A stretch of DNA of 64,000 nucleotides, from positions 1-64,000 of the forward strand of contig NZ_SJOH01000003.1 of the NCBI RefSeq assembly GCF_004331285.1. Reading direction: 5' to 3'. The translations under genes were made by a program, and so were the position numbers. Positions 1 through 64,000 of this stretch are shown here, one piece after another (position 1 is the stretch's first letter; every line of letters begins with the position of its first letter). A model generated the notes under the pieces. It saw only the letters and a program-made list of their open reading frames with translations. It made no database searches and was not told the origin of the DNA. This DNA comes from Acinetobacter sp. ANC 3781. Lineage in GTDB: Bacteria > Pseudomonadota > Gammaproteobacteria > Pseudomonadales > Moraxellaceae.

Positions 1-122
1 CCTAAGCATTACTCACCCGTCCGCCGCTAGGTAATGTAGCAAGCTACATTTCCCCGCTCGACTTGCATGTGTTAAGCCTGCCGCCAGCGTTCAATCTGAG
101 CCATGATCAAACTCTTCAGTTT
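1..122 (-). rRNA. 16S ribosomal RNA, 5' end (partial)
   Basis: On the minus strand the sequence reads from about 122 down to 1 as the conserved 16S start (TGAAGAGTTTGATCATGGCT, then the AACGCTGGCGGCAGGC block), followed by the short V1 hairpin and the GGCGGACGGGTGAGTAATG block. The V1 hairpin loop type fits Acinetobacter. The rest of the gene lies outside the window to the left, so the whole rrn operon is transcribed leftwards. The 5' end is placed by analogy with other gammaproteobacterial 16S genes and may be off by a few bases. Confidence 0.97.
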
Positions 123-388
123 AATATTGCTTAGTGCCTTAAAGGGCACCAATCTTGGCTCATCAATTTTCTGACAAATATTTCTCAAATAAACTTCGAG
201 TAATTCTTACCATCAATCAATGAAAATAATTTCGATCAATCAACCAGTAAAAATCCACACAAGTTGTTCTTCATAATCTCTTAATGATCTATCTTGCTCT
301 TCGTCAGAGACAAGTTTCAACGCAATAAAATAAACAACTTAACCAAATCAGCTCAGTTCGTTTGCTGTATCGCGTCGGGATGCTGCGT
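123..388 (-). other. rrn operon leader region
   Basis: This AT-rich stretch lies between the rRNA promoter and the 16S 5' end and would be transcribed as the precursor leader. No open reading frame with coding character is seen. A leader of this size normally carries antitermination boxes and the RNase III stem partner, but I could not identify a convincing boxA by eye. The extent follows from the promoter call at 389-416. Confidence 0.7.
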
Positions 389-416
389 ATTCTATACAGT
401 TTCTCGAGGGGTGCAA
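389..416 (-). promoter_or_regulatory. rRNA operon promoter (sigma70 type)
   Basis: Reading leftwards, a -35 TTGCAC (411-416) is separated by 16 bases from a -10 TAGAAT (389-394), followed by a GC-containing discriminator as is usual for stringently controlled rRNA promoters. Just upstream (about 417-480) the sequence is very A/T-rich with A- and T-tracts, which could act as an UP element. Its position about 270 bases before the 16S gene fits an rrn P1 promoter. Confidence 0.75.
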
Positions 417-557
417 CCCCTATTTATCAAAATAACTTAAAAATAGAACCGACTGTTTATTTTTTAAACCAAAATGCAGTTTTTCTCACTTTTTAAATCT
501 TTTTCTACCCATTCTCATCTAAAAAGGAGTAATTTCTAGCTCACAACTGTAGCTCTA

Positions 558-592
558 AAAAGAAAAACTAGCATTAAGCTAGCTTTTCTTTT
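558..592 (-). terminator. Rho-independent terminator of the DUF2057 gene
   Basis: An inverted repeat around AGCTAGC, flanked by A- and T-runs, lies directly after the stop of the gene ending at 612 (minus strand). It is roughly symmetrical, so it could also work in the other direction. Confidence 0.7.
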
Positions 593-611
593 AAATGAAT
601 GAACCTATGCA

Positions 612-1271
612 TTAGTTCGCTTGTTCAGCCAACCACCTCATAAATCTTTGACGTTCGGCTTTATTTGCATTTTTCCAAAGCTGAATCAGTTGTTGATCTG
701 CTGTATTGCTAGAATTTAAATTAGCTAGTGAGGCAGCACCTGAAACAACTGCTGCCTGTGTATAAACTGGAGCTGGCTGATTGACTGGTGTTGATTTCTT
801 TTGAGTTAAATCTGCGGCTTTTGCAAAGATACCCTTTCCTAACCAAGGTTTTTGTTCTGTATTTGCACCACTTTGTTGAACCAGCATTTGTTTATTTTTA
901 TTGAATAAAGCCACCACAGGTTGTTCAGCATATTTTTTTGCAGCTTCAAAACTGGTTGGTGCATTTACTAAATCTAATCGGTAATTTTCACCATCTGTTA
1001 AAAACGGCGTTTTTAAAGTCACCACACCCGACTTAACAATATCGTGTTCACCGTTTAAATGCTCAAAATACTGGGTGTAACGCACACTGATACTACTCTC
1101 GCCAGTATCGACTTTATATTGATTATTGTCCGAACGAAATAATCCTGTATTAACTTCCTGATCATTTACCGCAAGAATTTTAATTTCTTCAGGTGCTGTA
1201 ATCGTGACTGCTGAAAATGCAGTACCACTGATTATCAATACAGCCGCAGCAAAAGTTAATCTAAAAGCCAT
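612..1271 (-). CDS. DUF2057 (YccT/CsgI-like) secreted protein
   Basis: This 219-residue protein begins with a clear signal peptide (MAFRLTFAAAVLIISGTAFSA), so it acts in the periplasm. The mature start VTITAPEEIKILAVNDQEV, and the later blocks around GEHDIVKSGV and TDGENYRLDL, resemble the DUF2057 family. The E. coli member YccT/CsgI is reported as a curli synthesis inhibitor. An in-frame upstream ATG at 1370 was not used because it would put 33 odd residues before the signal peptide, and a GAGAAAGCAG ribosome site precedes the chosen start. The C-terminal 70 residues are Ala/Gln-rich and end in a basic helix. Function here is unknown, since no curli genes are visible. Confidence 0.75.
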   Translation of the reverse strand: MAFRLTFAAAVLIISGTAFSAVTITAPEEIKILAVNDQEVNTGLFRSDNNQYKVDTGESSISVRYTQYFEHLNGEHDIVKSGVVTLKTPFLTDGENYRLDLVNAPTSFEAAKKYAEQPVVALFNKNKQMLVQQSGANTEQKPWLGKGIFAKAADLTQKKSTPVNQPAPVYTQAAVVSGAASLANLNSSNTADQQLIQLWKNANKAERQRFMRWLAEQAN

Positions 1272-1430
1272 TCTGCTTTCTCTTCTTTGATTGTTAAAAT
1301 TCAGTTGCACTATGCAATGTATAAATGACGATTTTATGACAAAACTATTTTCAATATCCCGTATCTTCAAGACTTTGTTGAGATAAGCTTTTCAATTTCA
1401 CAGATATGAAGTTAAGATTTTTTGTGGCAT

Positions 1431-1459
1431 AAAAAAGAGCGTTCAATAACGCTCTTTTT
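1431..1459 (-). terminator. Terminator after nitroreductase 1
   Basis: A 12-base stem AAAAAGAGCGTT / AACGCTCTTTTT with a CAAT loop lies just past the stop of the gene ending at 1480. It is symmetrical and could also stop transcription entering from the left. Confidence 0.85.
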
Positions 1460-1479
1460 GCCTTTAAGTAAAGAAATGC

Positions 1480-2073
1480 TTAGTTAAATGTCTTAAAGCG
1501 TAGCTTATCATCCATAAAGGTTTTCTCTCCGGCAGGTGCCTCAATTGAACCAAACACCAGCTGAGCACGTAATTTCCAGTTCTTAGGAATATCAAAAGTT
1601 TGGGCAACTTCTTCATCAATTACAGGATGATAGTGCTGTAATGAAGCCCCTATATGGTGTTCTGCCAATGCTGTCCATACCGCAAACTGTGCAATACCGG
1701 TGGAATGCTCTGACCATGCGGGGAAATGATCTGCATATAGTGCAAACTGCTCTTGCAACGACTTCACTACATCTTGATCTTCATAAAATAAAACGGTGCC
1801 ATAACCTGCTGCAAAACTATTAATTTTTGTATCAGTTTTTTCAAAGGCGTCTTCTGGCACCATTTTACGGAGTGTTTCACGCACGATATTCCAAAACTTG
1901 GTATGTGATTCTCCATAAAGGGTAACAATACGTGAGGTTTGCGAATTAAAAGCAGATGGACTATTGCGTACCGCATCTTTAATAATTTCTTCGATTTTAT
2001 CTTGTGCCAATGGAATATTTTTACCGATTGAGTAAATGCTGCGGCGTTGTTTCATTTGATCTAGAAATGACAT
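1480..2073 (-). CDS. Nitroreductase family protein
   Basis: The 197-residue protein has the small nitroreductase fold signature of the fungal-Frm2/HBN1-like branch: an N-terminal QRRSIYSIG motif that binds the FMN phosphate, then NSPSAFNSQTSRIV, and GIAQFAVWTAL and GASLQHY segments. Such enzymes use FMN and NAD(P)H to reduce nitro or quinone-like compounds in the cytoplasm; the substrate cannot be read from sequence. It forms a tandem pair with the next gene upstream (2272-2973), which has the same motifs, so a local duplication is likely. A terminator follows at 1431-1459. Confidence 0.88.
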   Translation of the reverse strand: MSFLDQMKQRRSIYSIGKNIPLAQDKIEEIIKDAVRNSPSAFNSQTSRIVTLYGESHTKFWNIVRETLRKMVPEDAFEKTDTKINSFAAGYGTVLFYEDQDVVKSLQEQFALYADHFPAWSEHSTGIAQFAVWTALAEHHIGASLQHYHPVIDEEVAQTFDIPKNWKLRAQLVFGSIEAPAGEKTFMDDKLRFKTFN

Positions 2074-2229
2074 GATTTAATTCCCTCTGATTTTTGTTAA
2101 ACATTATTAGGATGAGTTTATCTTATGTTAATTCCATAATGAGTACATGACTAAAAAAGTGACATTGTGTTTTATTTATAGAACAATTTTATGAAATATT
2201 TCTGAATTTTATGCTGATGTAAAAAATAT

Positions 2230-2254
2230 AAAAGCACCGATAGTAGGTGCTTTA
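2230..2254 (-). terminator. Terminator after nitroreductase 2
   Basis: The stem AAAGCACC / GGTGCTTT, ending in a T-run on the minus strand, follows the gene ending at 2272. It suggests that the two nitroreductase genes are transcribed separately. Confidence 0.7.
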
Positions 2255-2271
2255 TTTGCTTATAGTATCGA

Positions 2272-2973
2272 TTAGACCAGTATTCTAAATCGTTCGCCAT
2301 CTTGTGGATGATGTTTAAAGTCAGCTTCCTGTTCAATTGAACCAAAAACCAGTTGTGCTCGAAGCAACCACGATGCGTCTATATTAAAATAGTCTGCAAC
2401 TGCTGAATCTATACTCGGATTATAGTGCTGCAGGCAAGCTCCAATCCCCGAATCAGCCAAGGCCGTCCATACTGCATATTGCGCCATACCTGAAGTCTGT
2501 TCTGACCAAACTGGAAAATCACCCGCATTGAACGGGATTTTCTTTTGTAGTCGCTGAATGGTTTGCTGATCTTCATAAAAAAGTACCGTACCAAAACCTG
2601 CGGCACACTGCTCTATCTTCAATTCTGTACCGGCAAAAACATGCACTGCAACCAATTTGCGTTGTACTTCTTTAACAATGTCCCAAAACTTTTCATGAGA
2701 CTCACCAAATAGCACCATAATTCGTGAACTTTGAGAATTTAAGGCCGATGGACAACTTCGTACCGCTTCCTGAATCAGTTCTGCCAAATAGGCTTGACTA
2801 TAATGAACCTTCTTCCCAAGCACATAGATGCTGCGACGTTTTTTCAAATGATCAACAAAAGTTAATTGCTCTATTTCTTCAGCAGCTCTTTTTTTAAGCT
2901 TAAAATCTTTGGTGATATCTGACTTCAGGACATGCCCAATTTTTTCTAACAATGCCACAGCAGTACTCCCCAA
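2272..2973 (-). CDS. Nitroreductase family protein, paralogue with N-terminal extension
   Basis: From about residue 38 this protein aligns block by block with its downstream neighbour (KKRRSIYVLG, SCPSALNSQSSRI, GFGTVLFYEDQ, GMAQYAVWTALADSGIGACLQHY, LRAQLVFGSIE), so it is a second FMN nitroreductase of the same subfamily. The reading frame has no ATG before the conserved region. The only usual candidate is a TTG at 2973, which gives a 37-residue Lys/Glu-rich extension and has no good ribosome site. The frame is open back to a TAG further upstream. The true start is therefore uncertain; the core is intact. Confidence 0.8.
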   Translation of the reverse strand: MGSTAVALLEKIGHVLKSDITKDFKLKKRAAEEIEQLTFVDHLKKRRSIYVLGKKVHYSQAYLAELIQEAVRSCPSALNSQSSRIMVLFGESHEKFWDIVKEVQRKLVAVHVFAGTELKIEQCAAGFGTVLFYEDQQTIQRLQKKIPFNAGDFPVWSEQTSGMAQYAVWTALADSGIGACLQHYNPSIDSAVADYFNIDASWLLRAQLVFGSIEQEADFKHHPQDGERFRILV

Positions 2974-3090
2974 TAATACGAATGTCCAAGTTTTTAATAT
3001 CTGTTGATGCTAATCGTTTCCAGAAGACTTCTTTGAATAATTTATTTTTAGATGTTGTTTTTTAAATCAAACAATTAGCTTAAAAACAAC

Positions 3091-3113
3091 AAACTCCGCA
3101 CTTGGCGGAGTTT
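3091..3113 (-). terminator. Terminator of ftsY
   Basis: A perfect 9-base stem AAACTCCGC / GCGGAGTTT with a 5-base loop lies 20 bases past the ftsY stop codon. Confidence 0.8.
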
Positions 3114-3132
3114 ATGTGAAACATCAAGCATT

Positions 3133-4236
3133 TTACTTTTCTGTTTCAAATAATGCTGCAACAAACGATTTTGCCGAGAATGGACGTAAATCGTCGATTT
3201 TTTCACCTACACCAATAAAACGAATCGGCACATGGGTACGACTGGCAATATTAAACAGCACACCACCCTTAGCCGTACCATCAAGTTTAGTAATGGTAAG
3301 TCCGGTTAGGCCAACAGCCTCATCAAACATTTCGACTTGACTAATCGCATTTTGACCTGTGCCGGCATCAACCACCAACATGATTTCATGCGGTGCAGTT
3401 GCATCAATTTTTTGCATTACGCGTTTAACTTTGGTGAGTTCTTGCATCAAGTGGCTTTTATTATGTAGACGCCCTGCAGTATCAGCAATAAGTACATCGA
3501 TACCTTTAGCACGTGCACTTTCAAAGGCATCAAAAATGACCGAAGCACTATCTGCACCATGACCTTGCGATACCACTGCAATATTATTACGCTCACCCCA
3601 AATTTGAAGCTGTTCTGTCGCTGCAGCACGGAAAGTATCACCCGCTGCCAACATGACTTTCTTGCCTTCACCTTGTAATCGTTTTGCCAGTTTACCAATG
3701 GTCGTGGTTTTGCCAACACCATTGACACCCACCACTAAAATAACGAACGGCGCTTTATTTGGATCAATGTGTAAAGGCTTGACACGTGGAGCCAGAATCG
3801 CCACTAATTCTTCTTGCAAAGCTTTATACAATGAATGTGAATAGATCAAATCACCACGCGTAGTACGCTCGGTTAAATTCGCAATAATAGTTTTAGTCGC
3901 GTCAACACCGATATCTGCAACCAGTAGTTGCTCTTCCACTTCCTCTAATAATTCATCATCGATTTCTTTACCACCGATCAGAATATTCACCATGCCATCG
4001 GCAAGGTTTTTACGAGTTTTGGTTAAGCCGACTTTCATGCGGCTAAAAAAGCCACTCTTAGATGCATCATCTTGCTCAGTTTCTGTGGCTACAGGCGCAG
4101 AAACAGTTGTTTGTTCTTGTTTTGGAGTTTCAACAATAGGTACATTTACCGCAGGTAAATTCGGTAAAGTGACATCGTCATCCCCGATATCAGCATCAAT
4201 CAAAAATTTATTTTGCCCATTAGATTGCTGTTGCAT
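3133..4236 (-). CDS. ftsY: Signal recognition particle receptor FtsY
   Basis: FtsY is the membrane-associated GTPase that docks SRP-bound ribosomes at the Sec translocon. The 367 residues show an acidic, low-complexity A domain (about 1-65), a helical N domain (about 66-160) and the SRP GTPase G domain. G-domain motifs are [10 protein letters not shown] (about 170-179), the [11 protein letters not shown] insertion-box start, DTAGRLHN, and [10 protein letters not shown] near the C-terminus. Length is shorter than E. coli FtsY because of a smaller A domain, as is usual in this group. It is divergent from the M16 peptidase gene starting at 4394, an arrangement seen in other gammaproteobacteria. 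Confidence 0.98.
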
Positions 4237-4393
4237 GCCGAATCCTTGAAAAGCATTGCGTTGAAAAACAAGGATTCTAGCATAGATTTCCTTTGCAATC
4301 CCCAGTAGACGTACAACACACCAAAAACGAACAACTTGACCTTGCTTTCAAAGCATAATTTCTTAAAAATAATCATAAATACAATTAATCACT

Positions 4394-5800
4394 TTGGTAA
4401 ATCTTGTGCTGAAAAGTTATTACTCAATTTTCCCAAAGCGGTCTTTTCTAAAAAAACATATTTTATCCCTAAGCTTAGTTCTGCTTTCACTACAAAGTGG
4501 ATGGCTTCATGCCGAGACCCGCAGTGAATTAGCGCGTACCACCTTTGAAACTACGCTTAAAAATGGCTTAAAAGTGATTATTCGTGAAGATCATCGCTCC
4601 CCCATGGTCATGACGCAAATTTGGTACGGCGTGGGAAGCAGCGATGAATCAGGGAATTTATTGGGAATTTCCCATGTTCTAGAACACATGATGTTTAAAG
4701 GAACCAATAAAGTTCCGAATGACGAGTTTACCCGTTTAAGTCGCATTTATGGTGGAAGCGTAAATGCCTCAACCTTTACCAATTACACCAACTATTATCA
4801 GCTTTATCCAAAAACCTATTTACCGATGGCTTTAGAGCTGGAAGCGGATCGTATGAGCAACCTGCTGTTACGGCAGCAAGACTATGATCCGGAAATTAAA
4901 GTAGTCATGGAAGAACGGCGCTTACGTACAGATGACAATCCCAGATCTCTCGCTTTCGAACGCTTCAAATGGATTGCTTATCCAACCAGTCATTACCGAC
5001 AACCTGTCATTGGCTATATGAAGAATCTTCAAAATATTCAGCTTGAGGATGTGAAAAAATGGTATCGCGACTGGTATACCCCCAATAATGCAATATTGAT
5101 TATTGTCGGTGATGTGGATTCTGAAAGCACTTTATTACAAGTACAAAAGTATTTTGGCGACATCCCGGGCAGAAAAATACCGCCAAGAAATGACGTATTG
5201 GAATTTGACCGAGTGGGTTATCGTCATATGGAACTCAGCCTACCAGTACAAGTACCGAATTTATATATGGCATGGAATGTCCGTTCACTGGTAACCGCCA
5301 AAAATCCGCAAGATGCTTATGCGCTGACGATTATTAAAAACCTGTTAGATAGTGGTATTTCCTCTCGACTGCAAGACCGATTGGTCCGCGACAAGAAAAT
5401 TTTGACCGCAATCAGCGTTTCTTACGATCCTTATAGTCGCGGAGACAGCTTACTCAGTATTTCCGCATTGCCTGTGGAGGGTGTAAGTTTGCAAGAGGCT
5501 GAAAAAGCCATTCAAAGTGAAATTGATTTATTAAAGACTGAACTCATCAAACCCGAAGAAGTTGAACGGGTGACGGCTAGATTCGTGGCTAATCTAATCT
5601 ACAGCCAAGACGATATTGCCGGACAAACCAAAATGATTGGCAACTTAGAAATCAATGGTTTAAGTTTTCGCTTAATGGATGAGCTTCCAAAGCATTTTGA
5701 AACCGTAAGCCCTCAAGATATTCAACGCGTGGCGAATATTTATTTTACCCGCGACAATCTCAGCACTTTATATCTTTCTCCCGAAAATAATGCACAATAA
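4394..5800 (+). CDS. M16 family zinc peptidase (catalytic subunit type)
   Basis: This 468-residue pitrilysin/insulinase-family peptidase carries the inverted zinc motif HVLEH (His94-x-x-Glu97-His98), and a downstream ALELEADRM segment supplies the third zinc ligand. An N-terminal hydrophobic stretch (about 22-40, ending HA) looks like a signal peptide, so it probably works in the periplasm. No ATG exists near the signal peptide: the start used is a TTG at 4394, and GTG at 4406 is an alternative. It is followed after 11 bases by a second M16 protein lacking the zinc motif. Active/inactive M16 pairs are known to form heterodimers, and that is the inference here. Confidence 0.9.
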   Translation: MVNLVLKSYYSIFPKRSFLKKHILSLSLVLLSLQSGWLHAETRSELARTTFETTLKNGLKVIIREDHRSPMVMTQIWYGVGSSDESGNLLGISHVLEHMMFKGTNKVPNDEFTRLSRIYGGSVNASTFTNYTNYYQLYPKTYLPMALELEADRMSNLLLRQQDYDPEIKVVMEERRLRTDDNPRSLAFERFKWIAYPTSHYRQPVIGYMKNLQNIQLEDVKKWYRDWYTPNNAILIIVGDVDSESTLLQVQKYFGDIPGRKIPPRNDVLEFDRVGYRHMELSLPVQVPNLYMAWNVRSLVTAKNPQDAYALTIIKNLLDSGISSRLQDRLVRDKKILTAISVSYDPYSRGDSLLSISALPVEGVSLQEAEKAIQSEIDLLKTELIKPEEVERVTARFVANLIYSQDDIAGQTKMIGNLEINGLSFRLMDELPKHFETVSPQDIQRVANIYFTRDNLSTLYLSPENNAQ

Positions 5801-5811
5801 CGGAATTTTAC

Positions 5812-7395
5812 ATGTTAAAGCTACACCCTATCGTTTTACTCGGCTCAATTATCTGTGCCCAATCAACAATTGCCGAGGTCAATTTAAATAACATGAACGA
5901 TGATAATCCGAATTATTTAACCTCGATTCCCCTATTACAAAGCTTAAAAATTAATAATAAACAACTTCAATTTAATGCGCCTTACGTTCATGAACTAAAA
6001 AATCGCTATAAAGTTCGTAGCTTGTTTGTAGAGTCGAAAGCTTTACCTATAGTCGATATTCAGCTGACCTTTAATGCGGGTGCTGCACGGGATGAAGAGA
6101 TCGCTCCAGGTTTGTATGGAGTTGCCAATATGGCAGCAAAGCTGATTGATGAAGGCACAGAAAAATATACTGCTAACGAAATTGCCAATGCTTTTGAACA
6201 AGTCGGTGCCCAATTTAGTGCCCAAGCTTATCGGGATATGTTCGTTATAAAACTAAGGGTGCTCTCAGATCCGAAAAAACTTGAGCCGGCATTAGGCATG
6301 ATGATGGAAATTTTAAATCATTCCACTTTTAAAAAATCGAGTATTAATTTGGTGTTAAGTAATACTCAAGTTGGTCAAAAGCAGATTCAGGAAAGTCCGA
6401 GCCGGATGATGAATGTTCAGTTTTATCGTGCTTTGTATGGGAAACATCCCTACGCAGAACCGATTACCGGCACACAACGCAGCATCAGTAAAATCACTCC
6501 AGTACAACTGAAACAATTTAGTGATCAATTTCTGGTGGCACAAAATCTGAATATCGCCATTACCGGTCAGCTCAGCGCCAAAGAAGCCTTACAACTTTCT
6601 GAACGCATTGCAGGAAACCTAAAACAGGGGCAAAAAGCCAAGCCGCTGGCTCAACCACTCGACAAATCAAATTTTGATATTCGCCACCTTAATTTTAATT
6701 CTAGTCAAGCGCATGTGATTATGGGGCATTTGGGCACCACACGATTTGATCCAGATCGTTTAGCTTTAGAAGTTGCCAATCAAATGTTGGGTGGGAGCGG
6801 ATTCAATTCCGTACTGATGAAAGAACTGCGGGTGAAACGTGGATACACTTATGGAGCTTATAGCTCATTTTCATTTAGCCAGGTTCCGGGCACTTTTAGT
6901 TTAAGTTACTCAACACGACAAGACCAACTACTCGACAGCATACAAGTTGCTCATCAAGCTTTGGTCAATTTTGTAAAGCAACCGATTGATCAAAAACAGC
7001 TGGAAGAAACCAAAGCAGGCATGTTACGAGCTTTTCCGAATAATTATAGTAGTAATGCCAATATTAATGCTCAGTTAGGCTCAATAGGTTTTTATAATCA
7101 GGCAGCTAGTTATCTAAATGATTATCCAAAATTATTAGAGAAAATTACCGCCCAAGATATCCAAGATGCAATCCGTAAGCATCTGCACCCCGAACGCTTG
7201 ACCATCATTGTAGTCAATGAAAAACTCGATAAAGCAGCTCTGGAAGTAGCCCTTAATCAAAATCTGCTTCCAGATGTACCTAAGCTTTCAGCGCCTTCAA
7301 TCGAACAGATTCCTAAAACAATTATTGTTCCGCCTGCAAAGGAGGTAATTGATGCGCCCGTTTCATTTCCAACTGATACGCCTGCATCAATTTAA
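5812..7395 (+). CDS. M16 family protein without zinc motif (partner subunit)
   Basis: The 527-residue protein has a signal peptide (MLKLHPIVLLGSIICAQSTIA) and the M16 fold: LPIVDIQLTFNAGAARDE, then a C-terminal M16 domain with FNSVLMKELRVKRGYTYG. At the place where the zinc motif should be it reads MAAKLIDEGTEKY, so His and Glu ligands are missing and it cannot bind zinc in the usual way. It probably pairs with the catalytic M16 protein encoded just upstream and shapes the substrate chamber. The C-terminal tail is Pro/Ile-rich, and its last 74 bases overlap the convergent gene 7322-7642. Confidence 0.88.
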   Translation: MLKLHPIVLLGSIICAQSTIAEVNLNNMNDDNPNYLTSIPLLQSLKINNKQLQFNAPYVHELKNRYKVRSLFVESKALPIVDIQLTFNAGAARDEEIAPGLYGVANMAAKLIDEGTEKYTANEIANAFEQVGAQFSAQAYRDMFVIKLRVLSDPKKLEPALGMMMEILNHSTFKKSSINLVLSNTQVGQKQIQESPSRMMNVQFYRALYGKHPYAEPITGTQRSISKITPVQLKQFSDQFLVAQNLNIAITGQLSAKEALQLSERIAGNLKQGQKAKPLAQPLDKSNFDIRHLNFNSSQAHVIMGHLGTTRFDPDRLALEVANQMLGGSGFNSVLMKELRVKRGYTYGAYSSFSFSQVPGTFSLSYSTRQDQLLDSIQVAHQALVNFVKQPIDQKQLEETKAGMLRAFPNNYSSNANINAQLGSIGFYNQAASYLNDYPKLLEKITAQDIQDAIRKHLHPERLTIIVVNEKLDKAALEVALNQNLLPDVPKLSAPSIEQIPKTIIVPPAKEVIDAPVSFPTDTPASI

Positions 7396-7642
7396 AGTAT
7401 TGAGCATAAGGAACCTGAGGCTGCTGCATCAGGTACAAAGCCATTTCTTGGGTATCAGGATAATTGGCTTGAGATGAAAGTTTCACAATATTTTCAAATT
7501 TTGAAACTGAAATTGGTCGGTGCAGGGCAACTAAAGCCAGCGTTAAAATAATGGCAATAATGGTAACAATGAGTACGTTATAAACATTTTCCAGCTTTAT
7601 TTCAGATTTTAATTGAACAATTTTTTGTATAGCAATATGCAT
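7322..7642 (-). CDS. Small single-pass membrane protein, unknown function
   Basis: The 106-residue product has one membrane helix (about 22-42, NVLIVTIIAIILTLALVAL) and a soluble C-terminal part rich in Gln, Met and Tyr. I do not recognise a family. Its last 74 bases overlap the 3' end of the M16 gene on the other strand. The membrane helix and balanced composition argue for a real gene. Translation may start at the ATG at 7642; no strong ribosome site is seen. Confidence 0.6.
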   Translation of the reverse strand: MHIAIQKIVQLKSEIKLENVYNVLIVTIIAIILTLALVALHRPISVSKFENIVKLSSQANYPDTQEMALYLMQQPQVPYAQYFKLMQAYQLEMKRAHQLPPLQAEQ

Positions 7643-7748
7643 AACCTACCTCGAACTCAAGGTAGTGTAGGATGCGCTAAAAATAAGTACAAGCAGATTT
7701 GCTCAATTTCAAAGCACTTGTAGCAGAAATTGAGCAATCGTCAATTAC

Positions 7749-8108
7749 TTATCCTATTACGTTTCTGATCACGGCAAAGTAAAGTACTAACGCAATAATC
7801 CCTAACACAAGCGCAATGGCAAAAACTCCGACCCCTCTTTCCGAATCAACTGGATGCAGTTCATCGTCATCCGCGACACGCTTTAACTCGCCATTATAAA
7901 CATCATAAAATTCTTCACGCTGCTGAGGACTTAACTGGCGAGTAAAGTCGTAAACTCTTTTACGCTGAGCTAAACAAAAATCGCCTAAATGAATCTCCTG
8001 GTGAAAAACTGCTTCATCTAAATTTTTACGATGTTGATGAGCGAGTTCAACAATTTGAGTAGCTGTTGGAGGCAAATCAAAATTCAAACCATCTAATGTT
8101 TTTGTCAT
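7749..8108 (-). CDS. Tail-anchored small membrane protein, unknown function
   Basis: This 119-residue protein has a charged, helical N-terminal part (AHQHRKNLDEAVFHQEIHLGD, QLSPQQREEFYDVYNGEL) and a C-terminal membrane helix (about 95-118). This predicts a cytoplasmic domain tethered to the inner membrane. A good AGGAGAA ribosome site sits before the ATG at 8108. The family is not recognised and no partner is obvious in the neighbourhood. Confidence 0.72.
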   Translation of the reverse strand: MTKTLDGLNFDLPPTATQIVELAHQHRKNLDEAVFHQEIHLGDFCLAQRKRVYDFTRQLSPQQREEFYDVYNGELKRVADDDELHPVDSERGVGVFAIALVLGIIALVLYFAVIRNVIG

Positions 8109-8333
8109 GTTATTCTCCTTATAGTTACGATTTTCCGTATATCCATATTAATAAAAAATCATTTTGTACATTGTTTAATCATGTAAACTTGAATTAACAG
8201 GAATGACCCACATATATTGTTTGACAATTAAGATGGATTGTAATATTACTTTAACAATAGCTAGTTAAATTAGTATCAAGACGAACTTAAAAGTCTTAGC
8301 TTTAGCAATCATAATTACAATAAGGAGTTTAAT

Positions 8334-8567
8334 ATGATTCAACAACTCTCTCACCAAGACTTAGAACATGCATATGCAGATGCAGTAAATACTATTCAAT
8401 CACAAATGAATTTTGCAGATGCGGTTAAAAAATTGGAAGATGTCGCTCGTGCTGGGCATGGTAAAGCAGCATTGTTTCTGGCAGAACTTTATTATCAAGG
8501 TTTCCGTGTAGAACGAGACTCGCTAAAAGCCCAATATTGGCAGAATTTAGCCACTATGCAAGCTTAA
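8334..8567 (+). CDS. Sel1-like repeat small protein
   Basis: The 77-residue protein contains one Sel1/TPR-like unit: AARAGHGKAALFLAELYYQG followed by RDSLKAQYWQNLA, with the spacing of the Sel1 repeat. Such repeats make helical pairs used in protein contacts. There is no signal peptide, so it should be cytoplasmic. A strong AAGGAG ribosome site lies 7 bases before the ATG. A weak hairpin and T-run follow the stop. The partner is unknown. Confidence 0.75.
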   Translation: MIQQLSHQDLEHAYADAVNTIQSQMNFADAVKKLEDVARAGHGKAALFLAELYYQGFRVERDSLKAQYWQNLATMQA

Positions 8568-8568
8568 T

Positions 8569-8595
8569 AAAACGTCACCAAGGGGGCGTTTTTTA
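8569..8595 (+). terminator. Probable terminator after Sel1-like gene
   Basis: An imperfect stem AAAACGTCACC / GGGGGCGTTTT (one wobble and one mismatch) with a following T-run lies directly after the stop codon. Confidence 0.5.
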
Positions 8596-8705
8596 ATGCC
8601 TATTGTTTTTAAATATATATTTCCTTACATAGTTTCTCAAAGCTTACACTGAACTTTAATCTAAATTTCCTACAATAGCACCTGAAGTCACTAGATGCTT
8701 TTGGT

Positions 8706-9080
8706 ATGAATCGAATTAAATCTTTACACCCTGTTCCTAAAGACTTGTTTTTTAAAATCACAATTTTAAAGTCAATGATGTACTGTGGTGTACTCTGGGG
8801 TTTATATCACCAACAAGGTTGGGCAATGATGTCTGACCATGAAGACTATATTTTTCCATTTTGGCTGAACAGTGTTCAAGCACATAAGTATGCTGAATTA
8901 CATTGGCCAGACTATACGCCGCGTAAAATCACCTCTCATGATTTTCAAGAATCATTGCTGCCGACATTAACGCGTTTAAAAGTCACTCCTGCATTATGTA
9001 ATTCTTCAAGTCGAAAATTTAAATTGACCACTCAACAAATGCGTCATTTCTTTTTCTCTGAATCTTTGCAACCTGCTTAG
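8706..9080 (+). CDS. Hypothetical protein
   Basis: The 124-residue product is basic and aromatic-rich, with a segment YIFPFWLNSVQAHKYAELHWPDYTPRKI. It resembles DUF2750-type proteins, in which a central acidic-aromatic region is followed by a W-P-x-Y motif; that assignment is tentative. No signal peptide or membrane helix is convincing. The ATG at 8706 has no strong ribosome site, so the start could be a little downstream (for example the Met in the ILKSMMYCG stretch). Confidence 0.6.
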   Translation: MNRIKSLHPVPKDLFFKITILKSMMYCGVLWGLYHQQGWAMMSDHEDYIFPFWLNSVQAHKYAELHWPDYTPRKITSHDFQESLLPTLTRLKVTPALCNSSSRKFKLTTQQMRHFFFSESLQPA

Positions 9081-9212
9081 GCAGTCGTGCAAACTGTTAG
9101 AGCGAAATAGAGAAAAATATAAAATTAAGTTTCTGACTTGAAAAGTATTTGCATTTTTCTCATTTCGCGCTAAGTTTAATGTCAAATAACAAACAATAAA
9201 GGATGACAGTAA

Positions 9213-9644
9213 ATGACCAATGTAGCACAAGTTATTCAGGACAAAATTGAACAAACCATTTTTACGATCAGTCCGGAAGCAACTGTACTTGAAGCAATTT
9301 CACTTATGGCAGATAAAGGCATTGGTGCAGTTGTGGTCACTGACCAAGATAAAGTAGTCGGCATTCTTTCCGAGCGTGATTACACACGTAAGGTTATGTT
9401 GATGGAACGAACCTCTAAAGAAACTTCAGTCAGTGAAATTATGACTGCAAAAGTATTAACAGTTACCAAATCAACCAGTGTTGAAGATTGCTTGGGCCTC
9501 ATGACAGATCGCCATTTACGTCATCTTCCTGTGGTTGAAAATGACAAACTTGTTGGCTTGATTTCTATTGGAGACCTGGTTAAAGCCGTCATGGATGATC
9601 AGCGTAAATTGATTGACCAGCTTCAACAATATATTGCCAGTTAA
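9213..9644 (+). CDS. Two-CBS-domain protein
   Basis: This 143-residue protein consists of two CBS domains: about 10-65 (TVLEAISLMADKGIGAVVV, GILSERDY) and about 75-135 (TSVEDCLGLMTDRHLRHLPVV, GLISIGDLVKAV). Paired CBS domains bind adenine nucleotides such as AMP, ATP or NAD and act as energy sensors. With no enzymatic domain attached, it would have to act on a partner, which is unknown. An AGGATGACAG ribosome site precedes the ATG, and a strong terminator follows. Confidence 0.9.
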   Translation: MTNVAQVIQDKIEQTIFTISPEATVLEAISLMADKGIGAVVVTDQDKVVGILSERDYTRKVMLMERTSKETSVSEIMTAKVLTVTKSTSVEDCLGLMTDRHLRHLPVVENDKLVGLISIGDLVKAVMDDQRKLIDQLQQYIAS

Positions 9645-9670
9645 TCTTTTAAAACTAATGAATGCCCATA

Positions 9671-9699
9671 AAAAAACCTCTCATTACGAGAGGTTTTTT
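9671..9699 (+). terminator. Terminator after CBS protein gene
   Basis: The stem AAAAAACCTCT / AGAGGTTTTTT with a 7-base loop sits between the CBS gene and the trpB remnant. It is symmetrical and can act on both strands. Confidence 0.88.
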
Positions 9700-9751
9700 A
9701 TAACTCAATATACAGATTAAATTCTCTCTCAAAGGGAGAAGAAAATATCAA

Positions 9752-10168
9752 CTAGTTTAAACCCAATTTTTCTGCAACATAATCTGAGTCTTTATCCCCA
9801 CGACCGGATAAGTTCACGACAATTTTCACATCTTTGGTCATTTTTGGTGCTTCACGTATCGCCCATACCACCGCGTGTGAACTTTCTAGAGCAGGAACAA
9901 TACCTTCTAAACATGACAATATCATAAAGGCATCCAGACATTCTTGATCTGTTGTAGTTGAGTATTCCACGCGTCCCAAGTCTTTCAAGAAGCTGTGCTG
10001 TGGACCTACACCCGGCTAATCCAGACCAGAAGCAATTGAATGGACCGGCAATGGCTCACCTTGTTCATCTTCAAGGAAATAACAGGCCATACCATGCAAT
10101 TGACTCGGTTTGCCCAAAGTTAAAGTGGCTGAATGCATAGAAGTGTCCAGACCATGCCCTGCCGGCTC
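9752..10168 (-). pseudogene. trpB remnant (C-terminal third of tryptophan synthase beta chain)
   Basis: Read on the minus strand, this stretch encodes [19 protein letters not shown], then the [16 protein letters not shown] and HSIASGLD blocks, and ends with [18 protein letters not shown]. These are the last ~138 residues of a TrpB protein. The codon after GLD, where TrpB has the Tyr of the GLDYPGVGP motif, is TAG (10016-10018). The 5' two thirds, including the PLP lysine, are absent, and the sequence becomes unrelated just above 10168. A true TrpB is about 400 residues, so this is a dead remnant. The open stretch 9752-9988 could give a 78-residue peptide but has no sensible start. A functional trpB probably lies elsewhere in the genome, next to trpA. 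Confidence 0.88.
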
Positions 10169-10185
10169 ATTGAGTTTTATTATGC

Positions 10186-11373
10186 TTAACGAGCTAAATA
10201 TTTTGTCATATCTTCCACGCCTTTCAAGGTCATTGGATACATATGGTTCTCAAAAATCTGCTTAACTTGACCAATGGTATGGGTGTAATGCCAATAACGG
10301 TCTTCTTCAGGATTGAGCCATGCGGTCTTTTCAAAATGTTGACGTAAGCGCTGCAACCAGACATTGCCCGCTTCATCGTTCATATATTCAACCGAACCAC
10401 CGACCGAGCTTAGCTCATAAGGTGCCATACTGGCATCGCCCACCACAATGACCCGATAGTCCCGGCCATAGGTATTAAATAAATCCCAGGTGTTCATGCG
10501 TGTGTTAGTTCGGCGGATATTGTCCTTCCACACATAATCGTACAGACAATTATGGAAATAAAAATACTCTAAAGTCTTAAATTCTGTTTTGGCTGCGCTG
10601 AACAGTTTTTCACATTGCGCAATGTGTGAATCCATTGATCCGCCAACATCGAACAACATCAGAACTTTAATACGGTTACGTCGTTCTGGAACCAGTTGTA
10701 CGTCTAAAATACCCTGCTTGGCCGTTTCACGAATGGTGCTATTAATATCTAGTTCTTCAGCAGCACCCTGACGGGCAAACTTACGTAAACGACGGAGTGC
10801 CATTTGCATTTGACGTGTACCTAAAATCTGTTCGTCATCGAGATTTTGGTATTTACGCTGTTCCCAGACTTTAACAGCAGAGCGTTTACGTCCCGGGCCG
10901 CCAATACGTACACCTTCAGGATGATCACCATAGGCACCGAATGGCGATATACCACCAGTACCAATCATCTTGTTGCCCCCCTGGTGCTTCTTGTGCTGTT
11001 CACGAAGACGCTCTTCCAGCATTTTCATCAGCTCTTCAAGGGAACCGGCTTTTTTCAGCTCTTCGCGTTGTTCTGGGGTGAGATGTTTTTCCAGCAGTTC
11101 CAGGTCGAACCAGTCTTTCGGCAGTTTATGGACTTGATTGAGCAAATCATCCAGATCAAACGTCGAGATGCCATCAAAGTAATCTTTCATGGCACGGTCA
11201 AACTTGTCAAAGAAACGCTCATCTTTGACCATGATGGTTTTTGCCAGTTGATAGAATTCGTCCTGATCTGCAAAAACCAGACCTGAAGCAACTGCTTCAT
11301 TCAGATCAATCAGTTCACGTGTTGAAACGGGTACGCCGTAACGTCGCAAAGTATAAAACAATCGCACAAACAT
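10186..11373 (-). CDS. VWA domain-containing protein (CoxE-like)
   Basis: The 395-residue protein has an N-terminal helical part with the VPVSTREL motif and a long charged middle (about 100-170). A CoxE/VWA domain at about 225-395 carries a degenerate metal site: the usual DxSGS reads DVGGSMDSH. It follows the MoxR-type ATPase gene after 13 bases, so the two form an operon. MoxR/VWA pairs are thought to act as chaperones that insert metals or remodel protein complexes; the client here is unknown. Expression should come from upstream of 12238 or of the small genes further right. Confidence 0.9.
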
Positions 11374-11386
11374 GCGTGTTTCTCCC

Positions 11387-12238
11387 TTAACGGCGTGACA
11401 TAAAGGCTAAACGTTCAAGCAATTGCACATCTTGCTCGTTTTTAATCAGCGCACCATAAAGTGGTGGAATCGCTTTCGATTTATCATGATTACGCAGAAC
11501 ATCTTCAGGCATGTCATCTGCCATCAACAAGCTTAACCAGTCAATCAGTTCAGACGTTGACGGCGGTTTCTTTAATCCCGGAATTTGGCGCAGCTTGAAG
11601 AATACTTGCAATGCTTCATTAACTAAAGCCGTAGAGACTTGCGGAAAATGCACATCAATAATTTCACGCATGGTCGCTTCATCAGGAAATTCAATATAAT
11701 GGAAGAAACAACGGCGCAAGAATGCATCCGGCAACTCCTTCTCATTGTTTGAAGTAATAATTACGATTGGACGTTGTGTCGCGGTAATCGTTTCCCCTGT
11801 TTCATAAACAAAGAACGACATTTTATCCAGTTCATGCAATAAATCGTTTGGAAACTCGATGTCTGCCTTGTCAATTTCATCAATTAACAATACACAGCGC
11901 TCTTCACTGGTGAATGCTTCCCACAATTTTCCAGGTTTAATATAGTTTTTAATATCATAAACACGATCATCGCCCAGTTGGCTATCACGCAAGCGTGAGA
12001 CTGCATCGTATTCATATAATCCTTGCTGGGCTTTGGTGGTGGATTTAATGTGCCAGGTAAGCAATTTTAAACCCAAACTTTCAGCGACCTGTTCTGCAAG
12101 TAAAGTTTTACCTGTGCCCGGCTCACCTTTAACCAAAAGCGGTTTTTGCAGTGCGCGTGCAGCTTTTACAGCAAGTTTTAAACTATCAGTCGCAATGTAC
12201 TGAGCTGTACCAGAAAATTGTTGAGTATCCACAGACAT
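11387..12238 (-). CDS. MoxR family AAA+ ATPase
   Basis: This 283-residue AAA+ protein has Walker A GEPGTGKTLL (about 39-48), Walker B VLLIDEIDKAD (about 114-124), a sensor-1 segment PIVIITSNNEKELPDAFLRRC, and an arginine-finger region. MoxR ATPases couple ATP hydrolysis to remodelling or cofactor loading of target complexes, usually together with a VWA protein. The VWA partner is encoded directly downstream (10186-11373). The start codon at 12238 fits the family N-terminus. Confidence 0.95.
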   Translation of the reverse strand: MSVDTQQFSGTAQYIATDSLKLAVKAARALQKPLLVKGEPGTGKTLLAEQVAESLGLKLLTWHIKSTTKAQQGLYEYDAVSRLRDSQLGDDRVYDIKNYIKPGKLWEAFTSEERCVLLIDEIDKADIEFPNDLLHELDKMSFFVYETGETITATQRPIVIITSNNEKELPDAFLRRCFFHYIEFPDEATMREIIDVHFPQVSTALVNEALQVFFKLRQIPGLKKPPSTSELIDWLSLLMADDMPEDVLRNHDKSKAIPPLYGALIKNEQDVQLLERLAFMSRR

Positions 12239-12259
12239 AATTTAACCTTATTGTTTTAC

Positions 12260-12643
12260 TTAAAGCGGTGAACTATTTTTGTTGACTACAAATTTTGCTT
12301 TGTTGGCGGTGTATCTTGACCATAAATAGCCAACCACCAGACCCAGTCCCACAACAAATAAGATAAGGGAAGCATTTGACCAGACCAAAGCAGTTTCTTT
12401 GGTTAAAACGCCAAATAACAGCCCAAAAATTGCCGGGGCGATGGAAGCATTATTCCCTTCAGACACCGTAGGCGTAAGTAAAATCGCAAATCCAACGATC
12501 CATGTGATTCCACCCAAAGGTTGAGGTAAACGTTTTGCAATCGCATACCAAGCCCAAAGAATAATAATACTTCCCAATACATAAACCGTGACAGCGATGC
12601 TGTCTTCAGGAATTGAATCTAGTAGTGAAAGAAAACTATTCAT
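12260..12643 (-). CDS. Four-helix inner membrane protein, unknown function
   Basis: The 127-residue protein is almost all membrane helices: about 17-37, 43-60, 68-83 and 90-108, ending in a short Lys/Asn-rich tail. It lies 21 bases upstream of the MoxR ATPase gene and 21 bases after the YcgL gene on the same strand, so it is probably co-transcribed with the MoxR/VWA pair and could be its membrane client. I do not recognise the family. Confidence 0.75.
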   Translation of the reverse strand: MNSFLSLLDSIPEDSIAVTVYVLGSIIILWAWYAIAKRLPQPLGGITWIVGFAILLTPTVSEGNNASIAPAIFGLLFGVLTKETALVWSNASLILFVVGLGLVVGYLWSRYTANKAKFVVNKNSSPL

Positions 12644-12664
12644 CGTGCAACTCCTGAATCGACT

Positions 12665-12991
12665 TTAGGCACCACGTAACCCTTCTGGGGCAGCTTGATT
12701 AGGATTGATCAGACCTTCTGGCGGCACTTGAATAAAAAAGCCTTTGGTTTTAATTGAATCAATCACATGCAACACATTTACACGTGCCAATTTACGGTTC
12801 TCAGAGAGCTCTAAATCCATCACAAAGGTCGCACGACCGAATGCAACACGCATCGGTTCAGGCAATACCTCAAGCGGACTTGCTGCTTCAGCTTCGTTTT
12901 CAGTTGGCTCAGGACGGGCAATGTAAAGATACATTTCATCTTTTTTGCTAGATTTGAAAATTGAACAATGCATAGTTGAAACAGTACTCAT
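12665..12991 (-). CDS. YcgL domain-containing protein
   Basis: YcgL proteins are small cytoplasmic proteins of unknown role. Family hallmarks are the N-terminal [20 protein letters not shown] and, later, [21 protein letters not shown] and the C-terminal [11 protein letters not shown]. The product from the chosen ATG (12991) is 108 residues. A further ATG at 12973 would start directly at MHCSIFKSS and fits the E. coli protein better, while the longest frame begins at 13033. No strong ribosome site decides between them. RNase D is encoded just upstream, an association also found in other gammaproteobacteria. Confidence 0.88.
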
Positions 12992-13101
12992 AAAACTTGG
13001 CTTAAGCATACAGCAAAAAAAAGACCGATACATTAGTGATTATTAACGCATCAGTCTTGATTTTGTATAAACGATAATTCTTTAATCAATCTGTTTGAAA
13101 A

Positions 13102-14244
13102 TTATTCTGTCACCTTCATTTGGGTAGATAGATATTGCTCGTCAGCATGCAGAACATCAATTAATGGCTTGGTTAACAGATCATAACGCCAACCCAAAAG
13201 ATAGGCAGGCAAATCCTGTTCGTCATTATGAAAAACGACATGTTGATACAGTGCATTCAGCCATTTTTTACGCATCAGTACTTCTTTCGGTACGGTGGTT
13301 TCTTCTACTACAGTTTCAATGACTTTATCGACCTTTTCACCAATATCTTTGGATGAATGACGAATTGGACGTGCCATGCGAAGTGGCCATTCCGCCTGCT
13401 CAGGCAAGAATTTCAATAAATCCAGAATGGTCTTCCCGTGATCACGCACAATATTCTGACGAATATCTTTAATTCCTGATAACTGAAAATGATTACGTGG
13501 ATTCTTTTCCACCAAATCAATCATGGTTGAATTCTTCAAAATAAAGCTACGCGGATAATTTAACGCTTTGACCATCTGTTCACGCCACACCGCCAGTTGC
13601 TGTAACTGCATCAGTTGACGGCGTGAGTGTCGATAATTGCCTACATCATGGTAAAGCAAATCTAATGGGGTTTCTTGCCCAATTTCATGGGTCAGATGAC
13701 GGCAATCTTCGAGTGCAAACTCAAGTAAATTTTTCTCAGTTAATTTATGCTGAATTTTATTGGATAAATTCATTAAATAAAGTACATCATTGGCGGCATA
13801 CGTCAACTGCTCCGGACTAAGCGGGCGCGCTAGCCAATCAGATCGCGTCTGATCTTTGTCAATATCGACATCAAGCATTTGTTTCAACGCATTTTGATAA
13901 CTGACTTGAAGTCCATGCCCAAGAAAAGACAAGCCCACTTGGGTATCAAAAACATTGCTTAGGCTTTTTTGCTGTGCATAGTGGTAAATTAAATCAATAT
14001 CTTCACTACAGGCATGGAAGACATTTTGCTGTGCTTGAAATAATTTTTCCCAAAATGCAGACAAATCCAAACTTGTCCCATCGAGCAAAAAGATTTGACC
14101 TGCAACATTAATTTGAAATACCCCTAATTTAGGCCACAGGGTATCGACTTTGATAAATTCTGTGTCTAATCCATAAATGGAGGTCTGACTCATCAAATGT
14201 AAAATATTTTCTAAGTCTTTTTGTTGCTGAATGAAGTGAAACAT
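13102..14244 (-). CDS. rnd: Ribonuclease D
   Basis: RNase D is a 3'-5' exonuclease that trims tRNA and other stable RNA precursors. The 380-residue protein has the DEDD motifs in order: Exo I with YGLDTEFIK (about 22-30), Exo II FHACSEDIDLI, Exo III YAANDVLYLM. Two HRDC-type helical domains follow (about 205-285 and 300-370). The start was moved from 14313 to the ATG at 14244 because the family begins at MFHFI. It is upstream of and close to YcgL (110 bases). Confidence 0.95.
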   Translation of the reverse strand: MFHFIQQQKDLENILHLMSQTSIYGLDTEFIKVDTLWPKLGVFQINVAGQIFLLDGTSLDLSAFWEKLFQAQQNVFHACSEDIDLIYHYAQQKSLSNVFDTQVGLSFLGHGLQVSYQNALKQMLDVDIDKDQTRSDWLARPLSPEQLTYAANDVLYLMNLSNKIQHKLTEKNLLEFALEDCRHLTHEIGQETPLDLLYHDVGNYRHSRRQLMQLQQLAVWREQMVKALNYPRSFILKNSTMIDLVEKNPRNHFQLSGIKDIRQNIVRDHGKTILDLLKFLPEQAEWPLRMARPIRHSSKDIGEKVDKVIETVVEETTVPKEVLMRKKWLNALYQHVVFHNDEQDLPAYLLGWRYDLLTKPLIDVLHADEQYLSTQMKVTE

Positions 14245-14451
14245 ATTACCGAGTCTAAAAGCAGATTCTTTTAAAAAGTATATTAACCGATATATAACAT
14301 TTAGATATAACAAAATTTGCGTTTATAAAATATATTGCTTTAATTTAGGTGTTTCTTTTAAATAACAATCTTTTTTTATATGTTTTTTATATAAGTTTAG
14401 ATTTCAATCAAGCAAACGTGACTAAAGTCTCGGTTTACTCCTTAAATGATA

Positions 14452-14474
14452 AAATAAGCACCTAAGTACTTATT
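14452..14474 (-). terminator. Terminator overlapping the recR stop codon
   Basis: On the minus strand the stem AAATAAG / CTTATTT followed by T-rich sequence includes the recR TAA itself. It would end the ybaB-recR transcript. Confidence 0.6.
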
Positions 14475-15066
14475 TCATCCGCATACGATTATGGACCGCC
14501 TGACTTAAGGTATGGCTATCTACATATTCAAGCTCACCCCCTTGCGGAACACCTTGAGCAATCCGGGTCATTTGTACAGGCAAATGTTTGGTGGCTTCTA
14601 CCAAATAATGCGCAGTCGCCTGACCTTCCACGGTTGCATTGGTTGCCAGTATCACTTCAGAAACATTGCCTTTGCTCAAGCGCTGAATTAAATACGGAAT
14701 TCCAATTTCTTCCGGACCGATCCCATCCAGCGGCGACAAATGCCCACCCAGTACATGGTACTTACCACGAAAACTGCCGCTTTGCTCAATCGCCATGACA
14801 TCTGCAGGCGATTCCACTACACATAACAGCTGATCATCGCGCTCATTGGACAAGCAAATATCACAGACTTCATTTTCAGTCAGTGAATGACAAATGCTAC
14901 ATTCATGAATATAAGTGGTTGCTTCGTTTAACGCATGTGCCAAGCCGACTGCACCTTCCCTATTTTTCATGATGAGGTGCAATGCCATGCGCTGAGCCGA
15001 TTTCGGCCCAACACTTGGCAAAATGCGTAATGCTTGTACCAGCTGATCAAATCGATCACTAAACAC
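14470..15066 (-). CDS. recR: Recombination protein RecR
   Basis: RecR works with RecF and RecO to load RecA on gapped DNA. The 198-residue protein has the N-terminal helix-hairpin-helix LRILPSVGPKSAQRMALHL, the four-cysteine zinc finger (CSICHSL...CDIC, about 56-73), a Toprim domain beginning LLCVVESPADVMAIE, and the C-terminal Walker-B-like VPQGGELEYVD. Length is typical. It is 12 bases after ybaB, the standard ybaB-recR operon; dnaX, often upstream, is not here. Confidence 0.98.
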   Translation of the reverse strand: MFSDRFDQLVQALRILPSVGPKSAQRMALHLIMKNREGAVGLAHALNEATTYIHECSICHSLTENEVCDICLSNERDDQLLCVVESPADVMAIEQSGSFRGKYHVLGGHLSPLDGIGPEEIGIPYLIQRLSKGNVSEVILATNATVEGQATAHYLVEATKHLPVQMTRIAQGVPQGGELEYVDSHTLSQAVHNRMRMK

Positions 15067-15078
15067 TAAATGTATTCC

Positions 15079-15408
15079 TTAGAATAAGCCAGCAAGGCCA
15101 GGTGGCAAGCCCATACCCGAGTTAGCCGCTTTCATGCGTTCTTCAGAAACCGCTTCAGCCTGACGTGCAGCATCATTCATTGCAGCCGCAATCAGGTCTT
15201 CAATCATATCTGCATCATCTTGCAAAAGCTCAGGACTGATTTCGATACGTTTTACCACGTTACGGCAAGTCATGGTGACTTTCACCAAACCGCCGCCTGA
15301 TTCAGCATGAACTTCAGTTTGAGCAAGCTCTTCTTTAGCCTTTTTCACATTGTTTTCAACATCTTTCTGCATGCGCTGTGCTTGCTGCATCAACATATTA
15401 ATGTTCAT
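15079..15408 (-). CDS. ybaB: Nucleoid-associated protein YbaB/EbfC
   Basis: The 109-residue protein has the N-terminal coiled-coil helix ([20 protein letters not shown]), the [12 protein letters not shown] strand, and the C-terminal [12 protein letters not shown] tail typical of YbaB. It is a dimeric DNA-binding protein of the nucleoid. It is co-directional and nearly contiguous with recR. Confidence 0.96.
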
Positions 15409-15453
15409 AAAATTCTCCGAACAATCAATTTCTAAATTAATATCTATAAAAAA

Positions 15454-16641
15454 TTAGATTAAATCTAAACCACGACTAATGTCGCGAATAATATCATCAA
15501 TATCTTCTAAACCAACAGATACGCGAATTAAACCCTCACGAATACCGGCAGCTTCTTTCGCTTCTGCTGAGAGTTTACCGTGAGTTGTGGTGGCTGGGTG
15601 AGTAATTGTCGATTTCGCATCACCTAAATTACCGGTAATCGAAATAAACTGGGTGTTGTCGATAACTTTCCAAGCCCCTTCACGACCACCTTTTACTTCA
15701 AACGAAACAATACCGCTAAAACCTGTTTGCTGTTTGGCTGCAAGATCATGACCAACATGTGAAGGTAAACCGGCATAATACACTTTTTCAACTTTTTCGT
15801 GGTTATTCAAGAATTCAGCCAGTTTTTGTGCATTTGCAGAATGTTCACGCATACGTAAACGTAAAGTTTCCAAGCCTTTCAAGAACACCCAAGCATTAAA
15901 TGGACTCATTGATGGACCGGTGGTACGCACATAACCAAATACTTCTTCAAGCAGCTGATGATTACCCACCACAGCACCGCCAAGTGCACGACCTTGACCA
16001 TCGAGATATTTAGTCGCTGAATAAACCACCAAGTCCGCACCAAATTTAATCGGTTGTTGCAATACTGGCGTACAGAAGCTGTTATCAATTGCAAGTAATG
16101 CACCATTCGCATGGGCAATATCTGCCAAGGCTTGAACATCGGCAACTTCAGCAAGCGGGTTGGATGGAGATTCGACAAACAATAATTTAGTTTCAGGTTT
16201 GATGGCATTTTTCCATGCTTGCAAATCTGTCAAATCAACAAAATCAACACTTACACCAAATTTAACCACATATTTTTCGAACAAAGATACAGTCGAACCA
16301 AATACTGCACGTGAACAGATCACATGATCGCCCATTTTCAAATATGACATTGCAACAGCCATAATTGCTGCCATACCCGAACTGGTTGCTACAGCACGTT
16401 CAGCACCTTCCAAGGCAGCTAAACGTTTTTCGAACATCGCTACAGTCGGATTGGTAAAACGCGAATAAATATTTCCCGGTTCCTGACCTGAAAATTTAGC
16501 GGCTGCTTCTGCTGCATCTTCATATACAAATGAAGAGGTCAGGAAAATTGGCTCGCCGTGCTCACCTTCAAAACTACGTGTATGACCTGTACGAATGGCT
16601 AAAGTATCTAATTGGTATTCAATGTCGTCTTGTTGGCTCAT
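15454..16641 (-). CDS. metZ: O-succinylhomoserine sulfhydrylase
   Basis: This 395-residue enzyme of the Cys/Met metabolism PLP family carries the PLP lysine in SATKYLDGQGRALGG (about 205-219) and the phosphate-binding IYSRFTNPTV and SSGMAAIMA segments. The overall sequence matches MetZ, which makes homocysteine directly from O-succinylhomoserine and sulfide. Cystathionine gamma-synthase is a close relative, but the GRALGG and C-terminal SVGLEDIDDIIRDI pattern favours MetZ. No methionine riboswitch is recognisable in the 118 bases upstream. Confidence 0.93.
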   Translation of the reverse strand: MSQQDDIEYQLDTLAIRTGHTRSFEGEHGEPIFLTSSFVYEDAAEAAAKFSGQEPGNIYSRFTNPTVAMFEKRLAALEGAERAVATSSGMAAIMAVAMSYLKMGDHVICSRAVFGSTVSLFEKYVVKFGVSVDFVDLTDLQAWKNAIKPETKLLFVESPSNPLAEVADVQALADIAHANGALLAIDNSFCTPVLQQPIKFGADLVVYSATKYLDGQGRALGGAVVGNHQLLEEVFGYVRTTGPSMSPFNAWVFLKGLETLRLRMREHSANAQKLAEFLNNHEKVEKVYYAGLPSHVGHDLAAKQQTGFSGIVSFEVKGGREGAWKVIDNTQFISITGNLGDAKSTITHPATTTHGKLSAEAKEAAGIREGLIRVSVGLEDIDDIIRDISRGLDLI

Positions 16642-16759
16642 CTTCTCTACCTAGTCCTGGACTGCCGTTGCTAATAATTGCCAACATTTTGAGCGCCTAT
16701 AGCATTTAAGGTCAAGGTATAATGCATAAATATCGCCTACACTTCGATCAATCCACCTA

Positions 16760-17869
16760 ATGTTAGTAACCTCAGCAATGATTCAAGTTAAAAATAGAAT
16801 TGCCAAACATAAAAGCAAACTCAAAAATCTGTCAACAAGTTTGTTCAATTCAAAATCGCTGGTTTTATCGCAAACTACACCCTATGAAATCATTGCAGAA
16901 TATAAACACACTCGCCTACGTTATTACGCTTCACCAGATAAACAATATAAAGAACCGTTAGTCTTTGTGGCCCCGCTTGCAATTAACATGGCAATTTATG
17001 ACTTATACCCTTATCGCTCATTGGTAAAGCACTTTCAGCATAGTGGTTTTGATGTCTATTTAATCGAATGGGGTCAATATAACTATAAAGATCGCTCACT
17101 CAATTTTATGTCATTTATTGACGATGCCATTCCTCATTGCATTACACAAATTCGTCAGCATTCTAGCAGCGATGAAATTTCCCTGCATGGCTGGAGTATG
17201 GCGGGTGTATTTGTGATGCTGTATACCGCATTACAACAACCAAATTTTGTCAAAAACCTGATTGTACTGGGTAGTCCGGTGGACAGTTATGCTTCCGGCC
17301 GTATTGGTAAACTATTTCAAAAGACCAATCAACTCATTGCTAAAAACAAAGTGCTACAAAACAAGATCTATTCTGAAACTTTACCCAAATCTCTGCTCCA
17401 TACTCCGGGATTCCTGAATGCTTTCGGTTTTAAAATTATTGATCCTATAGGATGGGTACAAAGCCAAAAGCAGTTTTTAGCGAACCTTGATAACCCGCAA
17501 GCTTTATACGAACATGCCACTATGGGACATTTCCTGAACCGTATGATGGATTATCCTGGCGGGATCAATCAGGATATGATTTTTAATGTCTGGCTACAAA
17601 ATCCGCTAAAAAATGGCGTTATACAATTGCAAGATAAGAATATCGAATTAAACAATATTGAGTGCTCCGTACTGGTGGGTGCGGGTCGTAGCGACCAAAT
17701 CGTATCTGTAGAGGCGGTTAAGCCTTTAATTGAATTGACAAATAGCCAGGATGTCACGTTTACTCTTATTCCGGGTGGTCATTTAGGGTTGATGTCGAGT
17801 CAATCTAGTGCCAATGAATTCTGGCCATTTATGACCAACTGGCTAAAACACAGATCAAGTAAAATATAA
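16760..17869 (+). CDS. PhaC-like alpha/beta hydrolase
   Basis: The 369-residue protein resembles the poly(hydroxyalkanoate) synthase branch of alpha/beta hydrolases, with VFVAPLAINMAIYDLYPYRSLVKHF and GFDVYLIEWG. Its nucleophile elbow is GWSMAG with Ser at about 146, where true PhaC enzymes have Cys. Asp in GRSDQIV and His in GGHLG complete a Ser-His-Asp triad, so hydrolysis of an ester or thioester is more likely than polymer synthesis. A second ATG lies at 16778. The gene is followed after 10 bases by the oxidoreductase and probably forms an operon with it. Confidence 0.85.
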   Translation: MLVTSAMIQVKNRIAKHKSKLKNLSTSLFNSKSLVLSQTTPYEIIAEYKHTRLRYYASPDKQYKEPLVFVAPLAINMAIYDLYPYRSLVKHFQHSGFDVYLIEWGQYNYKDRSLNFMSFIDDAIPHCITQIRQHSSSDEISLHGWSMAGVFVMLYTALQQPNFVKNLIVLGSPVDSYASGRIGKLFQKTNQLIAKNKVLQNKIYSETLPKSLLHTPGFLNAFGFKIIDPIGWVQSQKQFLANLDNPQALYEHATMGHFLNRMMDYPGGINQDMIFNVWLQNPLKNGVIQLQDKNIELNNIECSVLVGAGRSDQIVSVEAVKPLIELTNSQDVTFTLIPGGHLGLMSSQSSANEFWPFMTNWLKHRSSKI

Positions 17870-17879
17870 AGGACATATC

Positions 17880-18752
17880 ATGATTCAGTCAGTTGCATTT
17901 ATCGGCTTAGGTGCTATGGGTTACCGTATGGCAGCACATTTACCTCAACATTTCGACACGGTCTATGTATGGAATCGTAATTTCGAAAAAGCCAACCAGC
18001 ATGCAACTGAATTTGGCACTCAGGCTGTTGAACTTGAACAGGCAGTTCAGGCAGACATCATTTTTTCCTGCTTACCGACCAGCAATGAAGTGGAAGAACT
18101 TATTGCAACGGTACAGATTAAATCCGGTGCTGTATGGGTAGATTGCACCAGTGGTGTTCCTGAATCTGCAAAAAATCTGGCAAAGCTGCTTAAAACACAA
18201 AATGTCGATTTCCTTGATGCACCAGTCAGTGGTCAGACCATTGGTGCAGAAAATGCGACCTTAACGGTAATGATTGGCGGAGAAGCGAGTGCTTTCGAAC
18301 AAGCTCTGCCTGCAATACAGGCCTTTGGTAAACTGATCAAACATGTCGGTGGCCCGGGTGCAGGATTTGCGGTTAAAGCCGTTAACAATATGTTATTGGC
18401 TGTAAATCTATGTTCAGTGGCAGAAGGTTTTACTGCGCTCAAAGCACATGGTGTAAACTTGAATGAAGCACTGGATTGTATTAATGCATCCAGTGGTAAA
18501 AGCGGTGTAACCAAAACTGTTTTACCACAGCGTATTTTAAATCGTAGTTTCCCTCTAACCTTTGCCCTACCATTGCTAGCCAAAGATACCGGTATTGCTT
18601 TAGACTTGATTCGTGAGGCTAAACTTTCTGCACCCGTGATTGCGCTTACTCAAAGCTTAATTCAAGCATCTAGTGATTTAGCAGAAAAAGACAGTGACTT
18701 TTCAAGCGCTGTAAAAATGTATGAATCATGGAGTAAAATTACACTTGAGTAA
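17880..18752 (+). CDS. 3-hydroxyisobutyrate dehydrogenase-like oxidoreductase
   Basis: The 290-residue enzyme has an N-terminal Rossmann fold with GLGAMGYRMAAHL (residues 8-20), the family signature DAPVSGQTIGAENATLTVMIGG (about 117-138), and the catalytic lysine region GFAVKAVNNMLLA (Lys about 168). It belongs to the beta-hydroxyacid dehydrogenase family (MmsB, GarR, tartronate semialdehyde reductase, GLYR). The exact substrate cannot be decided. It has a good AAGGACAT ribosome site and is coupled to the PhaC-like hydrolase upstream. Confidence 0.9.
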   Translation: MIQSVAFIGLGAMGYRMAAHLPQHFDTVYVWNRNFEKANQHATEFGTQAVELEQAVQADIIFSCLPTSNEVEELIATVQIKSGAVWVDCTSGVPESAKNLAKLLKTQNVDFLDAPVSGQTIGAENATLTVMIGGEASAFEQALPAIQAFGKLIKHVGGPGAGFAVKAVNNMLLAVNLCSVAEGFTALKAHGVNLNEALDCINASSGKSGVTKTVLPQRILNRSFPLTFALPLLAKDTGIALDLIREAKLSAPVIALTQSLIQASSDLAEKDSDFSSAVKMYESWSKITLE

Positions 18753-18833
18753 TAACTCGCCATTGAATAATGATAACGAAACCTAATATTGTGATTATGT
18801 GTTATACACAATGTTCTTACAGAGGAAACTCTC

Positions 18834-19103
18834 ATGACTAAGTTAAGTATTGCAATTTTTGCCAGTGTTGCAACTTTTATTGGGGCTAATGCTTTTGCAG
18901 CTACGCCAGAGCAAGAATGTCAAAAATTAAAGAATGACCATGATGTCATTTATGCATCTAAAGGTTTTTGCTTCAAAGACCCTGACGCCAAGGCGAAGTT
19001 TGGCAATGATAATTGCTATACAACTAAACCAAAATTTTCAGATAAAGAGCAACAACGACTTGACGCCATTAAAGATCGTCAGAAAGAATTGAACTGTAAA
19101 TAA
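18834..19103 (+). CDS. Small secreted YARHG-like protein
   Basis: The 89-residue protein has a signal peptide (about 1-22, ending ANAFA) and one small domain in which [19 protein letters not shown] is followed by [19 protein letters not shown]. This resembles the YARHG domain pattern (IYARHGxxFKD ... FSxxE). Four cysteines could form two disulfides in the periplasm. A strong AGAGGAAACTCTC ribosome site precedes the ATG. Function is unknown. Confidence 0.78.
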
Positions 19104-19135
19104 TTACAGTACCCAATCACTTTCAAGGATTAGCC

Positions 19136-19549
19136 ATGCTTTACGATGATCAAAATATTTTTGCACGAATTATCCGCAACGAAATTCCTGCAATTAAAGT
19201 GTATGAAGATGATCAAGTCCTCGCCTTTATGGACATCATGCCACAAGCTGAAGGTCATACATTGGTGATTCCTAAAACACCAGCGATCACATTGCTTGAC
19301 CTTCCTCCTGAAGCGGCAGCTTATACTATTCAAATTGTGCAAAAGGTTGCACAAGCGATGGAAAGAGCCCTTGAGGTCAAAGGTATTGTACTGATGCAAC
19401 TTTCAGGTGCCTCCGCAGGTCAAACTGTTCCACATGTACATTTCCACCTTATTCCAAGCTCGGTTCATGAATTAGGGAAACATGCTTTACATATGGGTGA
19501 TCAAGAAAAAATCCACGCATTGGCTGAAAGAATTAAAGCTGCGCTTTGA
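19136..19549 (+). CDS. HIT family nucleotide-binding protein
   Basis: This 137-residue HIT protein has the catalytic triad motif HVHFHLIP (about 100-107) and the N-terminal [20 protein letters not shown] typical of HinT/Hit hydrolases that cleave phosphoramidate or AMP-linked substrates. It acts in the cytoplasm. A terminator follows directly. Confidence 0.95.
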
Positions 19550-19563
19550 TTTAAAATGAATTC

Positions 19564-19594
19564 AAAAAAATGGAGCCTTGGCTCCATTTTTTTT
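19564..19594 (+). terminator. Terminator after HIT gene
   Basis: The stem AAAATGGAGCC / GGCTCCATTTT with a very short loop and a T-run follows the HIT stop codon. Confidence 0.88.
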
Positions 19595-19805
19595 ATAAAT
19601 ACAGAATAAAAAACAAATATTTAGTTTAAAGATCAACTTAAATACGTCATCAAACTGTCATTTATCATTCACTTTTTTGTCACAAAGATTACAGATACTG
19701 CATAGCAAGTTGGTGAGCTTCTGTAACTTTTTGTACTCAAGCAAACTAAAAAGAAGTGTTAAGTAAGGCAAATGCCATTTAGAACCGTGTTTTGGAGAAA
19801 TCTCA

Positions 19806-20888
19806 ATGAAAAAATTGCTTCTCGCTGCTGTAGTAGCGGCTATGGGGACGAGTGCAGCACAAGCGGCACCAACTTTGTACGGTAAAGTGAATGTTAGTGT
19901 TGACAGTTATGATGATGGAAAAGATGACAAAATAGAACTTAACTCAAATGCTTCCCGTATTGGTGTTAAGGGTGAAGAGAAACTGACTGATAAACTCGCT
20001 GCTGTTTACCAAGCAGAATGGGAAATTGATGTCGATGGTGGAGATGATGTATTTAAAAAACGTAATATTTTCGCCGGTTTAAAATGGGCTGATATCGGTA
20101 CTTTAAAAGCAGGTATTATGGATACCCCATTTAAAGACGCTGCTGGCGGCTATCGTGATGTATTTAATGACTATGCACACGCTGACATTAAAGAAATGAT
20201 GTACGGCGAAGAGCGTGTAGAAAATGTTATTGGCATTGAAACCGATCCAAAACTGATGGGTGGATTAGTTTTCGCTCTTCAAGCGCAACAAGGTGAGTCC
20301 ACCAGTGATACTGTAAACTATACAGATGGTGCTCGTGATAGCGTTGGTGATGGACTTTCTACTTCACTTTCATATGCCAATAAAGATTTAGGCTTTGAAG
20401 GTGTTATTGCAGGAAACTTCAAATCCATAGGTGACTTTGCTGCTGTCGGCATCTCAAATGCTCCTGCTGATGCAATCCGTATTGGTGGCTCTTTCGACCT
20501 AGGTAAAATTGGTGCGACTGGTTTATATTTAGGTGCAATGTGGCAAACTGCAGAAATCTCTGATTACTTAGGTACTGAAACCTACAAGAATGTAGAAGAA
20601 AAAGCTTGGTTAGTTTCGGCAACGTATAAGCTTGCAAATACCCCTTGGTCTTTTAAAGCTCAATATCAAAAAGCTGACACTGACTGGACTGTAGCTACAG
20701 GGACTGGCGATACTTCGGCAAAACAATGGGGTATTGGTGCAGATTACAAACTAAACAGCCAAACCAAATTATTTGCGAATGCAGTACAACGCGAGTGGGA
20801 CAATAAGCGCACAAACGTTGGAGCTGCTGCAGCAATTCCAAATGCTGATGAAAATGTTTACGGCTTAGGTATGGAAATTAAATTCTAA
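19806..20888 (+). CDS. Gram-negative porin
   Basis: The 360-residue outer membrane porin has a signal peptide (about 1-20, ending AQA), then the porin start APTLYGKVNVSVD. The GVKGEEKLTDKLAAVYQAEWE block and the DIGTLKAGIMDTPFKDA block are hallmarks of 16-stranded trimeric porins (OmpC/OmpU-like superfamily). It ends in a Phe (MEIKF), the usual BAM signal. A GGAGAAATCTCA ribosome site precedes the ATG. The 200 bases upstream are AT-rich and fit a strong promoter, but I cannot name a regulator. Confidence 0.93.
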   Translation: MKKLLLAAVVAAMGTSAAQAAPTLYGKVNVSVDSYDDGKDDKIELNSNASRIGVKGEEKLTDKLAAVYQAEWEIDVDGGDDVFKKRNIFAGLKWADIGTLKAGIMDTPFKDAAGGYRDVFNDYAHADIKEMMYGEERVENVIGIETDPKLMGGLVFALQAQQGESTSDTVNYTDGARDSVGDGLSTSLSYANKDLGFEGVIAGNFKSIGDFAAVGISNAPADAIRIGGSFDLGKIGATGLYLGAMWQTAEISDYLGTETYKNVEEKAWLVSATYKLANTPWSFKAQYQKADTDWTVATGTGDTSAKQWGIGADYKLNSQTKLFANAVQREWDNKRTNVGAAAAIPNADENVYGLGMEIKF

Positions 20889-20906
20889 GTTCACAACAGT
20901 TAATAT

Positions 20907-20934
20907 GAGACTGCCTAAGGGCGGTCTTTTTTTA
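20907..20934 (+). terminator. Terminator of porin gene
   Basis: The stem GACTGCC / GGGCGGTC (one G-T wobble) followed by seven T residues lies just after the porin stop. Confidence 0.82.
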
Positions 20935-20935
20935 T

Positions 20936-21354
20936 CTGAACTCAATATTCAGGACAGTTTTTATAAAGAGTCTCTTTAACTTTCACACCGCCTTATTCTA
21001 TTTTTTTAAATACTCAAATTTTAATTAAAATACAACCCAATCTCATTTAATAAATATTATCCCGCGATAAAACAAAGTATTTTAGTCAACTTTAAAATAT
21101 AAAAATACAACTGTTTTAGTCAACTTTAAATATAATATATGAGTATTTTAGTCGGGATTAAAAATATTAATACTAAGTGTTTTAGTCAACTTTAAAATAG
21201 TCAAATATTAGTTTATTTTTTAATAAACCATATTATTAACTTATTGTTTTAATTAATATAAATAATATATTTTTATTTTAAGTGTTTATTCTATTTATTT
21301 TTAGTTACTTTTTGTTTAATAATATAATTATATTTTAAAAATAGGCTTATTTGC
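20936..21354 (+). promoter_or_regulatory. AT-rich regulatory region upstream of cyd operon
   Basis: About 420 bases without a coding frame between the porin terminator and cydP. It is extremely A/T-rich, with long T- and A-tracts. It holds four evenly spaced TTTTAGTC sites at 21077-21197 (annotated separately). The promoter of the cyd operon must lie in or after this region; several AT hexamers fit a -10, so I do not choose one. Confidence 0.7.
21077..21197 (+). repeat. Four evenly spaced IscR-like sites upstream of cytochrome bd
   Basis: Four direct copies share TTTTAGTC followed by AAC or GGG and then an A/T-rich tail: about 21077-21097, 21112-21130, 21143-21164 and 21177-21197. The start of TTTAGTC lies at 21081, 21115, 21147 and 21181, giving spacings of 34, 32 and 34 bases, about three helix turns. 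The half-site AGTCRRS of the E. coli IscR type 1 consensus is met in all four; the left half is only partly kept (AAGT, AACT, GAGT, AAGT in place of GACT). The palindromic site at the iscR promoter (63721-63739) has the same core. Binding by IscR is an inference. Confidence 0.65.
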
Positions 21355-21546
21355 ATGAGCTTAATACCCAAAGATTTTAATCAAAGATTAGTTAGAGAGA
21401 TTACAATCATATTAATAATTAAGATTGCTCTTTTGCTGCTGATTAAAAATATCTGGTTCGACGCGCCCACTATTCCCAAAAATTTTGACTCTCAAGTTGC
21501 CGAGCGTATTGCCGGCAGTCCTTCCCAAATCAAGGAGACACGTTGA
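21355..21546 (+). CDS. cydP: Cytochrome bd oxidase small subunit CydP
   Basis: The 63-residue protein has one membrane helix (about 16-34, [19 protein letters not shown]) preceded by the basic NQRLVREI, the pattern of the CydP putative small subunit found directly upstream of cydA in gammaproteobacteria. Its TGA stop shares a base with the cydA ATG, so translation is coupled. It probably sits in the bd oxidase complex in the inner membrane. Confidence 0.82.
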
Positions 21547-23132
21547 TGATTTCTGAAAGCGTGGTCGATCTTTCGCGGTTCCAATTTGCAATGACCGCGT
21601 TGTATCACTTTATATTTGTACCTCTTACTCTTGGGCTGGCTTTTATTCTTGCCATTATGGAAACCACTTATGTGATTTCCGGTAAGGAAATTTATAAAGA
21701 CATGACCAAATTCTGGGGAAAACTTTTTGGTATTAATTTTGCCTTAGGGGTAACTACAGGCTTAACCATGGAGTTCCAGTTTGGTACAAACTGGGCGTAC
21801 TATTCGCATTATGTCGGTGACATTTTCGGTGCGCCACTGGCTATTGAAGGATTAATGGCATTTTTCTTGGAATCGACCTTTATTGGTCTTTTCTTCTTCG
21901 GCTGGGATCGACTTTCCAAAGCTCAGCATTTAGGCGTGACCTGGCTGGTTGCACTCGGTTCCAACATGTCGGCACTGTGGATTTTAGTTGCCAATGGCTG
22001 GATGCAAAACCCTGTCGGTGCAGCGTTTAACTTTGAAACCATGCGGATGGAGTTGGTGGATTTCGGCGCGCTGATTTTCAACCCGGTGGCTCAGGTTAAA
22101 TTTGTCCACACTGTATCTTCAGGTTATGTGACTGGTGCAGTTTTCGTTCTGGCAATTTCCAGCTATTACTTGCTCAAAAAACGTGATCTGCCCTTTGCAC
22201 GCCGTTCTTTCGCGATTGCTGCAATCTTTGGTTTAGCCTCTACATTATCGGTTATTTTACTGGGCGATGAATCAGGTTATGAGCTGGGTGATGTACAAAA
22301 AACCAAATTAGCTGCAATTGAAGCAGAATGGGAAACTCACCCAGCTCCCGCTCCATTTACATTGTTTGGTATTCCAAATCAGGAAGAACAACGCACTGAC
22401 TACGCTATTCGCATTCCATATGTGATGGGTATTATTGCGACGCGTTCCCTTGATAAAGAAGTGACTGGTTTGAAAGACTTGATGGTTCAACATGAGCTTC
22501 GTATCCGCAATGGTATGAATGCGTATGCCGAACTTGAAAAACTTCGTGCAGGCGATCGCTCTCCAGCACTTATGGCGTCTTTCCAAGAAAATCAGAAAGA
22601 CCTGGGTTATGGCTTGCTTCTTAAAAAATACACACCAAATGTAGTGGATGCCTCTGAAGAGCAAATCAAGGCAGCAACCAAGGATACTATTCCTAACGTA
22701 ACTGCCCTGTTCTTCTCGTTCCGTGCCATGGTTGCTTCTGGTTTCTTGATGCTGCTTCTGTTTATCCTGGCAACTTATGCAGTGGCTAAACGCAATGCAG
22801 AAAACAAACCGTGGCTGCTTAAATTTGCACTTTACGGACTTCCATTGCCTTGGATCGCTACACAGACTGGCTGGTATGTGGCTGAAGGTGGACGTCAACC
22901 GTGGACCATTGGTGAGGTTTTACCTACACATCTTTCTGCTTCAAGCTTAAGCACTGGTGATATTTGGGGTTCAATCTTAGCGCTTGCAGCGTTCTATACA
23001 GTACTTCTGATTATCGAGATGTACTTGATGATCAAATTTGCTCGCTTAGGTCCAAGTTCTTTACATACTGGTAAATACCATTTTGAAAAAGCTGATGCTC
23101 AAAACCACGCTGCTGCGGAGGCTCAATCATGA
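21546..23132 (+). CDS. cydA: Cytochrome bd ubiquinol oxidase subunit I
   Basis: CydA carries the three hemes of the bd-type quinol oxidase, which reduces oxygen to water with high affinity. The 528-residue protein begins with the [23 protein letters not shown] helix; His at about 21 is the heme b595/d ligand. It contains the periplasmic Q-loop (about 255-345) and the C-terminal [16 protein letters not shown] motif. The ATG at 21546 was chosen over the TTG one codon upstream because an AAGGAGA site lies 7 bases before it. It overlaps cydP by one base and cydB by four (ATGA). Confidence 0.98.
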
Positions 23133-24274
23133 TCGAATATGAATTACTCAAAATCATTTGGTGGGTTCTGGTGGGTGTACTGCTGATTGGCTTTGCCCTC
23201 ACCGATGGCTTCGATATGGGTTCCATGGCAATTATGCCATTCGTGGGCAAAAACGATGACGAACGTCGTGCGGCAATCAATACCATTGCCCCACACTGGG
23301 ACGGTAACCAGGTCTGGTTCATTACTGCTGGTGGTGCACTATTTGCTGCATGGCCTATGGTTTATGCCACAGCATTCTCCGGCATGTACTGGGCGCTCCT
23401 GCTTGTACTTTTCGCTTTATTCCTCAGACCTGTAGGCTTTGACTATCGTTCTAAACTTGAGAACAAAAAATGGCGTACGTCTTGGGACTGGGGTTTAGCT
23501 GTTGGGGGTGCAGTTCCTGCATTAGTGTTCGGTGTTGCCTTCGGTAATATGTTCTTAGGTGTACCATTCACCTTAGATGAAACAGTACGTTCAACTTATA
23601 CCGGTAGCTTCTTTGCACTGCTTAATCCGTTCGCGATTGTTTGCGGTCTGGTCAGCCTATCTATGCTGTGCGCGCATGGCGGGGCCTGGTTAATGCTTCG
23701 TACAGATGGCGACTTACATGCACGTTCTGCGAAAGCAACTCAATTGATGGGTGTTATATTCCTGGTTTGCTTCTTGGGTGCAGGTGCGTGGTTATACTTC
23801 GGTAGTATTGAAGGTTATAGCCTAGCGCAGCCATTTGATACCAATGGTGTAGCAAATCCATTTGCCAAAGAAGTCATTACCAATGCCAACCATGGCTGGA
23901 TGAATAACTATTCAACTTATCCAATCACCATGATTGCACCTGTAATGGCAATCTTGGGTAGCCTGATTGTGATTGCATCTGCTGCGAAAGCAAAAGCGGG
24001 GTTAAGCTTCCTGGGCACATCGTTCATGGTGATTGGTGCAATTTTAACTGCCGGTTTTGCATTGTTTCCATTCCTTATGCCTTCAAGCATCAATCCTGTT
24101 GCAAGCTTGACGATGTGGGATGCAGTATCAAGTAAAAATACACTAACTGTAATGACAGTTGCGGCCTGCATTTTTGTTCCAATTATTTTGTGCTACACCA
24201 CTTGGTGTTATTACAAAATGTGGGGCGTTATTACCAACAAACACGTTCAAGAAAATTCACACAGCCTCTACTAA
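23129..24274 (+). CDS. cydB: Cytochrome bd ubiquinol oxidase subunit II
   Basis: The 381-residue CydB has the expected eight to nine membrane helices and the conserved starts [19 protein letters not shown] and [19 protein letters not shown]. It is the structural partner of CydA in the inner membrane. Translation is coupled through the ATGA overlap with cydA. It is followed after 31 bases by cydX. Confidence 0.98.
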
Positions 24275-24305
24275 GGCTGTGTTAGAAAACTAGGAGTTAT
24301 TCAAT

Positions 24306-24407
24306 ATGTGGTATTTTGCTTGGATTCTCGGGATTTTAATGGCGTGCTTTGCAGGCGTATTAAGTGCCCTTTATATCGAACATCATCAAGACTTAGATGA
24401 GGAATAA
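24306..24407 (+). CDS. cydX: Cytochrome bd oxidase small subunit CydX
   Basis: This 33-residue protein (MWYFAWILGILMACFAG, then VLSALYIEHHQDLDEE) is a classic CydX/YbgT: a single membrane helix with the MWYFAWILG start and an acidic C-terminal tail. CydX stabilises the hemes of the CydAB complex. The ATG follows an AGGAGTTATTCAAT ribosome site. Confidence 0.95.
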   Translation: MWYFAWILGILMACFAGVLSALYIEHHQDLDEE

Positions 24408-24410
24408 ACC

Positions 24411-24707
24411 ATGACAGAAATCGCAATGACAGCAGAAGAAAGCAAGCCAAATAAGTTCGTAATGGCCATTTCATTTTTGATGGCATTGCCGCTTGCTACA
24501 GTGCTATTGATTCACCCTGCCCTCATGCTAGATGCCAATGGTCACTACAACCATAGTGCATTGATGATGATCATGATCGGGATTTCAGGTGGATTTATTT
24601 ACGGAGTAGGATTTCTGCCGAAGTTCTGGCTGTGGAAATGGCTGTTTAGCCCATATATTGCATGGCCGTTAATGATCTGGGGTTATTACACCTGGTTCCT
24701 CACCTAA
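24411..24707 (+). CDS. ybgE: Cyd operon protein YbgE
   Basis: The 98-residue protein has three membrane helices (about 17-36, 48-67, 78-96) and the GFIYGVGFLPKFWLWKWLFSP segment typical of the YbgE family. YbgE is encoded at the end of many cyd operons; its role is not established. It starts 3 bases after cydX, and a terminator closes the operon. Confidence 0.88.
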   Translation: MTEIAMTAEESKPNKFVMAISFLMALPLATVLLIHPALMLDANGHYNHSALMMIMIGISGGFIYGVGFLPKFWLWKWLFSPYIAWPLMIWGYYTWFLT

Positions 24708-24721
24708 TATAATATCGAAGT

Positions 24722-24749
24722 AAAAAAGCCCTCAATCGAGGGCTTTGTT
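24722..24749 (+). terminator. Terminator of the cyd operon
   Basis: The stem AAAGCCCTC / GAGGGCTTT with an AATC loop and a T-rich tail follows ybgE. Confidence 0.85.
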
Positions 24750-24773
24750 ATATTTACGATCAATTTCAGCTTT

Positions 24774-25370
24774 TTATTCTGCGGTAATATCACATTGCAT
24801 TTGAAAACAGCTTCTAAATTTTTCATTAATATGATGAATATATTTTTCTTTATCAGCATGCCTTAATAAAATTTGAGCTGCCATCATAATAAAGCCATTC
24901 ACCTGCTTCACAATCACTAAACGCTGACTATCAGCTAAACCTATTCTTTTTTGAAGAAGTGAGTTTCTGCCCGAATGCACAATCGAGTGTAAATATTTAA
25001 GTGAATAAAACTTGAATTCTTTAAACATTTCAACAATATGATTTATTTCAGCAACGTTTTCTAATTCAGCAATCATTCCTGCAGCTGTAGGAAGTTTGAC
25101 ATTTTGGAGTAATTCATCCGCACTCTGGATTTCAAATTTCTGAATTTCCAAATTAGAGGCAACCATCAACAACCAATAAGCTCTTACAACAGATTCAAAC
25201 TGAATTCGAAATAATGCGAGGGCAGATATATCTTGGTTTGTTTTTAATAATTGTAAAATAGCTACGCCATGTGCAATTGATAAATCACAGCATTCATATG
25301 CTAAATCAAGCCTCAATCCGCTATCCAAAAATATTGAATTGTTAAGTTCAGCATTTAACTCATCCAACAT
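24774..25370 (-). CDS. Helical protein, possibly DUF6988 family
   Basis: The 198-residue product is predicted all-helical and cytoplasmic: segments LRLDLAYECCDLSIAHGVAI, ALALFRIQFESVVRAYWLLM, and a C-terminal KYLHSIVHSGRNSLLQKR. It resembles DUF6988-type proteins known in Acinetobacter and Pseudomonas. The tentative assignment comes from memory of the pattern, not from a search. It stands alone between two convergent or separate transcription units; a role is not known. The ATG at 25370 has only a weak ribosome site. Confidence 0.65.
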   Translation of the reverse strand: MLDELNAELNNSIFLDSGLRLDLAYECCDLSIAHGVAILQLLKTNQDISALALFRIQFESVVRAYWLLMVASNLEIQKFEIQSADELLQNVKLPTAAGMIAELENVAEINHIVEMFKEFKFYSLKYLHSIVHSGRNSLLQKRIGLADSQRLVIVKQVNGFIMMAAQILLRHADKEKYIHHINEKFRSCFQMQCDITAE

Positions 25371-25441
25371 GGCTTCAGAATCACGAAAAATATTAGTTAA
25401 ATTTACGTTCCATTTTTCTTTAACCCCTAAACTTACGATAT

Positions 25442-25468
25442 AAAAAAGCTGGAATCAATCCAGCTTTT
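25442..25468 (-). terminator. Terminator of rodA
   Basis: The stem AAAAGCTGG / CCAGCTTTT with a 7-base loop lies just past the rodA stop. Confidence 0.82.
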
Positions 25469-25474
25469 AAATAT

Positions 25475-26611
25475 TCAACGATGGGTATGAATCGACATTA
25501 CAATACCCATACTCGCCAATAAGGAGATAACCGCCGAACCACCATAACTCATCAGCGGCAATGGATCTCCTGTGACAGGTAAAATACCGCTTGCCATTCC
25601 TGAGTTTAAAAATACGAAGAAGAAGAACGTCAATCCAATCGTTCCGGCAAATAAACGACCAAAATTATGAAAGCTATTTAAGCCAATCATCAAGCAGCGA
25701 ATAATAATGGCGGCAAAAAGACTGAATAATAAAAACACCCCAATAAAACCATATTCTTCAGCATAGGCTGACATAATAAAATCAGTATGGTGCTCAGGTA
25801 AGTATCCCAGATGCGACTGCGTTCCGGTCAAATATCCTTTCCCGGTTAAACCGCCCGAACCGATGGCAATTTTCGACTGGATAATATTCCAACCTGCTCC
25901 CAATGCATCTGACTCTGGATCAAAAAGAGTCAATACTCGTTTTTTCTGATAGGTCTGAAGCAGGAACATCCAGATAAGAGGCGCTGCTACCGCCAGTGCC
26001 GTCAATGCACCTAGAATTAGACGCCATGACATCCCGCAAAGAAATAAGGCAAAAATACCGGGAATAATGAGTCCAATATTCAGGTCAGGTTGTAAGGCCA
26101 CTAACACAAAAGGAAATATCATTAACATCAGTCCAATCGCAATCTGCATGAAGGTGGGTGGAAAAGCACGACGAGAAAAAAACCAAGCCATCATTAATGG
26201 CATGGCAAATTTCATAATTTCACTGGGCTGCATACTGCCAATGCCTGGAATGGTCAGCCATCGCTTCGCCCCTAAACGTGTATCACCAATAATCAGCACC
26301 AGTACCAACAGCACCATGCCAAGTATATAGAAATACGGGCTTGCCGCCTGATACACTTTTGGAGGAACTTGCGCACAGAGAAACATAATAATGAAGCCGA
26401 CGCCAAAACTTGTGGCTTGGCGGATCACCATACTGCTATCTTGCATAGTTGCGCTATATACCACCATCAATCCCAGAATTGAGTTCAATAAAAGAAAACA
26501 AAGTAGCCATGGATCTAAATGTAATCTAGCCCATCTGGATGAATCATGTTTTATGCTTCTACCATCACGTAAAGAGTGACGTAAAAAACGATACTGAGAT
26601 GATGGTATCAT
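25475..26611 (-). CDS. rodA: Rod shape-determining protein RodA (peptidoglycan glycosyltransferase)
   Basis: RodA polymerises lipid II for lateral wall growth together with PBP2. The 378-residue SEDS protein has about ten membrane helices, the SEDS motifs KRWLTIPGIGSMQPSEIMK (about 114-132) and QPDLN (about 174), the AEEYGFIGVFLLF segment, and ends GGSAVISLLASMGIVMSI. FtsW is the relative to exclude; the length and the N-terminus fit RodA better. PBP2 (mrdA), its usual neighbour, is not adjacent. Confidence 0.93.
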   Translation of the reverse strand: MIPSSQYRFLRHSLRDGRSIKHDSSRWARLHLDPWLLCFLLLNSILGLMVVYSATMQDSSMVIRQATSFGVGFIIMFLCAQVPPKVYQAASPYFYILGMVLLVLVLIIGDTRLGAKRWLTIPGIGSMQPSEIMKFAMPLMMAWFFSRRAFPPTFMQIAIGLMLMIFPFVLVALQPDLNIGLIIPGIFALFLCGMSWRLILGALTALAVAAPLIWMFLLQTYQKKRVLTLFDPESDALGAGWNIIQSKIAIGSGGLTGKGYLTGTQSHLGYLPEHHTDFIMSAYAEEYGFIGVFLLFSLFAAIIIRCLMIGLNSFHNFGRLFAGTIGLTFFFFVFLNSGMASGILPVTGDPLPLMSYGGSAVISLLASMGIVMSIHTHR

Positions 26612-26693
26612 TTGAAATATTGAGTGTTTAAAGGTGATGCCAGAGTATAAATTTAAAGCTGTAGAGATAATACATCTGAAGCCATCTTTTATT

Positions 26694-27416
26694 TTATTTT
26701 TGCGAGGATAAAATCAATTTGGCCAATTCTAAATCATCAGCATAGGTAATTTTAATATTATCTGATCGACTCTGTACCACTTTCACGGTTTCGCCTACAT
26801 ATTCTAATGCGCTGGCTTCATCCGTAATATTTACCCCATTCTGCAATGCTTGTTCAATCGCACTCTTCAATATGCCGAGTCTTGAAATTTGCGGAGTCTG
26901 TGCTTGCCATAAATAATCACGGCTCACGGTTTTATCAATATTATGGTCTTGTTCAACAAATTTTAAAGTATCACGGACGGGAATAGCTAGAATTGCGCTA
27001 CAGTTTTCCTGTATGGCAGTATTCACTAAACGATTCAAACAATTTGAATTGACGCAAGGACGTGCAGCATCATGTACAAAGACCAAATCGTCAGGTGAAG
27101 CAATCTGGCTTAAATAAGTCAAAGCATTCAGGACAGAATTAACCCGTTCTGCCCCGCCCAGACAAAAATGAGCTTTATCTGGCTGAGTCAAATTTAATGT
27201 TCTTGCAACTGAGTCATCTTCACTGATCGCCAGCACATATCCCGACAGCGGCAAATCATTCAAACGGCTCACGGTATGTTGTAATACCGTTTGACCTTGA
27301 ATCATTTGATACTGTTTAAGTTCAGTTTTAGAAAAACGACTGCCAGAACCTGCAGCAGGAATAACCGCCCAAACTTTATGGTGCATTTGCTGTTGAAGCT
27401 CCCGAACCGTCTTCAT
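26694..27416 (-). CDS. ispD: 2-C-methyl-D-erythritol 4-phosphate cytidylyltransferase
   Basis: IspD makes CDP-methylerythritol in the non-mevalonate isoprenoid pathway. The 240-residue enzyme has the nucleotide-binding AVIPAAGSGSRF (about 17-28), the substrate motif VFVHDAARPCV (about 111-121) and TDEASALEYVG near the end. Its 5' end overlaps the 3' end of ftsB by 41 bases. If the second Met (MHHKVWAV) is used, the overlap is nearly lost. Confidence 0.96.
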   Translation of the reverse strand: MKTVRELQQQMHHKVWAVIPAAGSGSRFSKTELKQYQMIQGQTVLQHTVSRLNDLPLSGYVLAISEDDSVARTLNLTQPDKAHFCLGGAERVNSVLNALTYLSQIASPDDLVFVHDAARPCVNSNCLNRLVNTAIQENCSAILAIPVRDTLKFVEQDHNIDKTVSRDYLWQAQTPQISRLGILKSAIEQALQNGVNITDEASALEYVGETVKVVQSRSDNIKITYADDLELAKLILSSQK

Positions 27417-27780
27417 TTGTTCTTACATCAACTTTGGCATTTGGATCAATATAAATAGGTTTATAGTGTGTACCAATCGTACTCATTTGCACAAAAGTTT
27501 CACGTGGCTTGATCAAGCCCAGATCTAAACGTGCATGCTCTTCAATGGCTTCAATACCATTTTTTAAGTCATAAACTTCCGCAGCCAACACACGATTGCG
27601 TTCTTTTAATTCCGTATTTATTTCTGTTTGTTGTTGAATTTTTTGGGCTAATTTTTGATGGTCATGGTAACCACCTTCGCCAAACCAGAATAAGTACTGA
27701 AACCCCGCGATCAAAATGATCGCAAGGCCCAATAATACTTTACTCGCAGTGGAGTTAAATATACTTAACATAAATTGCAT
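27376..27780 (-). CDS. ftsB: Cell division protein FtsB (septum formation initiator)
   Basis: FtsB joins FtsL and FtsQ to activate septal wall synthesis. The 134-residue protein has one membrane helix (about 14-30), a coiled coil (about 42-75) with the conserved DLKNGIEAIEEHARLDLGLIKPRETFVQ motif. A short Ser/Gly/Ala tail follows. The gene sits between eno and ispD, as in most gammaproteobacteria; the extra C-terminal ~30 residues overlap the ispD start. Confidence 0.93.
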   Translation of the reverse strand: MQFMLSIFNSTASKVLLGLAIILIAGFQYLFWFGEGGYHDHQKLAQKIQQQTEINTELKERNRVLAAEVYDLKNGIEAIEEHARLDLGLIKPRETFVQMSTIGTHYKPIYIDPNAKVDVRTNEDGSGASTANAP

Positions 27781-27787
27781 TAGTCGC

Positions 27788-29095
<1,308 letters not shown>

Positions 29096-29097
29096 TT

Positions 29098-29123
29098 AAA
29101 AGAGCTGCTTTTCAAGGCAGCTC
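29098..29123 (-). terminator. Terminator or attenuator between kdsA and eno
   Basis: On the minus strand the stem GAGCTGC / GCAGCTC is followed by TTTT. It lies after the kdsA stop and before eno, so transcripts from pyrG-kdsA may end here in part and eno may have its own promoter. Confidence 0.7.
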
Positions 29124-29136
29124 AAGGGATATAATC

Positions 29137-29997
<861 letters not shown>

Positions 29998-30029
29998 TTA
30001 AACTTTCCTAGTGTATTCCTAGAGCAACA

Positions 30030-31736
<1,707 letters not shown>

Positions 31737-31896
31737 CTATAAAGCAAAGTCATTCCGCATCAATTCAAAGAACAATAAACAATTGGTTATTCTATCAGCA
31801 TTTCCGATAAAAAATTAGAGGGACTTTATAGGATTTTCATCTTGGTATTTGCTGTTATAATGGTTACATCCTATTAACGCTTTGTTTTGTGCAATT

Positions 31897-32337
31897 ATGA
31901 ATAAAAAATTTTTGATTTGTGGCGCTATTGCAGCAGCTCTATTATTAACGGCGTGTGTAAAAAAGGAAGCACCGAAGGAAGATGAACAAGAAAAAGTTGA
32001 GACCACTCAACCAACTGAGCAAGTAAATGAACCTGTTCAGTTACAGCCATTAGATTCAGCTGAAAACACACAAACTGAAACTCCTGCACAGGTTGAAATC
32101 GAACGTCAAGAAACTGAGAATACAACCACAGTCATTCGTCGTGAAGTAACTCAACCGGCTGCTACCGAAGCACCAAAGGCAGAAACGCCTAAAGCTGCGG
32201 CACCAAAGGCTGAAGCGCCTAAAGCGGAAGAAAAACCGGCTCAAGCAACACCATCAAAATCAAATTCAGCTAGTCAGTCTGAAGATGATGCTGTCGCGGC
32301 CGCAATTGCTGCTGCAACACCTGCGCTCGAAAATTAA
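31897..32337 (+). CDS. Ala/Pro/Lys-rich lipoprotein, unknown function
   Basis: The 146-residue product has a lipobox LLLTAC (Cys about 20) after a hydrophobic signal, so it is a lipoprotein. The mature part has low complexity: acidic-Gln/Thr rich (about 22-85), then AP-K repeat units such as EAPKAETPKAAAPKAEAPKA, which suggest a flexible periplasmic stalk. No folded domain is seen. The start was set at the ATG at 31897; a weak upstream TTG at 31882 exists. A terminator follows. Confidence 0.8.
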   Translation: MNKKFLICGAIAAALLLTACVKKEAPKEDEQEKVETTQPTEQVNEPVQLQPLDSAENTQTETPAQVEIERQETENTTTVIRREVTQPAATEAPKAETPKAAAPKAEAPKAEEKPAQATPSKSNSASQSEDDAVAAAIAAATPALEN

Positions 32338-32359
32338 GTTAAATTTTAGCTTAAAATGC

Positions 32360-32389
32360 AAAAACCCAGTCATTCCACTGGGTTTTTTA
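32360..32389 (+). terminator. Terminator after lipoprotein gene
   Basis: A perfect 10-base stem AAAACCCAGT / ACTGGGTTTT followed by T residues. Confidence 0.9.
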
Positions 32390-32600
32390 TTAAATAATTA
32401 ATCTATATTTGATAACTCAAAGTACCAATTTAATTTATCTAAAAAATTTAATTCTGCTAAAAATAAAAATCAAGCTATCCTTTCAAATGAAAAAATCAAC
32501 TAGAACATTTAAAAATTAATATTCCCTACTTCACTGTCATCCACCCGAGCGCTGAGTGAGGTTTAAGTCAAAATAGAGATAACTTTTAGGGATTTTAATA

Positions 32601-33077
32601 ATGTTAAAAAAATGTTGCGACCTACTCGAACAACATCAGTAAAAGATTGCTTTTATTGAAAGTGCCAGCTCTGGCTACCTTTCCAGTCAATTTTCTATTT
32701 GTAAAAATAGTGGTACAGATATCTTATTGGGTGGTTTGGTCAGTTATGATCCTTCTATTAAGGTCGATCTCCTCAAAATTAACCCTGCATTTATTGAACA
32801 GTACACGGCAGAATCAGCTGAAGTCACAGAGGCCATGGCAATCCATGGGAAAAAGTTATTTACTCAAGCAGATATTGTGGTTGCCTGTACCGGTCTACTC
32901 AAACCTTGGGGTAGCGTAACAAAAACAAAACCTGAAGGTACATTTTTCACCTCAATTTTATATTTAAATGAAACACACAACTTTCATTATTTTATTGATG
33001 GAACGCCTTTACACAGGCTCTCCGCCTTAACCCGGCATATTGCAACTGAAATTATCAAACTCATTGATGGAGTTTAG
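32601..33077 (+). pseudogene. CinA family (C-terminal domain) gene with internal stop
   Basis: Starting at ATG 32601 the frame reads MLKKCCDLLEQHQ, then TAA (32640-32642), then KIAFIESASSGYLSSQFSI and on without further stops to 33077. The downstream part has CinA-C features: the GGLVSYDPSIKVDLL and YTAESAEVTEAMA segments and the VACTGLLKPWGS loop. CinA-C domains are nicotinamide-nucleotide deamidases. The stop is in the first helix, before the core; translation could restart only at weak internal codons such as TTG at 32727, which would lose the catalytic start. A CAA-to-TAA change is the simplest explanation, so this is probably a recent pseudogene. Confidence 0.75.
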
Positions 33078-33079
33078 TT

Positions 33080-33703
33080 ATGTTAAAATTCAAAACCTTT
33101 ATATTCGGTTTAATACTGCTTCCATGCACCAGTTTTGCCACTGTGGGAGGACCTCACAATGTGGAATTTCTGGGTTATGACGCCAAAGACCAAAAAGTCT
33201 ATCTACTGAAACACTATCAAGATGGTCGTGGTCGTTTGCCACAACTCTACTATTATCAATTCAAAAACAACAAGCAGCCTGAAAAACTCATCCAGGTGAA
33301 TTCACTTTATATTAATCCTAAAACCAAGAAGATTGATTATGATCAAGACAGTACCCGGTTTGATCAAGACATTTTAAAAATTAAGAAAAGATTGACTCCC
33401 TTAATTTCTGTAAATAAGACCTTGACTAAAATTCAAATAGTGAAGAAAACACGGGTACAAAAATCTGCAAACTCCGGATTTGATGATTTAATCACTGAAT
33501 ATCAGTATCGTTATAAAGTCACCACTCCACAATTAAGCAGTCTGCAGCAGAAAGCCGTAGCTTATAAACCCAACTTAAATGTCTCTCAATCATTCAAAAT
33601 TCCGCAACATAATACAATGGTTGTAGCGGTTAAATACTTAGGGATTCCTTTTGAAACAGGCTATACCATTGAAGATCCTGTTTTACTCAGAGTTAAAAAA
33701 TAA
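33080..33703 (+). CDS. Secreted protein of unknown function
   Basis: The 207-residue product starts 2 bases after the CinA-like gene and has a signal peptide (about 1-20, ending SFA). The mature part is beta-rich and basic, with YDAKDQKVYLLKHYQDGRG and a Tyr-rich strand LPQLYYYQF. No cysteines follow the signal and no family is recognised. It probably works in the periplasm. A terminator shared with prpC follows. Confidence 0.72.
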   Translation: MLKFKTFIFGLILLPCTSFATVGGPHNVEFLGYDAKDQKVYLLKHYQDGRGRLPQLYYYQFKNNKQPEKLIQVNSLYINPKTKKIDYDQDSTRFDQDILKIKKRLTPLISVNKTLTKIQIVKKTRVQKSANSGFDDLITEYQYRYKVTTPQLSSLQQKAVAYKPNLNVSQSFKIPQHNTMVVAVKYLGIPFETGYTIEDPVLLRVKK

Positions 33704-33712
33704 AGAACAAAA

Positions 33713-33740
33713 AAATAAGGCCTCCGAAGAGGCTTTATTA
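33713..33740 (+). terminator. Bidirectional terminator between the secreted protein gene and prpC
   Basis: The stem AATAAGGCCTC / GAGGCTTTATT (one mismatch) with a CGAA loop is placed between two convergent genes and has A- and T-runs on both sides. Confidence 0.78.
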
Positions 33741-33753
33741 GGACTTAATAAAT

Positions 33754-34890
33754 TTATGCAGCTGTACGAGCTGAAATAGGCACCACTTTACGCAGTTCTG
33801 GGCCGGTATAATCCGCACTTGGACGAATAATACGGTTGTCCGCACGCTGTTCCATCACATGCGCGGCCCAACCTGTAACCCGGCTCATCACAAAGATTGG
33901 GGTAAACAGTTTGGTAGCAATATCCATAAAATGATATGCAGACGCATGGAAGAAGTCAGCATTACAGAATAATTTTTTCTCACGCCACATTACTTCTTCA
34001 CAGCGTACTGATACTGGATAAAGTACTGTATCACCTACATCTTTCGCTAAACGCTCAGCCCAGATTTTGATGATACCATTACGTGGGTCATTATCTTTGT
34101 AGATTGCATGACCAAAGCCCATGATCTTTTCTTTACGCTCAAGCTTGCCAAGCATTTCACGTTCTGCTTCATCAGGCGATGTCCAGTTTTCAATCATTTC
34201 CATCGCAGCTTCATTGGCACCGCCGTGCAATGGACCACGTAATGAACCAATTGCACCCGTAATACATGAATGCATATCTGACAAAGTTGAAGCACAGACA
34301 CGTGCAGTAAAAGTTGAAGCATTAAATTCATGCTCTGCATATAGAATCAGCGATACATTCATCACTTGCTCATGCAATTCATTTGGTTTTTCACCGCGAA
34401 GTAAATGCAGGAATTGCGCACCGATTGAATCATCATCGGTATTTTCTTCAATACGCACGCCATCATGGCTAAAACGATACCAGTAGCAAATGATTGCAGG
34501 CAAAGTCGCTAAAATACGGTCTGCAATATCTTGCTGTTCATCAAAAGATTTTTCTGTTTCCAGATTACCGAGCATAGAAACACCGGTACGCATCACATCC
34601 ATCGGATGCGAATCCGCAGGGATACGTTCCAATACTTCTTTCAATGCTGGTGGAAGTGCACGTAAAGATTTCAATTTGGCTTTATAAGCTGCAAGCTGTT
34701 CTGCGGTTGGCAATTCACCAAAGAAAATCAGATAAGCCACTTCTTCAAACTGGCAGTTTTCGGCCAGGTCTTGCACATCATAACCACGATAGGTTAAGCC
34801 TGCGCCGCTCTTACCTACAGTAGATAACGCTGTTTTACCTGCCACTTGTCCGCGCAATCCCGCGCCTGTCAGTACTTTTCCTTCAGCCAT
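33754..34890 (-). CDS. prpC: 2-methylcitrate synthase
   Basis: PrpC condenses propionyl-CoA with oxaloacetate in the methylcitrate cycle. The 378-residue protein starts with GLRGQVAGKTALSTVG and has the citrate-synthase-family motifs GSLRGPLHGGANEAAMEM (His about 230) and MGFGHAIYKDNDPR (His about 269). The short length and GLTYRGYDV region distinguish it from housekeeping citrate synthase GltA (about 425 residues). It lies 24 bases after prpB in the same operon. The later-pathway genes acnD and prpF are not next to it. Confidence 0.96.
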   Translation of the reverse strand: MAEGKVLTGAGLRGQVAGKTALSTVGKSGAGLTYRGYDVQDLAENCQFEEVAYLIFFGELPTAEQLAAYKAKLKSLRALPPALKEVLERIPADSHPMDVMRTGVSMLGNLETEKSFDEQQDIADRILATLPAIICYWYRFSHDGVRIEENTDDDSIGAQFLHLLRGEKPNELHEQVMNVSLILYAEHEFNASTFTARVCASTLSDMHSCITGAIGSLRGPLHGGANEAAMEMIENWTSPDEAEREMLGKLERKEKIMGFGHAIYKDNDPRNGIIKIWAERLAKDVGDTVLYPVSVRCEEVMWREKKLFCNADFFHASAYHFMDIATKLFTPIFVMSRVTGWAAHVMEQRADNRIIRPSADYTGPELRKVVPISARTAA

Positions 34891-34914
34891 TTTTAATTCT
34901 CCATTTTGAATTAT

Positions 34915-35790
34915 TTATTTAAACAATTTATCCAAGGTGTTTTCAAAGGTATGATAATCAAGGAATTGGTAAAGTTCTTTACGTTGTTGCATGCTATCTA
35001 ATACGTTGACTTGCGTACCATTTTCACGAATAGAACGCATCACTTCCAAGGCTGCTTTTTGCATTGCACGCGTAGCAGAAAGTGGATAAAGCACCATGCT
35101 GATCCCTTGTTCACCCAATTCATCTACGGTGTAATAAGGTGTATCACCAAATTCGGTAATGTTGGCTAGAACAGGTACACCGACAGCATCACACACAGTG
35201 CGATACATGGTGATATCAGTCATTGCTTCAGCAAAAATAGCATCTGCCCCTGCTTCAACACAGGCACAAGCACGGTCAATGACCGCCTGCAAACCTTCTT
35301 TCTGCAGGGCATCGGTACGCGCCATCACCACAAAGTTCGGATCGGTTTTTGCATCTACAGCAGCTTTAATACGATCGACCATTTCCTGTTGGGTCACGAT
35401 TTCCTTATTTGGACGGTGACCACAACGTTTTTGCGCAACCTGATCTTCAATATGAACTGCGGCAGCTCCTGCAGCAATCATTTGTTTAACAGTACGGGCG
35501 ATATTAAATGCCCCACCCCAGCCGGTATCAATATCCACTAACAATGGCGTATCTACCCGTTCAGTAATACGACGCACATCTTCAAGAACATTGTCTAAAC
35601 TGGTCATACCCAAATCAGGTAAACCATAAGAATAATTGGCAACACCTGCACCAGATACATAAATGGCCTTATAACCCACCTCTTTCGCCATCATGGCTGC
35701 GTAGGCGTTGACTGTGCCAATAATTTGTAATGGCTTTTCCACTTCCAGTGCTTGTCTAAATCTTAAGCCTGCAGATATTTGTTGTGTCAT
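34915..35790 (-). CDS. prpB: 2-methylisocitrate lyase
   Basis: PrpB cleaves 2-methylisocitrate to pyruvate and succinate, the last step of propionate breakdown. The 291-residue protein has the catalytic [10 protein letters not shown] (the KKCGH motif region, about 122-131), [18 protein letters not shown] and [13 protein letters not shown]. The start is the ATG at 35790 with a GGAAAGGAAT ribosome site; the GTG four codons upstream overlaps that site. prpC follows, and a TetR gene is divergent. Confidence 0.97.
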
Positions 35791-35970
35791 ATTCCTTTCC
35801 ACAGTTTTCAGTTTACTTATTGAATTTCGAGTATAGCCATAAACACCTTCATATCTATGACTATTTAGAACTTATACTCTAAAACTTTAGTCAAATATTC
35901 ACCAAAGCTATAGTGTTATTTCGATTCTTCATAATTGTGAGCAAATAAGACAAAACTGTTATTTTAAGAA

Positions 35971-35984
35971 AATGTGTACATATT
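35971..35984. promoter_or_regulatory. Candidate TetR operator between prpB and the regulator gene
   Basis: AATGTGTACATATT is a near-perfect inverted repeat centred on TGTACA inside the 248-base divergent region. Such palindromes between a TetR gene and its divergent target are often the operator. The call rests only on symmetry and position. Confidence 0.35.
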
Positions 35985-36038
35985 TTTGCTATCATTGCAA
36001 ATGATTTCATTTCTTTGATTATTGACGTTATAGACCAT

Positions 36039-36689
36039 ATGCAAGAACTCGCTCAACTAGAACCCCTCGCTCGTGATACTCCACAAACAAAACGTGGTCA
36101 TGAACGATGTCTGGCGCTTTTACTCAGCGCAAATGAGCTATTTCTTAAACATGGATATGATGCTGTGTCTCTGGATGATATTGTCCAGCATGCGGGTGGT
36201 TCCAAAGCATCCATTTATAAATTTTTTGGCAATAAAGAAGGCCTATTTACGGCTATTTGTGATTATCGCCGTGAACAATTTTTTAAAGATATTTGTCTAC
36301 CCTTTGAACAAGATAAAGATAATTTAAGATCTTATCTGATTAATACGCTGTTTAATTTTCATAATCATTTATTACAACCAGAAAATGCAGCATTTATGCG
36401 TTTAGTCCTAGAACGCACCCAACATAATTCAGAGCTTGCTGTATATATTCATGAACAAGGTCCAAAACATATTCAAAATGCTATTGCTTGTGCTTTAGAA
36501 AAGGCGCATAACAATGGTCTATTAAAATGTGATCACCCTATTTATTCTGCCCAATTCTATTTTGGTATTTTACGAAATTTAGAATGGCGCATTTTAATGG
36601 GTATTCCAATTCAGGAAAATGATCAGGAAACGATCAAATACATCAATTATTGTGTTGATCGCTTCTTGGAAGGCCATCAAAAAGTCTAG
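36039..36689 (+). CDS. TetR family transcriptional regulator
   Basis: The 216-residue protein has a TetR helix-turn-helix at about 22-66: FLKHGYDAVSLDDIVQHAGGSKASIYKFFGNKEGLF. A C-terminal ligand domain follows with HEQGPKHIQNAIACALEKAH. A TTG at 36015 gives eight more residues; the ATG at 36039 is preferred. It is divergent from prpBC, so it may control propionate use or the unknown gene set around it; the usual prp regulators in relatives are GntR-type, so this link is uncertain. Confidence 0.9.
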   Translation: MQELAQLEPLARDTPQTKRGHERCLALLLSANELFLKHGYDAVSLDDIVQHAGGSKASIYKFFGNKEGLFTAICDYRREQFFKDICLPFEQDKDNLRSYLINTLFNFHNHLLQPENAAFMRLVLERTQHNSELAVYIHEQGPKHIQNAIACALEKAHNNGLLKCDHPIYSAQFYFGILRNLEWRILMGIPIQENDQETIKYINYCVDRFLEGHQKV

Positions 36690-36801
36690 TTTTTTTGCAA
36701 TTTCACCTGCTTATAGTATATTAATCGATTCCCTTTTTACTTAACCAACCAACAACTAATTGTTGTTTTGTTTTCTATTCAGCAATTATTGTGGAGTAAC
36801 C

Positions 36802-37722
36802 ATGGCTCTACGTCACTTTCTGACCTTACGCGATTTATCGACTTTAGAACTTAACCAAATTTTGCAGCGCGCGATTGAACTTAAACGCAAGCAACATAGC
36901 AATGAGGTGTTCCAACCTTTCGTCGGTAAAGTTATGGGCATGATTTTTGAAAAATCGAGTACCCGCACACGTGTTTCGTTCGAAGCAGGTATGAGTCAAT
37001 TCGGTGGCAGTGCAATTTTCCTCTCTTCTCGCGATACCCAACTGGGTCGTGGCGAGCCGATTGAAGATTCTGCACGTGTGATTTCAAGCATGCTTGATAT
37101 TATTATGATCCGTACTTTTGGTCATGACATCGTAGAACGCTTTGCCTCTTATTCAAAAGTCCCTATCATCAATGCTTTGACTGACGATCATCACCCTTGC
37201 CAGTTACTTGCCGACATGCAAACTTATTTAGAACAGCGTGGTTCTATTGAAGGCAAAACAGTTGCATGGATTGGTGATGGCAACAATATGTGTAACTCTT
37301 ATATTGAAGCAGCACATATGTGGGGCTTTAAATTAAAAATTGCCGCACCTAAAGGCTATGAACCACACGAAAGATTCTTGTCTGAATTTGCACATTGTGT
37401 AGAACTTGTTGATTCAGCTGAAGATGCTGCTGTGAATGCCGACTTGATCGTGACCGACGTTTGGGCCAGTATGGGCCAAGAAGAAGAGCAAAAAATTCGT
37501 GAAAAAGCATTTACCGATTTTCAGGTCAATGAAAAACTCATGGATTTAGCGCATCCAGATTGCTTGTTCATGCACTGCTTGCCTGCTCACCGTGGTGAAG
37601 AAATTTCTGAAAATATGTTGGACCATAAAAATGCAGTGGTTTGGGATGAAGCAGAAAACCGTTTGCATGCTCAAAAAGCTTTAGTTGAATTTTTATTGAA
37701 TGAAAATTTAAAGAAAGACTAA
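36802..37722 (+). CDS. argF: Ornithine carbamoyltransferase
   Basis: ArgF makes citrulline from ornithine and carbamoyl phosphate in arginine synthesis. The 306-residue enzyme has the carbamoyl-phosphate motif KSSTRTR (about 50-56), [11 protein letters not shown] (about 130-140) and [11 protein letters not shown] (about 267-277). The ATG at 36802 with a TGGAGTAACC site was chosen; a longer frame from 36760 adds an unlikely hydrophobic leader. Another arginine gene, argC, lies at 42338-43387 but not in the same unit. Confidence 0.98.
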
Positions 37723-37747
37723 TTGATTAGAAAAATTTTAAAAAAAT

Positions 37748-37772
37748 TAAGCACCTTCGGGTGCTTTTTTTA
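37748..37772 (+). terminator. Terminator of argF
   Basis: The stem AAGCACC / GGTGCTT with a stable TTCG tetraloop and a T-run. Confidence 0.9.
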
Positions 37773-37821
37773 TACTCAAATGACTATAATAAATCCATAA
37801 ATTTTATAAGTGATTATAACC

Positions 37822-38292
37822 ATGTCTTTAAAAATAATCGTTTTATGCCTAAGCAGTTTAATTTTAATCAATACCGCACAAGCCAAAGCGACAGAACTTG
37901 ACCAGTATTTGCTTAAAAAGAAAATTCTCGATCAAACTTATAAAATTAAAAACACTAAAGCACTGAATGAAATTTTAGATGTGATGAGTGACGAAGATTC
38001 TCGCACTATGCCCTATCAAGTCGATCAAAATACGGTGATTGAGCAATTACGTTTATATGCAGATCATATTGATATTCAAGGTATTATCACGACCCCAGAC
38101 TTTACTCAGTTTGCTGAAGATATTGGGGATAAACAAGTAAAACACCTGATTAAACAGAATTTAATTCAAAATTGTCATTTATTCTTTGAGCACGAATTTC
38201 AACGCATTAATCCTTACCATGTCAACATTAAACTCAGTTCAGATGATAAGAGTTATAAAATGAAAATTAAAAACACCGAGTGTCAGTTTTAA
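37822..38292 (+). CDS. Secreted protein of unknown function
   Basis: The 156-residue product has a signal peptide (about 1-20, ending AQA). The mature part is helical and charged, with a region NTKALNEILDVMSDEDSRTM and two cysteines (about 118 and 154) that may form a disulfide. No family is recognised. The ATG at 37822 is preferred over the GTG at 37810. Confidence 0.7.
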   Translation: MSLKIIVLCLSSLILINTAQAKATELDQYLLKKKILDQTYKIKNTKALNEILDVMSDEDSRTMPYQVDQNTVIEQLRLYADHIDIQGIITTPDFTQFAEDIGDKQVKHLIKQNLIQNCHLFFEHEFQRINPYHVNIKLSSDDKSYKMKIKNTECQF

Positions 38293-38320
38293 TTTGTCTA
38301 ATTATTGATACGTTAGCCCT

Positions 38321-38674
38321 CTAACGTATAAAACCTTGCGGTTGCAAAATGATAATCATCGCACCCAATATCACGACCAATCCACCCAAAATATCCCAAC
38401 GCGTTAAAATCACCTGATCAACATAGCGCAGCCACAACAAAGCAGTAAAAATATAAATTCCGCCATAGGCTGCGTAAATTCGACCCGAAGCTGCCGGATG
38501 CAATGTCAGTAACCACACAAATACAGCCAAGCTTAAGACAGTTGGAAGCCATAACCAATGTGATTTCCCGTGATTTAAAATTAAATATGGAAAATAACAA
38601 CCTAAAATTTCTGCGATTGCGGTGACAAAAAAAAGGCAAAAAATAGTCATCACCTTGGCAATTTGAATATCCAT
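38321..38674 (-). CDS. YnfA/UPF0060 family membrane protein
   Basis: This 117-residue protein has four membrane helices and the UPF0060 signature: [15 protein letters not shown], then [20 protein letters not shown] and [19 protein letters not shown]. The family resembles small multidrug-resistance transporters but has no firmly known substrate. A second Met (38650) gives 109 residues, close to the usual 108, and could be the real start. Confidence 0.92.
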
Positions 38675-38740
38675 AAATTTTTTAACTTACCTGATATCTT
38701 TTCTTTGTTTTAGACAAAGACGGAAATAAAGTTACAATAA

Positions 38741-38771
38741 AAAAATAACCCATGCGAACACGGGTTATTCT
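38741..38771 (-). terminator. Terminator of clpA
   Basis: On the minus strand the stem AATAACCC / GGGTTATT is followed by a seven-T tract, 15 bases after the clpA stop. Confidence 0.85.
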
Positions 38772-38785
38772 AACAATTCAGGTAA

Positions 38786-41062
38786 TTATGCAGGTTCAGC
38801 AGTTTGATCTTCAAATACTTCCAGTTTTAAGCCAACCGCTTTACCATCTTCTTTCTTCACAGAAACAGCGACATTACCGCCGTGTTCAGCAAGCTCACCA
38901 AACAGAATCATTTCAGCAAGCGGTTTCTTCAAATGTTCTTGAATTAATCGTTGCATTGGACGCGCACCCATTAAACGGTCATAGCCATGTTCAGCCATCC
39001 ATTCACGCGCACTTTGATCTACTTCAAGAACCACTTTCTTATCATCAAGTTGAGCTTGAAGTTCAGTCAGGAATTTATCTACCACGTTTTCAATAACCGT
39101 AGTTGGCAATGCATTGAATTGAATCACACCATCCAAACGGTTACGGAATTCAGGCGAGAATGCTTTTTTCATGGCATCTTTATTGTCATTACTATTATCT
39201 TGTTCCATAAACCCGATACTAGTACGAGAAATACTTTCTGCACCAATATTGGTGGTTAGAACAAGAATTACATTACGGAAGTCCGACTTACGACCATTGT
39301 TGTCGGTCAATGCGCCATGGTCCATAATTTGTAATAACAAATTAAACACATCAGGATGTGCTTTTTCAATTTCATCCAGCAACAATACGCAATGTGGACT
39401 TTTATGAATCGCATCAGTCAACAAACCGCCCTGATCGAAACCGACATAGCCTGGAGGTGCGCCAATTAAACGTGAAACCGCATGACGCTCCATATATTCC
39501 GACATATCGAAACGAACCAGTTCCACACCTAACAACTTAGCCAACTGTTTGGTGACTTCAGTTTTACCCACACCTGTTGGACCAGCAAAAACAAAGCTAC
39601 CCACTGGTTTATCAGGTGATTTCAACCCTGCACGTGACAATTTAATTGCAGAACCAAGTGCTTCAATTGCATCATCTTGACCGAATACCACACGTTTAAG
39701 ATCACGTTCAAGATTACTTAATACAGTCTTGTCATCTTTAGATACGGTTTTCGGTGGAATACGTGCAATTTTAGAGATGATATCTTCGATATTTTCAACC
39801 GTAATCAAGGTATCGTCTTGTTCTGCTTTCAAACGGCGCTGTGCACCCGCTTCATCAATTACATCAATGGCTTTATCCGGCAGGAAGCGGTCATTAATGA
39901 ATTTCGCTGACAACTCCACTGCGGCAACCAAAGATTTATCGTCATATTGAACATGGTGAAAATCTTCAAATTTCGATTTTAAGCCACGTAAAATATCAAT
40001 TGTTTCAGAAACAGAGGGTTCATTAACATCAATTTTTTGAAAACGACGAGATAAAGCATGATCTTTTTCAAAAACCTGGCGATATTCTTGAAAAGTCGTT
40101 GAACCGATGCAACGTAATGAACCATTCGACAAAGCAGGTTTGATTAAGTTGGATGCATCCATGGTGCTGCCCATACTGGAACCTGCACCAATAATCATGT
40201 GAATTTCATCAATGAATAGAATAGCTTCTGGTTTCTTTTTCAGCGCATTCAACAATTGTTTCAAGCGTTTTTCAAAGTCACCTCGGTATTTGGTTCCTGC
40301 TACCAGTGCGCCAATATCCAGGCTATATACTTCTGCATTAGCAAGTGGTTTAGGGGCTTTACCATTCACAATTAACCAAGCCAAACCTTCAGCAATCGAA
40401 GTTTTACCTACACCCGGGTCACCCACAAGCAAAGGATTGTTTTTACGACGGCGGCAAAGAATTTGTGCAGCACGTTCAATTTCTTTTTCACGGCCAATTA
40501 AAGGATCTGTTTTGCCTTTTTGAGCTTCGGTATTTAAATTGGTGGTATATAAATCGAGTGGTCCTGCATTTGAAGAACTCGAGGTTTCACCATCCAACTC
40601 TTCAACTTCTTCTTCGGCTTGCACTTCTTCTTTACGCGTACCGTGAGATAAATACTGAGTTAAAGTTAAACGGTTAATTTGATGGCGTTTAAGCAAGTAG
40701 ACCGCAAAAGAATCACGTTCGGAGTACATCGCAACAAGAATATCTGCACCTTCAACAGTTCGATCACCACCGCTGGATTGCACATGGAAAATCGCCCGTT
40801 GCAGAATACGATCAAAACTTTCAGTCGGATGTGGCGCCTGATCGCTATGTTCGCCTAATTTAGGGGTATGTTGTTCAACGTATTCTTCTAGTTCTTTACG
40901 CAGAACGATAATGTCCGCCCCACACGCTTTAAGCGCATTTACAGCAGAGTCATTATCCAGTAGAGCCAACAATAAATGTTCAACCGTGAGAAACTCATGT
41001 CTCTTTTGACGAGCCATGCTTACAGCCAAACGTAAAGATACTTCTAATTGACGACTGAGCAT
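38786..41062 (-). CDS. clpA: ATP-dependent Clp protease ATP-binding subunit ClpA
   Basis: ClpA unfolds substrates and feeds them to ClpP. The 758-residue protein has the Clp N-domain (about 1-145), AAA-1 with Walker A GDPGVGKTS (about 213-221) and LFIDEIHMIIG, and AAA-2 with GPTGVGKTE (about 493-501) and LLLDEIEKAHPD. The IGFMEQD region near 610 sits where the ClpP-contacting IGL-type loop of ClpA is expected. It follows the adaptor gene clpS after 9 bases. Confidence 0.98.
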   Translation of the reverse strand: MLSRQLEVSLRLAVSMARQKRHEFLTVEHLLLALLDNDSAVNALKACGADIIVLRKELEEYVEQHTPKLGEHSDQAPHPTESFDRILQRAIFHVQSSGGDRTVEGADILVAMYSERDSFAVYLLKRHQINRLTLTQYLSHGTRKEEVQAEEEVEELDGETSSSSNAGPLDLYTTNLNTEAQKGKTDPLIGREKEIERAAQILCRRRKNNPLLVGDPGVGKTSIAEGLAWLIVNGKAPKPLANAEVYSLDIGALVAGTKYRGDFEKRLKQLLNALKKKPEAILFIDEIHMIIGAGSSMGSTMDASNLIKPALSNGSLRCIGSTTFQEYRQVFEKDHALSRRFQKIDVNEPSVSETIDILRGLKSKFEDFHHVQYDDKSLVAAVELSAKFINDRFLPDKAIDVIDEAGAQRRLKAEQDDTLITVENIEDIISKIARIPPKTVSKDDKTVLSNLERDLKRVVFGQDDAIEALGSAIKLSRAGLKSPDKPVGSFVFAGPTGVGKTEVTKQLAKLLGVELVRFDMSEYMERHAVSRLIGAPPGYVGFDQGGLLTDAIHKSPHCVLLLDEIEKAHPDVFNLLLQIMDHGALTDNNGRKSDFRNVILVLTTNIGAESISRTSIGFMEQDNSNDNKDAMKKAFSPEFRNRLDGVIQFNALPTTVIENVVDKFLTELQAQLDDKKVVLEVDQSAREWMAEHGYDRLMGARPMQRLIQEHLKKPLAEMILFGELAEHGGNVAVSVKKEDGKAVGLKLEVFEDQTAEPA

Positions 41063-41071
41063 GTAATCCCC

Positions 41072-41485
41072 TTAATCTTTTGGCTCAATCTGACAAAGCA
41101 ATGGATGACCTTGTGACCGAGCGTAATTATTGACCTGGTTCGCTTTCGTTTCCGCAATGTCTCGTGGATAAACGCCTGCAACACCTTTCCCTTCATAATG
41201 TACAGTTAGCATTACTTGAGTGGCTTGGTCAAGATTCAAAGCAAAGTATTGTTGTAAAATTTCAATTACAAAGTCCATTGGGGTGTAATCGTCATTCATT
41301 AAAACGACAGCATACATGGGTGGACGTTTTAATTCGGGTAGCGCAGTCTGTACCGCAATCTCACCTTCAGATTCGTCTTGCGAGTCATTGCTTAAGCGTG
41401 GACTAATATGCCAATCGACATATCCTGATTGATGAAAAGAACTTTTGATGGCATTTAAACAATTTTGACGCTTATTGATTCGCAT
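41072..41485 (-). CDS. clpS: ATP-dependent Clp protease adaptor ClpS
   Basis: ClpS delivers N-degron substrates to ClpA. The 137-residue protein has the core [21 protein letters not shown] (NDDYT substrate pocket) and [24 protein letters not shown]. The first ~50 residues form a longer than usual N-terminal extension; the E. coli protein has 106 residues. A later in-frame start is possible, but none is clearly better. It is coupled with clpA. Confidence 0.95.
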
Positions 41486-41503
41486 AGGATTTAAAATTCA
41501 CAT

Positions 41504-42265
41504 TTATTGTGCATTTGCTTCTGCTTGAGGAATTTCAGAAATAAATGCAGATTGACTCTCAATCGGTTTACCACGGCCCCAACTAAAACGTTTAATCACT
41601 GGAGTACTTGTACCACCTGTTAAACGGACTTCAATGAATTGCGGCGTAAAGCCTTTAGGCATGGTCCAGCGGCCTGTTAAACGCTCGTAATCTTGAAAAT
41701 TAAAGTTCTTGTCTTCCATGGGAATAACCAGAACTTCTGTGCCCTGAATTAAGCGCAGTTCCACCGTTCCAGAAATATTACGTTTATTCGGGCTGACTTG
41801 TACTAAATCCAGCTCATATTCATAAGCATTATCCGGTAAAGGTTTGACCCCAATATTCTGAATCATCAAGCTTAGGCCACCCCGTTGCCCCAACACTTCA
41901 CGGTAAATAGAACTCAAACCCTCAGCCTGAGCTTTATCTTCACGAGCTTGATTCAGAGCAGCAAATAAATCATTTGAATTACTTACGGCAACATCACGCT
42001 CTTGCACAGCCAGATTCAAATTTTTATTTAGTGTTTCCAGACTACTCTTTTGCTTTTGCACAACTTCAACCAGCTGTTCAGCATCAGCTTCAAAACCTAC
42101 AGCAGTCAGACCTTGCCGATGCCCCACTGAATAGCCCAGCAGGCCACTACCTGCAATCAGAATTGCAGCGCCAATAGCCAAAGGCAAATTTCCTTTAACC
42201 AAAGGCTTTTTACTGAGTGGTGTCTGTTGTGACAGAGTATTTGATTCAGTGTTCGGCATCGTCAT
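41504..42265 (-). CDS. Single-pass coiled-coil membrane protein (DUF6776-like)
   Basis: The 253-residue protein has one membrane helix (about 29-47), a periplasmic coiled coil (about 60-115, LVEVVQKQKSSLETLNKNLN) and a beta-rich C-terminal domain. That domain has GGLSLMIQNIGVKPLPDN, NISGTVELRLIQG and a GRWTMPKGFTPQFIEVRL segment. This layout matches proteins labelled DUF6776 in related genera; that name is given from memory. The second Met at 42259 has the better ribosome site spacing. Function unknown. Confidence 0.75.
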   Translation of the reverse strand: MTMPNTESNTLSQQTPLSKKPLVKGNLPLAIGAAILIAGSGLLGYSVGHRQGLTAVGFEADAEQLVEVVQKQKSSLETLNKNLNLAVQERDVAVSNSNDLFAALNQAREDKAQAEGLSSIYREVLGQRGGLSLMIQNIGVKPLPDNAYEYELDLVQVSPNKRNISGTVELRLIQGTEVLVIPMEDKNFNFQDYERLTGRWTMPKGFTPQFIEVRLTGGTSTPVIKRFSWGRGKPIESQSAFISEIPQAEANAQ

Positions 42266-42337
42266 CTCTTATTTTGATTCATTCAAAACACACATTTAAA
42301 TCCAAATCCAAATGTGTGTGAAGCTGAAAAACGTTTT

Positions 42338-43387
42338 TTATGGTAATAGACCAATACCTGTCAGACCTGCATTTTCAGCAAAATCAAACATCAGGTTCAT
42401 ATTTTGCACAGCTTGACCCGCGGCGCCTTTCACCAAATTGTCTTGTACAGATAAAACAACCAGCTTTTTCGGCTGTGGCTTGTATAATGCAATACGAAGC
42501 TGGTTTGCACCACGCACAGAACGTGTTTCAGGTGAGCTGTTTGCTGGCATCACATCAACAAACTCTTCATTGGTATAGAATTGTTCATACAAGCTTTGAA
42601 GGTCTGCTGCATCACCTGCATCAGTTAAATCGACATAAATGGTGCTGAGCATGCCACGAATCATCGGAACCAAATGCGGTACAAATAAAATGTGATTAAA
42701 CACATCTTTAAGACCCGAGATATTTTCCAGTGCTTCCACAATTTCAGGATGATGACGGTGACCTGCTACGCCATAAGCCTTAAAATTGTCAGCATTTTCA
42801 GAATAAATCATGCCGAGGCTTGCTTTACGACCTGCACCAGAAACCCCTGATTTTGCATCAATAATAATGCTTTCAGGTTTTACTAAAGTTTCAGCTTGCT
42901 TAAATAATGGCGCAAGACCCAGTTGTACCGTGGTTGGATAGCAACCTGGGTTACCAATCACGTTGGCCTGTTTGATTTTGTCACGATTCAGTTCTGATAA
43001 ACCGTAAACGGAATCTTTTAAAATATCTGGGCAGGCATGTTCAAGACCATACCACTTTTCGAATTGTTCCAAGTCCTGTAAGCGGAAATCTGCCGCTAAA
43101 TCGATGACTTTAGTATTTGCTGCAACCAGTTCTGCCGCATGTTTCATTGCCACACCATGAGGGGTTGCAAAGAACACAACATCGCATTTTTTGAGTTCAT
43201 CAATGTTCAGATCTGAGTATTGAAGATCGGTATGACCGCGTAAGCTTGGGAACATATCATCTACACGGCGACCTTTTTCGGTACGTGACGTCAGTATATT
43301 AACCTGCACATTTGGGTGTCGTAGTAAAAGACGCAACAATTCAACGCCTGTATAACCTGTACCACCGACAATACCAACAGTAATCAC
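42338..43387 (-). CDS. argC: N-acetyl-gamma-glutamyl-phosphate reductase
   Basis: ArgC carries out the NADPH-dependent third step of arginine synthesis. The 349-residue enzyme has the Rossmann motif [17 protein letters not shown] (about 5-21) and the catalytic cysteine in IGNPGCYPT (about 145-153). KSGVSGAGR and the GHRHHPEI His block are also present. It is the longer, AGPR type 1 form. The gene stands alone, with no other arg gene directly beside it. Confidence 0.98.
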
Positions 43388-43630
43388 GATCCCTACCTCA
43401 AATTTAAAGTGTTCATTTCGTAACTGCGTAGTATGACAGGAAGTTTTGCTTTTCTGAACTGTTTTGAATGAGTTTGCTTGTTAAATTCACTGTCTGAAAG
43501 ATTATTAGTATCTACATATTGACTCTTAGCACTAATAAATAACACAACCTAAAAATAAAAATCTCCTAATTAAAGACGATTCACTCTTCTTAAAGCACCT
43601 AAGCAGCAACTGCTTTATCCCAATACATAT

Positions 43631-44002
43631 TTACTTAAACTGAACCGCTTTCACGACACATAAAACTTTTGTAGTGTGATGTGCTGTATGCCCCCTAAAT
43701 AACTCCTCACACGCGATAGTCACGGGTGTTCCCTCTTTCTTAACCAACATGGAATAACGGCTGGCATTCATATCAACTAATTGGATCAACTTTGTTTTTA
43801 CCAAGCCATCTCTACCATCGACTTTAATAATTTGGTCTAATGCTAGAGCAATCTGATTCCCACCAAACACTTCTTGATTTGGATGTAAGCTTTTTATTTT
43901 TAATAATTTTCCATGTAAAACAGCAGGCCTGTCGTAATAAAATGTCTGAGCTTGACTGAATATTGGTAGCAATAATGCTACCAATAAAATAAATACTCGC
44001 AT
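43631..44002 (-). CDS. Small secreted protein of unknown function
   Basis: The 123-residue product has a signal peptide (about 1-18, ending SQA). The mature chain starts QTFYYDRPAVLHGKLL and is beta-rich, with two cysteines (about 98 and 115). The strand pattern is similar to DUF4431-type proteins, in which an extracellular domain has a PAVLxGxL start; this is tentative. Likely periplasmic. Confidence 0.68.
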   Translation of the reverse strand: MRVFILLVALLLPIFSQAQTFYYDRPAVLHGKLLKIKSLHPNQEVFGGNQIALALDQIIKVDGRDGLVKTKLIQLVDMNASRYSMLVKKEGTPVTIACEELFRGHTAHHTTKVLCVVKAVQFK

Positions 44003-44099
44003 ATCAATTCCCGTAGCTTATTTTGATTAAGAATTTAATTTATTCTATATTTTTTGAATAACTTAATAAGAATTTTCAGCTTAAATAATAATTATAAAA

Positions 44100-44771
44100 T
44101 TACAACCACCAATACGGCATTGGCGTAGTTTTTAAAATTTTCCGATGCTGTTGAAAATTCTCATCATGCTTATGAACTTCAGCCCAAAAATGCGGGCTAT
44201 GATCAAAATGCCGTGTATGTGCCAGCTCATGTACGCAAACGTAACGGGTCACATGTTCAGGAAATAATACCAAACCACTATTCAACATAATGTCATGTTT
44301 CGCCGAGCAACTGCCCCAACGCGTTTTCGGTTGACGAATCGTACATTTCCCAAAACTTAAACTACTTTCTTGACTCACTTCCTCCAAATAAAGAGGAAGA
44401 TGCTGCTTTGCATAAGTGATCACAAAAGCTTTTAAATATTGTTGGGGCTGACGATCACTAATTAAAAGTTGATTTTTTACTTCATCAAAAATAAATGACT
44501 GCTTTTGGGTTTGATAAACAATCTGTAAAGGCTGATCTACATTAAAAAGCTTTAATTCTGTGGGTAAAGTCTCTTGCTGTATATTCTGTGTTTGTTGTTG
44601 CCAGGTTTTGAGCAACCATTCTTCGGCTTGATCAATAAAATTTTGAATTTTTCGTTTGCTGCAAAGTACCGGTGCAGTTAAACGAATTTGAGTCGAGTCA
44701 ACACGTAAGCGTAAACATTTCGCTCGCGCATGACGGACAATTTTGATTTCTGGTAATTCGTTTAGCGTCAT
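44100..44771 (-). CDS. YgjP-like metallopeptidase-fold protein
   Basis: The 223-residue protein has the YgjP/DUF45 zinc site HELAHTRHFDH (HExxH about 191-195) and the preceding KTRWGSCSAKHDIMLNSGLVL block, both typical of this M48-related family. The N-terminal half is an SH3-like basic region with IKIVRHARAKCLRLRVDS. The role is not known; members are predicted cytoplasmic metal-dependent hydrolases. Confidence 0.9.
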   Translation of the reverse strand: MTLNELPEIKIVRHARAKCLRLRVDSTQIRLTAPVLCSKRKIQNFIDQAEEWLLKTWQQQTQNIQQETLPTELKLFNVDQPLQIVYQTQKQSFIFDEVKNQLLISDRQPQQYLKAFVITYAKQHLPLYLEEVSQESSLSFGKCTIRQPKTRWGSCSAKHDIMLNSGLVLFPEHVTRYVCVHELAHTRHFDHSPHFWAEVHKHDENFQQHRKILKTTPMPYWWL

Positions 44772-44814
44772 TTTTCTTTTATTTAGAGTTGTCTAAATCT
44801 TCCCAACCCTGAGC

Positions 44815-44841
44815 AAATGTTAAAGTATTGCTTTAACATTT
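44815..44841 (-). terminator. Perfect 11-base hairpin downstream of rpiA
   Basis: AAATGTTAAAG / CTTTAACATTT with a TATTG loop lies between rpiA and the YgjP gene. There is no strong T-run on either strand, so it may be a weak terminator, a processing site or a 3' stabilising hairpin. Confidence 0.5.
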
Positions 44842-44891
44842 AGCGCAAGGAGAACAGCCCTCCTTTATAAAGAAGGCTCAGGAAGGACTAA

Positions 44892-45563
44892 TTAAATTGC
44901 AGTACGTTCTTCAATACCCTTATCAGTTGCAACAACCGCAATATCCGCTTTGTTAATCGCGAAGATACCGTTACACACTACACCCGGAATATTATTAAGG
45001 GTTTTTTCAAGCTCAAGCGCATTCAAGATATTGAAGTTATGCACATCTAAAATCACGTTACCATTATCAGTCACTACGCCCTCACGATAAACTGGATCTC
45101 CACCAAGAGAAACAATTTTACGTGCTACCGCTGAACGCGCCATTGGAATCACTTCTACAGGCAACGGGAAATCATGACCCAATTGCTCCACCCATTTGGA
45201 ATCATCTACGATACAGACGAATTTTTTCGCAATCGAAGCAACAATTTTTTCACGTGTTAATGCAGCACCACCACCTTTAATCATGTGCATATGACGATCA
45301 ATTTCATCTGCGCCATCTACATAGGCATCCAAACCGCCTACAGAGTTCATATCAACCACTTCAATGCCTAATTTTTTAAGGCGCTGTGCTGTTGCTTCGG
45401 AGCTTGCAACCGCAGCTTCGAGTTGCAATTCTGGTAATAATTCAATGAGGAAGTTCACAGTACTTCCTGTACCTACACCCAAAATCCCGCCTTTTGGCAA
45501 GTGCTTTAAAGCTGCTTTTGCAGCAGCTTGTTTCTTTTCATCTTGGGTCGCATACAGACTCAT
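44892..45563 (-). CDS. rpiA: Ribose-5-phosphate isomerase A
   Basis: RpiA interconverts ribose-5-phosphate and ribulose-5-phosphate in the pentose phosphate pathway. The 223-residue enzyme has [16 protein letters not shown] (about 25-40), the catalytic [20 protein letters not shown] block and [11 protein letters not shown]. The ATG at 45563 is preferred to a TTG four codons upstream. It is divergent from ilvA, the conserved neighbour pair. Confidence 0.97.
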
Positions 45564-45670
45564 AACTTGGCTCAACTATTTTTTGACATTTGTTGCTGAT
45601 TAAACAGCCCAAATGTACAGGGGTTTGTTACAATAAAAGCCTATTTTAAACTGTTAGATGGAAAATTAAC

Positions 45671-47209
45671 ATGCTGTCTCGTTTGGTTCGACAAATATTA
45701 CAAGCAACGGTGTATGACGTTGCAATCGAAACTCCACTCGAAGCAGCGCCACGAATTAGTGAAAAGCTAAACAATAACATTCGCTTTAAACGCGAAGATT
45801 TACAACCTGTCTTTTCCTTTAAACTACGCGGTGCCTATAACCGTATTAGTCAATTACCGAAATCTCAGTTGGAACGTGGCGTTATTACGGCTTCAGCAGG
45901 TAACCATGCACAAGGTGTGGCTCTCTCTGGTCAAAAACTGGGAATTCGCGCCATTATTGTGATGCCGAAAACCACGCCCGACATTAAAGTCCAAGCAGTA
46001 AAACGTCTTGGTGGTGAAGTGGTGTTACATGGCGATTCTTTTGATGTTGCCAATAAATATGCTATTCAGTGTGCGCAAGATGAAGGCATGACTTTTATTC
46101 CCCCTTATGACGATGAACTGGTCATGGCAGGTCAAGGCACCATTGCTAACGAAATTTTGCGTCAATGGCGTGATATTGAATATGTATTCGTTGCTGTAGG
46201 CGGTGGCGGTTTAATCGCTGGTGTTGCTGCTTACCTGGGCGATGTTGCGCCACATGTCAAAGTCATTCCTGTGGAATATGATGAATCTGCTTGCCTAAAA
46301 GCAGCCTTTGAAGCCAACCAGCGTGTGATTCTGCCATCTGTAGGTTTATTTGCAGATGGTACTGCGGTTGCACAGATTGGTGAAAAACCCTTTGATGTAA
46401 TTCGCCTGCAAAAATCGGATAACTCGGGTCCAATTGTTGAACGTGATGTGGTTTTGGTCAACACCGATGAAATCTGTGCAGCTATTAAAGACACTTATGA
46501 TGAATGCCGTAGTATTGTTGAACCTTCTGGTGCCATGGCACTTGCAGGAATCAAGAAATATGTGGCTGAACATGGCTTAGAAAATAAAAATATGGTGTCA
46601 ATTGTTTGTGGTGCCAACATGAACTTTGACCGCCTGCGTTATATTGCTGAACGTACTGAACTGGGTGAACGCAAAGAAGCCATTTTTGCAGTCACCATTC
46701 CGGAAGAAAAAGGCTCATTCCTGAATTTCTGCCGCGCCCTTCAAGGCCGTAATATCACAGAATTCAACTACCGTGCCAGTACTTCTAGCGCTGCTCAAGT
46801 ATTTGTCGGCATTAGCTTAAAAGGTGGTGAAAAGGAACGTCACGATATTTATGACATCTTGGCAATACAATATGATGTTGATGACTTGTCTGATGATGAA
46901 GTGGCAAAACTGCATATTCGTTATCTGGTTGGGGGGCATGCGGATATTGAAAATGAACGCTTATTTCGTGTCGAGTTTCCAGAACGTCCAGGGGCATTAC
47001 TGACTTTCTTGGAACGCCTGGGTCCAACTCACAATATTACCCTGTTCCACTACCGTAACCACGGCGCTGCGGAAGGTCGAGTACTGGTTGGCTTAGAGGC
47101 AAGCGACGCGAAACAAAATCCGGACGGTTTAATTGAAACATTGGAAAGTATCACTTATCCATATGCAGAAATTACCAATAACCTGGGTTATCAACGTTTC
47201 CTGAAATAA
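45671..47209 (+). CDS. ilvA: Threonine ammonia-lyase, biosynthetic
   Basis: IlvA deaminates threonine to 2-oxobutanoate, the first step of isoleucine synthesis. The 512-residue protein has a PLP catalytic domain with the Schiff-base lysine in FSFKLRGAYN (about 48-57), TASAGNHAQGVA and the VAVGGGGLIAGV phosphate loop. Two C-terminal ACT-like domains follow (about 330-410 and 425-512) that mediate isoleucine/valine control. Full-length with both regulatory domains. A terminator follows. Confidence 0.98.
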   Translation: MLSRLVRQILQATVYDVAIETPLEAAPRISEKLNNNIRFKREDLQPVFSFKLRGAYNRISQLPKSQLERGVITASAGNHAQGVALSGQKLGIRAIIVMPKTTPDIKVQAVKRLGGEVVLHGDSFDVANKYAIQCAQDEGMTFIPPYDDELVMAGQGTIANEILRQWRDIEYVFVAVGGGGLIAGVAAYLGDVAPHVKVIPVEYDESACLKAAFEANQRVILPSVGLFADGTAVAQIGEKPFDVIRLQKSDNSGPIVERDVVLVNTDEICAAIKDTYDECRSIVEPSGAMALAGIKKYVAEHGLENKNMVSIVCGANMNFDRLRYIAERTELGERKEAIFAVTIPEEKGSFLNFCRALQGRNITEFNYRASTSSAAQVFVGISLKGGEKERHDIYDILAIQYDVDDLSDDEVAKLHIRYLVGGHADIENERLFRVEFPERPGALLTFLERLGPTHNITLFHYRNHGAAEGRVLVGLEASDAKQNPDGLIETLESITYPYAEITNNLGYQRFLK

Positions 47210-47225
47210 GCCTTTAAAAACAGAT

Positions 47226-47256
47226 TAAAAGAGCCCTTCAAGGGCTCTTTTTTTTA
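47226..47256 (+). terminator. Terminator of ilvA
   Basis: AAAAGAGCCCT / AGGGCTCTTTT with a 3-base loop and an eight-T run. Confidence 0.9.
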
Positions 47257-47269
47257 AATCCAAGATTTT

Positions 47270-47815
47270 TTAAGTCGACCTTAAACAATCCAGTTTTATA
47301 TAGTGTTCTATACAGATTCCTTCATTTTTGAATTGTTTTAAAAATGCCCTACAGAATTTGTCGATTTTTATATCCTCATTCGGTACCGCTATCCAATAAG
47401 TCTTTTCTGCATAAATGATTATTAATTCTAATTTTTTTGACTTTAAAAGCTCATAGATCTCTTCAAGAACAATATCAAAAACCTGTGTATTGACATTGTA
47501 GTACTTACCAATAACCTGTTTATGCTTCGCATAATGCTCACATAAAGGTATGGTTCTGTTACGAATTTGCTGCTGTGCTAAGCGAATATCACTATTCATG
47601 AGCTGCAAAATAGCACATTGTTCTAACCCATTTTCATGAGGGTTTTCAGAATCAACAGACATTAAATAAGCTTGAGAATGCTTACCCAGTTTTTCAGCGG
47701 ACATCCACGCCAGAAATTGCTGAAAGATAGGCCTGTATTTCTTCTTGGGGATTTCCCTCAGTTCCAGCACCGGAAACCATTCCTGTAAAAGCTTGAAAAT
47801 CTTTTTATCATTCAT
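47270..47815 (-). CDS. Hypothetical protein
   Basis: The 181-residue product has no signal peptide or membrane helix and looks like a soluble alpha/beta protein: KIFKLLQEWFPVLELREIPK, LAWMSAEKLGKHSQAY, and a C-terminal strand-rich KLELIIIYAEKTYWIAVPNED. The ATG at 47815 was chosen for its AGGGAATTAAAA ribosome site over an in-frame codon at 47845. I do not recognise the family. Isoleucine and lysine content is higher than in neighbours, which may indicate recent acquisition. Confidence 0.65.
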   Translation of the reverse strand: MNDKKIFKLLQEWFPVLELREIPKKKYRPIFQQFLAWMSAEKLGKHSQAYLMSVDSENPHENGLEQCAILQLMNSDIRLAQQQIRNRTIPLCEHYAKHKQVIGKYYNVNTQVFDIVLEEIYELLKSKKLELIIIYAEKTYWIAVPNEDIKIDKFCRAFLKQFKNEGICIEHYIKLDCLRST

Positions 47816-48124
47816 TTTTAATTCCCTATAAAAATAGAAAATCACACAGCTAAATTATATACAGGCTTTTTTAAGGTTTTGTGACACCCTTTACGCCACC
47901 TATACTTCAAAAAATATTTAAACAGCAACGCGAATGCAATGATTTGCAAAATTCTACATCTCAATGTTTTAGTCGAAGGATGAAATACTCTTATAAATAA
48001 GCCTTTGTTATATATAATTTTGTAAGATTGATAGATGAAGAGATCATAAGATTATAAAATGAAGTCACATTTACATAAATTTTACCCATCAAAAGCACAT
48101 AAATTCGGATAAGGAATACTCTGC

Positions 48125-48775
48125 ATGGCACTATTTGCAGTCATCGGCTTAGGCAGTTTTGGAGCCACCGTTGCAACCCAACTGGTGAGCTTAAATCACG
48201 ATGTGATTGGGATCGACAGCAATAAAAAATATGTTGAAAATATTTCTGATCAGCTTACCCATGCTGTTATTGCCGATGCAACCGATGAACATGTTCTTAG
48301 AGAACTGAATATTCAAAGCTGTGAAGCCGTTGTGGTGGCTATTGGTGAGGATATTGAGGCCAGTATTTTATGTGTCTTGCATCTGAAAAACCTGGGCATG
48401 AACAAGATTTGGGCCAAGGCAAAATCCAAAGCCCACCACATGATTCTGACCCATCTGGGCGTGAATAAAATCATTCATCCAGAAGAAGATATGGGTACCC
48501 GTATTGCCCAGTCTTTAAGCTATCCGATGGTCAGTCGTTATATGGGTTTAGAAGACAATCACTTTATTGTTAAAATTGAAATTAAGGCAAATCAAAAGGG
48601 GGAACGCTTTCATCATCTTATGGATCATGCCTCAGAGATTAAAACGCTTCTGCATAAACGCGGCAAGGAAATTTTATATAGCATTGATCCTGATTTAATT
48701 CTGCAAGAAGGTGATATCTTAGTGGTTGAAGGTGAACTTGAACCTCTACGAAAACTGTCTGCCCGGTTTAAATAA
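48125..48775 (+). CDS. ktrA: KtrA-type potassium channel regulatory subunit (TrkA family)
   Basis: The 216-residue protein has an RCK N-domain with the nucleotide motif GLGSFGATVATQL (about 7-19) and the acidic ID at the end of strand 2 (GIDSNKK). An RCK C-domain follows at about 135-216. One RCK unit of this length is the KtrA/C type, not the double-length TrkA. It gates the KtrB channel encoded 3 bases downstream, in response to ATP/ADP. The ATG follows an AAGGAATACTCTGC site. Confidence 0.93.
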   Translation: MALFAVIGLGSFGATVATQLVSLNHDVIGIDSNKKYVENISDQLTHAVIADATDEHVLRELNIQSCEAVVVAIGEDIEASILCVLHLKNLGMNKIWAKAKSKAHHMILTHLGVNKIIHPEEDMGTRIAQSLSYPMVSRYMGLEDNHFIVKIEIKANQKGERFHHLMDHASEIKTLLHKRGKEILYSIDPDLILQEGDILVVEGELEPLRKLSARFK

Positions 48776-48778
48776 AAT

Positions 48779-50119
48779 ATGAATCAGCCGCAAAATATAA
48801 ACCATCATACCGTCAATCTGAGTCCTCCCAGCTTACTTGCCTTAGGGTTCTTAAGTTTTATATTTGCAGGCACCCTATTACTTAAACTTCCCATTTCACA
48901 TCATGGGGAATTAAGCTGGCTCAATGCCCTGTTTACTTCCACCTCTGCCGTGACTATTACCGGACTTTCTGTAGTCAATGTCGGAGAGGCCTATACAACT
49001 TTTGGCCAAATCGTGATCATGCTTTTACTACAGGTTGGCGGCTTGGGCTTTATGACATTTGCCATCCTTGCCGCACTCAGCCTGTCTTCCAATATCCGGT
49101 TAAAACAGCAAGTCATGGCACAGGAAACGATTGGGCAAACCAGTTTGGCCAAAGTCTCCTTCACGATTAAAGGCGTATTTTTATATTCCTTATTTTTTGA
49201 AGCCGTCGGTACGGTTATTCTTACCATTGCCTGGATGCAGGAATATGATTTTCCACGTGCCTTTTTTTATGCGGCTTTTTATAGTGTTTCTGCGTTTAAT
49301 AATGGCGGTTTTTCGCTTTTTCCGAATAGTTTGATGAGTTTTGCAGACCATTACCTGATTACCTTTACCATTAGCATGCTTTATATTATTGGTGGAATTG
49401 GCTTTGTAGTACTCATGGATATTAAACGTGCCCATCGCTGGAAAAAATTAAGTACCAATAGCAAATTAATCCTCTCTACCATTGCAGGATTAAACTTGGC
49501 TGCCTTTATAGTGCTGTGGGCATTGGAAGCCAACAATCCGCTGACATTGTCCAGTATGAGCCTCGGCGATCAGGCCTTAAATGCCTGGTTCCATGCTACT
49601 GTTCCGCGCTCCTCGGGTTTTAATAGCCTAGATATGTCCAGTATGACCGATGCTTCTACTCTGGTAACCATCATATTGATGTTTATTGGGGGAGGTTCTT
49701 TAAGTACTGCAGGTGGCATTAAAGTCGGCACCTTTATTATTGTAGTTTTAAGTGTGATCACCTTCTTACGCCGTTCGGAAGAATTAAGGGTATTTAATCA
49801 TTCTGTTTCAAAAGTAACTTCATTTAAGGCTTTTGCAGTCTTGTCTATCACGGCAATTTTGATATTTTTAGGATTATTTACGCTTCTTATTTTGGAGCCG
49901 ACCAAAGATTTTCTGGATTTACTGTTCGAAGCGGTTTCAGCTGCCTGTACAGTCGGCTTATCGCGCGGTATCACCAGTGAACTGCAACCGGCAAGCTTGT
50001 TTGCCTTAATCTTACTCATGTTCGCGGGTCGTTTGGGACCACTGACGTTGGCTTACCTAATTGCTACCCCAAAGAAGAGTCGTTTAAAACATCCTCCAGC
50101 AGACATTCAAATTGGTTAA
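48779..50119 (+). CDS. ktrB: KtrB-type potassium uptake membrane subunit (TrkH family)
   Basis: The 446-residue membrane protein has four repeated M1-P-M2 units with selectivity-filter glycines: FTSTSAVTITGLSVV, YSVSAFNNGGFSLF, FHATVPRSSGFNSLD and FEAVSAACTVGLSRG. These repeats define the KtrB/TrkH family. Translation is coupled to ktrA. The pair forms a sodium- or ATP-modulated K+ uptake system. A terminator follows. Confidence 0.95.
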   Translation: MNQPQNINHHTVNLSPPSLLALGFLSFIFAGTLLLKLPISHHGELSWLNALFTSTSAVTITGLSVVNVGEAYTTFGQIVIMLLLQVGGLGFMTFAILAALSLSSNIRLKQQVMAQETIGQTSLAKVSFTIKGVFLYSLFFEAVGTVILTIAWMQEYDFPRAFFYAAFYSVSAFNNGGFSLFPNSLMSFADHYLITFTISMLYIIGGIGFVVLMDIKRAHRWKKLSTNSKLILSTIAGLNLAAFIVLWALEANNPLTLSSMSLGDQALNAWFHATVPRSSGFNSLDMSSMTDASTLVTIILMFIGGGSLSTAGGIKVGTFIIVVLSVITFLRRSEELRVFNHSVSKVTSFKAFAVLSITAILIFLGLFTLLILEPTKDFLDLLFEAVSAACTVGLSRGITSELQPASLFALILLMFAGRLGPLTLAYLIATPKKSRLKHPPADIQIG

Positions 50120-50137
50120 CTGCTATTAATTTTCGAT

Positions 50138-50167
50138 AAAAAAACCACTCAATTGAGTGGTTTTTTT
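50138..50167 (+). terminator. Bidirectional terminator between ktrB and pldA
   Basis: AAAAAACCACTC / GAGTGGTTTTTT with an AATT loop between two convergent genes. Confidence 0.9.
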
Positions 50168-50185
50168 ATGATGCATTGATAAATT

Positions 50186-51340
50186 TTAATACCAATTCAT
50201 TAAAGACACACCTAAACCGACATAAGTCGCGCGATGGTTATAATCAATCAGGCTTTCACCATAGCCGTCAAACAACTGGAAATGACCACGCAACTTACCA
50301 CTGATCGGGAACGCCCAATCAAACTGCGCCGCTCCATGTGCATCATCGCCACCTTTCAGCGAGTGACGCAGCATCAGTGAAAAATCATGATCATTCCAGC
50401 GATAGAATGCGGTTAAATCACCACGACCCATATAGTTTTTAATATCAGGATTGTTATCATCATTGGCATTTTCTTCAATGCGATACCAAGGACGCACCAT
50501 GAGTGCAAAGTTGTCGCGCTCAAAACCAAGATTCAGCATCACACGGTTCCAACTACGAGATAAAGGATCTGCACGGCCATTCGATTGATGGTTAAAAGTC
50601 AGACCGAGTAAGCGTGCATTTAAACCCAATATTTCATAATTAGTACGAAAAATCAGACTGGCTTCAGGTTCATAGTTGGTTTCACGGAAAGGACGTGAGG
50701 TATCGGCATTATAGACTTGCCAACGAGATGACTGAGTATAACCAAACCAGATGTCACCATTATCACCAAACAGGTTTTCGACCGCTTTGGTTTTTAACGA
50801 CAACTGGAATTTCGCTTCCATCGATTTTAAATTTTGGTCATCACCTACCTGTACCGTATTATTTTCATTGGGACTGGAAGGACGTTCATTTTTGTCAGAA
50901 GTCCAAAATCCCGGCATCAGATATACTGGTTGATGCGCACGAATGTTCCAGGTTCCAAGTTTACTGTCTGGAGATAATTCCCAACGCTTATCCAGTAAAG
51001 ATCGATTGGGGTCAATTTTTGGACCTTCAACAGAAAATACGCTACTTACGCCCTGACTGATTTTTTCTTTAATCGTTTCAGGTTCAGTCGGTTTGGGTGC
51101 CAGTTCAATTGCCGCTTGACGCTCAGAAAGCAGTGGGGTTTTTTCTGCCTCAGGTATCTTAAACAGGGTATCGTAACAAGCCAACCGATCTGCATTGGAT
51201 TCCAAAGCTACACAGGCTTCAGGACTGGCCGGTGTAATTAAAGATCCTGGATTTACCGCATTTACATTCGTCACATACAATGAACTGAGCATAAGCATGC
51301 TCAGTTGCAAAGTAGTGCGTTCAAGTTTTTTGAACGCCAT
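50186..51340 (-). CDS. pldA: Outer membrane phospholipase A
   Basis: This calcium-dependent outer membrane phospholipase (OMPLA family) cleaves misplaced phospholipids in the outer leaflet. The 384-residue protein has a signal peptide (about 1-29) and an extra N-terminal Cys-containing stretch (EACVALESNADRLACYDTLF). The 12-strand barrel carries the catalytic NHQSNGRADPLSRSWNRV motif (His-Ser-Asn). It ends in an aromatic strand (GVSLMNWY). Length is above the E. coli enzyme (289) because of the N-terminal region. Confidence 0.93.
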   Translation of the reverse strand: MAFKKLERTTLQLSMLMLSSLYVTNVNAVNPGSLITPASPEACVALESNADRLACYDTLFKIPEAEKTPLLSERQAAIELAPKPTEPETIKEKISQGVSSVFSVEGPKIDPNRSLLDKRWELSPDSKLGTWNIRAHQPVYLMPGFWTSDKNERPSSPNENNTVQVGDDQNLKSMEAKFQLSLKTKAVENLFGDNGDIWFGYTQSSRWQVYNADTSRPFRETNYEPEASLIFRTNYEILGLNARLLGLTFNHQSNGRADPLSRSWNRVMLNLGFERDNFALMVRPWYRIEENANDDNNPDIKNYMGRGDLTAFYRWNDHDFSLMLRHSLKGGDDAHGAAQFDWAFPISGKLRGHFQLFDGYGESLIDYNHRATYVGLGVSLMNWY

Positions 51341-51364
51341 AGGGTGTTACCTCAGATTATTCTT

Positions 51365-54304
51365 TTAGTTTACTTGTTTGATCTCAAAACCAAGTTCAAG
51401 CAACGTGTCACGCTTAGCCACTGGTGCGACCACTGCTCTTACGGGTTTTTGCTGAACCAGATATTGTTCTGCAACGCGTTTTAAATCATCCAAAGTCACT
51501 GCAAGTAAACGTGCACGTAACTGCTTACGAACTGCCGGCGTACGTGCATGCAATAAAGCATAACAAGCACTAATGGCTTCACCCGCAGGAGAACCCGGTT
51601 TGTCCATGCTCGCAACTAATCCTAAAATTGCTTCTTCAAGTTGATGCGGTAAATGCCCGGTATTCACCAACCAGTCAATACTTGCTTCAAAATCTTTAAA
51701 CGTTTCTGCCAAACGTGGATCACGATAGCTATAGAAACGGAACGAGCAGGCATTACCATCATAGCTGGCACCACCACCGTAAGCGCCACCTTTTTCACGA
51801 ATTGCACTATGCAAGAAGCCATTACGCAAATATGCAGCCAACACCATTAAAGGTGCCGCATCCGGATGAGATACCTCTACAGCAGGATAAGCTGAAGCAC
51901 AGAATTGAACATTGGCCTGAATTAACCATGCTTCGTCTTTATTGCTATTTTCCGTGAAAACTGTCGTTAATTCTAGCGGCGTTTGATCGATGGCCAACTT
52001 GTCCCAAACGTCCTGAATTTCTTCAATCAAACGATCTGATTGATGTTCTTCGCACACCAGCAAGAATTGCTTCGGTGCTTGTAAAAGTACACGATGAATG
52101 GCTTTCAATTCAGCAATTAAAGCATCATAGGCAGCTTCGTCATTTTCAATTTTAGTCACCAGCTCAGTTAACCAGTTTAGCGCACCCAAACCGGTATTTT
52201 GATAGTCACGTTGGGCCAAGGCGCTACAATTACGTGATGCAATTTGCATGGCATAACTATGACCAGAACCTGAAATGCGTGATTGCCAACGTGTTTTACG
52301 TTGCTGCAACAATTCAATAATGCGGTCTTTTTCATCAAAACGCAGTTGTTCAAATGCCAATTTTAATATACGAATCGCTTCAAAATTATTCACCAACGAC
52401 TTAGTCGTTAGTGTTAACCATGCGCTGATTTTATTTTTATCATCGAATTTCGAACGTAAAGATGCGCCCATCCCTACACCACCGCTGACTGCTGTTTGTA
52501 GTTGCTGAAGCTCAAGATAATCGTATTCGCCGGCACCAACTTCGCCCAACAAAACAGCCAGCAAGTTGAAATATGGTGACTGTACCACCGCATCCGGAAT
52601 TTTCACCAGCACCTGTTGATAATAGATACCATTGGTACCTGCATGGTACAGATTCAAAGGTGTATCGTGATTATTACTGATAATTTCACGCAATTGACCT
52701 TGTACAATATGCAGATCAGCAGGCACATCTTCCAGTCCAACTTTTGGCAACAAGTTCATATCATCTGGAGTATCCTGGCGAACTTTTAACGCTTCGGTTT
52801 GCTTGATGATTTCAGCTTTTTGCTCATCCGTAAGTTTGGCACCAATTTCAGCTAAACGTGCTTTCTCTGCTTCTGCTTCTTTCGCAGATTTAGTTGCATC
52901 CGGTACTAAAGTCATTTGCACACGATGGGTATTATCCAGTAAATGCTCTTTAATCAGATTCGACAACCACATTGGATCTTTGAGCTCTTCTTTGACTTGC
53001 TCAATTGCAGTATCCACATCCCAAACATGAAGCGGGTCATTGTGATGAATCACACTGCCTAAACCGTTTAAAATCAGGCTTAGCCCATAGGGCATACCGT
53101 CACCATTGATCTCACGCTGATGCAATTCAATCTGATGCAAAATCGCATCGACCATTTCAGCATCGACAGGTTTAGAGGCAACTTCTTCCAAAATTTTAAA
53201 TACACCGTCTTTAAATTCTTGTGCATGTTCCGGGTTTGACCCTTGTACACCACAGAAGAAGGTCATTTCAAAGTTAGAATCATCCACACCCATAATTGGA
53301 CCGGTAGATTGTGCATAATCACAGGTTTCCAGATAATGACGTAATGGCGAAGCAGAATCTTCCAGCAAAATCCCTTCAACCAGACGCATACCCAAACGCA
53401 ACTTAATATCGCTTGCTTCAGGCAATAGCCATGAAATGATGTGATAGGTTTTATCTTTTAAGTCTTCAGCATCTAGTGCATAAGTTTCTGTCACTTCAAC
53501 CGGTGCAGTCAAACGTGTTTCAGGCGTTGAATGCAGCGTTTGACCTTTCTCAAATTTAGACAAAGCTAAGGTTTCGAATTGTTCTTGTAAATGATAGGCA
53601 GATTCATTACCAAAAGTCATAAACACCGCATTACTTGGATGATAATGTGACTTATAGAAATCAACCAACTCTGGGTAAGTTAAATCTGGAATATCTCTAG
53701 GATCACCACCTGAATTGTAATGATAGGTGGTTTTCGGGAATAAATGATGCGCCAGTTGATGATACAGCTGATCGGAAGGAGAACTCATCGCCCCTTTCAT
53801 CTCATTAAACACCACGCCTTTATAGACAGGTTCGCCATTTTCCAGTTCAATACGAATACCTTCTTGTGCAAAATCAAGTTCGTTTAAGTTTGCAGCAAAA
53901 GCAGCATCTAAATAGACTTCCAACAAGTTTTGAAAGTCTTTTTTGTTTTGTGTTGCAAATGGATAGGCCGTCCAGTCTGCTGAGGTAAAAGCATTCATAA
54001 AGGTGTTGAGTGAACGACGAATCATCAGGAAGAATGGGTCACGAACAGGGAATTTTTCAGAACCACATAATGCGGTATGTTCTAAAATGTGCGCCTCACC
54101 CTTTGAATCCATGGGTTGAGTACGGAAGGCCACCAAAAAGACATTCTCATCAAGTTCGCTTGCAAGGTGATAATGCGTTGCACCGGTTACTTTATGTTTA
54201 TATTCAGACACAAAAACGTCTAAGGCCTCAACATGGTGTTGACGTATCAACTGAAACGCAGGATGAACAGTTTGAGTAATGGTTTCAGTGACATCTACAG
54301 TCAT
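51365..54304 (-). CDS. M16C (presequence protease-type) zinc peptidase
   Basis: The 979-residue protein is a single-chain M16C peptidase like human PreP and bacterial homologues. It has the zinc motif HILEHTALCGS, a GVVFNEMKGAMSSP segment, an M16C-associated middle domain, and a C-terminal half without the motif. Such enzymes degrade free peptides in a closed chamber. There is no signal peptide, so it is probably cytoplasmic. The ATG at 54304 with an AGGAGATCAC site was chosen. It is the third M16 protein in this window. Confidence 0.95.
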   Translation of the reverse strand: MTVDVTETITQTVHPAFQLIRQHHVEALDVFVSEYKHKVTGATHYHLASELDENVFLVAFRTQPMDSKGEAHILEHTALCGSEKFPVRDPFFLMIRRSLNTFMNAFTSADWTAYPFATQNKKDFQNLLEVYLDAAFAANLNELDFAQEGIRIELENGEPVYKGVVFNEMKGAMSSPSDQLYHQLAHHLFPKTTYHYNSGGDPRDIPDLTYPELVDFYKSHYHPSNAVFMTFGNESAYHLQEQFETLALSKFEKGQTLHSTPETRLTAPVEVTETYALDAEDLKDKTYHIISWLLPEASDIKLRLGMRLVEGILLEDSASPLRHYLETCDYAQSTGPIMGVDDSNFEMTFFCGVQGSNPEHAQEFKDGVFKILEEVASKPVDAEMVDAILHQIELHQREINGDGMPYGLSLILNGLGSVIHHNDPLHVWDVDTAIEQVKEELKDPMWLSNLIKEHLLDNTHRVQMTLVPDATKSAKEAEAEKARLAEIGAKLTDEQKAEIIKQTEALKVRQDTPDDMNLLPKVGLEDVPADLHIVQGQLREIISNNHDTPLNLYHAGTNGIYYQQVLVKIPDAVVQSPYFNLLAVLLGEVGAGEYDYLELQQLQTAVSGGVGMGASLRSKFDDKNKISAWLTLTTKSLVNNFEAIRILKLAFEQLRFDEKDRIIELLQQRKTRWQSRISGSGHSYAMQIASRNCSALAQRDYQNTGLGALNWLTELVTKIENDEAAYDALIAELKAIHRVLLQAPKQFLLVCEEHQSDRLIEEIQDVWDKLAIDQTPLELTTVFTENSNKDEAWLIQANVQFCASAYPAVEVSHPDAAPLMVLAAYLRNGFLHSAIREKGGAYGGGASYDGNACSFRFYSYRDPRLAETFKDFEASIDWLVNTGHLPHQLEEAILGLVASMDKPGSPAGEAISACYALLHARTPAVRKQLRARLLAVTLDDLKRVAEQYLVQQKPVRAVVAPVAKRDTLLELGFEIKQVN

Positions 54305-54456
54305 GTGATCTCCTAATGTATACATATTTATCAGATATTATGATTATACCTGAATCTTGAACTATATGGATTCGTACAGTTACGAATTTCCTAGCATTTC
54401 AGTCTAGTTTCAACCTTGTTCCTTTTTAAGCAGAATCAACACTATTTTCAAGCAAA

Positions 54457-54480
54457 AAAATAGCAACCGATTGCTATTTT
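54457..54480 (-). terminator. Terminator after decayed membrane-protein gene
   Basis: A perfect 10-base stem AAAATAGCAA / TTGCTATTTT with a CCGA loop lies just past the remnant at 54513-54878 and upstream of the M16C gene. Confidence 0.75.
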
Positions 54481-54512
54481 CCAAATCAAATCCAAAAACA
54501 TTTTTATTCCTC

Positions 54513-54878
54513 TTAAACAGGTTCTGAATTGACTTTATTGTTCAGATAAATACTTAATAAAATCGCCGTAAATATCATGGCAAAAGCGAATTAAGTCCGA
54601 CTATCCGAAGCGATCGGTTTATCTAGAAAATTACCCATCCCTGTACCCACGGTTGTACTGGCAATAATCGCAGACTAGTATAAATGCGGTTGGTAAAGAT
54701 GGAAAAATGAAGCTCCCGACATAAATATCCTAAAATGAGCAATATAGAAAGTACATCCCCCCTAGTTTCACCAAAAGTTATAATAAGAACTTTAGTGATC
54801 CAGAAAAGTGCCGTGATTTGAAAAAATTTAGAAATTTGAGCTTTAATATTTTGTTGTTGATTCAGCAGTCTGATTCAT
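54513..54878 (-). pseudogene. Decayed membrane-protein gene (COG4705-like)
   Basis: Minus-strand pieces can be read in more than one frame: ALFWITKVLIITFGETRGD near the 5' end, then, after at least one frameshift, ASTTVGTGMGNFLDKPIASD, a TAA in place of a codon, and FAFAMIFTAILLSIYLNNK. These match the repeated helix pattern of the COG4705 membrane-anchored family (FWxxKVLxTTxGE, ASTTVGTxMxDFLDRxLGxG). With an early stop, a frameshift and loss of about one third of a normal length, it is a dead gene. This accounts for most of the 700-base gap here; the rest (about 54880-55061) is AT-rich with nothing recognised. Confidence 0.7.
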
Positions 54879-55061
54879 TAAAGATCTTTGCTGATATTTT
54901 CAAGCGATGTACTTAATTCAACATTAAGATATAGAGCATTTTTTTATTTTATAGCATTTACCGAAGCAATTAAAAACTCATCCTTGAAATTTAAAAGTGA
55001 TTGTAATCATAATGCTGATAAGCAAACTTACACTTCTCAGCATCATAACCATGTGATAAAA

Positions 55062-55511
55062 CTAGAGCAGATATTTGAAATAGCTATAATTCGGATGATT
55101 TTCAACAAAAACATAATTTTGTTTCTGATAAAAATTTGCTGCAGATTTTGTGTCTATACTTAGACAAAGTGCAGAAAAATTTGCACGGGCATTTTTTTCT
55201 AAATGCTGTAAAAGCTGTTTGCCTACGCCATGTTTACGATATTTTGGTAACACATAAAAACGACGCACCCGACCAATACGCGCATCAATTTCATTTTCAT
55301 TCCATTGCTGGTTTAAACCGCCACAGGCAATCAGTTTCTCATCATCATAAACAAAAAGAAGAAATTCCCCTGGTTGATCAAACCTGTTTTTTCCACTTTC
55401 ATATTCTTCAATCAGTTGATCAACCAATTTAAATCCTTCTTTATGAGCTTGCTTGGCTAATTCCGTGATTTGTGCAGGTAACTGTTCAGCTTTAGCAATC
55501 GTGATATTCAT
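55062..55511 (-). CDS. GNAT family N-acetyltransferase
   Basis: The 149-residue protein has the GNAT acetyl-CoA site: RRFYVLPKYRKHGVGKQLLQHLEKNA (motif A, RxxGxG/A as RKHGVG, about 92-98) and a C-terminal FYQKQNYVFVE motif B. The substrate is unknown. It lies divergent from the kinase gene starting at 55649. Confidence 0.9.
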   Translation of the reverse strand: MNITIAKAEQLPAQITELAKQAHKEGFKLVDQLIEEYESGKNRFDQPGEFLLFVYDDEKLIACGGLNQQWNENEIDARIGRVRRFYVLPKYRKHGVGKQLLQHLEKNARANFSALCLSIDTKSAANFYQKQNYVFVENHPNYSYFKYLL

Positions 55512-55648
55512 CTAATCTTCCTAATTCTTGCCTATTGTGTATTTTGTACGAATAAATCAGCCATATATTGAATTTTATTCATCAATCTACAGCAATCATG
55601 AGCATTGGTGTAAACTTAGTGCTTTAATTTGAAATGTGAATGAAAGAC

Positions 55649-56653
55649 ATGACAACTGTTGATCTTTTTGCAATTGGTAATGCATTAATCGACCAAGAAT
55701 TTAAAGTCTCTGACGATTTCCTTATTCAACAAAATTTGCAAAAAGGCACTATGCAGTTGACTGATGGTGAAACACAAGCAAATTTATATAATAATTTAAA
55801 AGAAACGCAAGTATATAAAGGGCAAGCATCAGGCGGATCTGCTGCAAATACCACCGTTGCGTTTAGTGCTTTAGGAAGTAAAGCATTTTATGGATGCCGT
55901 GTCGGCAATGATGAACTCGGTCGAACTTACTTAAAAGGTTTAAATGAAGCAGGTATTCAAACCACTGAAAAGTCAGTGAGTGAAGGTGTGACAGGTACTT
56001 GCATGGTTCTTGTCAGCCCGGACTCGGAACGTACCATGCACACTTTTTTAGGTATTACTGCAGAACTGAGCGCAGAACAAATCAATTTTAAACCCTTAAA
56101 AACTGCAAAATGGCTATATATTGAAGGTTATTTGTCCACCAGTGATACTGCACGCCAAGCGGTTAAACACGCACGTGAAATTGCAAAAGCACATGGGGTA
56201 AAAATTGCCCTTACACTTTCTGACCCAGCCATGGTGCAATATGCACGTCAAGGTTTGGATGAATTGATTGATGATGGCGTAGATTTATTGCTTTGCAATT
56301 ATCATGAAGCCTTAATGTATACAGAAACTGATTCTATTGAAGCTGCATTGGCTAAACTACAGCAAAAGAGCAAATACACTGTCATTACATTATCTGCAGA
56401 AGGTGCTTTAATTTCTGATTCAGAGCAAACTCTTAAAGTTCCAGGTCGTGCGGTTACAGCGGTTGATGCCAATGGTGCCGGGGATGCCTTTGCAGGTGCT
56501 TTCCTTTATGCATTAAATGCAGGTTTAAGCCTTAAAGTTGCTGCTGAATTGGCAATCCTGATTTCAAGTGAAGTCGTTTCACAATTTGGGCCACGCCTAA
56601 GTGTAGAAAATTACAAAGAATTATTAAACAACTTCCAAAAGGAATGTGCATAA
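55649..56653 (+). CDS. PfkB family carbohydrate/adenosine kinase
   Basis: The 334-residue ribokinase-family enzyme begins TVDLFAIGNALIDQEFKV and has GGSAANTTVAFSALG (about 60-74) and the anion-hole/catalytic-base motif VDANGAGDAFAGAF (about 275-288). Best match by pattern is the adenosine-kinase-like group; sugar kinases cannot be excluded. A second Met at 55640 exists three codons upstream. It overlaps the Rieske gene by one base, so the two are co-translated. Confidence 0.9.
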   Translation: MTTVDLFAIGNALIDQEFKVSDDFLIQQNLQKGTMQLTDGETQANLYNNLKETQVYKGQASGGSAANTTVAFSALGSKAFYGCRVGNDELGRTYLKGLNEAGIQTTEKSVSEGVTGTCMVLVSPDSERTMHTFLGITAELSAEQINFKPLKTAKWLYIEGYLSTSDTARQAVKHAREIAKAHGVKIALTLSDPAMVQYARQGLDELIDDGVDLLLCNYHEALMYTETDSIEAALAKLQQKSKYTVITLSAEGALISDSEQTLKVPGRAVTAVDANGAGDAFAGAFLYALNAGLSLKVAAELAILISSEVVSQFGPRLSVENYKELLNNFQKECA

Positions 56654-56979
56654 TGATTAAAATTGCGATGACGGAAGAAATTCCTGAACGTGAAGCGAGA
56701 TCTTATGAAACGCCAAATGGTGATACCATTTTCATTACACAGCGTGATGGGTCATTTTATGCTTATCAGAATCTCTGCCCGCACTTACAGGTCGAACTGG
56801 AGTTTTTAGAAAACCAGTTCTTAGACCGCGATCAGGAATTGATTGAATGTTCTACACATGGAGCACTGTTTCTGGTTGAAACGGGTGAGTGTATTTCTGG
56901 ACCTTGCCAGGGACAATCACTTGAAAAAGTAGCAATCAATGTGCATTCTGACGGTGGAATTTACCTGAACGAAGAATAA
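56653..56979 (+). CDS. Rieske 2Fe-2S domain protein
   Basis: The 108-residue protein is a free-standing Rieske ferredoxin. Cluster ligands are in CPHLQVELEF (Cys-x-His) and, after about 20 residues, CSTHGALF (Cys-x-x-His). It resembles NirD/ferredoxin components of oxygenases, but no oxygenase is nearby. It is translationally coupled to the PfkB kinase gene upstream. As an Fe-S protein it could be linked to the IscR network. Confidence 0.9.
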   Translation: MIKIAMTEEIPEREARSYETPNGDTIFITQRDGSFYAYQNLCPHLQVELEFLENQFLDRDQELIECSTHGALFLVETGECISGPCQGQSLEKVAINVHSDGGIYLNEE

Positions 56980-57009
56980 ATATAGAGTACAGCCCATTGG
57001 AATCTTGCC

Positions 57010-57627
57010 ATGCTTGAGTTTTTACAGAACCATGACTTAATCCCGTTTCATTTAAGTTTATTTGCTTTAGTTTTACTCAGCATGGCAGAAACCATTGGCT
57101 ATTATTTTAATATTCGTCCTACTCAATATCTAAAGAAACTGTCTCCAAAGAAGCTCTCTGAATCTCCCTTACTGAATGTGAATTTCTCCAAAACACTAAT
57201 AGTGGTGTTCTTACTGATGAACTTCAGTTTTTCAGGCTATTTTCTTCAACTTTGTGTGTATACCCAACAACAGGAATTTTTACCCGCTTTTTACTTAATC
57301 ATTCCTGCCCTCATCATTGCAATTTTCTTCACCGTGTTTATGATCCATTGTCTTGATCAAGTCATTAAGCCGACCTTTACCAGACAACAAGTCAGTTTGC
57401 TTGGGCGCCTGGCAACCATATCAAGTGGTAATGCCCGTCCTGGCTTTTCTGCACAAGCACGGGTTAGAGATAGCTTTGGTCAGCTGCATTATGTTCAAGT
57501 TGAGCCGGAATTTGGTGAACTCGAATTTCAGTCGCAGATTATTTTAATTCGACTAAAAAAGTCACACTATATTGCTAAAAAAATATCTAAGTCCAACTCG
57601 CTTTTTAGCATGGAAAATCACCATTAA
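57010..57627 (+). CDS. OB-fold membrane protein (YqiJ-like)
   Basis: The 205-residue protein has three membrane helices (about 14-33, 60-78, 90-115) and a C-terminal OB-fold region (about 126-195): GRLATISSGNARPGFSAQARVRD and GQLHYVQVEPE. This is the YqiJ/DUF1449 pattern, an NfeD-like partner of the flotillin YqiK in E. coli. No flotillin gene is next to it here. It follows the Rieske gene after 30 bases. Confidence 0.82.
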   Translation: MLEFLQNHDLIPFHLSLFALVLLSMAETIGYYFNIRPTQYLKKLSPKKLSESPLLNVNFSKTLIVVFLLMNFSFSGYFLQLCVYTQQQEFLPAFYLIIPALIIAIFFTVFMIHCLDQVIKPTFTRQQVSLLGRLATISSGNARPGFSAQARVRDSFGQLHYVQVEPEFGELEFQSQIILIRLKKSHYIAKKISKSNSLFSMENHH

Positions 57628-57664
57628 CATTCAGGTAGCAAGCCATAAAATTTAATTTTAGAAT

Positions 57665-57697
57665 ATAAAAAACCAGTTAAGTAAGCCACCTAACTGG
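57665..57697 (-). terminator. Terminator of the YidB-like gene
   Basis: On the minus strand the stem CCAGTTA / TAACTGG is followed by a TTTTTT run. Confidence 0.75.
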
Positions 57698-57714
57698 CCT
57701 TAAAGAGAAAAATA

Positions 57715-58383
57715 TTAACGTTTAAAAAAACCAGAAACCAAGTTCATCACTTGCTGAATATCATCATTGGCTTCCTGTTTATTGGTTTGCTCACCTTGAG
57801 GTGTCAAAGAATCAATAATTTGCGGTAAAACTTTTGAAATTGCACCATAAATATCCTGTTTTGGTACTTGTGCTTCCTGTGCTACTTGCTCTACCTCTTG
57901 ATCATCAAACAGTCTTTGAACCTGTTGCTGATCTACACTGGCATTTTCACCCGGGCCAGTTGAAACCCAGTCATCTACCTGCTTATTTAAGCCCAAACCT
58001 TTTAATTTATCCAGAGCGCCTTGTATTCCACCTTGCTTTTGAATCCATGCCAAAACCAACGGCAAAACTGCAATCAATAAAGTTTTTGTACCGCCCCCCC
58101 CTAAACCGCCAGTTTGCGGTCTTGGCTGGCTTTGTTGTGTACCGCCTAAATGTCCCAATACTGATCCTAAAATCCCGCCTAAACCACTTTGTTGATGTTG
58201 TTGGGATTGCTGGTTGGGTTGAGATTGCTGTTGGGTATTGTTAGCACTTATTTGCCCGAGCACGGAACCCAAAATCCCACCCAAACCACCCTGTTGCGAT
58301 TGGTTCTGTGATTGATTTTGCTGATTATTACCCAAAGCTTGTTTTGCCAATATTTCTACAATATTACTTAGGTTTGTCATCAT
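57715..58383 (-). CDS. YidB/DUF937 family protein with Gln-rich repeats
   Basis: The 222-residue protein has an N-terminal helix, then two long Gln/Asn linkers each followed by a copy of GLGGILGSVLG (about 32-42 and 68-78). A third Gly-rich block follows, then a hydrophobic stretch (about 100-115). A C-terminal YidB/DUF937 domain contains VDDWVSTGPGENASV and QRLFDDQEVEQVAQEAQV. Some annotators call such proteins YidB. The glycine-hydrophobic repeats may drive self-assembly. Two ATGs lie in tandem at the start. Confidence 0.82.
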   Translation of the reverse strand: MMTNLSNIVEILAKQALGNNQQNQSQNQSQQGGLGGILGSVLGQISANNTQQQSQPNQQSQQHQQSGLGGILGSVLGHLGGTQQSQPRPQTGGLGGGGTKTLLIAVLPLVLAWIQKQGGIQGALDKLKGLGLNKQVDDWVSTGPGENASVDQQQVQRLFDDQEVEQVAQEAQVPKQDIYGAISKVLPQIIDSLTPQGEQTNKQEANDDIQQVMNLVSGFFKR

Positions 58384-58490
58384 ATTATCCTTATAGAAGC
58401 TCTATAAAAGCATACGATGCTTTCAAAAGCAGCAATGAAGGCAAATTGTTAAGTTTTGCAAGATTTAGCAAAGATATAAACAACTCGGTC

Positions 58491-58961
58491 TTACCAGCGG
58501 AATTTATTCCAGTTTTCAGGATTTGCCCAAAACTTGGAATTAAACCAGTCCGGTACATGCTTATAAGTCAGGATATTGAATTGCCATAAAGCAAAATCAC
58601 TCTCATGCTTGGTTTTATCAATCAGTTGGGTAAAACCTAATGCACGTAATAGTTTTTCATCCTGCAACTGACTGACCACCACAATTCTCTTCGCCATTAA
58701 ATCGCGCAGCTTGACCAATAATTGTGATTTCTCAATATTAGAAATATGAATTAATTCTTGTGAATCAAGCAATACCAGACCTAAGTCATAGCGCTGTGTA
58801 AAAGGCAGATTTAAAAACTCAGTTACGGTAAAATAGTGCCATTGAATTGATTGATTGATGTCGTATTGTGCAAGATTCTGGCCAATACATAATGCAGTTT
58901 GAATAGGCGGTTCTTTAGATAAATCGTCTAGCATTGAAGCAATGACATTTTGTTCAGCCAT
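58491..58961 (-). CDS. Conserved hypothetical protein (DUF6231-like)
   Basis: The 156-residue product has a Rossmann-like pattern without cofactor motif: TALCIGQNLAQYDI, YDLGLVLLDSQEL, KRIVVVSQL, and ends WQFNILTYKHVPDWFNSKFW, NPENWNKFRW. It is remembered as DUF6231 in Pseudomonas-type genomes, where it also neighbours DUF2797; tentative. The ATG at 58961 was chosen for its AAGGATG site. It is divergent from the DUF2797 gene, with only 34 bases between. Confidence 0.78.
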   Translation of the reverse strand: MAEQNVIASMLDDLSKEPPIQTALCIGQNLAQYDINQSIQWHYFTVTEFLNLPFTQRYDLGLVLLDSQELIHISNIEKSQLLVKLRDLMAKRIVVVSQLQDEKLLRALGFTQLIDKTKHESDFALWQFNILTYKHVPDWFNSKFWANPENWNKFRW

Positions 58962-58995
58962 AACTGCATCCTTATTATTTGAGAGAGTATTCTTC

Positions 58996-59868
58996 ATGGA
59001 ACTACAAGGCATTTGCCATAAAATGCATGCAGGTCTAAAGGACCCTATTGTAACTGATCACCAGACCTGTAAGGCAAATGTAGAATATAAATTTGTATTA
59101 GATCGCGCTGAAATTGATCTTCCCTTCACTCTGGGACAAGAAGTCGAAATCGAATGGACAGGTAATATTTACTGTGTTTCCTGCGGCAATAAAACACCCA
59201 AATCCTATGCGCAAGGTCACTGTTTTAAATGCTTTAAAACTCAAGCTTCATGCGATATGTGTATTATGAAGCCTGAAACCTGTCATTATCATTTGGGTAC
59301 TTGCCGTCAAGACAGTTTTGCTCAAGAAGTCTGTTTTCAGCCGCATATTATTTATCTGGCCAATTCCAGTGCATTAAAAGTAGGCATCACCCGTCAGGGG
59401 CAAATGCCAACTCGCTGGCTCGATCAAGGTGCAACCCAAGCCCTTCCGATTATGAAAGTCGGTTCACGTCGTCTATCCGGCAAGCTGGAAATCATGTTCG
59501 GGACCCAGGTGGCAGATAAAACTGATTGGCGCAAACTGCTCAAAGGTGAAGCTGAACCTTTAAATTTAATTGAAGTGCGTGAACGGTTGATTGAAGAGTT
59601 TGCGCCAAAAATTCAGACTATTCGTGATGAATTTAGTCAAAATCTGGAATTCAACGAAACTGTTGAAATCATGGAAAGCGAGCTTCCACGTGAGTTTGTT
59701 TACCCAGTAAATGAATATCCTGAGAAAATCAAATCGCATAATCTGGACAAAACTCCGATTATTCGTGGCAAATTATTCGGGATTAAAGGTCAATACCTGA
59801 TTTTGGATACAGGTGTTATTAATATTCGCAAATACTCGGGCTATGAACTTAAGCTACGCGCTGAATAA
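58996..59868 (+). CDS. DUF2797 protein
   Basis: The 290-residue protein begins with a beta domain followed by four CxxC-like zinc pairs: CVSCGNKT, HCFKCFKTQASCDMC and CHYHLGTC (about 57-100). A conserved core follows, with VKVGITRQGQMPTRWLDQGA (about 130-149), similar to a GIY-YIG-type strand pattern. Its function is unknown. The ATG at 58996 after GAGAGAGTATTCTTC was used, since the longer frame overlaps the divergent gene. A terminator follows. Confidence 0.88.
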   Translation: MELQGICHKMHAGLKDPIVTDHQTCKANVEYKFVLDRAEIDLPFTLGQEVEIEWTGNIYCVSCGNKTPKSYAQGHCFKCFKTQASCDMCIMKPETCHYHLGTCRQDSFAQEVCFQPHIIYLANSSALKVGITRQGQMPTRWLDQGATQALPIMKVGSRRLSGKLEIMFGTQVADKTDWRKLLKGEAEPLNLIEVRERLIEEFAPKIQTIRDEFSQNLEFNETVEIMESELPREFVYPVNEYPEKIKSHNLDKTPIIRGKLFGIKGQYLILDTGVINIRKYSGYELKLRAE

Positions 59869-59885
59869 AACTTTGTTTAGCCCAT

Positions 59886-59917
59886 AAAAAAAACCTGCGT
59901 TAACGCAGGTTTTTTTG
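59886..59917. terminator. Bidirectional terminator between DUF2797 gene and ppiD
   Basis: A fully symmetric stem AAACCTGCGTT / AACGCAGGTTT with A- and T-runs at both ends, between convergent genes. Confidence 0.92.
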
Positions 59918-59929
59918 TTTCATCGAGAA

Positions 59930-61798
59930 TTATTTAATTTTTGCATGCGATTTGAGATATTGAGTGTAATCATCTAGTTCTTGTTGACCACGAAGTTGCT
60001 GGTACAACTTAGACAATTCATTTAATTGATCATCTGTTAAAGCATTAGCTGTAGTCTTATTTACATTCGACACGGCAACCACCACCAACTCATTTGGCAA
60101 GGAAGCTGTGGTTACTGACCACATGCCTGCTTTTGGTGCGGGAACACTAAATGCAGCACGTTCAATCTCACGTTTCAGACCTTGTGAACGGGTAAATACA
60201 CCTGCATTTTCAAATGCGATCTTACTTTGTGCTAATACAGTTGCGGCAGGTTGTGACTTGAAGCTATTCAATGCCGTTTGGATTTTCGCCTTAGCTGCAT
60301 CAACTGCTTTTTGTTCAATCAGTTTAGCTTTAACACGAGGTGTTGCCTCTGCCAGCGTTTGCACACCGGCAGCATGATAATTACGTACTTTTACCCAAAC
60401 TGTATCCCCATTCGCTAGCTGGATACTGCTTGAAGCATTACGGTCACCATTTTTCACATCATCATTAAATAGCTTAACTTTTACATTCGCATCACTCAGT
60501 ACCGGATGTTGAGTCGCTAAAGTCATCCCTCTGATTGATTGAACAGTAACCCCTTTCACTTCCTGAGCAACAACATCAAGCGCATCACTACCGACGACCA
60601 TTTCATTCAGACCATTTACCGTATCTGAAAAAGCATTTGCAGATTTGTTCTTTTGCAATTCTGCCATCAGGCGTGGTTTTTCAGTTTCAAATGATGGAAG
60701 CTTAATGGCTGCCGCTTCTGTTTCAATTAAATGATAACCATACTGAGTTTTAACCGGAGCTGATACTTGCGCTGACTTTAACGAAGCCACCGCTTGATCA
60801 AATGCATCGCCAAATACACCTTTGGCATATGCCTCTACCACACCGCCTTTGGCTTTGGACTCAGTATCATCTGAATATTGCGCAGCAGCCTGAGCAAAGC
60901 TCATCCCTGCTTTAATTTTCGCAGCGACCTCAGTAGCTAATTTCTTCGCTTCTGCATCTGAACGAGTATCTACTGCAATTAAAATATGCTTCACGAGTGG
61001 TTTAGCATCTTTCTTTTGCGCATCTACAAATGTTGCATAAGCTTGCTGTAATTCCGCCTCTGTGACTTGCGTATTGGCAGGTGCAACATTCGCTGGCGTT
61101 AATACCACATAATCCACATCTACACTTGCAACTTGTTTAAATGAATTTTGATGTTTGTTGTAATAAGTAGCAACTTCCTGAGCTGTTACTTTTACATTTT
61201 TTTTGTATTCATCCAGTTTAATGCTTGCAAGATGCAATGTACGTTGTTCAGTTTGCAAATTCGCAATTTGTTCAATATCTGATTTACTGACCAAAGCATA
61301 ATCTATAAATGTTGAAGTCAGCATTTTTAAGGCATGGTCTTGACGTAAATTTGCAATTAAAGCTTGGCTGGTCATCCCCACTGAACGCAAATAGTTTGCA
61401 TACAAGCTTTCAGAAAATTTACCGTTTTCTTGGAAATTTGGTTGCTGGGCAACCATTTGCTCAATCTGTGCATCACTTAAAGAAATACCCAACTCTTCTG
61501 CCTGTTGTAATAACAAGGTACGCGCCACCAAGGTATCCATCGCTTTATTTTGAATAAAAGATTGATTCAATAAAGTTTCGTCACCATTGGCATAAGTCAG
61601 GTACTGGTCTTTAAATGATTTCGTCAGTGTTTCTAGCTCTTTTTTAGAAATTTCTTGGCCATTCACTAATTTTGCTGTGTCTTCGGATTTGCCACCACTA
61701 AAATATCCTTCAATACCTACAAGTGCTAAAGGGGTCAAAAACAATATAAGCAAAACTTTGCCTAACCAACCCTTAATAACTTTACGAAAAGATTCCAT
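59930..61798 (-). CDS. ppiD: Peptidyl-prolyl isomerase PpiD (SurA N-terminal domain protein)
   Basis: PpiD is an inner-membrane-anchored periplasmic chaperone near the Sec translocon. The 622-residue protein has an N-terminal membrane helix (about 12-32), a SurA_N-like region (about 35-190) and a PpiC parvulin domain (about 265-365: KPLVKHILIAVDTRSD, FAQAAAQYSDDTESKAKGG, VKTQYGYHLIETEA). A helical C-terminal region completes it. The gene lies next to hupB, the conserved hupB-ppiD order. Confidence 0.96.
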   Translation of the reverse strand: MESFRKVIKGWLGKVLLILFLTPLALVGIEGYFSGGKSEDTAKLVNGQEISKKELETLTKSFKDQYLTYANGDETLLNQSFIQNKAMDTLVARTLLLQQAEELGISLSDAQIEQMVAQQPNFQENGKFSESLYANYLRSVGMTSQALIANLRQDHALKMLTSTFIDYALVSKSDIEQIANLQTEQRTLHLASIKLDEYKKNVKVTAQEVATYYNKHQNSFKQVASVDVDYVVLTPANVAPANTQVTEAELQQAYATFVDAQKKDAKPLVKHILIAVDTRSDAEAKKLATEVAAKIKAGMSFAQAAAQYSDDTESKAKGGVVEAYAKGVFGDAFDQAVASLKSAQVSAPVKTQYGYHLIETEAAAIKLPSFETEKPRLMAELQKNKSANAFSDTVNGLNEMVVGSDALDVVAQEVKGVTVQSIRGMTLATQHPVLSDANVKVKLFNDDVKNGDRNASSSIQLANGDTVWVKVRNYHAAGVQTLAEATPRVKAKLIEQKAVDAAKAKIQTALNSFKSQPAATVLAQSKIAFENAGVFTRSQGLKREIERAAFSVPAPKAGMWSVTTASLPNELVVVAVSNVNKTTANALTDDQLNELSKLYQQLRGQQELDDYTQYLKSHAKIK

Positions 61799-61885
61799 AA
61801 GTATTCCAATATTTTATTTGTGAGCGATTTTAACCGAAAACCCACAATGAATGAATGCGTTAAAACTGAAAATCGCCACTATTAA

Positions 61886-61914
61886 TAAAAAAACGCGCCT
61901 AATGCGGCGCGTTT
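61886..61914 (-). terminator. Terminator of hupB
   Basis: On the minus strand the stem AAACGCGCC / GGCGCGTTT is followed by a T-run, between hupB and ppiD. Confidence 0.88.
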
Positions 61915-61931
61915 ATCGGCTTTAAAAAAGA

Positions 61932-62204
61932 TTAAGCAACAGAATCTTTTAAACCTTTACCAGCTTTAAAGCTAGGCACTTTGCTTGCTTTAATTTCTAA
62001 AGCTGCACCAGTCTGTGGGTTACGACCAGTACGTGCTGCACGTTCTTTTACGTTGAATGTACCAAAACCAACAAGTGTTACAGTATCACCAGATTTAAGT
62101 GCTTCAGTAATTGAAGCAATTGTTGCATCTAAGGCTTTACCTGCATCAGTCTTAGACAATCCCCCTTTCTCTGCAATTGCATCGATTAATTCTGATTTAT
62201 TCAT
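61932..62204 (-). CDS. hupB: DNA-binding protein HU (beta-type)
   Basis: The 90-residue histone-like protein has the standard HU sequence: [20 protein letters not shown], the [24 protein letters not shown]-binding arm, and [18 protein letters not shown]. It bends and packs DNA in the nucleoid. Its own promoter is likely in the 158 bases upstream; a terminator separates it from ppiD. Confidence 0.98.
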
Positions 62205-62362
62205 GAAGATTACGTCCTCTTAATATCGTTTATTTAAGGTCTAAGGATTCCATAGCACCTTTATAGCAATGCTTTAGGGCAAAACGCAATACTCTGGATA
62301 TCGATTTCTGCAAAATAAATGCGAAAAAAATTGTTGAAAAATGCAGAAAAACCAAAAATGTT

Positions 62363-62830
62363 TCATTTTTTTACAATTTGCTCTTTTAGAAACTTATTTT
62401 CTTCAACTAAAAAATCAACCTTGCTATGTAATTGTAATATGAGATTTTCTAAATGCTGAATATCCTTTACCGTTACTAAACCAATTCGGTTTAAAGAATG
62501 GTTCACACTATGGTCAATTAGCTTCTCAACTTTATCTTTAGTATCCGTAACTGACTCTTTGGCTTTCTCCGACACCTTTTCCACAGTTTGATCAGCAATT
62601 TCCGCAGTTTTAGATTCCAGTTCTTCTCCCACTTTAACCAAAGAGTCAAATAATTTATTTCCCTCTTCTTCTGCACGTGAAAAAGCACCTAAACCTGCAA
62701 GCCAAATTTGTTGGGTATATTTACGAAAATCCAACCCCGATTTTCGTCCTTCACGCGATTTATTCTTTTTCCTATCAATATCTTCCATTTTTTTTTGTTC
62801 ATCTTCCTGATCTTTTGCCTGCTTATCCAT
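62363..62830 (-). CDS. Phasin family (PHA granule-associated) protein
   Basis: The 155-residue protein is highly charged with a coiled coil. Its central FRKYTQQIWLAGLGAFSRAE and LVKVGEELESKTAEIADQTV segments match the phasin/PhaI-F family. A C-terminal VTVKDIQHLENLILQLHSKVDFLVEE helix is also typical. Phasins coat polyhydroxyalkanoate granules. No true PHA synthase is seen in the window; the PhaC-like protein at 16760 has Ser instead of Cys. Confidence 0.85.
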   Translation of the reverse strand: MDKQAKDQEDEQKKMEDIDRKKNKSREGRKSGLDFRKYTQQIWLAGLGAFSRAEEEGNKLFDSLVKVGEELESKTAEIADQTVEKVSEKAKESVTDTKDKVEKLIDHSVNHSLNRIGLVTVKDIQHLENLILQLHSKVDFLVEENKFLKEQIVKK

Positions 62831-63023
62831 TGATCCTTATCTCCCAATTGTTTTATGTACTGCTAAACATATTTATCCATAAAATACACTGATAATAGCA
62901 AATTAAATACTTGATAGATTTGTTAAACTGTTCTACAAAGCAAGATTATTATGTATTTGGTTTAAAGTCCTGAAACATATTTTACGAGCTAGGATGCTCT
63001 ATTTCAGGTAAGGATTAAGTTTT

Positions 63024-63671
63024 ATGAGTGAATCGCAGCAAAGTCAAACTCAACCGCATTTGTTGCTAACAATGGTTATGATTGTTCTTGAAACGATTTT
63101 TACCCTTATTTTGAAGCATGATCGCGTTATTGGTTTGCAAGCTAAAAAATTTATAGATCAAAAGGTTGCGATTAAAATCAATAGTTATTTACCCTATTTT
63201 GATTTTTACGTTCAATTTACTGAACATGGAATTTTATTTGATACAAAAGCGCCAGAAAAAGCGGTTGATCTGGATATCCGCACCACCCTTATGGATTTAA
63301 TTAAAGTCTTTGTGTTTGCCAATCGTCGCAGTCTGAAAAAAATGCGTATTGATGGTGACCTTACTTTAAAAGATGAGTTCCGCGATTTAGCTCTATTTTT
63401 TAGTTTTCCAAAAGTTTTATCAGATTGGAAGCAGTGGTTAAATGAACCCACTGATGAGCAAGATGTTATCGCTTCAAAAAAGCGCATTGCGCCTCTTTTG
63501 GAAAAAATTGACCTGCAACGCTCCAGAATCAATAGCCTGGAGGTTGAAGTCAAACAATATAAAAACCGGATTCGCCGTATTCAACAAAAACAGAAAAGAA
63601 TTAATATTTCGTTTATTGTAACGGCAGTGCTTTTAATTGTTTTATTAGTGTATAATTTATGGCTTGGATAA
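63024..63671 (+). CDS. SCP2-like (UbiJ-like) domain protein with C-terminal membrane anchor
   Basis: The 215-residue protein has an SCP2/UbiJ-like lipid-binding region (about 15-125): VLETIFTLILKHDRVIGLQAKKF, NSYLPYFDFYVQFTEHGILF, MRIDGDLTLKDEFRDLALFF. A coiled coil follows (about 150-190), then a single membrane helix (about 195-213). UbiJ helps ubiquinone synthesis in E. coli but lacks the membrane tail. The assignment is by pattern and moderately secure. It lies just upstream of iscR. Confidence 0.7.
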   Translation: MSESQQSQTQPHLLLTMVMIVLETIFTLILKHDRVIGLQAKKFIDQKVAIKINSYLPYFDFYVQFTEHGILFDTKAPEKAVDLDIRTTLMDLIKVFVFANRRSLKKMRIDGDLTLKDEFRDLALFFSFPKVLSDWKQWLNEPTDEQDVIASKKRIAPLLEKIDLQRSRINSLEVEVKQYKNRIRRIQQKQKRINISFIVTAVLLIVLLVYNLWLG

Positions 63672-63720
63672 ATATACATTTTTTCTTCTAAAACGAAACA
63701 ACTTAAAGCCTAATAAAAAA

Positions 63721-63739
63721 CTTGACTATTTTAGTCAGG
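63721..63739. promoter_or_regulatory. IscR type 1 operator overlapping the iscR promoter
   Basis: The 19 bases CTTGACTATTTTAGTCAGG match the E. coli type 1 consensus SYYGACTRWWWYAGTCRRS at every position. The site covers the -35 of the iscR promoter, so bound IscR would block RNA polymerase: the classical autorepression by [2Fe-2S]-IscR. The match is seen; binding is inferred from family knowledge. Confidence 0.85.
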
Positions 63740-63750
63740 ATTCTTAAAAT
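63722..63750 (+). promoter_or_regulatory. iscR promoter (sigma70)
   Basis: -35 TTGACT (63722-63727), 17-base spacer, -10 TAAAAT (63745-63750), about 27 bases before a likely untranslated leader and the ATG at 63784. The palindromic IscR site is built into the -35 and spacer. Confidence 0.82.
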
Positions 63751-63783
63751 CGACACATCTAGTCTTAACATGTGTATCGAATC

Positions 63784-64000
63784 ATGCGTCTTACTACTCG
63801 CGGTCGCTACGCAGTGACTGCTCTACTTGATTTAGCTTTGCAGCCAACTGAACAAACGATCACGCTTGCTGAAATTGCAGCCCGTCAAACTATTTCTGTG
63901 GCTTATCTTGAGCAGCTATTTGCGAAATTAAAGCGTCACGGCTTAGTGTCTAGCGTACGTGGTGCCAACGGTGGCTACCATCTTGCTCGTCGCGCTGATG
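63784..64000 (+). CDS. iscR: Fe-S cluster assembly transcriptional regulator IscR (partial)
   Basis: The first 72 residues match IscR: MRLTTRGRYAVTALLDLAL, then the winged-helix region ITLAEIAARQTISVAYLEQL, and FAKLKRHGLVSSVRGANGGYHLA. The three cluster cysteines lie beyond the right edge. IscR represses the isc operon when it carries a [2Fe-2S] cluster and controls other genes in apo form. The isc genes are expected to follow. Confidence 0.97.
   Translation, partial: MRLTTRGRYAVTALLDLALQPTEQTITLAEIAARQTISVAYLEQLFAKLKRHGLVSSVRGANGGYHLARRAD

Follow-up and report, generated by a model that had tools for sequence, protein, structure and literature searches.

The window analysed here, a stretch of 64,000 nucleotides from Acinetobacter sp. 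ANC 3781, carries an operon for cytochrome bd, a back-up respiratory enzyme, and at its far end the beginning of the gene for IscR, a sensor of iron-sulphur cluster health. The operon has the order cydP-cydA-cydB-cydX-ybgE-like gene. The gap of 466 bp upstream of cydP is bounded by a porin-like gene and its terminator (20907-20928), and within it a row of predicted dyads begins 286 bp and ends 162 bp ahead of cydP, counted from the start codon. The features to which we refer are the following.

21069..21093, + strand, predicted IscR-like dyad 1 (centre 21081), by motif match
21103..21127, + strand, predicted IscR-like dyad 2 (centre 21115), by motif match
21135..21159, + strand, predicted IscR-like dyad 3 (centre 21147), by motif match
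21169..21193, + strand, predicted IscR-like dyad 4 (centre 21181), by motif match
21283..21350 (approximate limits), + strand, AT-rich block conserved ahead of cydP and probably containing the promoter
21355..21546, + strand, cydP (NF045611, over the cut-off)
21546..23132, + strand, cydA (ATG at 21546, TTG at 21543 in the list of open reading frames; NF011677, 930.6 bits, cut-off 968)
23129..24274, + strand, cydB (TIGR00203, over the cut-off)
24306..24407, + strand, cydX, 33 aa (named from position and sequence)
24411..24707, + strand, ybgE-like gene (TIGR02112, 46.8 bits, below the cut-off of 89.6)
54386..54410, + strand, predicted single site, lying 74 bp before a presumed M16-type peptidase gene on the - strand (51365-54325)
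63718..63742, + strand, predicted iscR operator of the IscR type 1 form, by motif match
63784..64000, + strand, iscR, cut by the window end (residues read from the full reading frame)

NF011677 is the best NCBIfam match of CydA yet falls below its curated cut-off, whereas CydP and CydB score above theirs. On its + strand, the cyd upstream region contains nothing that matches a sigma70-like promoter at 9 of 12 positions; the promoter-like matches inside the array belong to the minus strand and draw on TTGACT. A search of 20800-21600 against Rfam gave no match at E<=1.

The preliminary description of this DNA had reported four direct copies of a short sequence before cydP, and these are indeed present: TTTTAGTC occurs on the + strand at 21080, 21114, 21146 and 21180, at intervals of 34, 32 and 34 bp. 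The repeat finder TRF gives a period of 34, 3.7 copies and a score of 136; three or more copies were seen in 0/20,000 Markov resamplings of the 466-bp gap, and the window as a whole has 11 copies against a shuffle mean of 3.6. The copies had been matched to the right half (AGTCRRS) of the E. coli IscR type 1 site. That right half is perfect in all four (AGTCAAC, AGTCAAC, AGTCGGG and AGTCAAC), but the comparison of cyd regions replaced the half-site reading with one of full dyads that have a degenerate left half. When compared with YYGACT-N5-AGTCRR, the window copies agree at 6/6 positions of the right half and 3-4/6 of the left, and the means over the 482 sites described below are 4.9/6 and 3.5/6. 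Consensus counting alone is uninformative here, since YYRACTANTTTAGTYRR with two mismatches allowed is not enriched in the genome (139 occurrences, against 327 for the reversed control).

Of 175 Acinetobacter genomes, 164 gave a CydA match, which in eight was only weak (best E 1e-67 to 1e-69). From the matches listed, 145 cyd upstream regions were taken in all, G044, G157 and G013 (contig ends) and G152 and G119 (region limit) being left out. The first 130 comprised 127 with a cydA start anchor, of which 125 were long enough; L023 and L045 were too short, and L125, L128 and L131, which have no cydA anchor, were moved to the hold-out set. An iterative matrix collected 482 sites from the 125 regions, two to five per region, with two, three, four and five sites in 4, 35, 61 and 25 regions, respectively. 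The unit is a dyad of 25-27 bp with the consensus TAAATCCAACYATTTTARTYRGNTTTA, whose centre and register are those of an IscR type 1 operator. Across the 482 sites, A at -4 and T at +6 reach a frequency of 1.00 after rounding, and position -5 is usually A, as opposed to G in IscR type 1. Scored against the E. coli type 1 consensus, taken in part from the preliminary description, cyd sites average 17.1/25 versus 10.2 elsewhere, and against the type 2 consensus as printed in the excerpted text of PMC11475020 they average 15.9/26 versus 13.0.

Because the matrix was trained on these same cyd regions, Markov-resampled regions served as controls: three or more sites were found in 121/125 real regions and 0/375 resampled ones at a threshold of 8, and in 95/125 and 0/375 at a threshold of 18. 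Among the 18 hold-out regions, 10 have at least three sites; at least two are present in all 13 of those with a cydA anchor, while the five without one have none to two sites and no regular array, from which we take the array to be common and not universal. The idea of an operator array had been considered open to refutation by a lack of conservation upstream of cyd in relatives, and the array proved to be present in most of the Acinetobacter regions examined. A consensus pair pattern gave matches in 56/99 genomes, many at cyd and many scattered, the profiles being more sensitive. Outside Acinetobacter, genomes with a CydP match from four further genera of the Moraxellaceae supplied five cydP regions, and these show no array.

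Adjacent sites are spaced 31-35 bp apart in 225/357 pairs, 40-46 bp in 79 and 36-39 bp in 8, which suggests placement of the dyads on one face of the DNA. The regular spacing claimed in the preliminary description therefore holds, but a helical period does not stand out, the periodogram staying level at 0.60-0.70 from 9.5 to 12.5 bp, so that the one-face placement is read solely from the two spacing peaks and the few pairs between them.

The likeness of the cyd repeats to the iscR operator could be addressed with matrices trained without the cyd sites of this genome, which were used for the window and genome scans and for the tests on iscR, erpA, ompW and control promoters. Such a model ranks the four cyd sites 1-4 in the window and the iscR operator fifth, bearing out the claim of a common motif; with the four sites included (482 in total) the iscR operator is again fifth, and it is first when the matrix is made symmetric. 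In the scan of the whole genome, in which 150 of 3340 first-look candidates were scored, the iscR operator is 13th of 39 with E=0.39, and several of the sites above it have no evident Fe-S rationale. The cyd-trained matrix finds a site at p<0.01 in 32/32 iscR promoters, although these operators, being almost the same in sequence, do not count as independent cases. The site is at -53 or -54 in 29; in the other three species (L152, L161 and L371) it is an added dyad of the array type, at a distance of 33-35 bp from the canonical operator. Scans of 17 other genomes at E<=0.3, with 150 of some 1,900-4,100 first-look candidates scored per genome, found the iscR promoter in at least five, among the matches listed.

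IscR itself retains C92, C98, C104 and H107, which we take to be its [2Fe-2S] ligands, as well as Y41, E43, Q44 and R59, with S40 replaced by A. Its best NCBIfam match is TIGR02010, just under the cut-off (197.9 versus 207.6). Two Rrf2 proteins exceed the Pfam cut-off in the genome, IscR and an NsrR-like protein beside hmp.

In E. coli, erpA is a target of IscR. Acinetobacter erpA promoters carry a site by the cyd matrix at p<0.05 in 22/26 loci and at p<0.01 in 18/26, in a test chosen after one erpA match had already been seen (L405; locus L417) and with 4/30 loci skipped by the start-finding rule; the site centres are near-constant, about 100-115 bp before the start codon, and many of the sites score low (5-12 bits). 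Among 51 control genes of the window, iscR and the cyd operon excluded, three have a site at p<0.05 and one at p<0.01. The latter is the gene at 51365-54325, presumably for an M16-type peptidase (the name is our own), whose site recurs in five other Acinetobacter genomes (six loci); we know of no link between such a gene and IscR.

Further targets were surveyed at E<=0.3 in the 17 genomes and from the own-genome list, the matches being taken in part (L347-L376 and 40 regions) and 90 loci being used. For 12 of these loci the nearest gene is more than 450 bp away, and among the clusters of downstream genes 34 are singletons, many of which may be chance matches. Sites recur at four loci each before apbC, before a small membrane protein and before a signal-peptide-like protein beside a response-regulator gene. 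Two loci each were found for hemN/hemF, trhP, cyoA, bacteriohemerythrin and a metallo-beta-lactamase-like protein, and one each for erpA, ydiU (selO) and hmp; the two-locus and single targets are weak evidence. The targets are named by family match, apart from hmp, whose name is presumed from our own reading, as are the descriptions of the proteins left unnamed. For iscR, trhP and bacteriohemerythrin the one site stands 54-80 bp upstream. The cyoA gene, for a bo-type oxidase, has a single upstream site in two genomes (L283, 1501-1527; L404). A gene for a YeeE/YedE-like transporter is preceded by a dyad with one mismatch to the consensus (L282, 1435-1459), which ends 8 bp ahead of its start codon.

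A second array is found at ompW. In strain ANC 3781 itself, three sites form an array in front of a gene for an OmpW-like protein, whose NCBIfam match is below the cut-off, and three or more sites are present at 27/30 ompW loci, three of whose regions do not end on ATG, versus 0/600 resampled regions; the spacing is mostly 26 and 34 bp. This second array, before an ompW-like gene, is seen at L269 (1501-1585). Seven Acinetobacter genomes (G009, G070, G080, G085, G128, G147 and G153) yielded neither cydA nor ompW, the G128 assembly being 65% complete; this co-absence is not strict, as cydA alone is missing in G003, G005, G117 and G148, and ompW alone in G045 and G101.

Given the dyad form, its register, spacing and conservation, the motif common to the iscR and erpA promoters and the array at ompW, all of them visible in the sequence, we regard an IscR operator array as the best reading of the row upstream of cyd, and as a probable one. 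The binding of IscR, its cooperativity and its sign at the array are what we infer. A regulator of the Lrp/AsnC family, whose octamer wraps DNA and can occupy a number of short dyads spaced by about three helical turns, could bind this array, and the predominance of 31-35-bp spacing would suit it; the excerpted text of PMC8941935 adds that BPROM predicts an Lrp box in the promoter of A. baumannii ompW and that Lrp rises 1.94-fold in hypoxic infection. However, the dyad of 25-27 bp stands in the IscR register, its motif recovers the iscR and erpA promoters, and no Lrp/AsnC gene was recognised by eye adjoining the surveyed sites, which makes such a regulator quite improbable. Another dimeric regulator, of MarR, TetR or GbsR/CydE type, might control cyd and ompW, with a convergent likeness to the iscR operator; we hold this to be improbable. 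At -5 and in its outer positions the motif does differ from a strict IscR type 1 site, and the GbsR-type repressor CydE of Alishewanella controls cytochrome bd from operators upstream of the bd operon, with a link to sulfur compounds (PMC6096048, in extract). Apart from this likeness of placing and signal, the Alishewanella system differs in its protein and in having two sites of other sequence, the two CydE footprints in that extract being unlike our dyad by eye, and the recovery of Fe-S promoters by the motif also speaks against a regulator of this kind.

Enhancer sites for a sigma54 activator, or FNR-type sites, would be a highly improbable explanation. Tandem dyads about 33 bp apart would suit sigma54 enhancers, and in a second genus of the Moraxellaceae cydP is preceded by a promoter of the sigma54 type; but the sigma54 motif is found in 0/127 Acinetobacter cyd regions and GG-N10-GC in 0/125 between array and cydP. 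Both Lrp/AsnC and sigma54 enhancer arrays resemble the present one in having several dyads at about 33-bp spacing and differ from it in site sequence. A canonical FNR box (TTGAT-N4-ATCAA) with an FNR of the cysteine-cluster type is contradicted by the dyad spacing, with half-sites 9 bp apart versus 6 in FNR, and by the proteins of the genome itself, in which two Crp/FNR-type proteins exceed the cut-off and show, by eye, no FNR cysteine cluster. The least probable occupant is NsrR. It belongs to the same Rrf2 family as IscR, and in A. baumannii both cydAB and hmp-nsrR go up with sulfide (PMC7315123, in extract), but the hmp-nsrR locus has a different palindrome of its own, AAGATGTATTTTAAATACATCTT, and this ATGYAT-type operator is absent from the array.

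With IscR as the regulator, the four dyads would be occupied by its dimers, and transcription of cydP-cydABX-ybgE would follow iron-sulphur cluster status. A shortage of Fe-S clusters would relieve autorepression at the single iscR operator, the level of IscR would rise, and the additional protein would fill the array of less canonical sites and, acting from upstream, raise cyd. The array is probably well above the promoter; its distal position, with no good sigma70-like + strand promoter between it and cydP, suggests action from upstream, and since neither a sigma70-like nor a sigma54 motif accompanies it at that distance, steric repression is not the obvious mode. Upstream activation or anti-silencing at cyd is plausible. 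We would give an even chance to activation of cyd from the array by the rise of IscR on Fe-S shortage; the opposite sign, in which holo-IscR would repress cyd until clusters are damaged, appears nearly as likely. With either sign, cyd and ompW would be expected to increase on Fe-S stress, and iron-sulphur status may be coupled both to respiration and to the outer membrane. A wider proposal, which we put forward as possible but doubtful, is that IscR could be the main Fe-S and oxygen regulator of aerobic respiration in Acinetobacter, covering both terminal oxidases (cyd by a distal array, cyoA by a single site), ompW, the oxygen-binding bacteriohemerythrin and haem synthesis; arrays of weak sites would read IscR abundance cooperatively, and single sites would serve classical repression.

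In published work, sulfide raises cydAB in A. baumannii, with no direct regulator named in the extract (PMC7315123); under silver, ompW is up in the wild type and, at a high dose, cydABX is up in a tolerant strain (PMC12647597). Hypoxia brings OmpW down to 0.38-fold, a change contrary to that in E. coli, for which the authors went no further than proposing Lrp (PMC8941935), while CydA is enriched in normoxic vesicles and lower in hypoxic ones, which concerns vesicle cargo and not expression (PMC10016710). An induction of the bd oxidase under low oxygen, as the preliminary description had assumed, is thus not borne out for Acinetobacter by these extracts; the sulfide, silver and hypoxia data would loosely fit induction by Fe-S stress under either IscR sign. 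Arrays at both the cyd and ompW promoters make IscR one candidate regulator for the two, which is directly testable, and a naturally repeated operator array that differs among species offers a system for the study of IscR action at a distance. A search of titles and the starts of abstracts in one open-access library gave no IscR array at cyd and no Acinetobacter IscR regulon, which does not prove their absence from print.

The Acinetobacter motif shares with the E. coli IscR type 1 operator the dyad centre, the AGTC right half, the AT core and the AT-rich flanks, and it also serves the organism's own iscR promoter, as type 1 operators do in E. coli. In contrast to that operator, the cyd dyads have a degenerate left half and outer AAAnCC/GGnTTT that is partly type 2-like, and unlike the known E. 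coli IscR promoters they come two to five in a row, far upstream. In Caulobacter, an iscR mutant is changed in terminal oxidase genes including bd, an effect explained there through fixK repression (PMC11475020, in extract), whereas in Acinetobacter the sites stand before the oxidase operons themselves.

The sigma54-type promoter before cydP in another Moraxellaceae genus is seen in L250 (747-762) and L251 (688-703), and the divergent gene in L250 reads by eye as a sigma54 activator (GESGTGKE). This points to an Acinetobacter arrangement that may be lineage-specific, and control of the bd oxidase may differ between Moraxellaceae genera.
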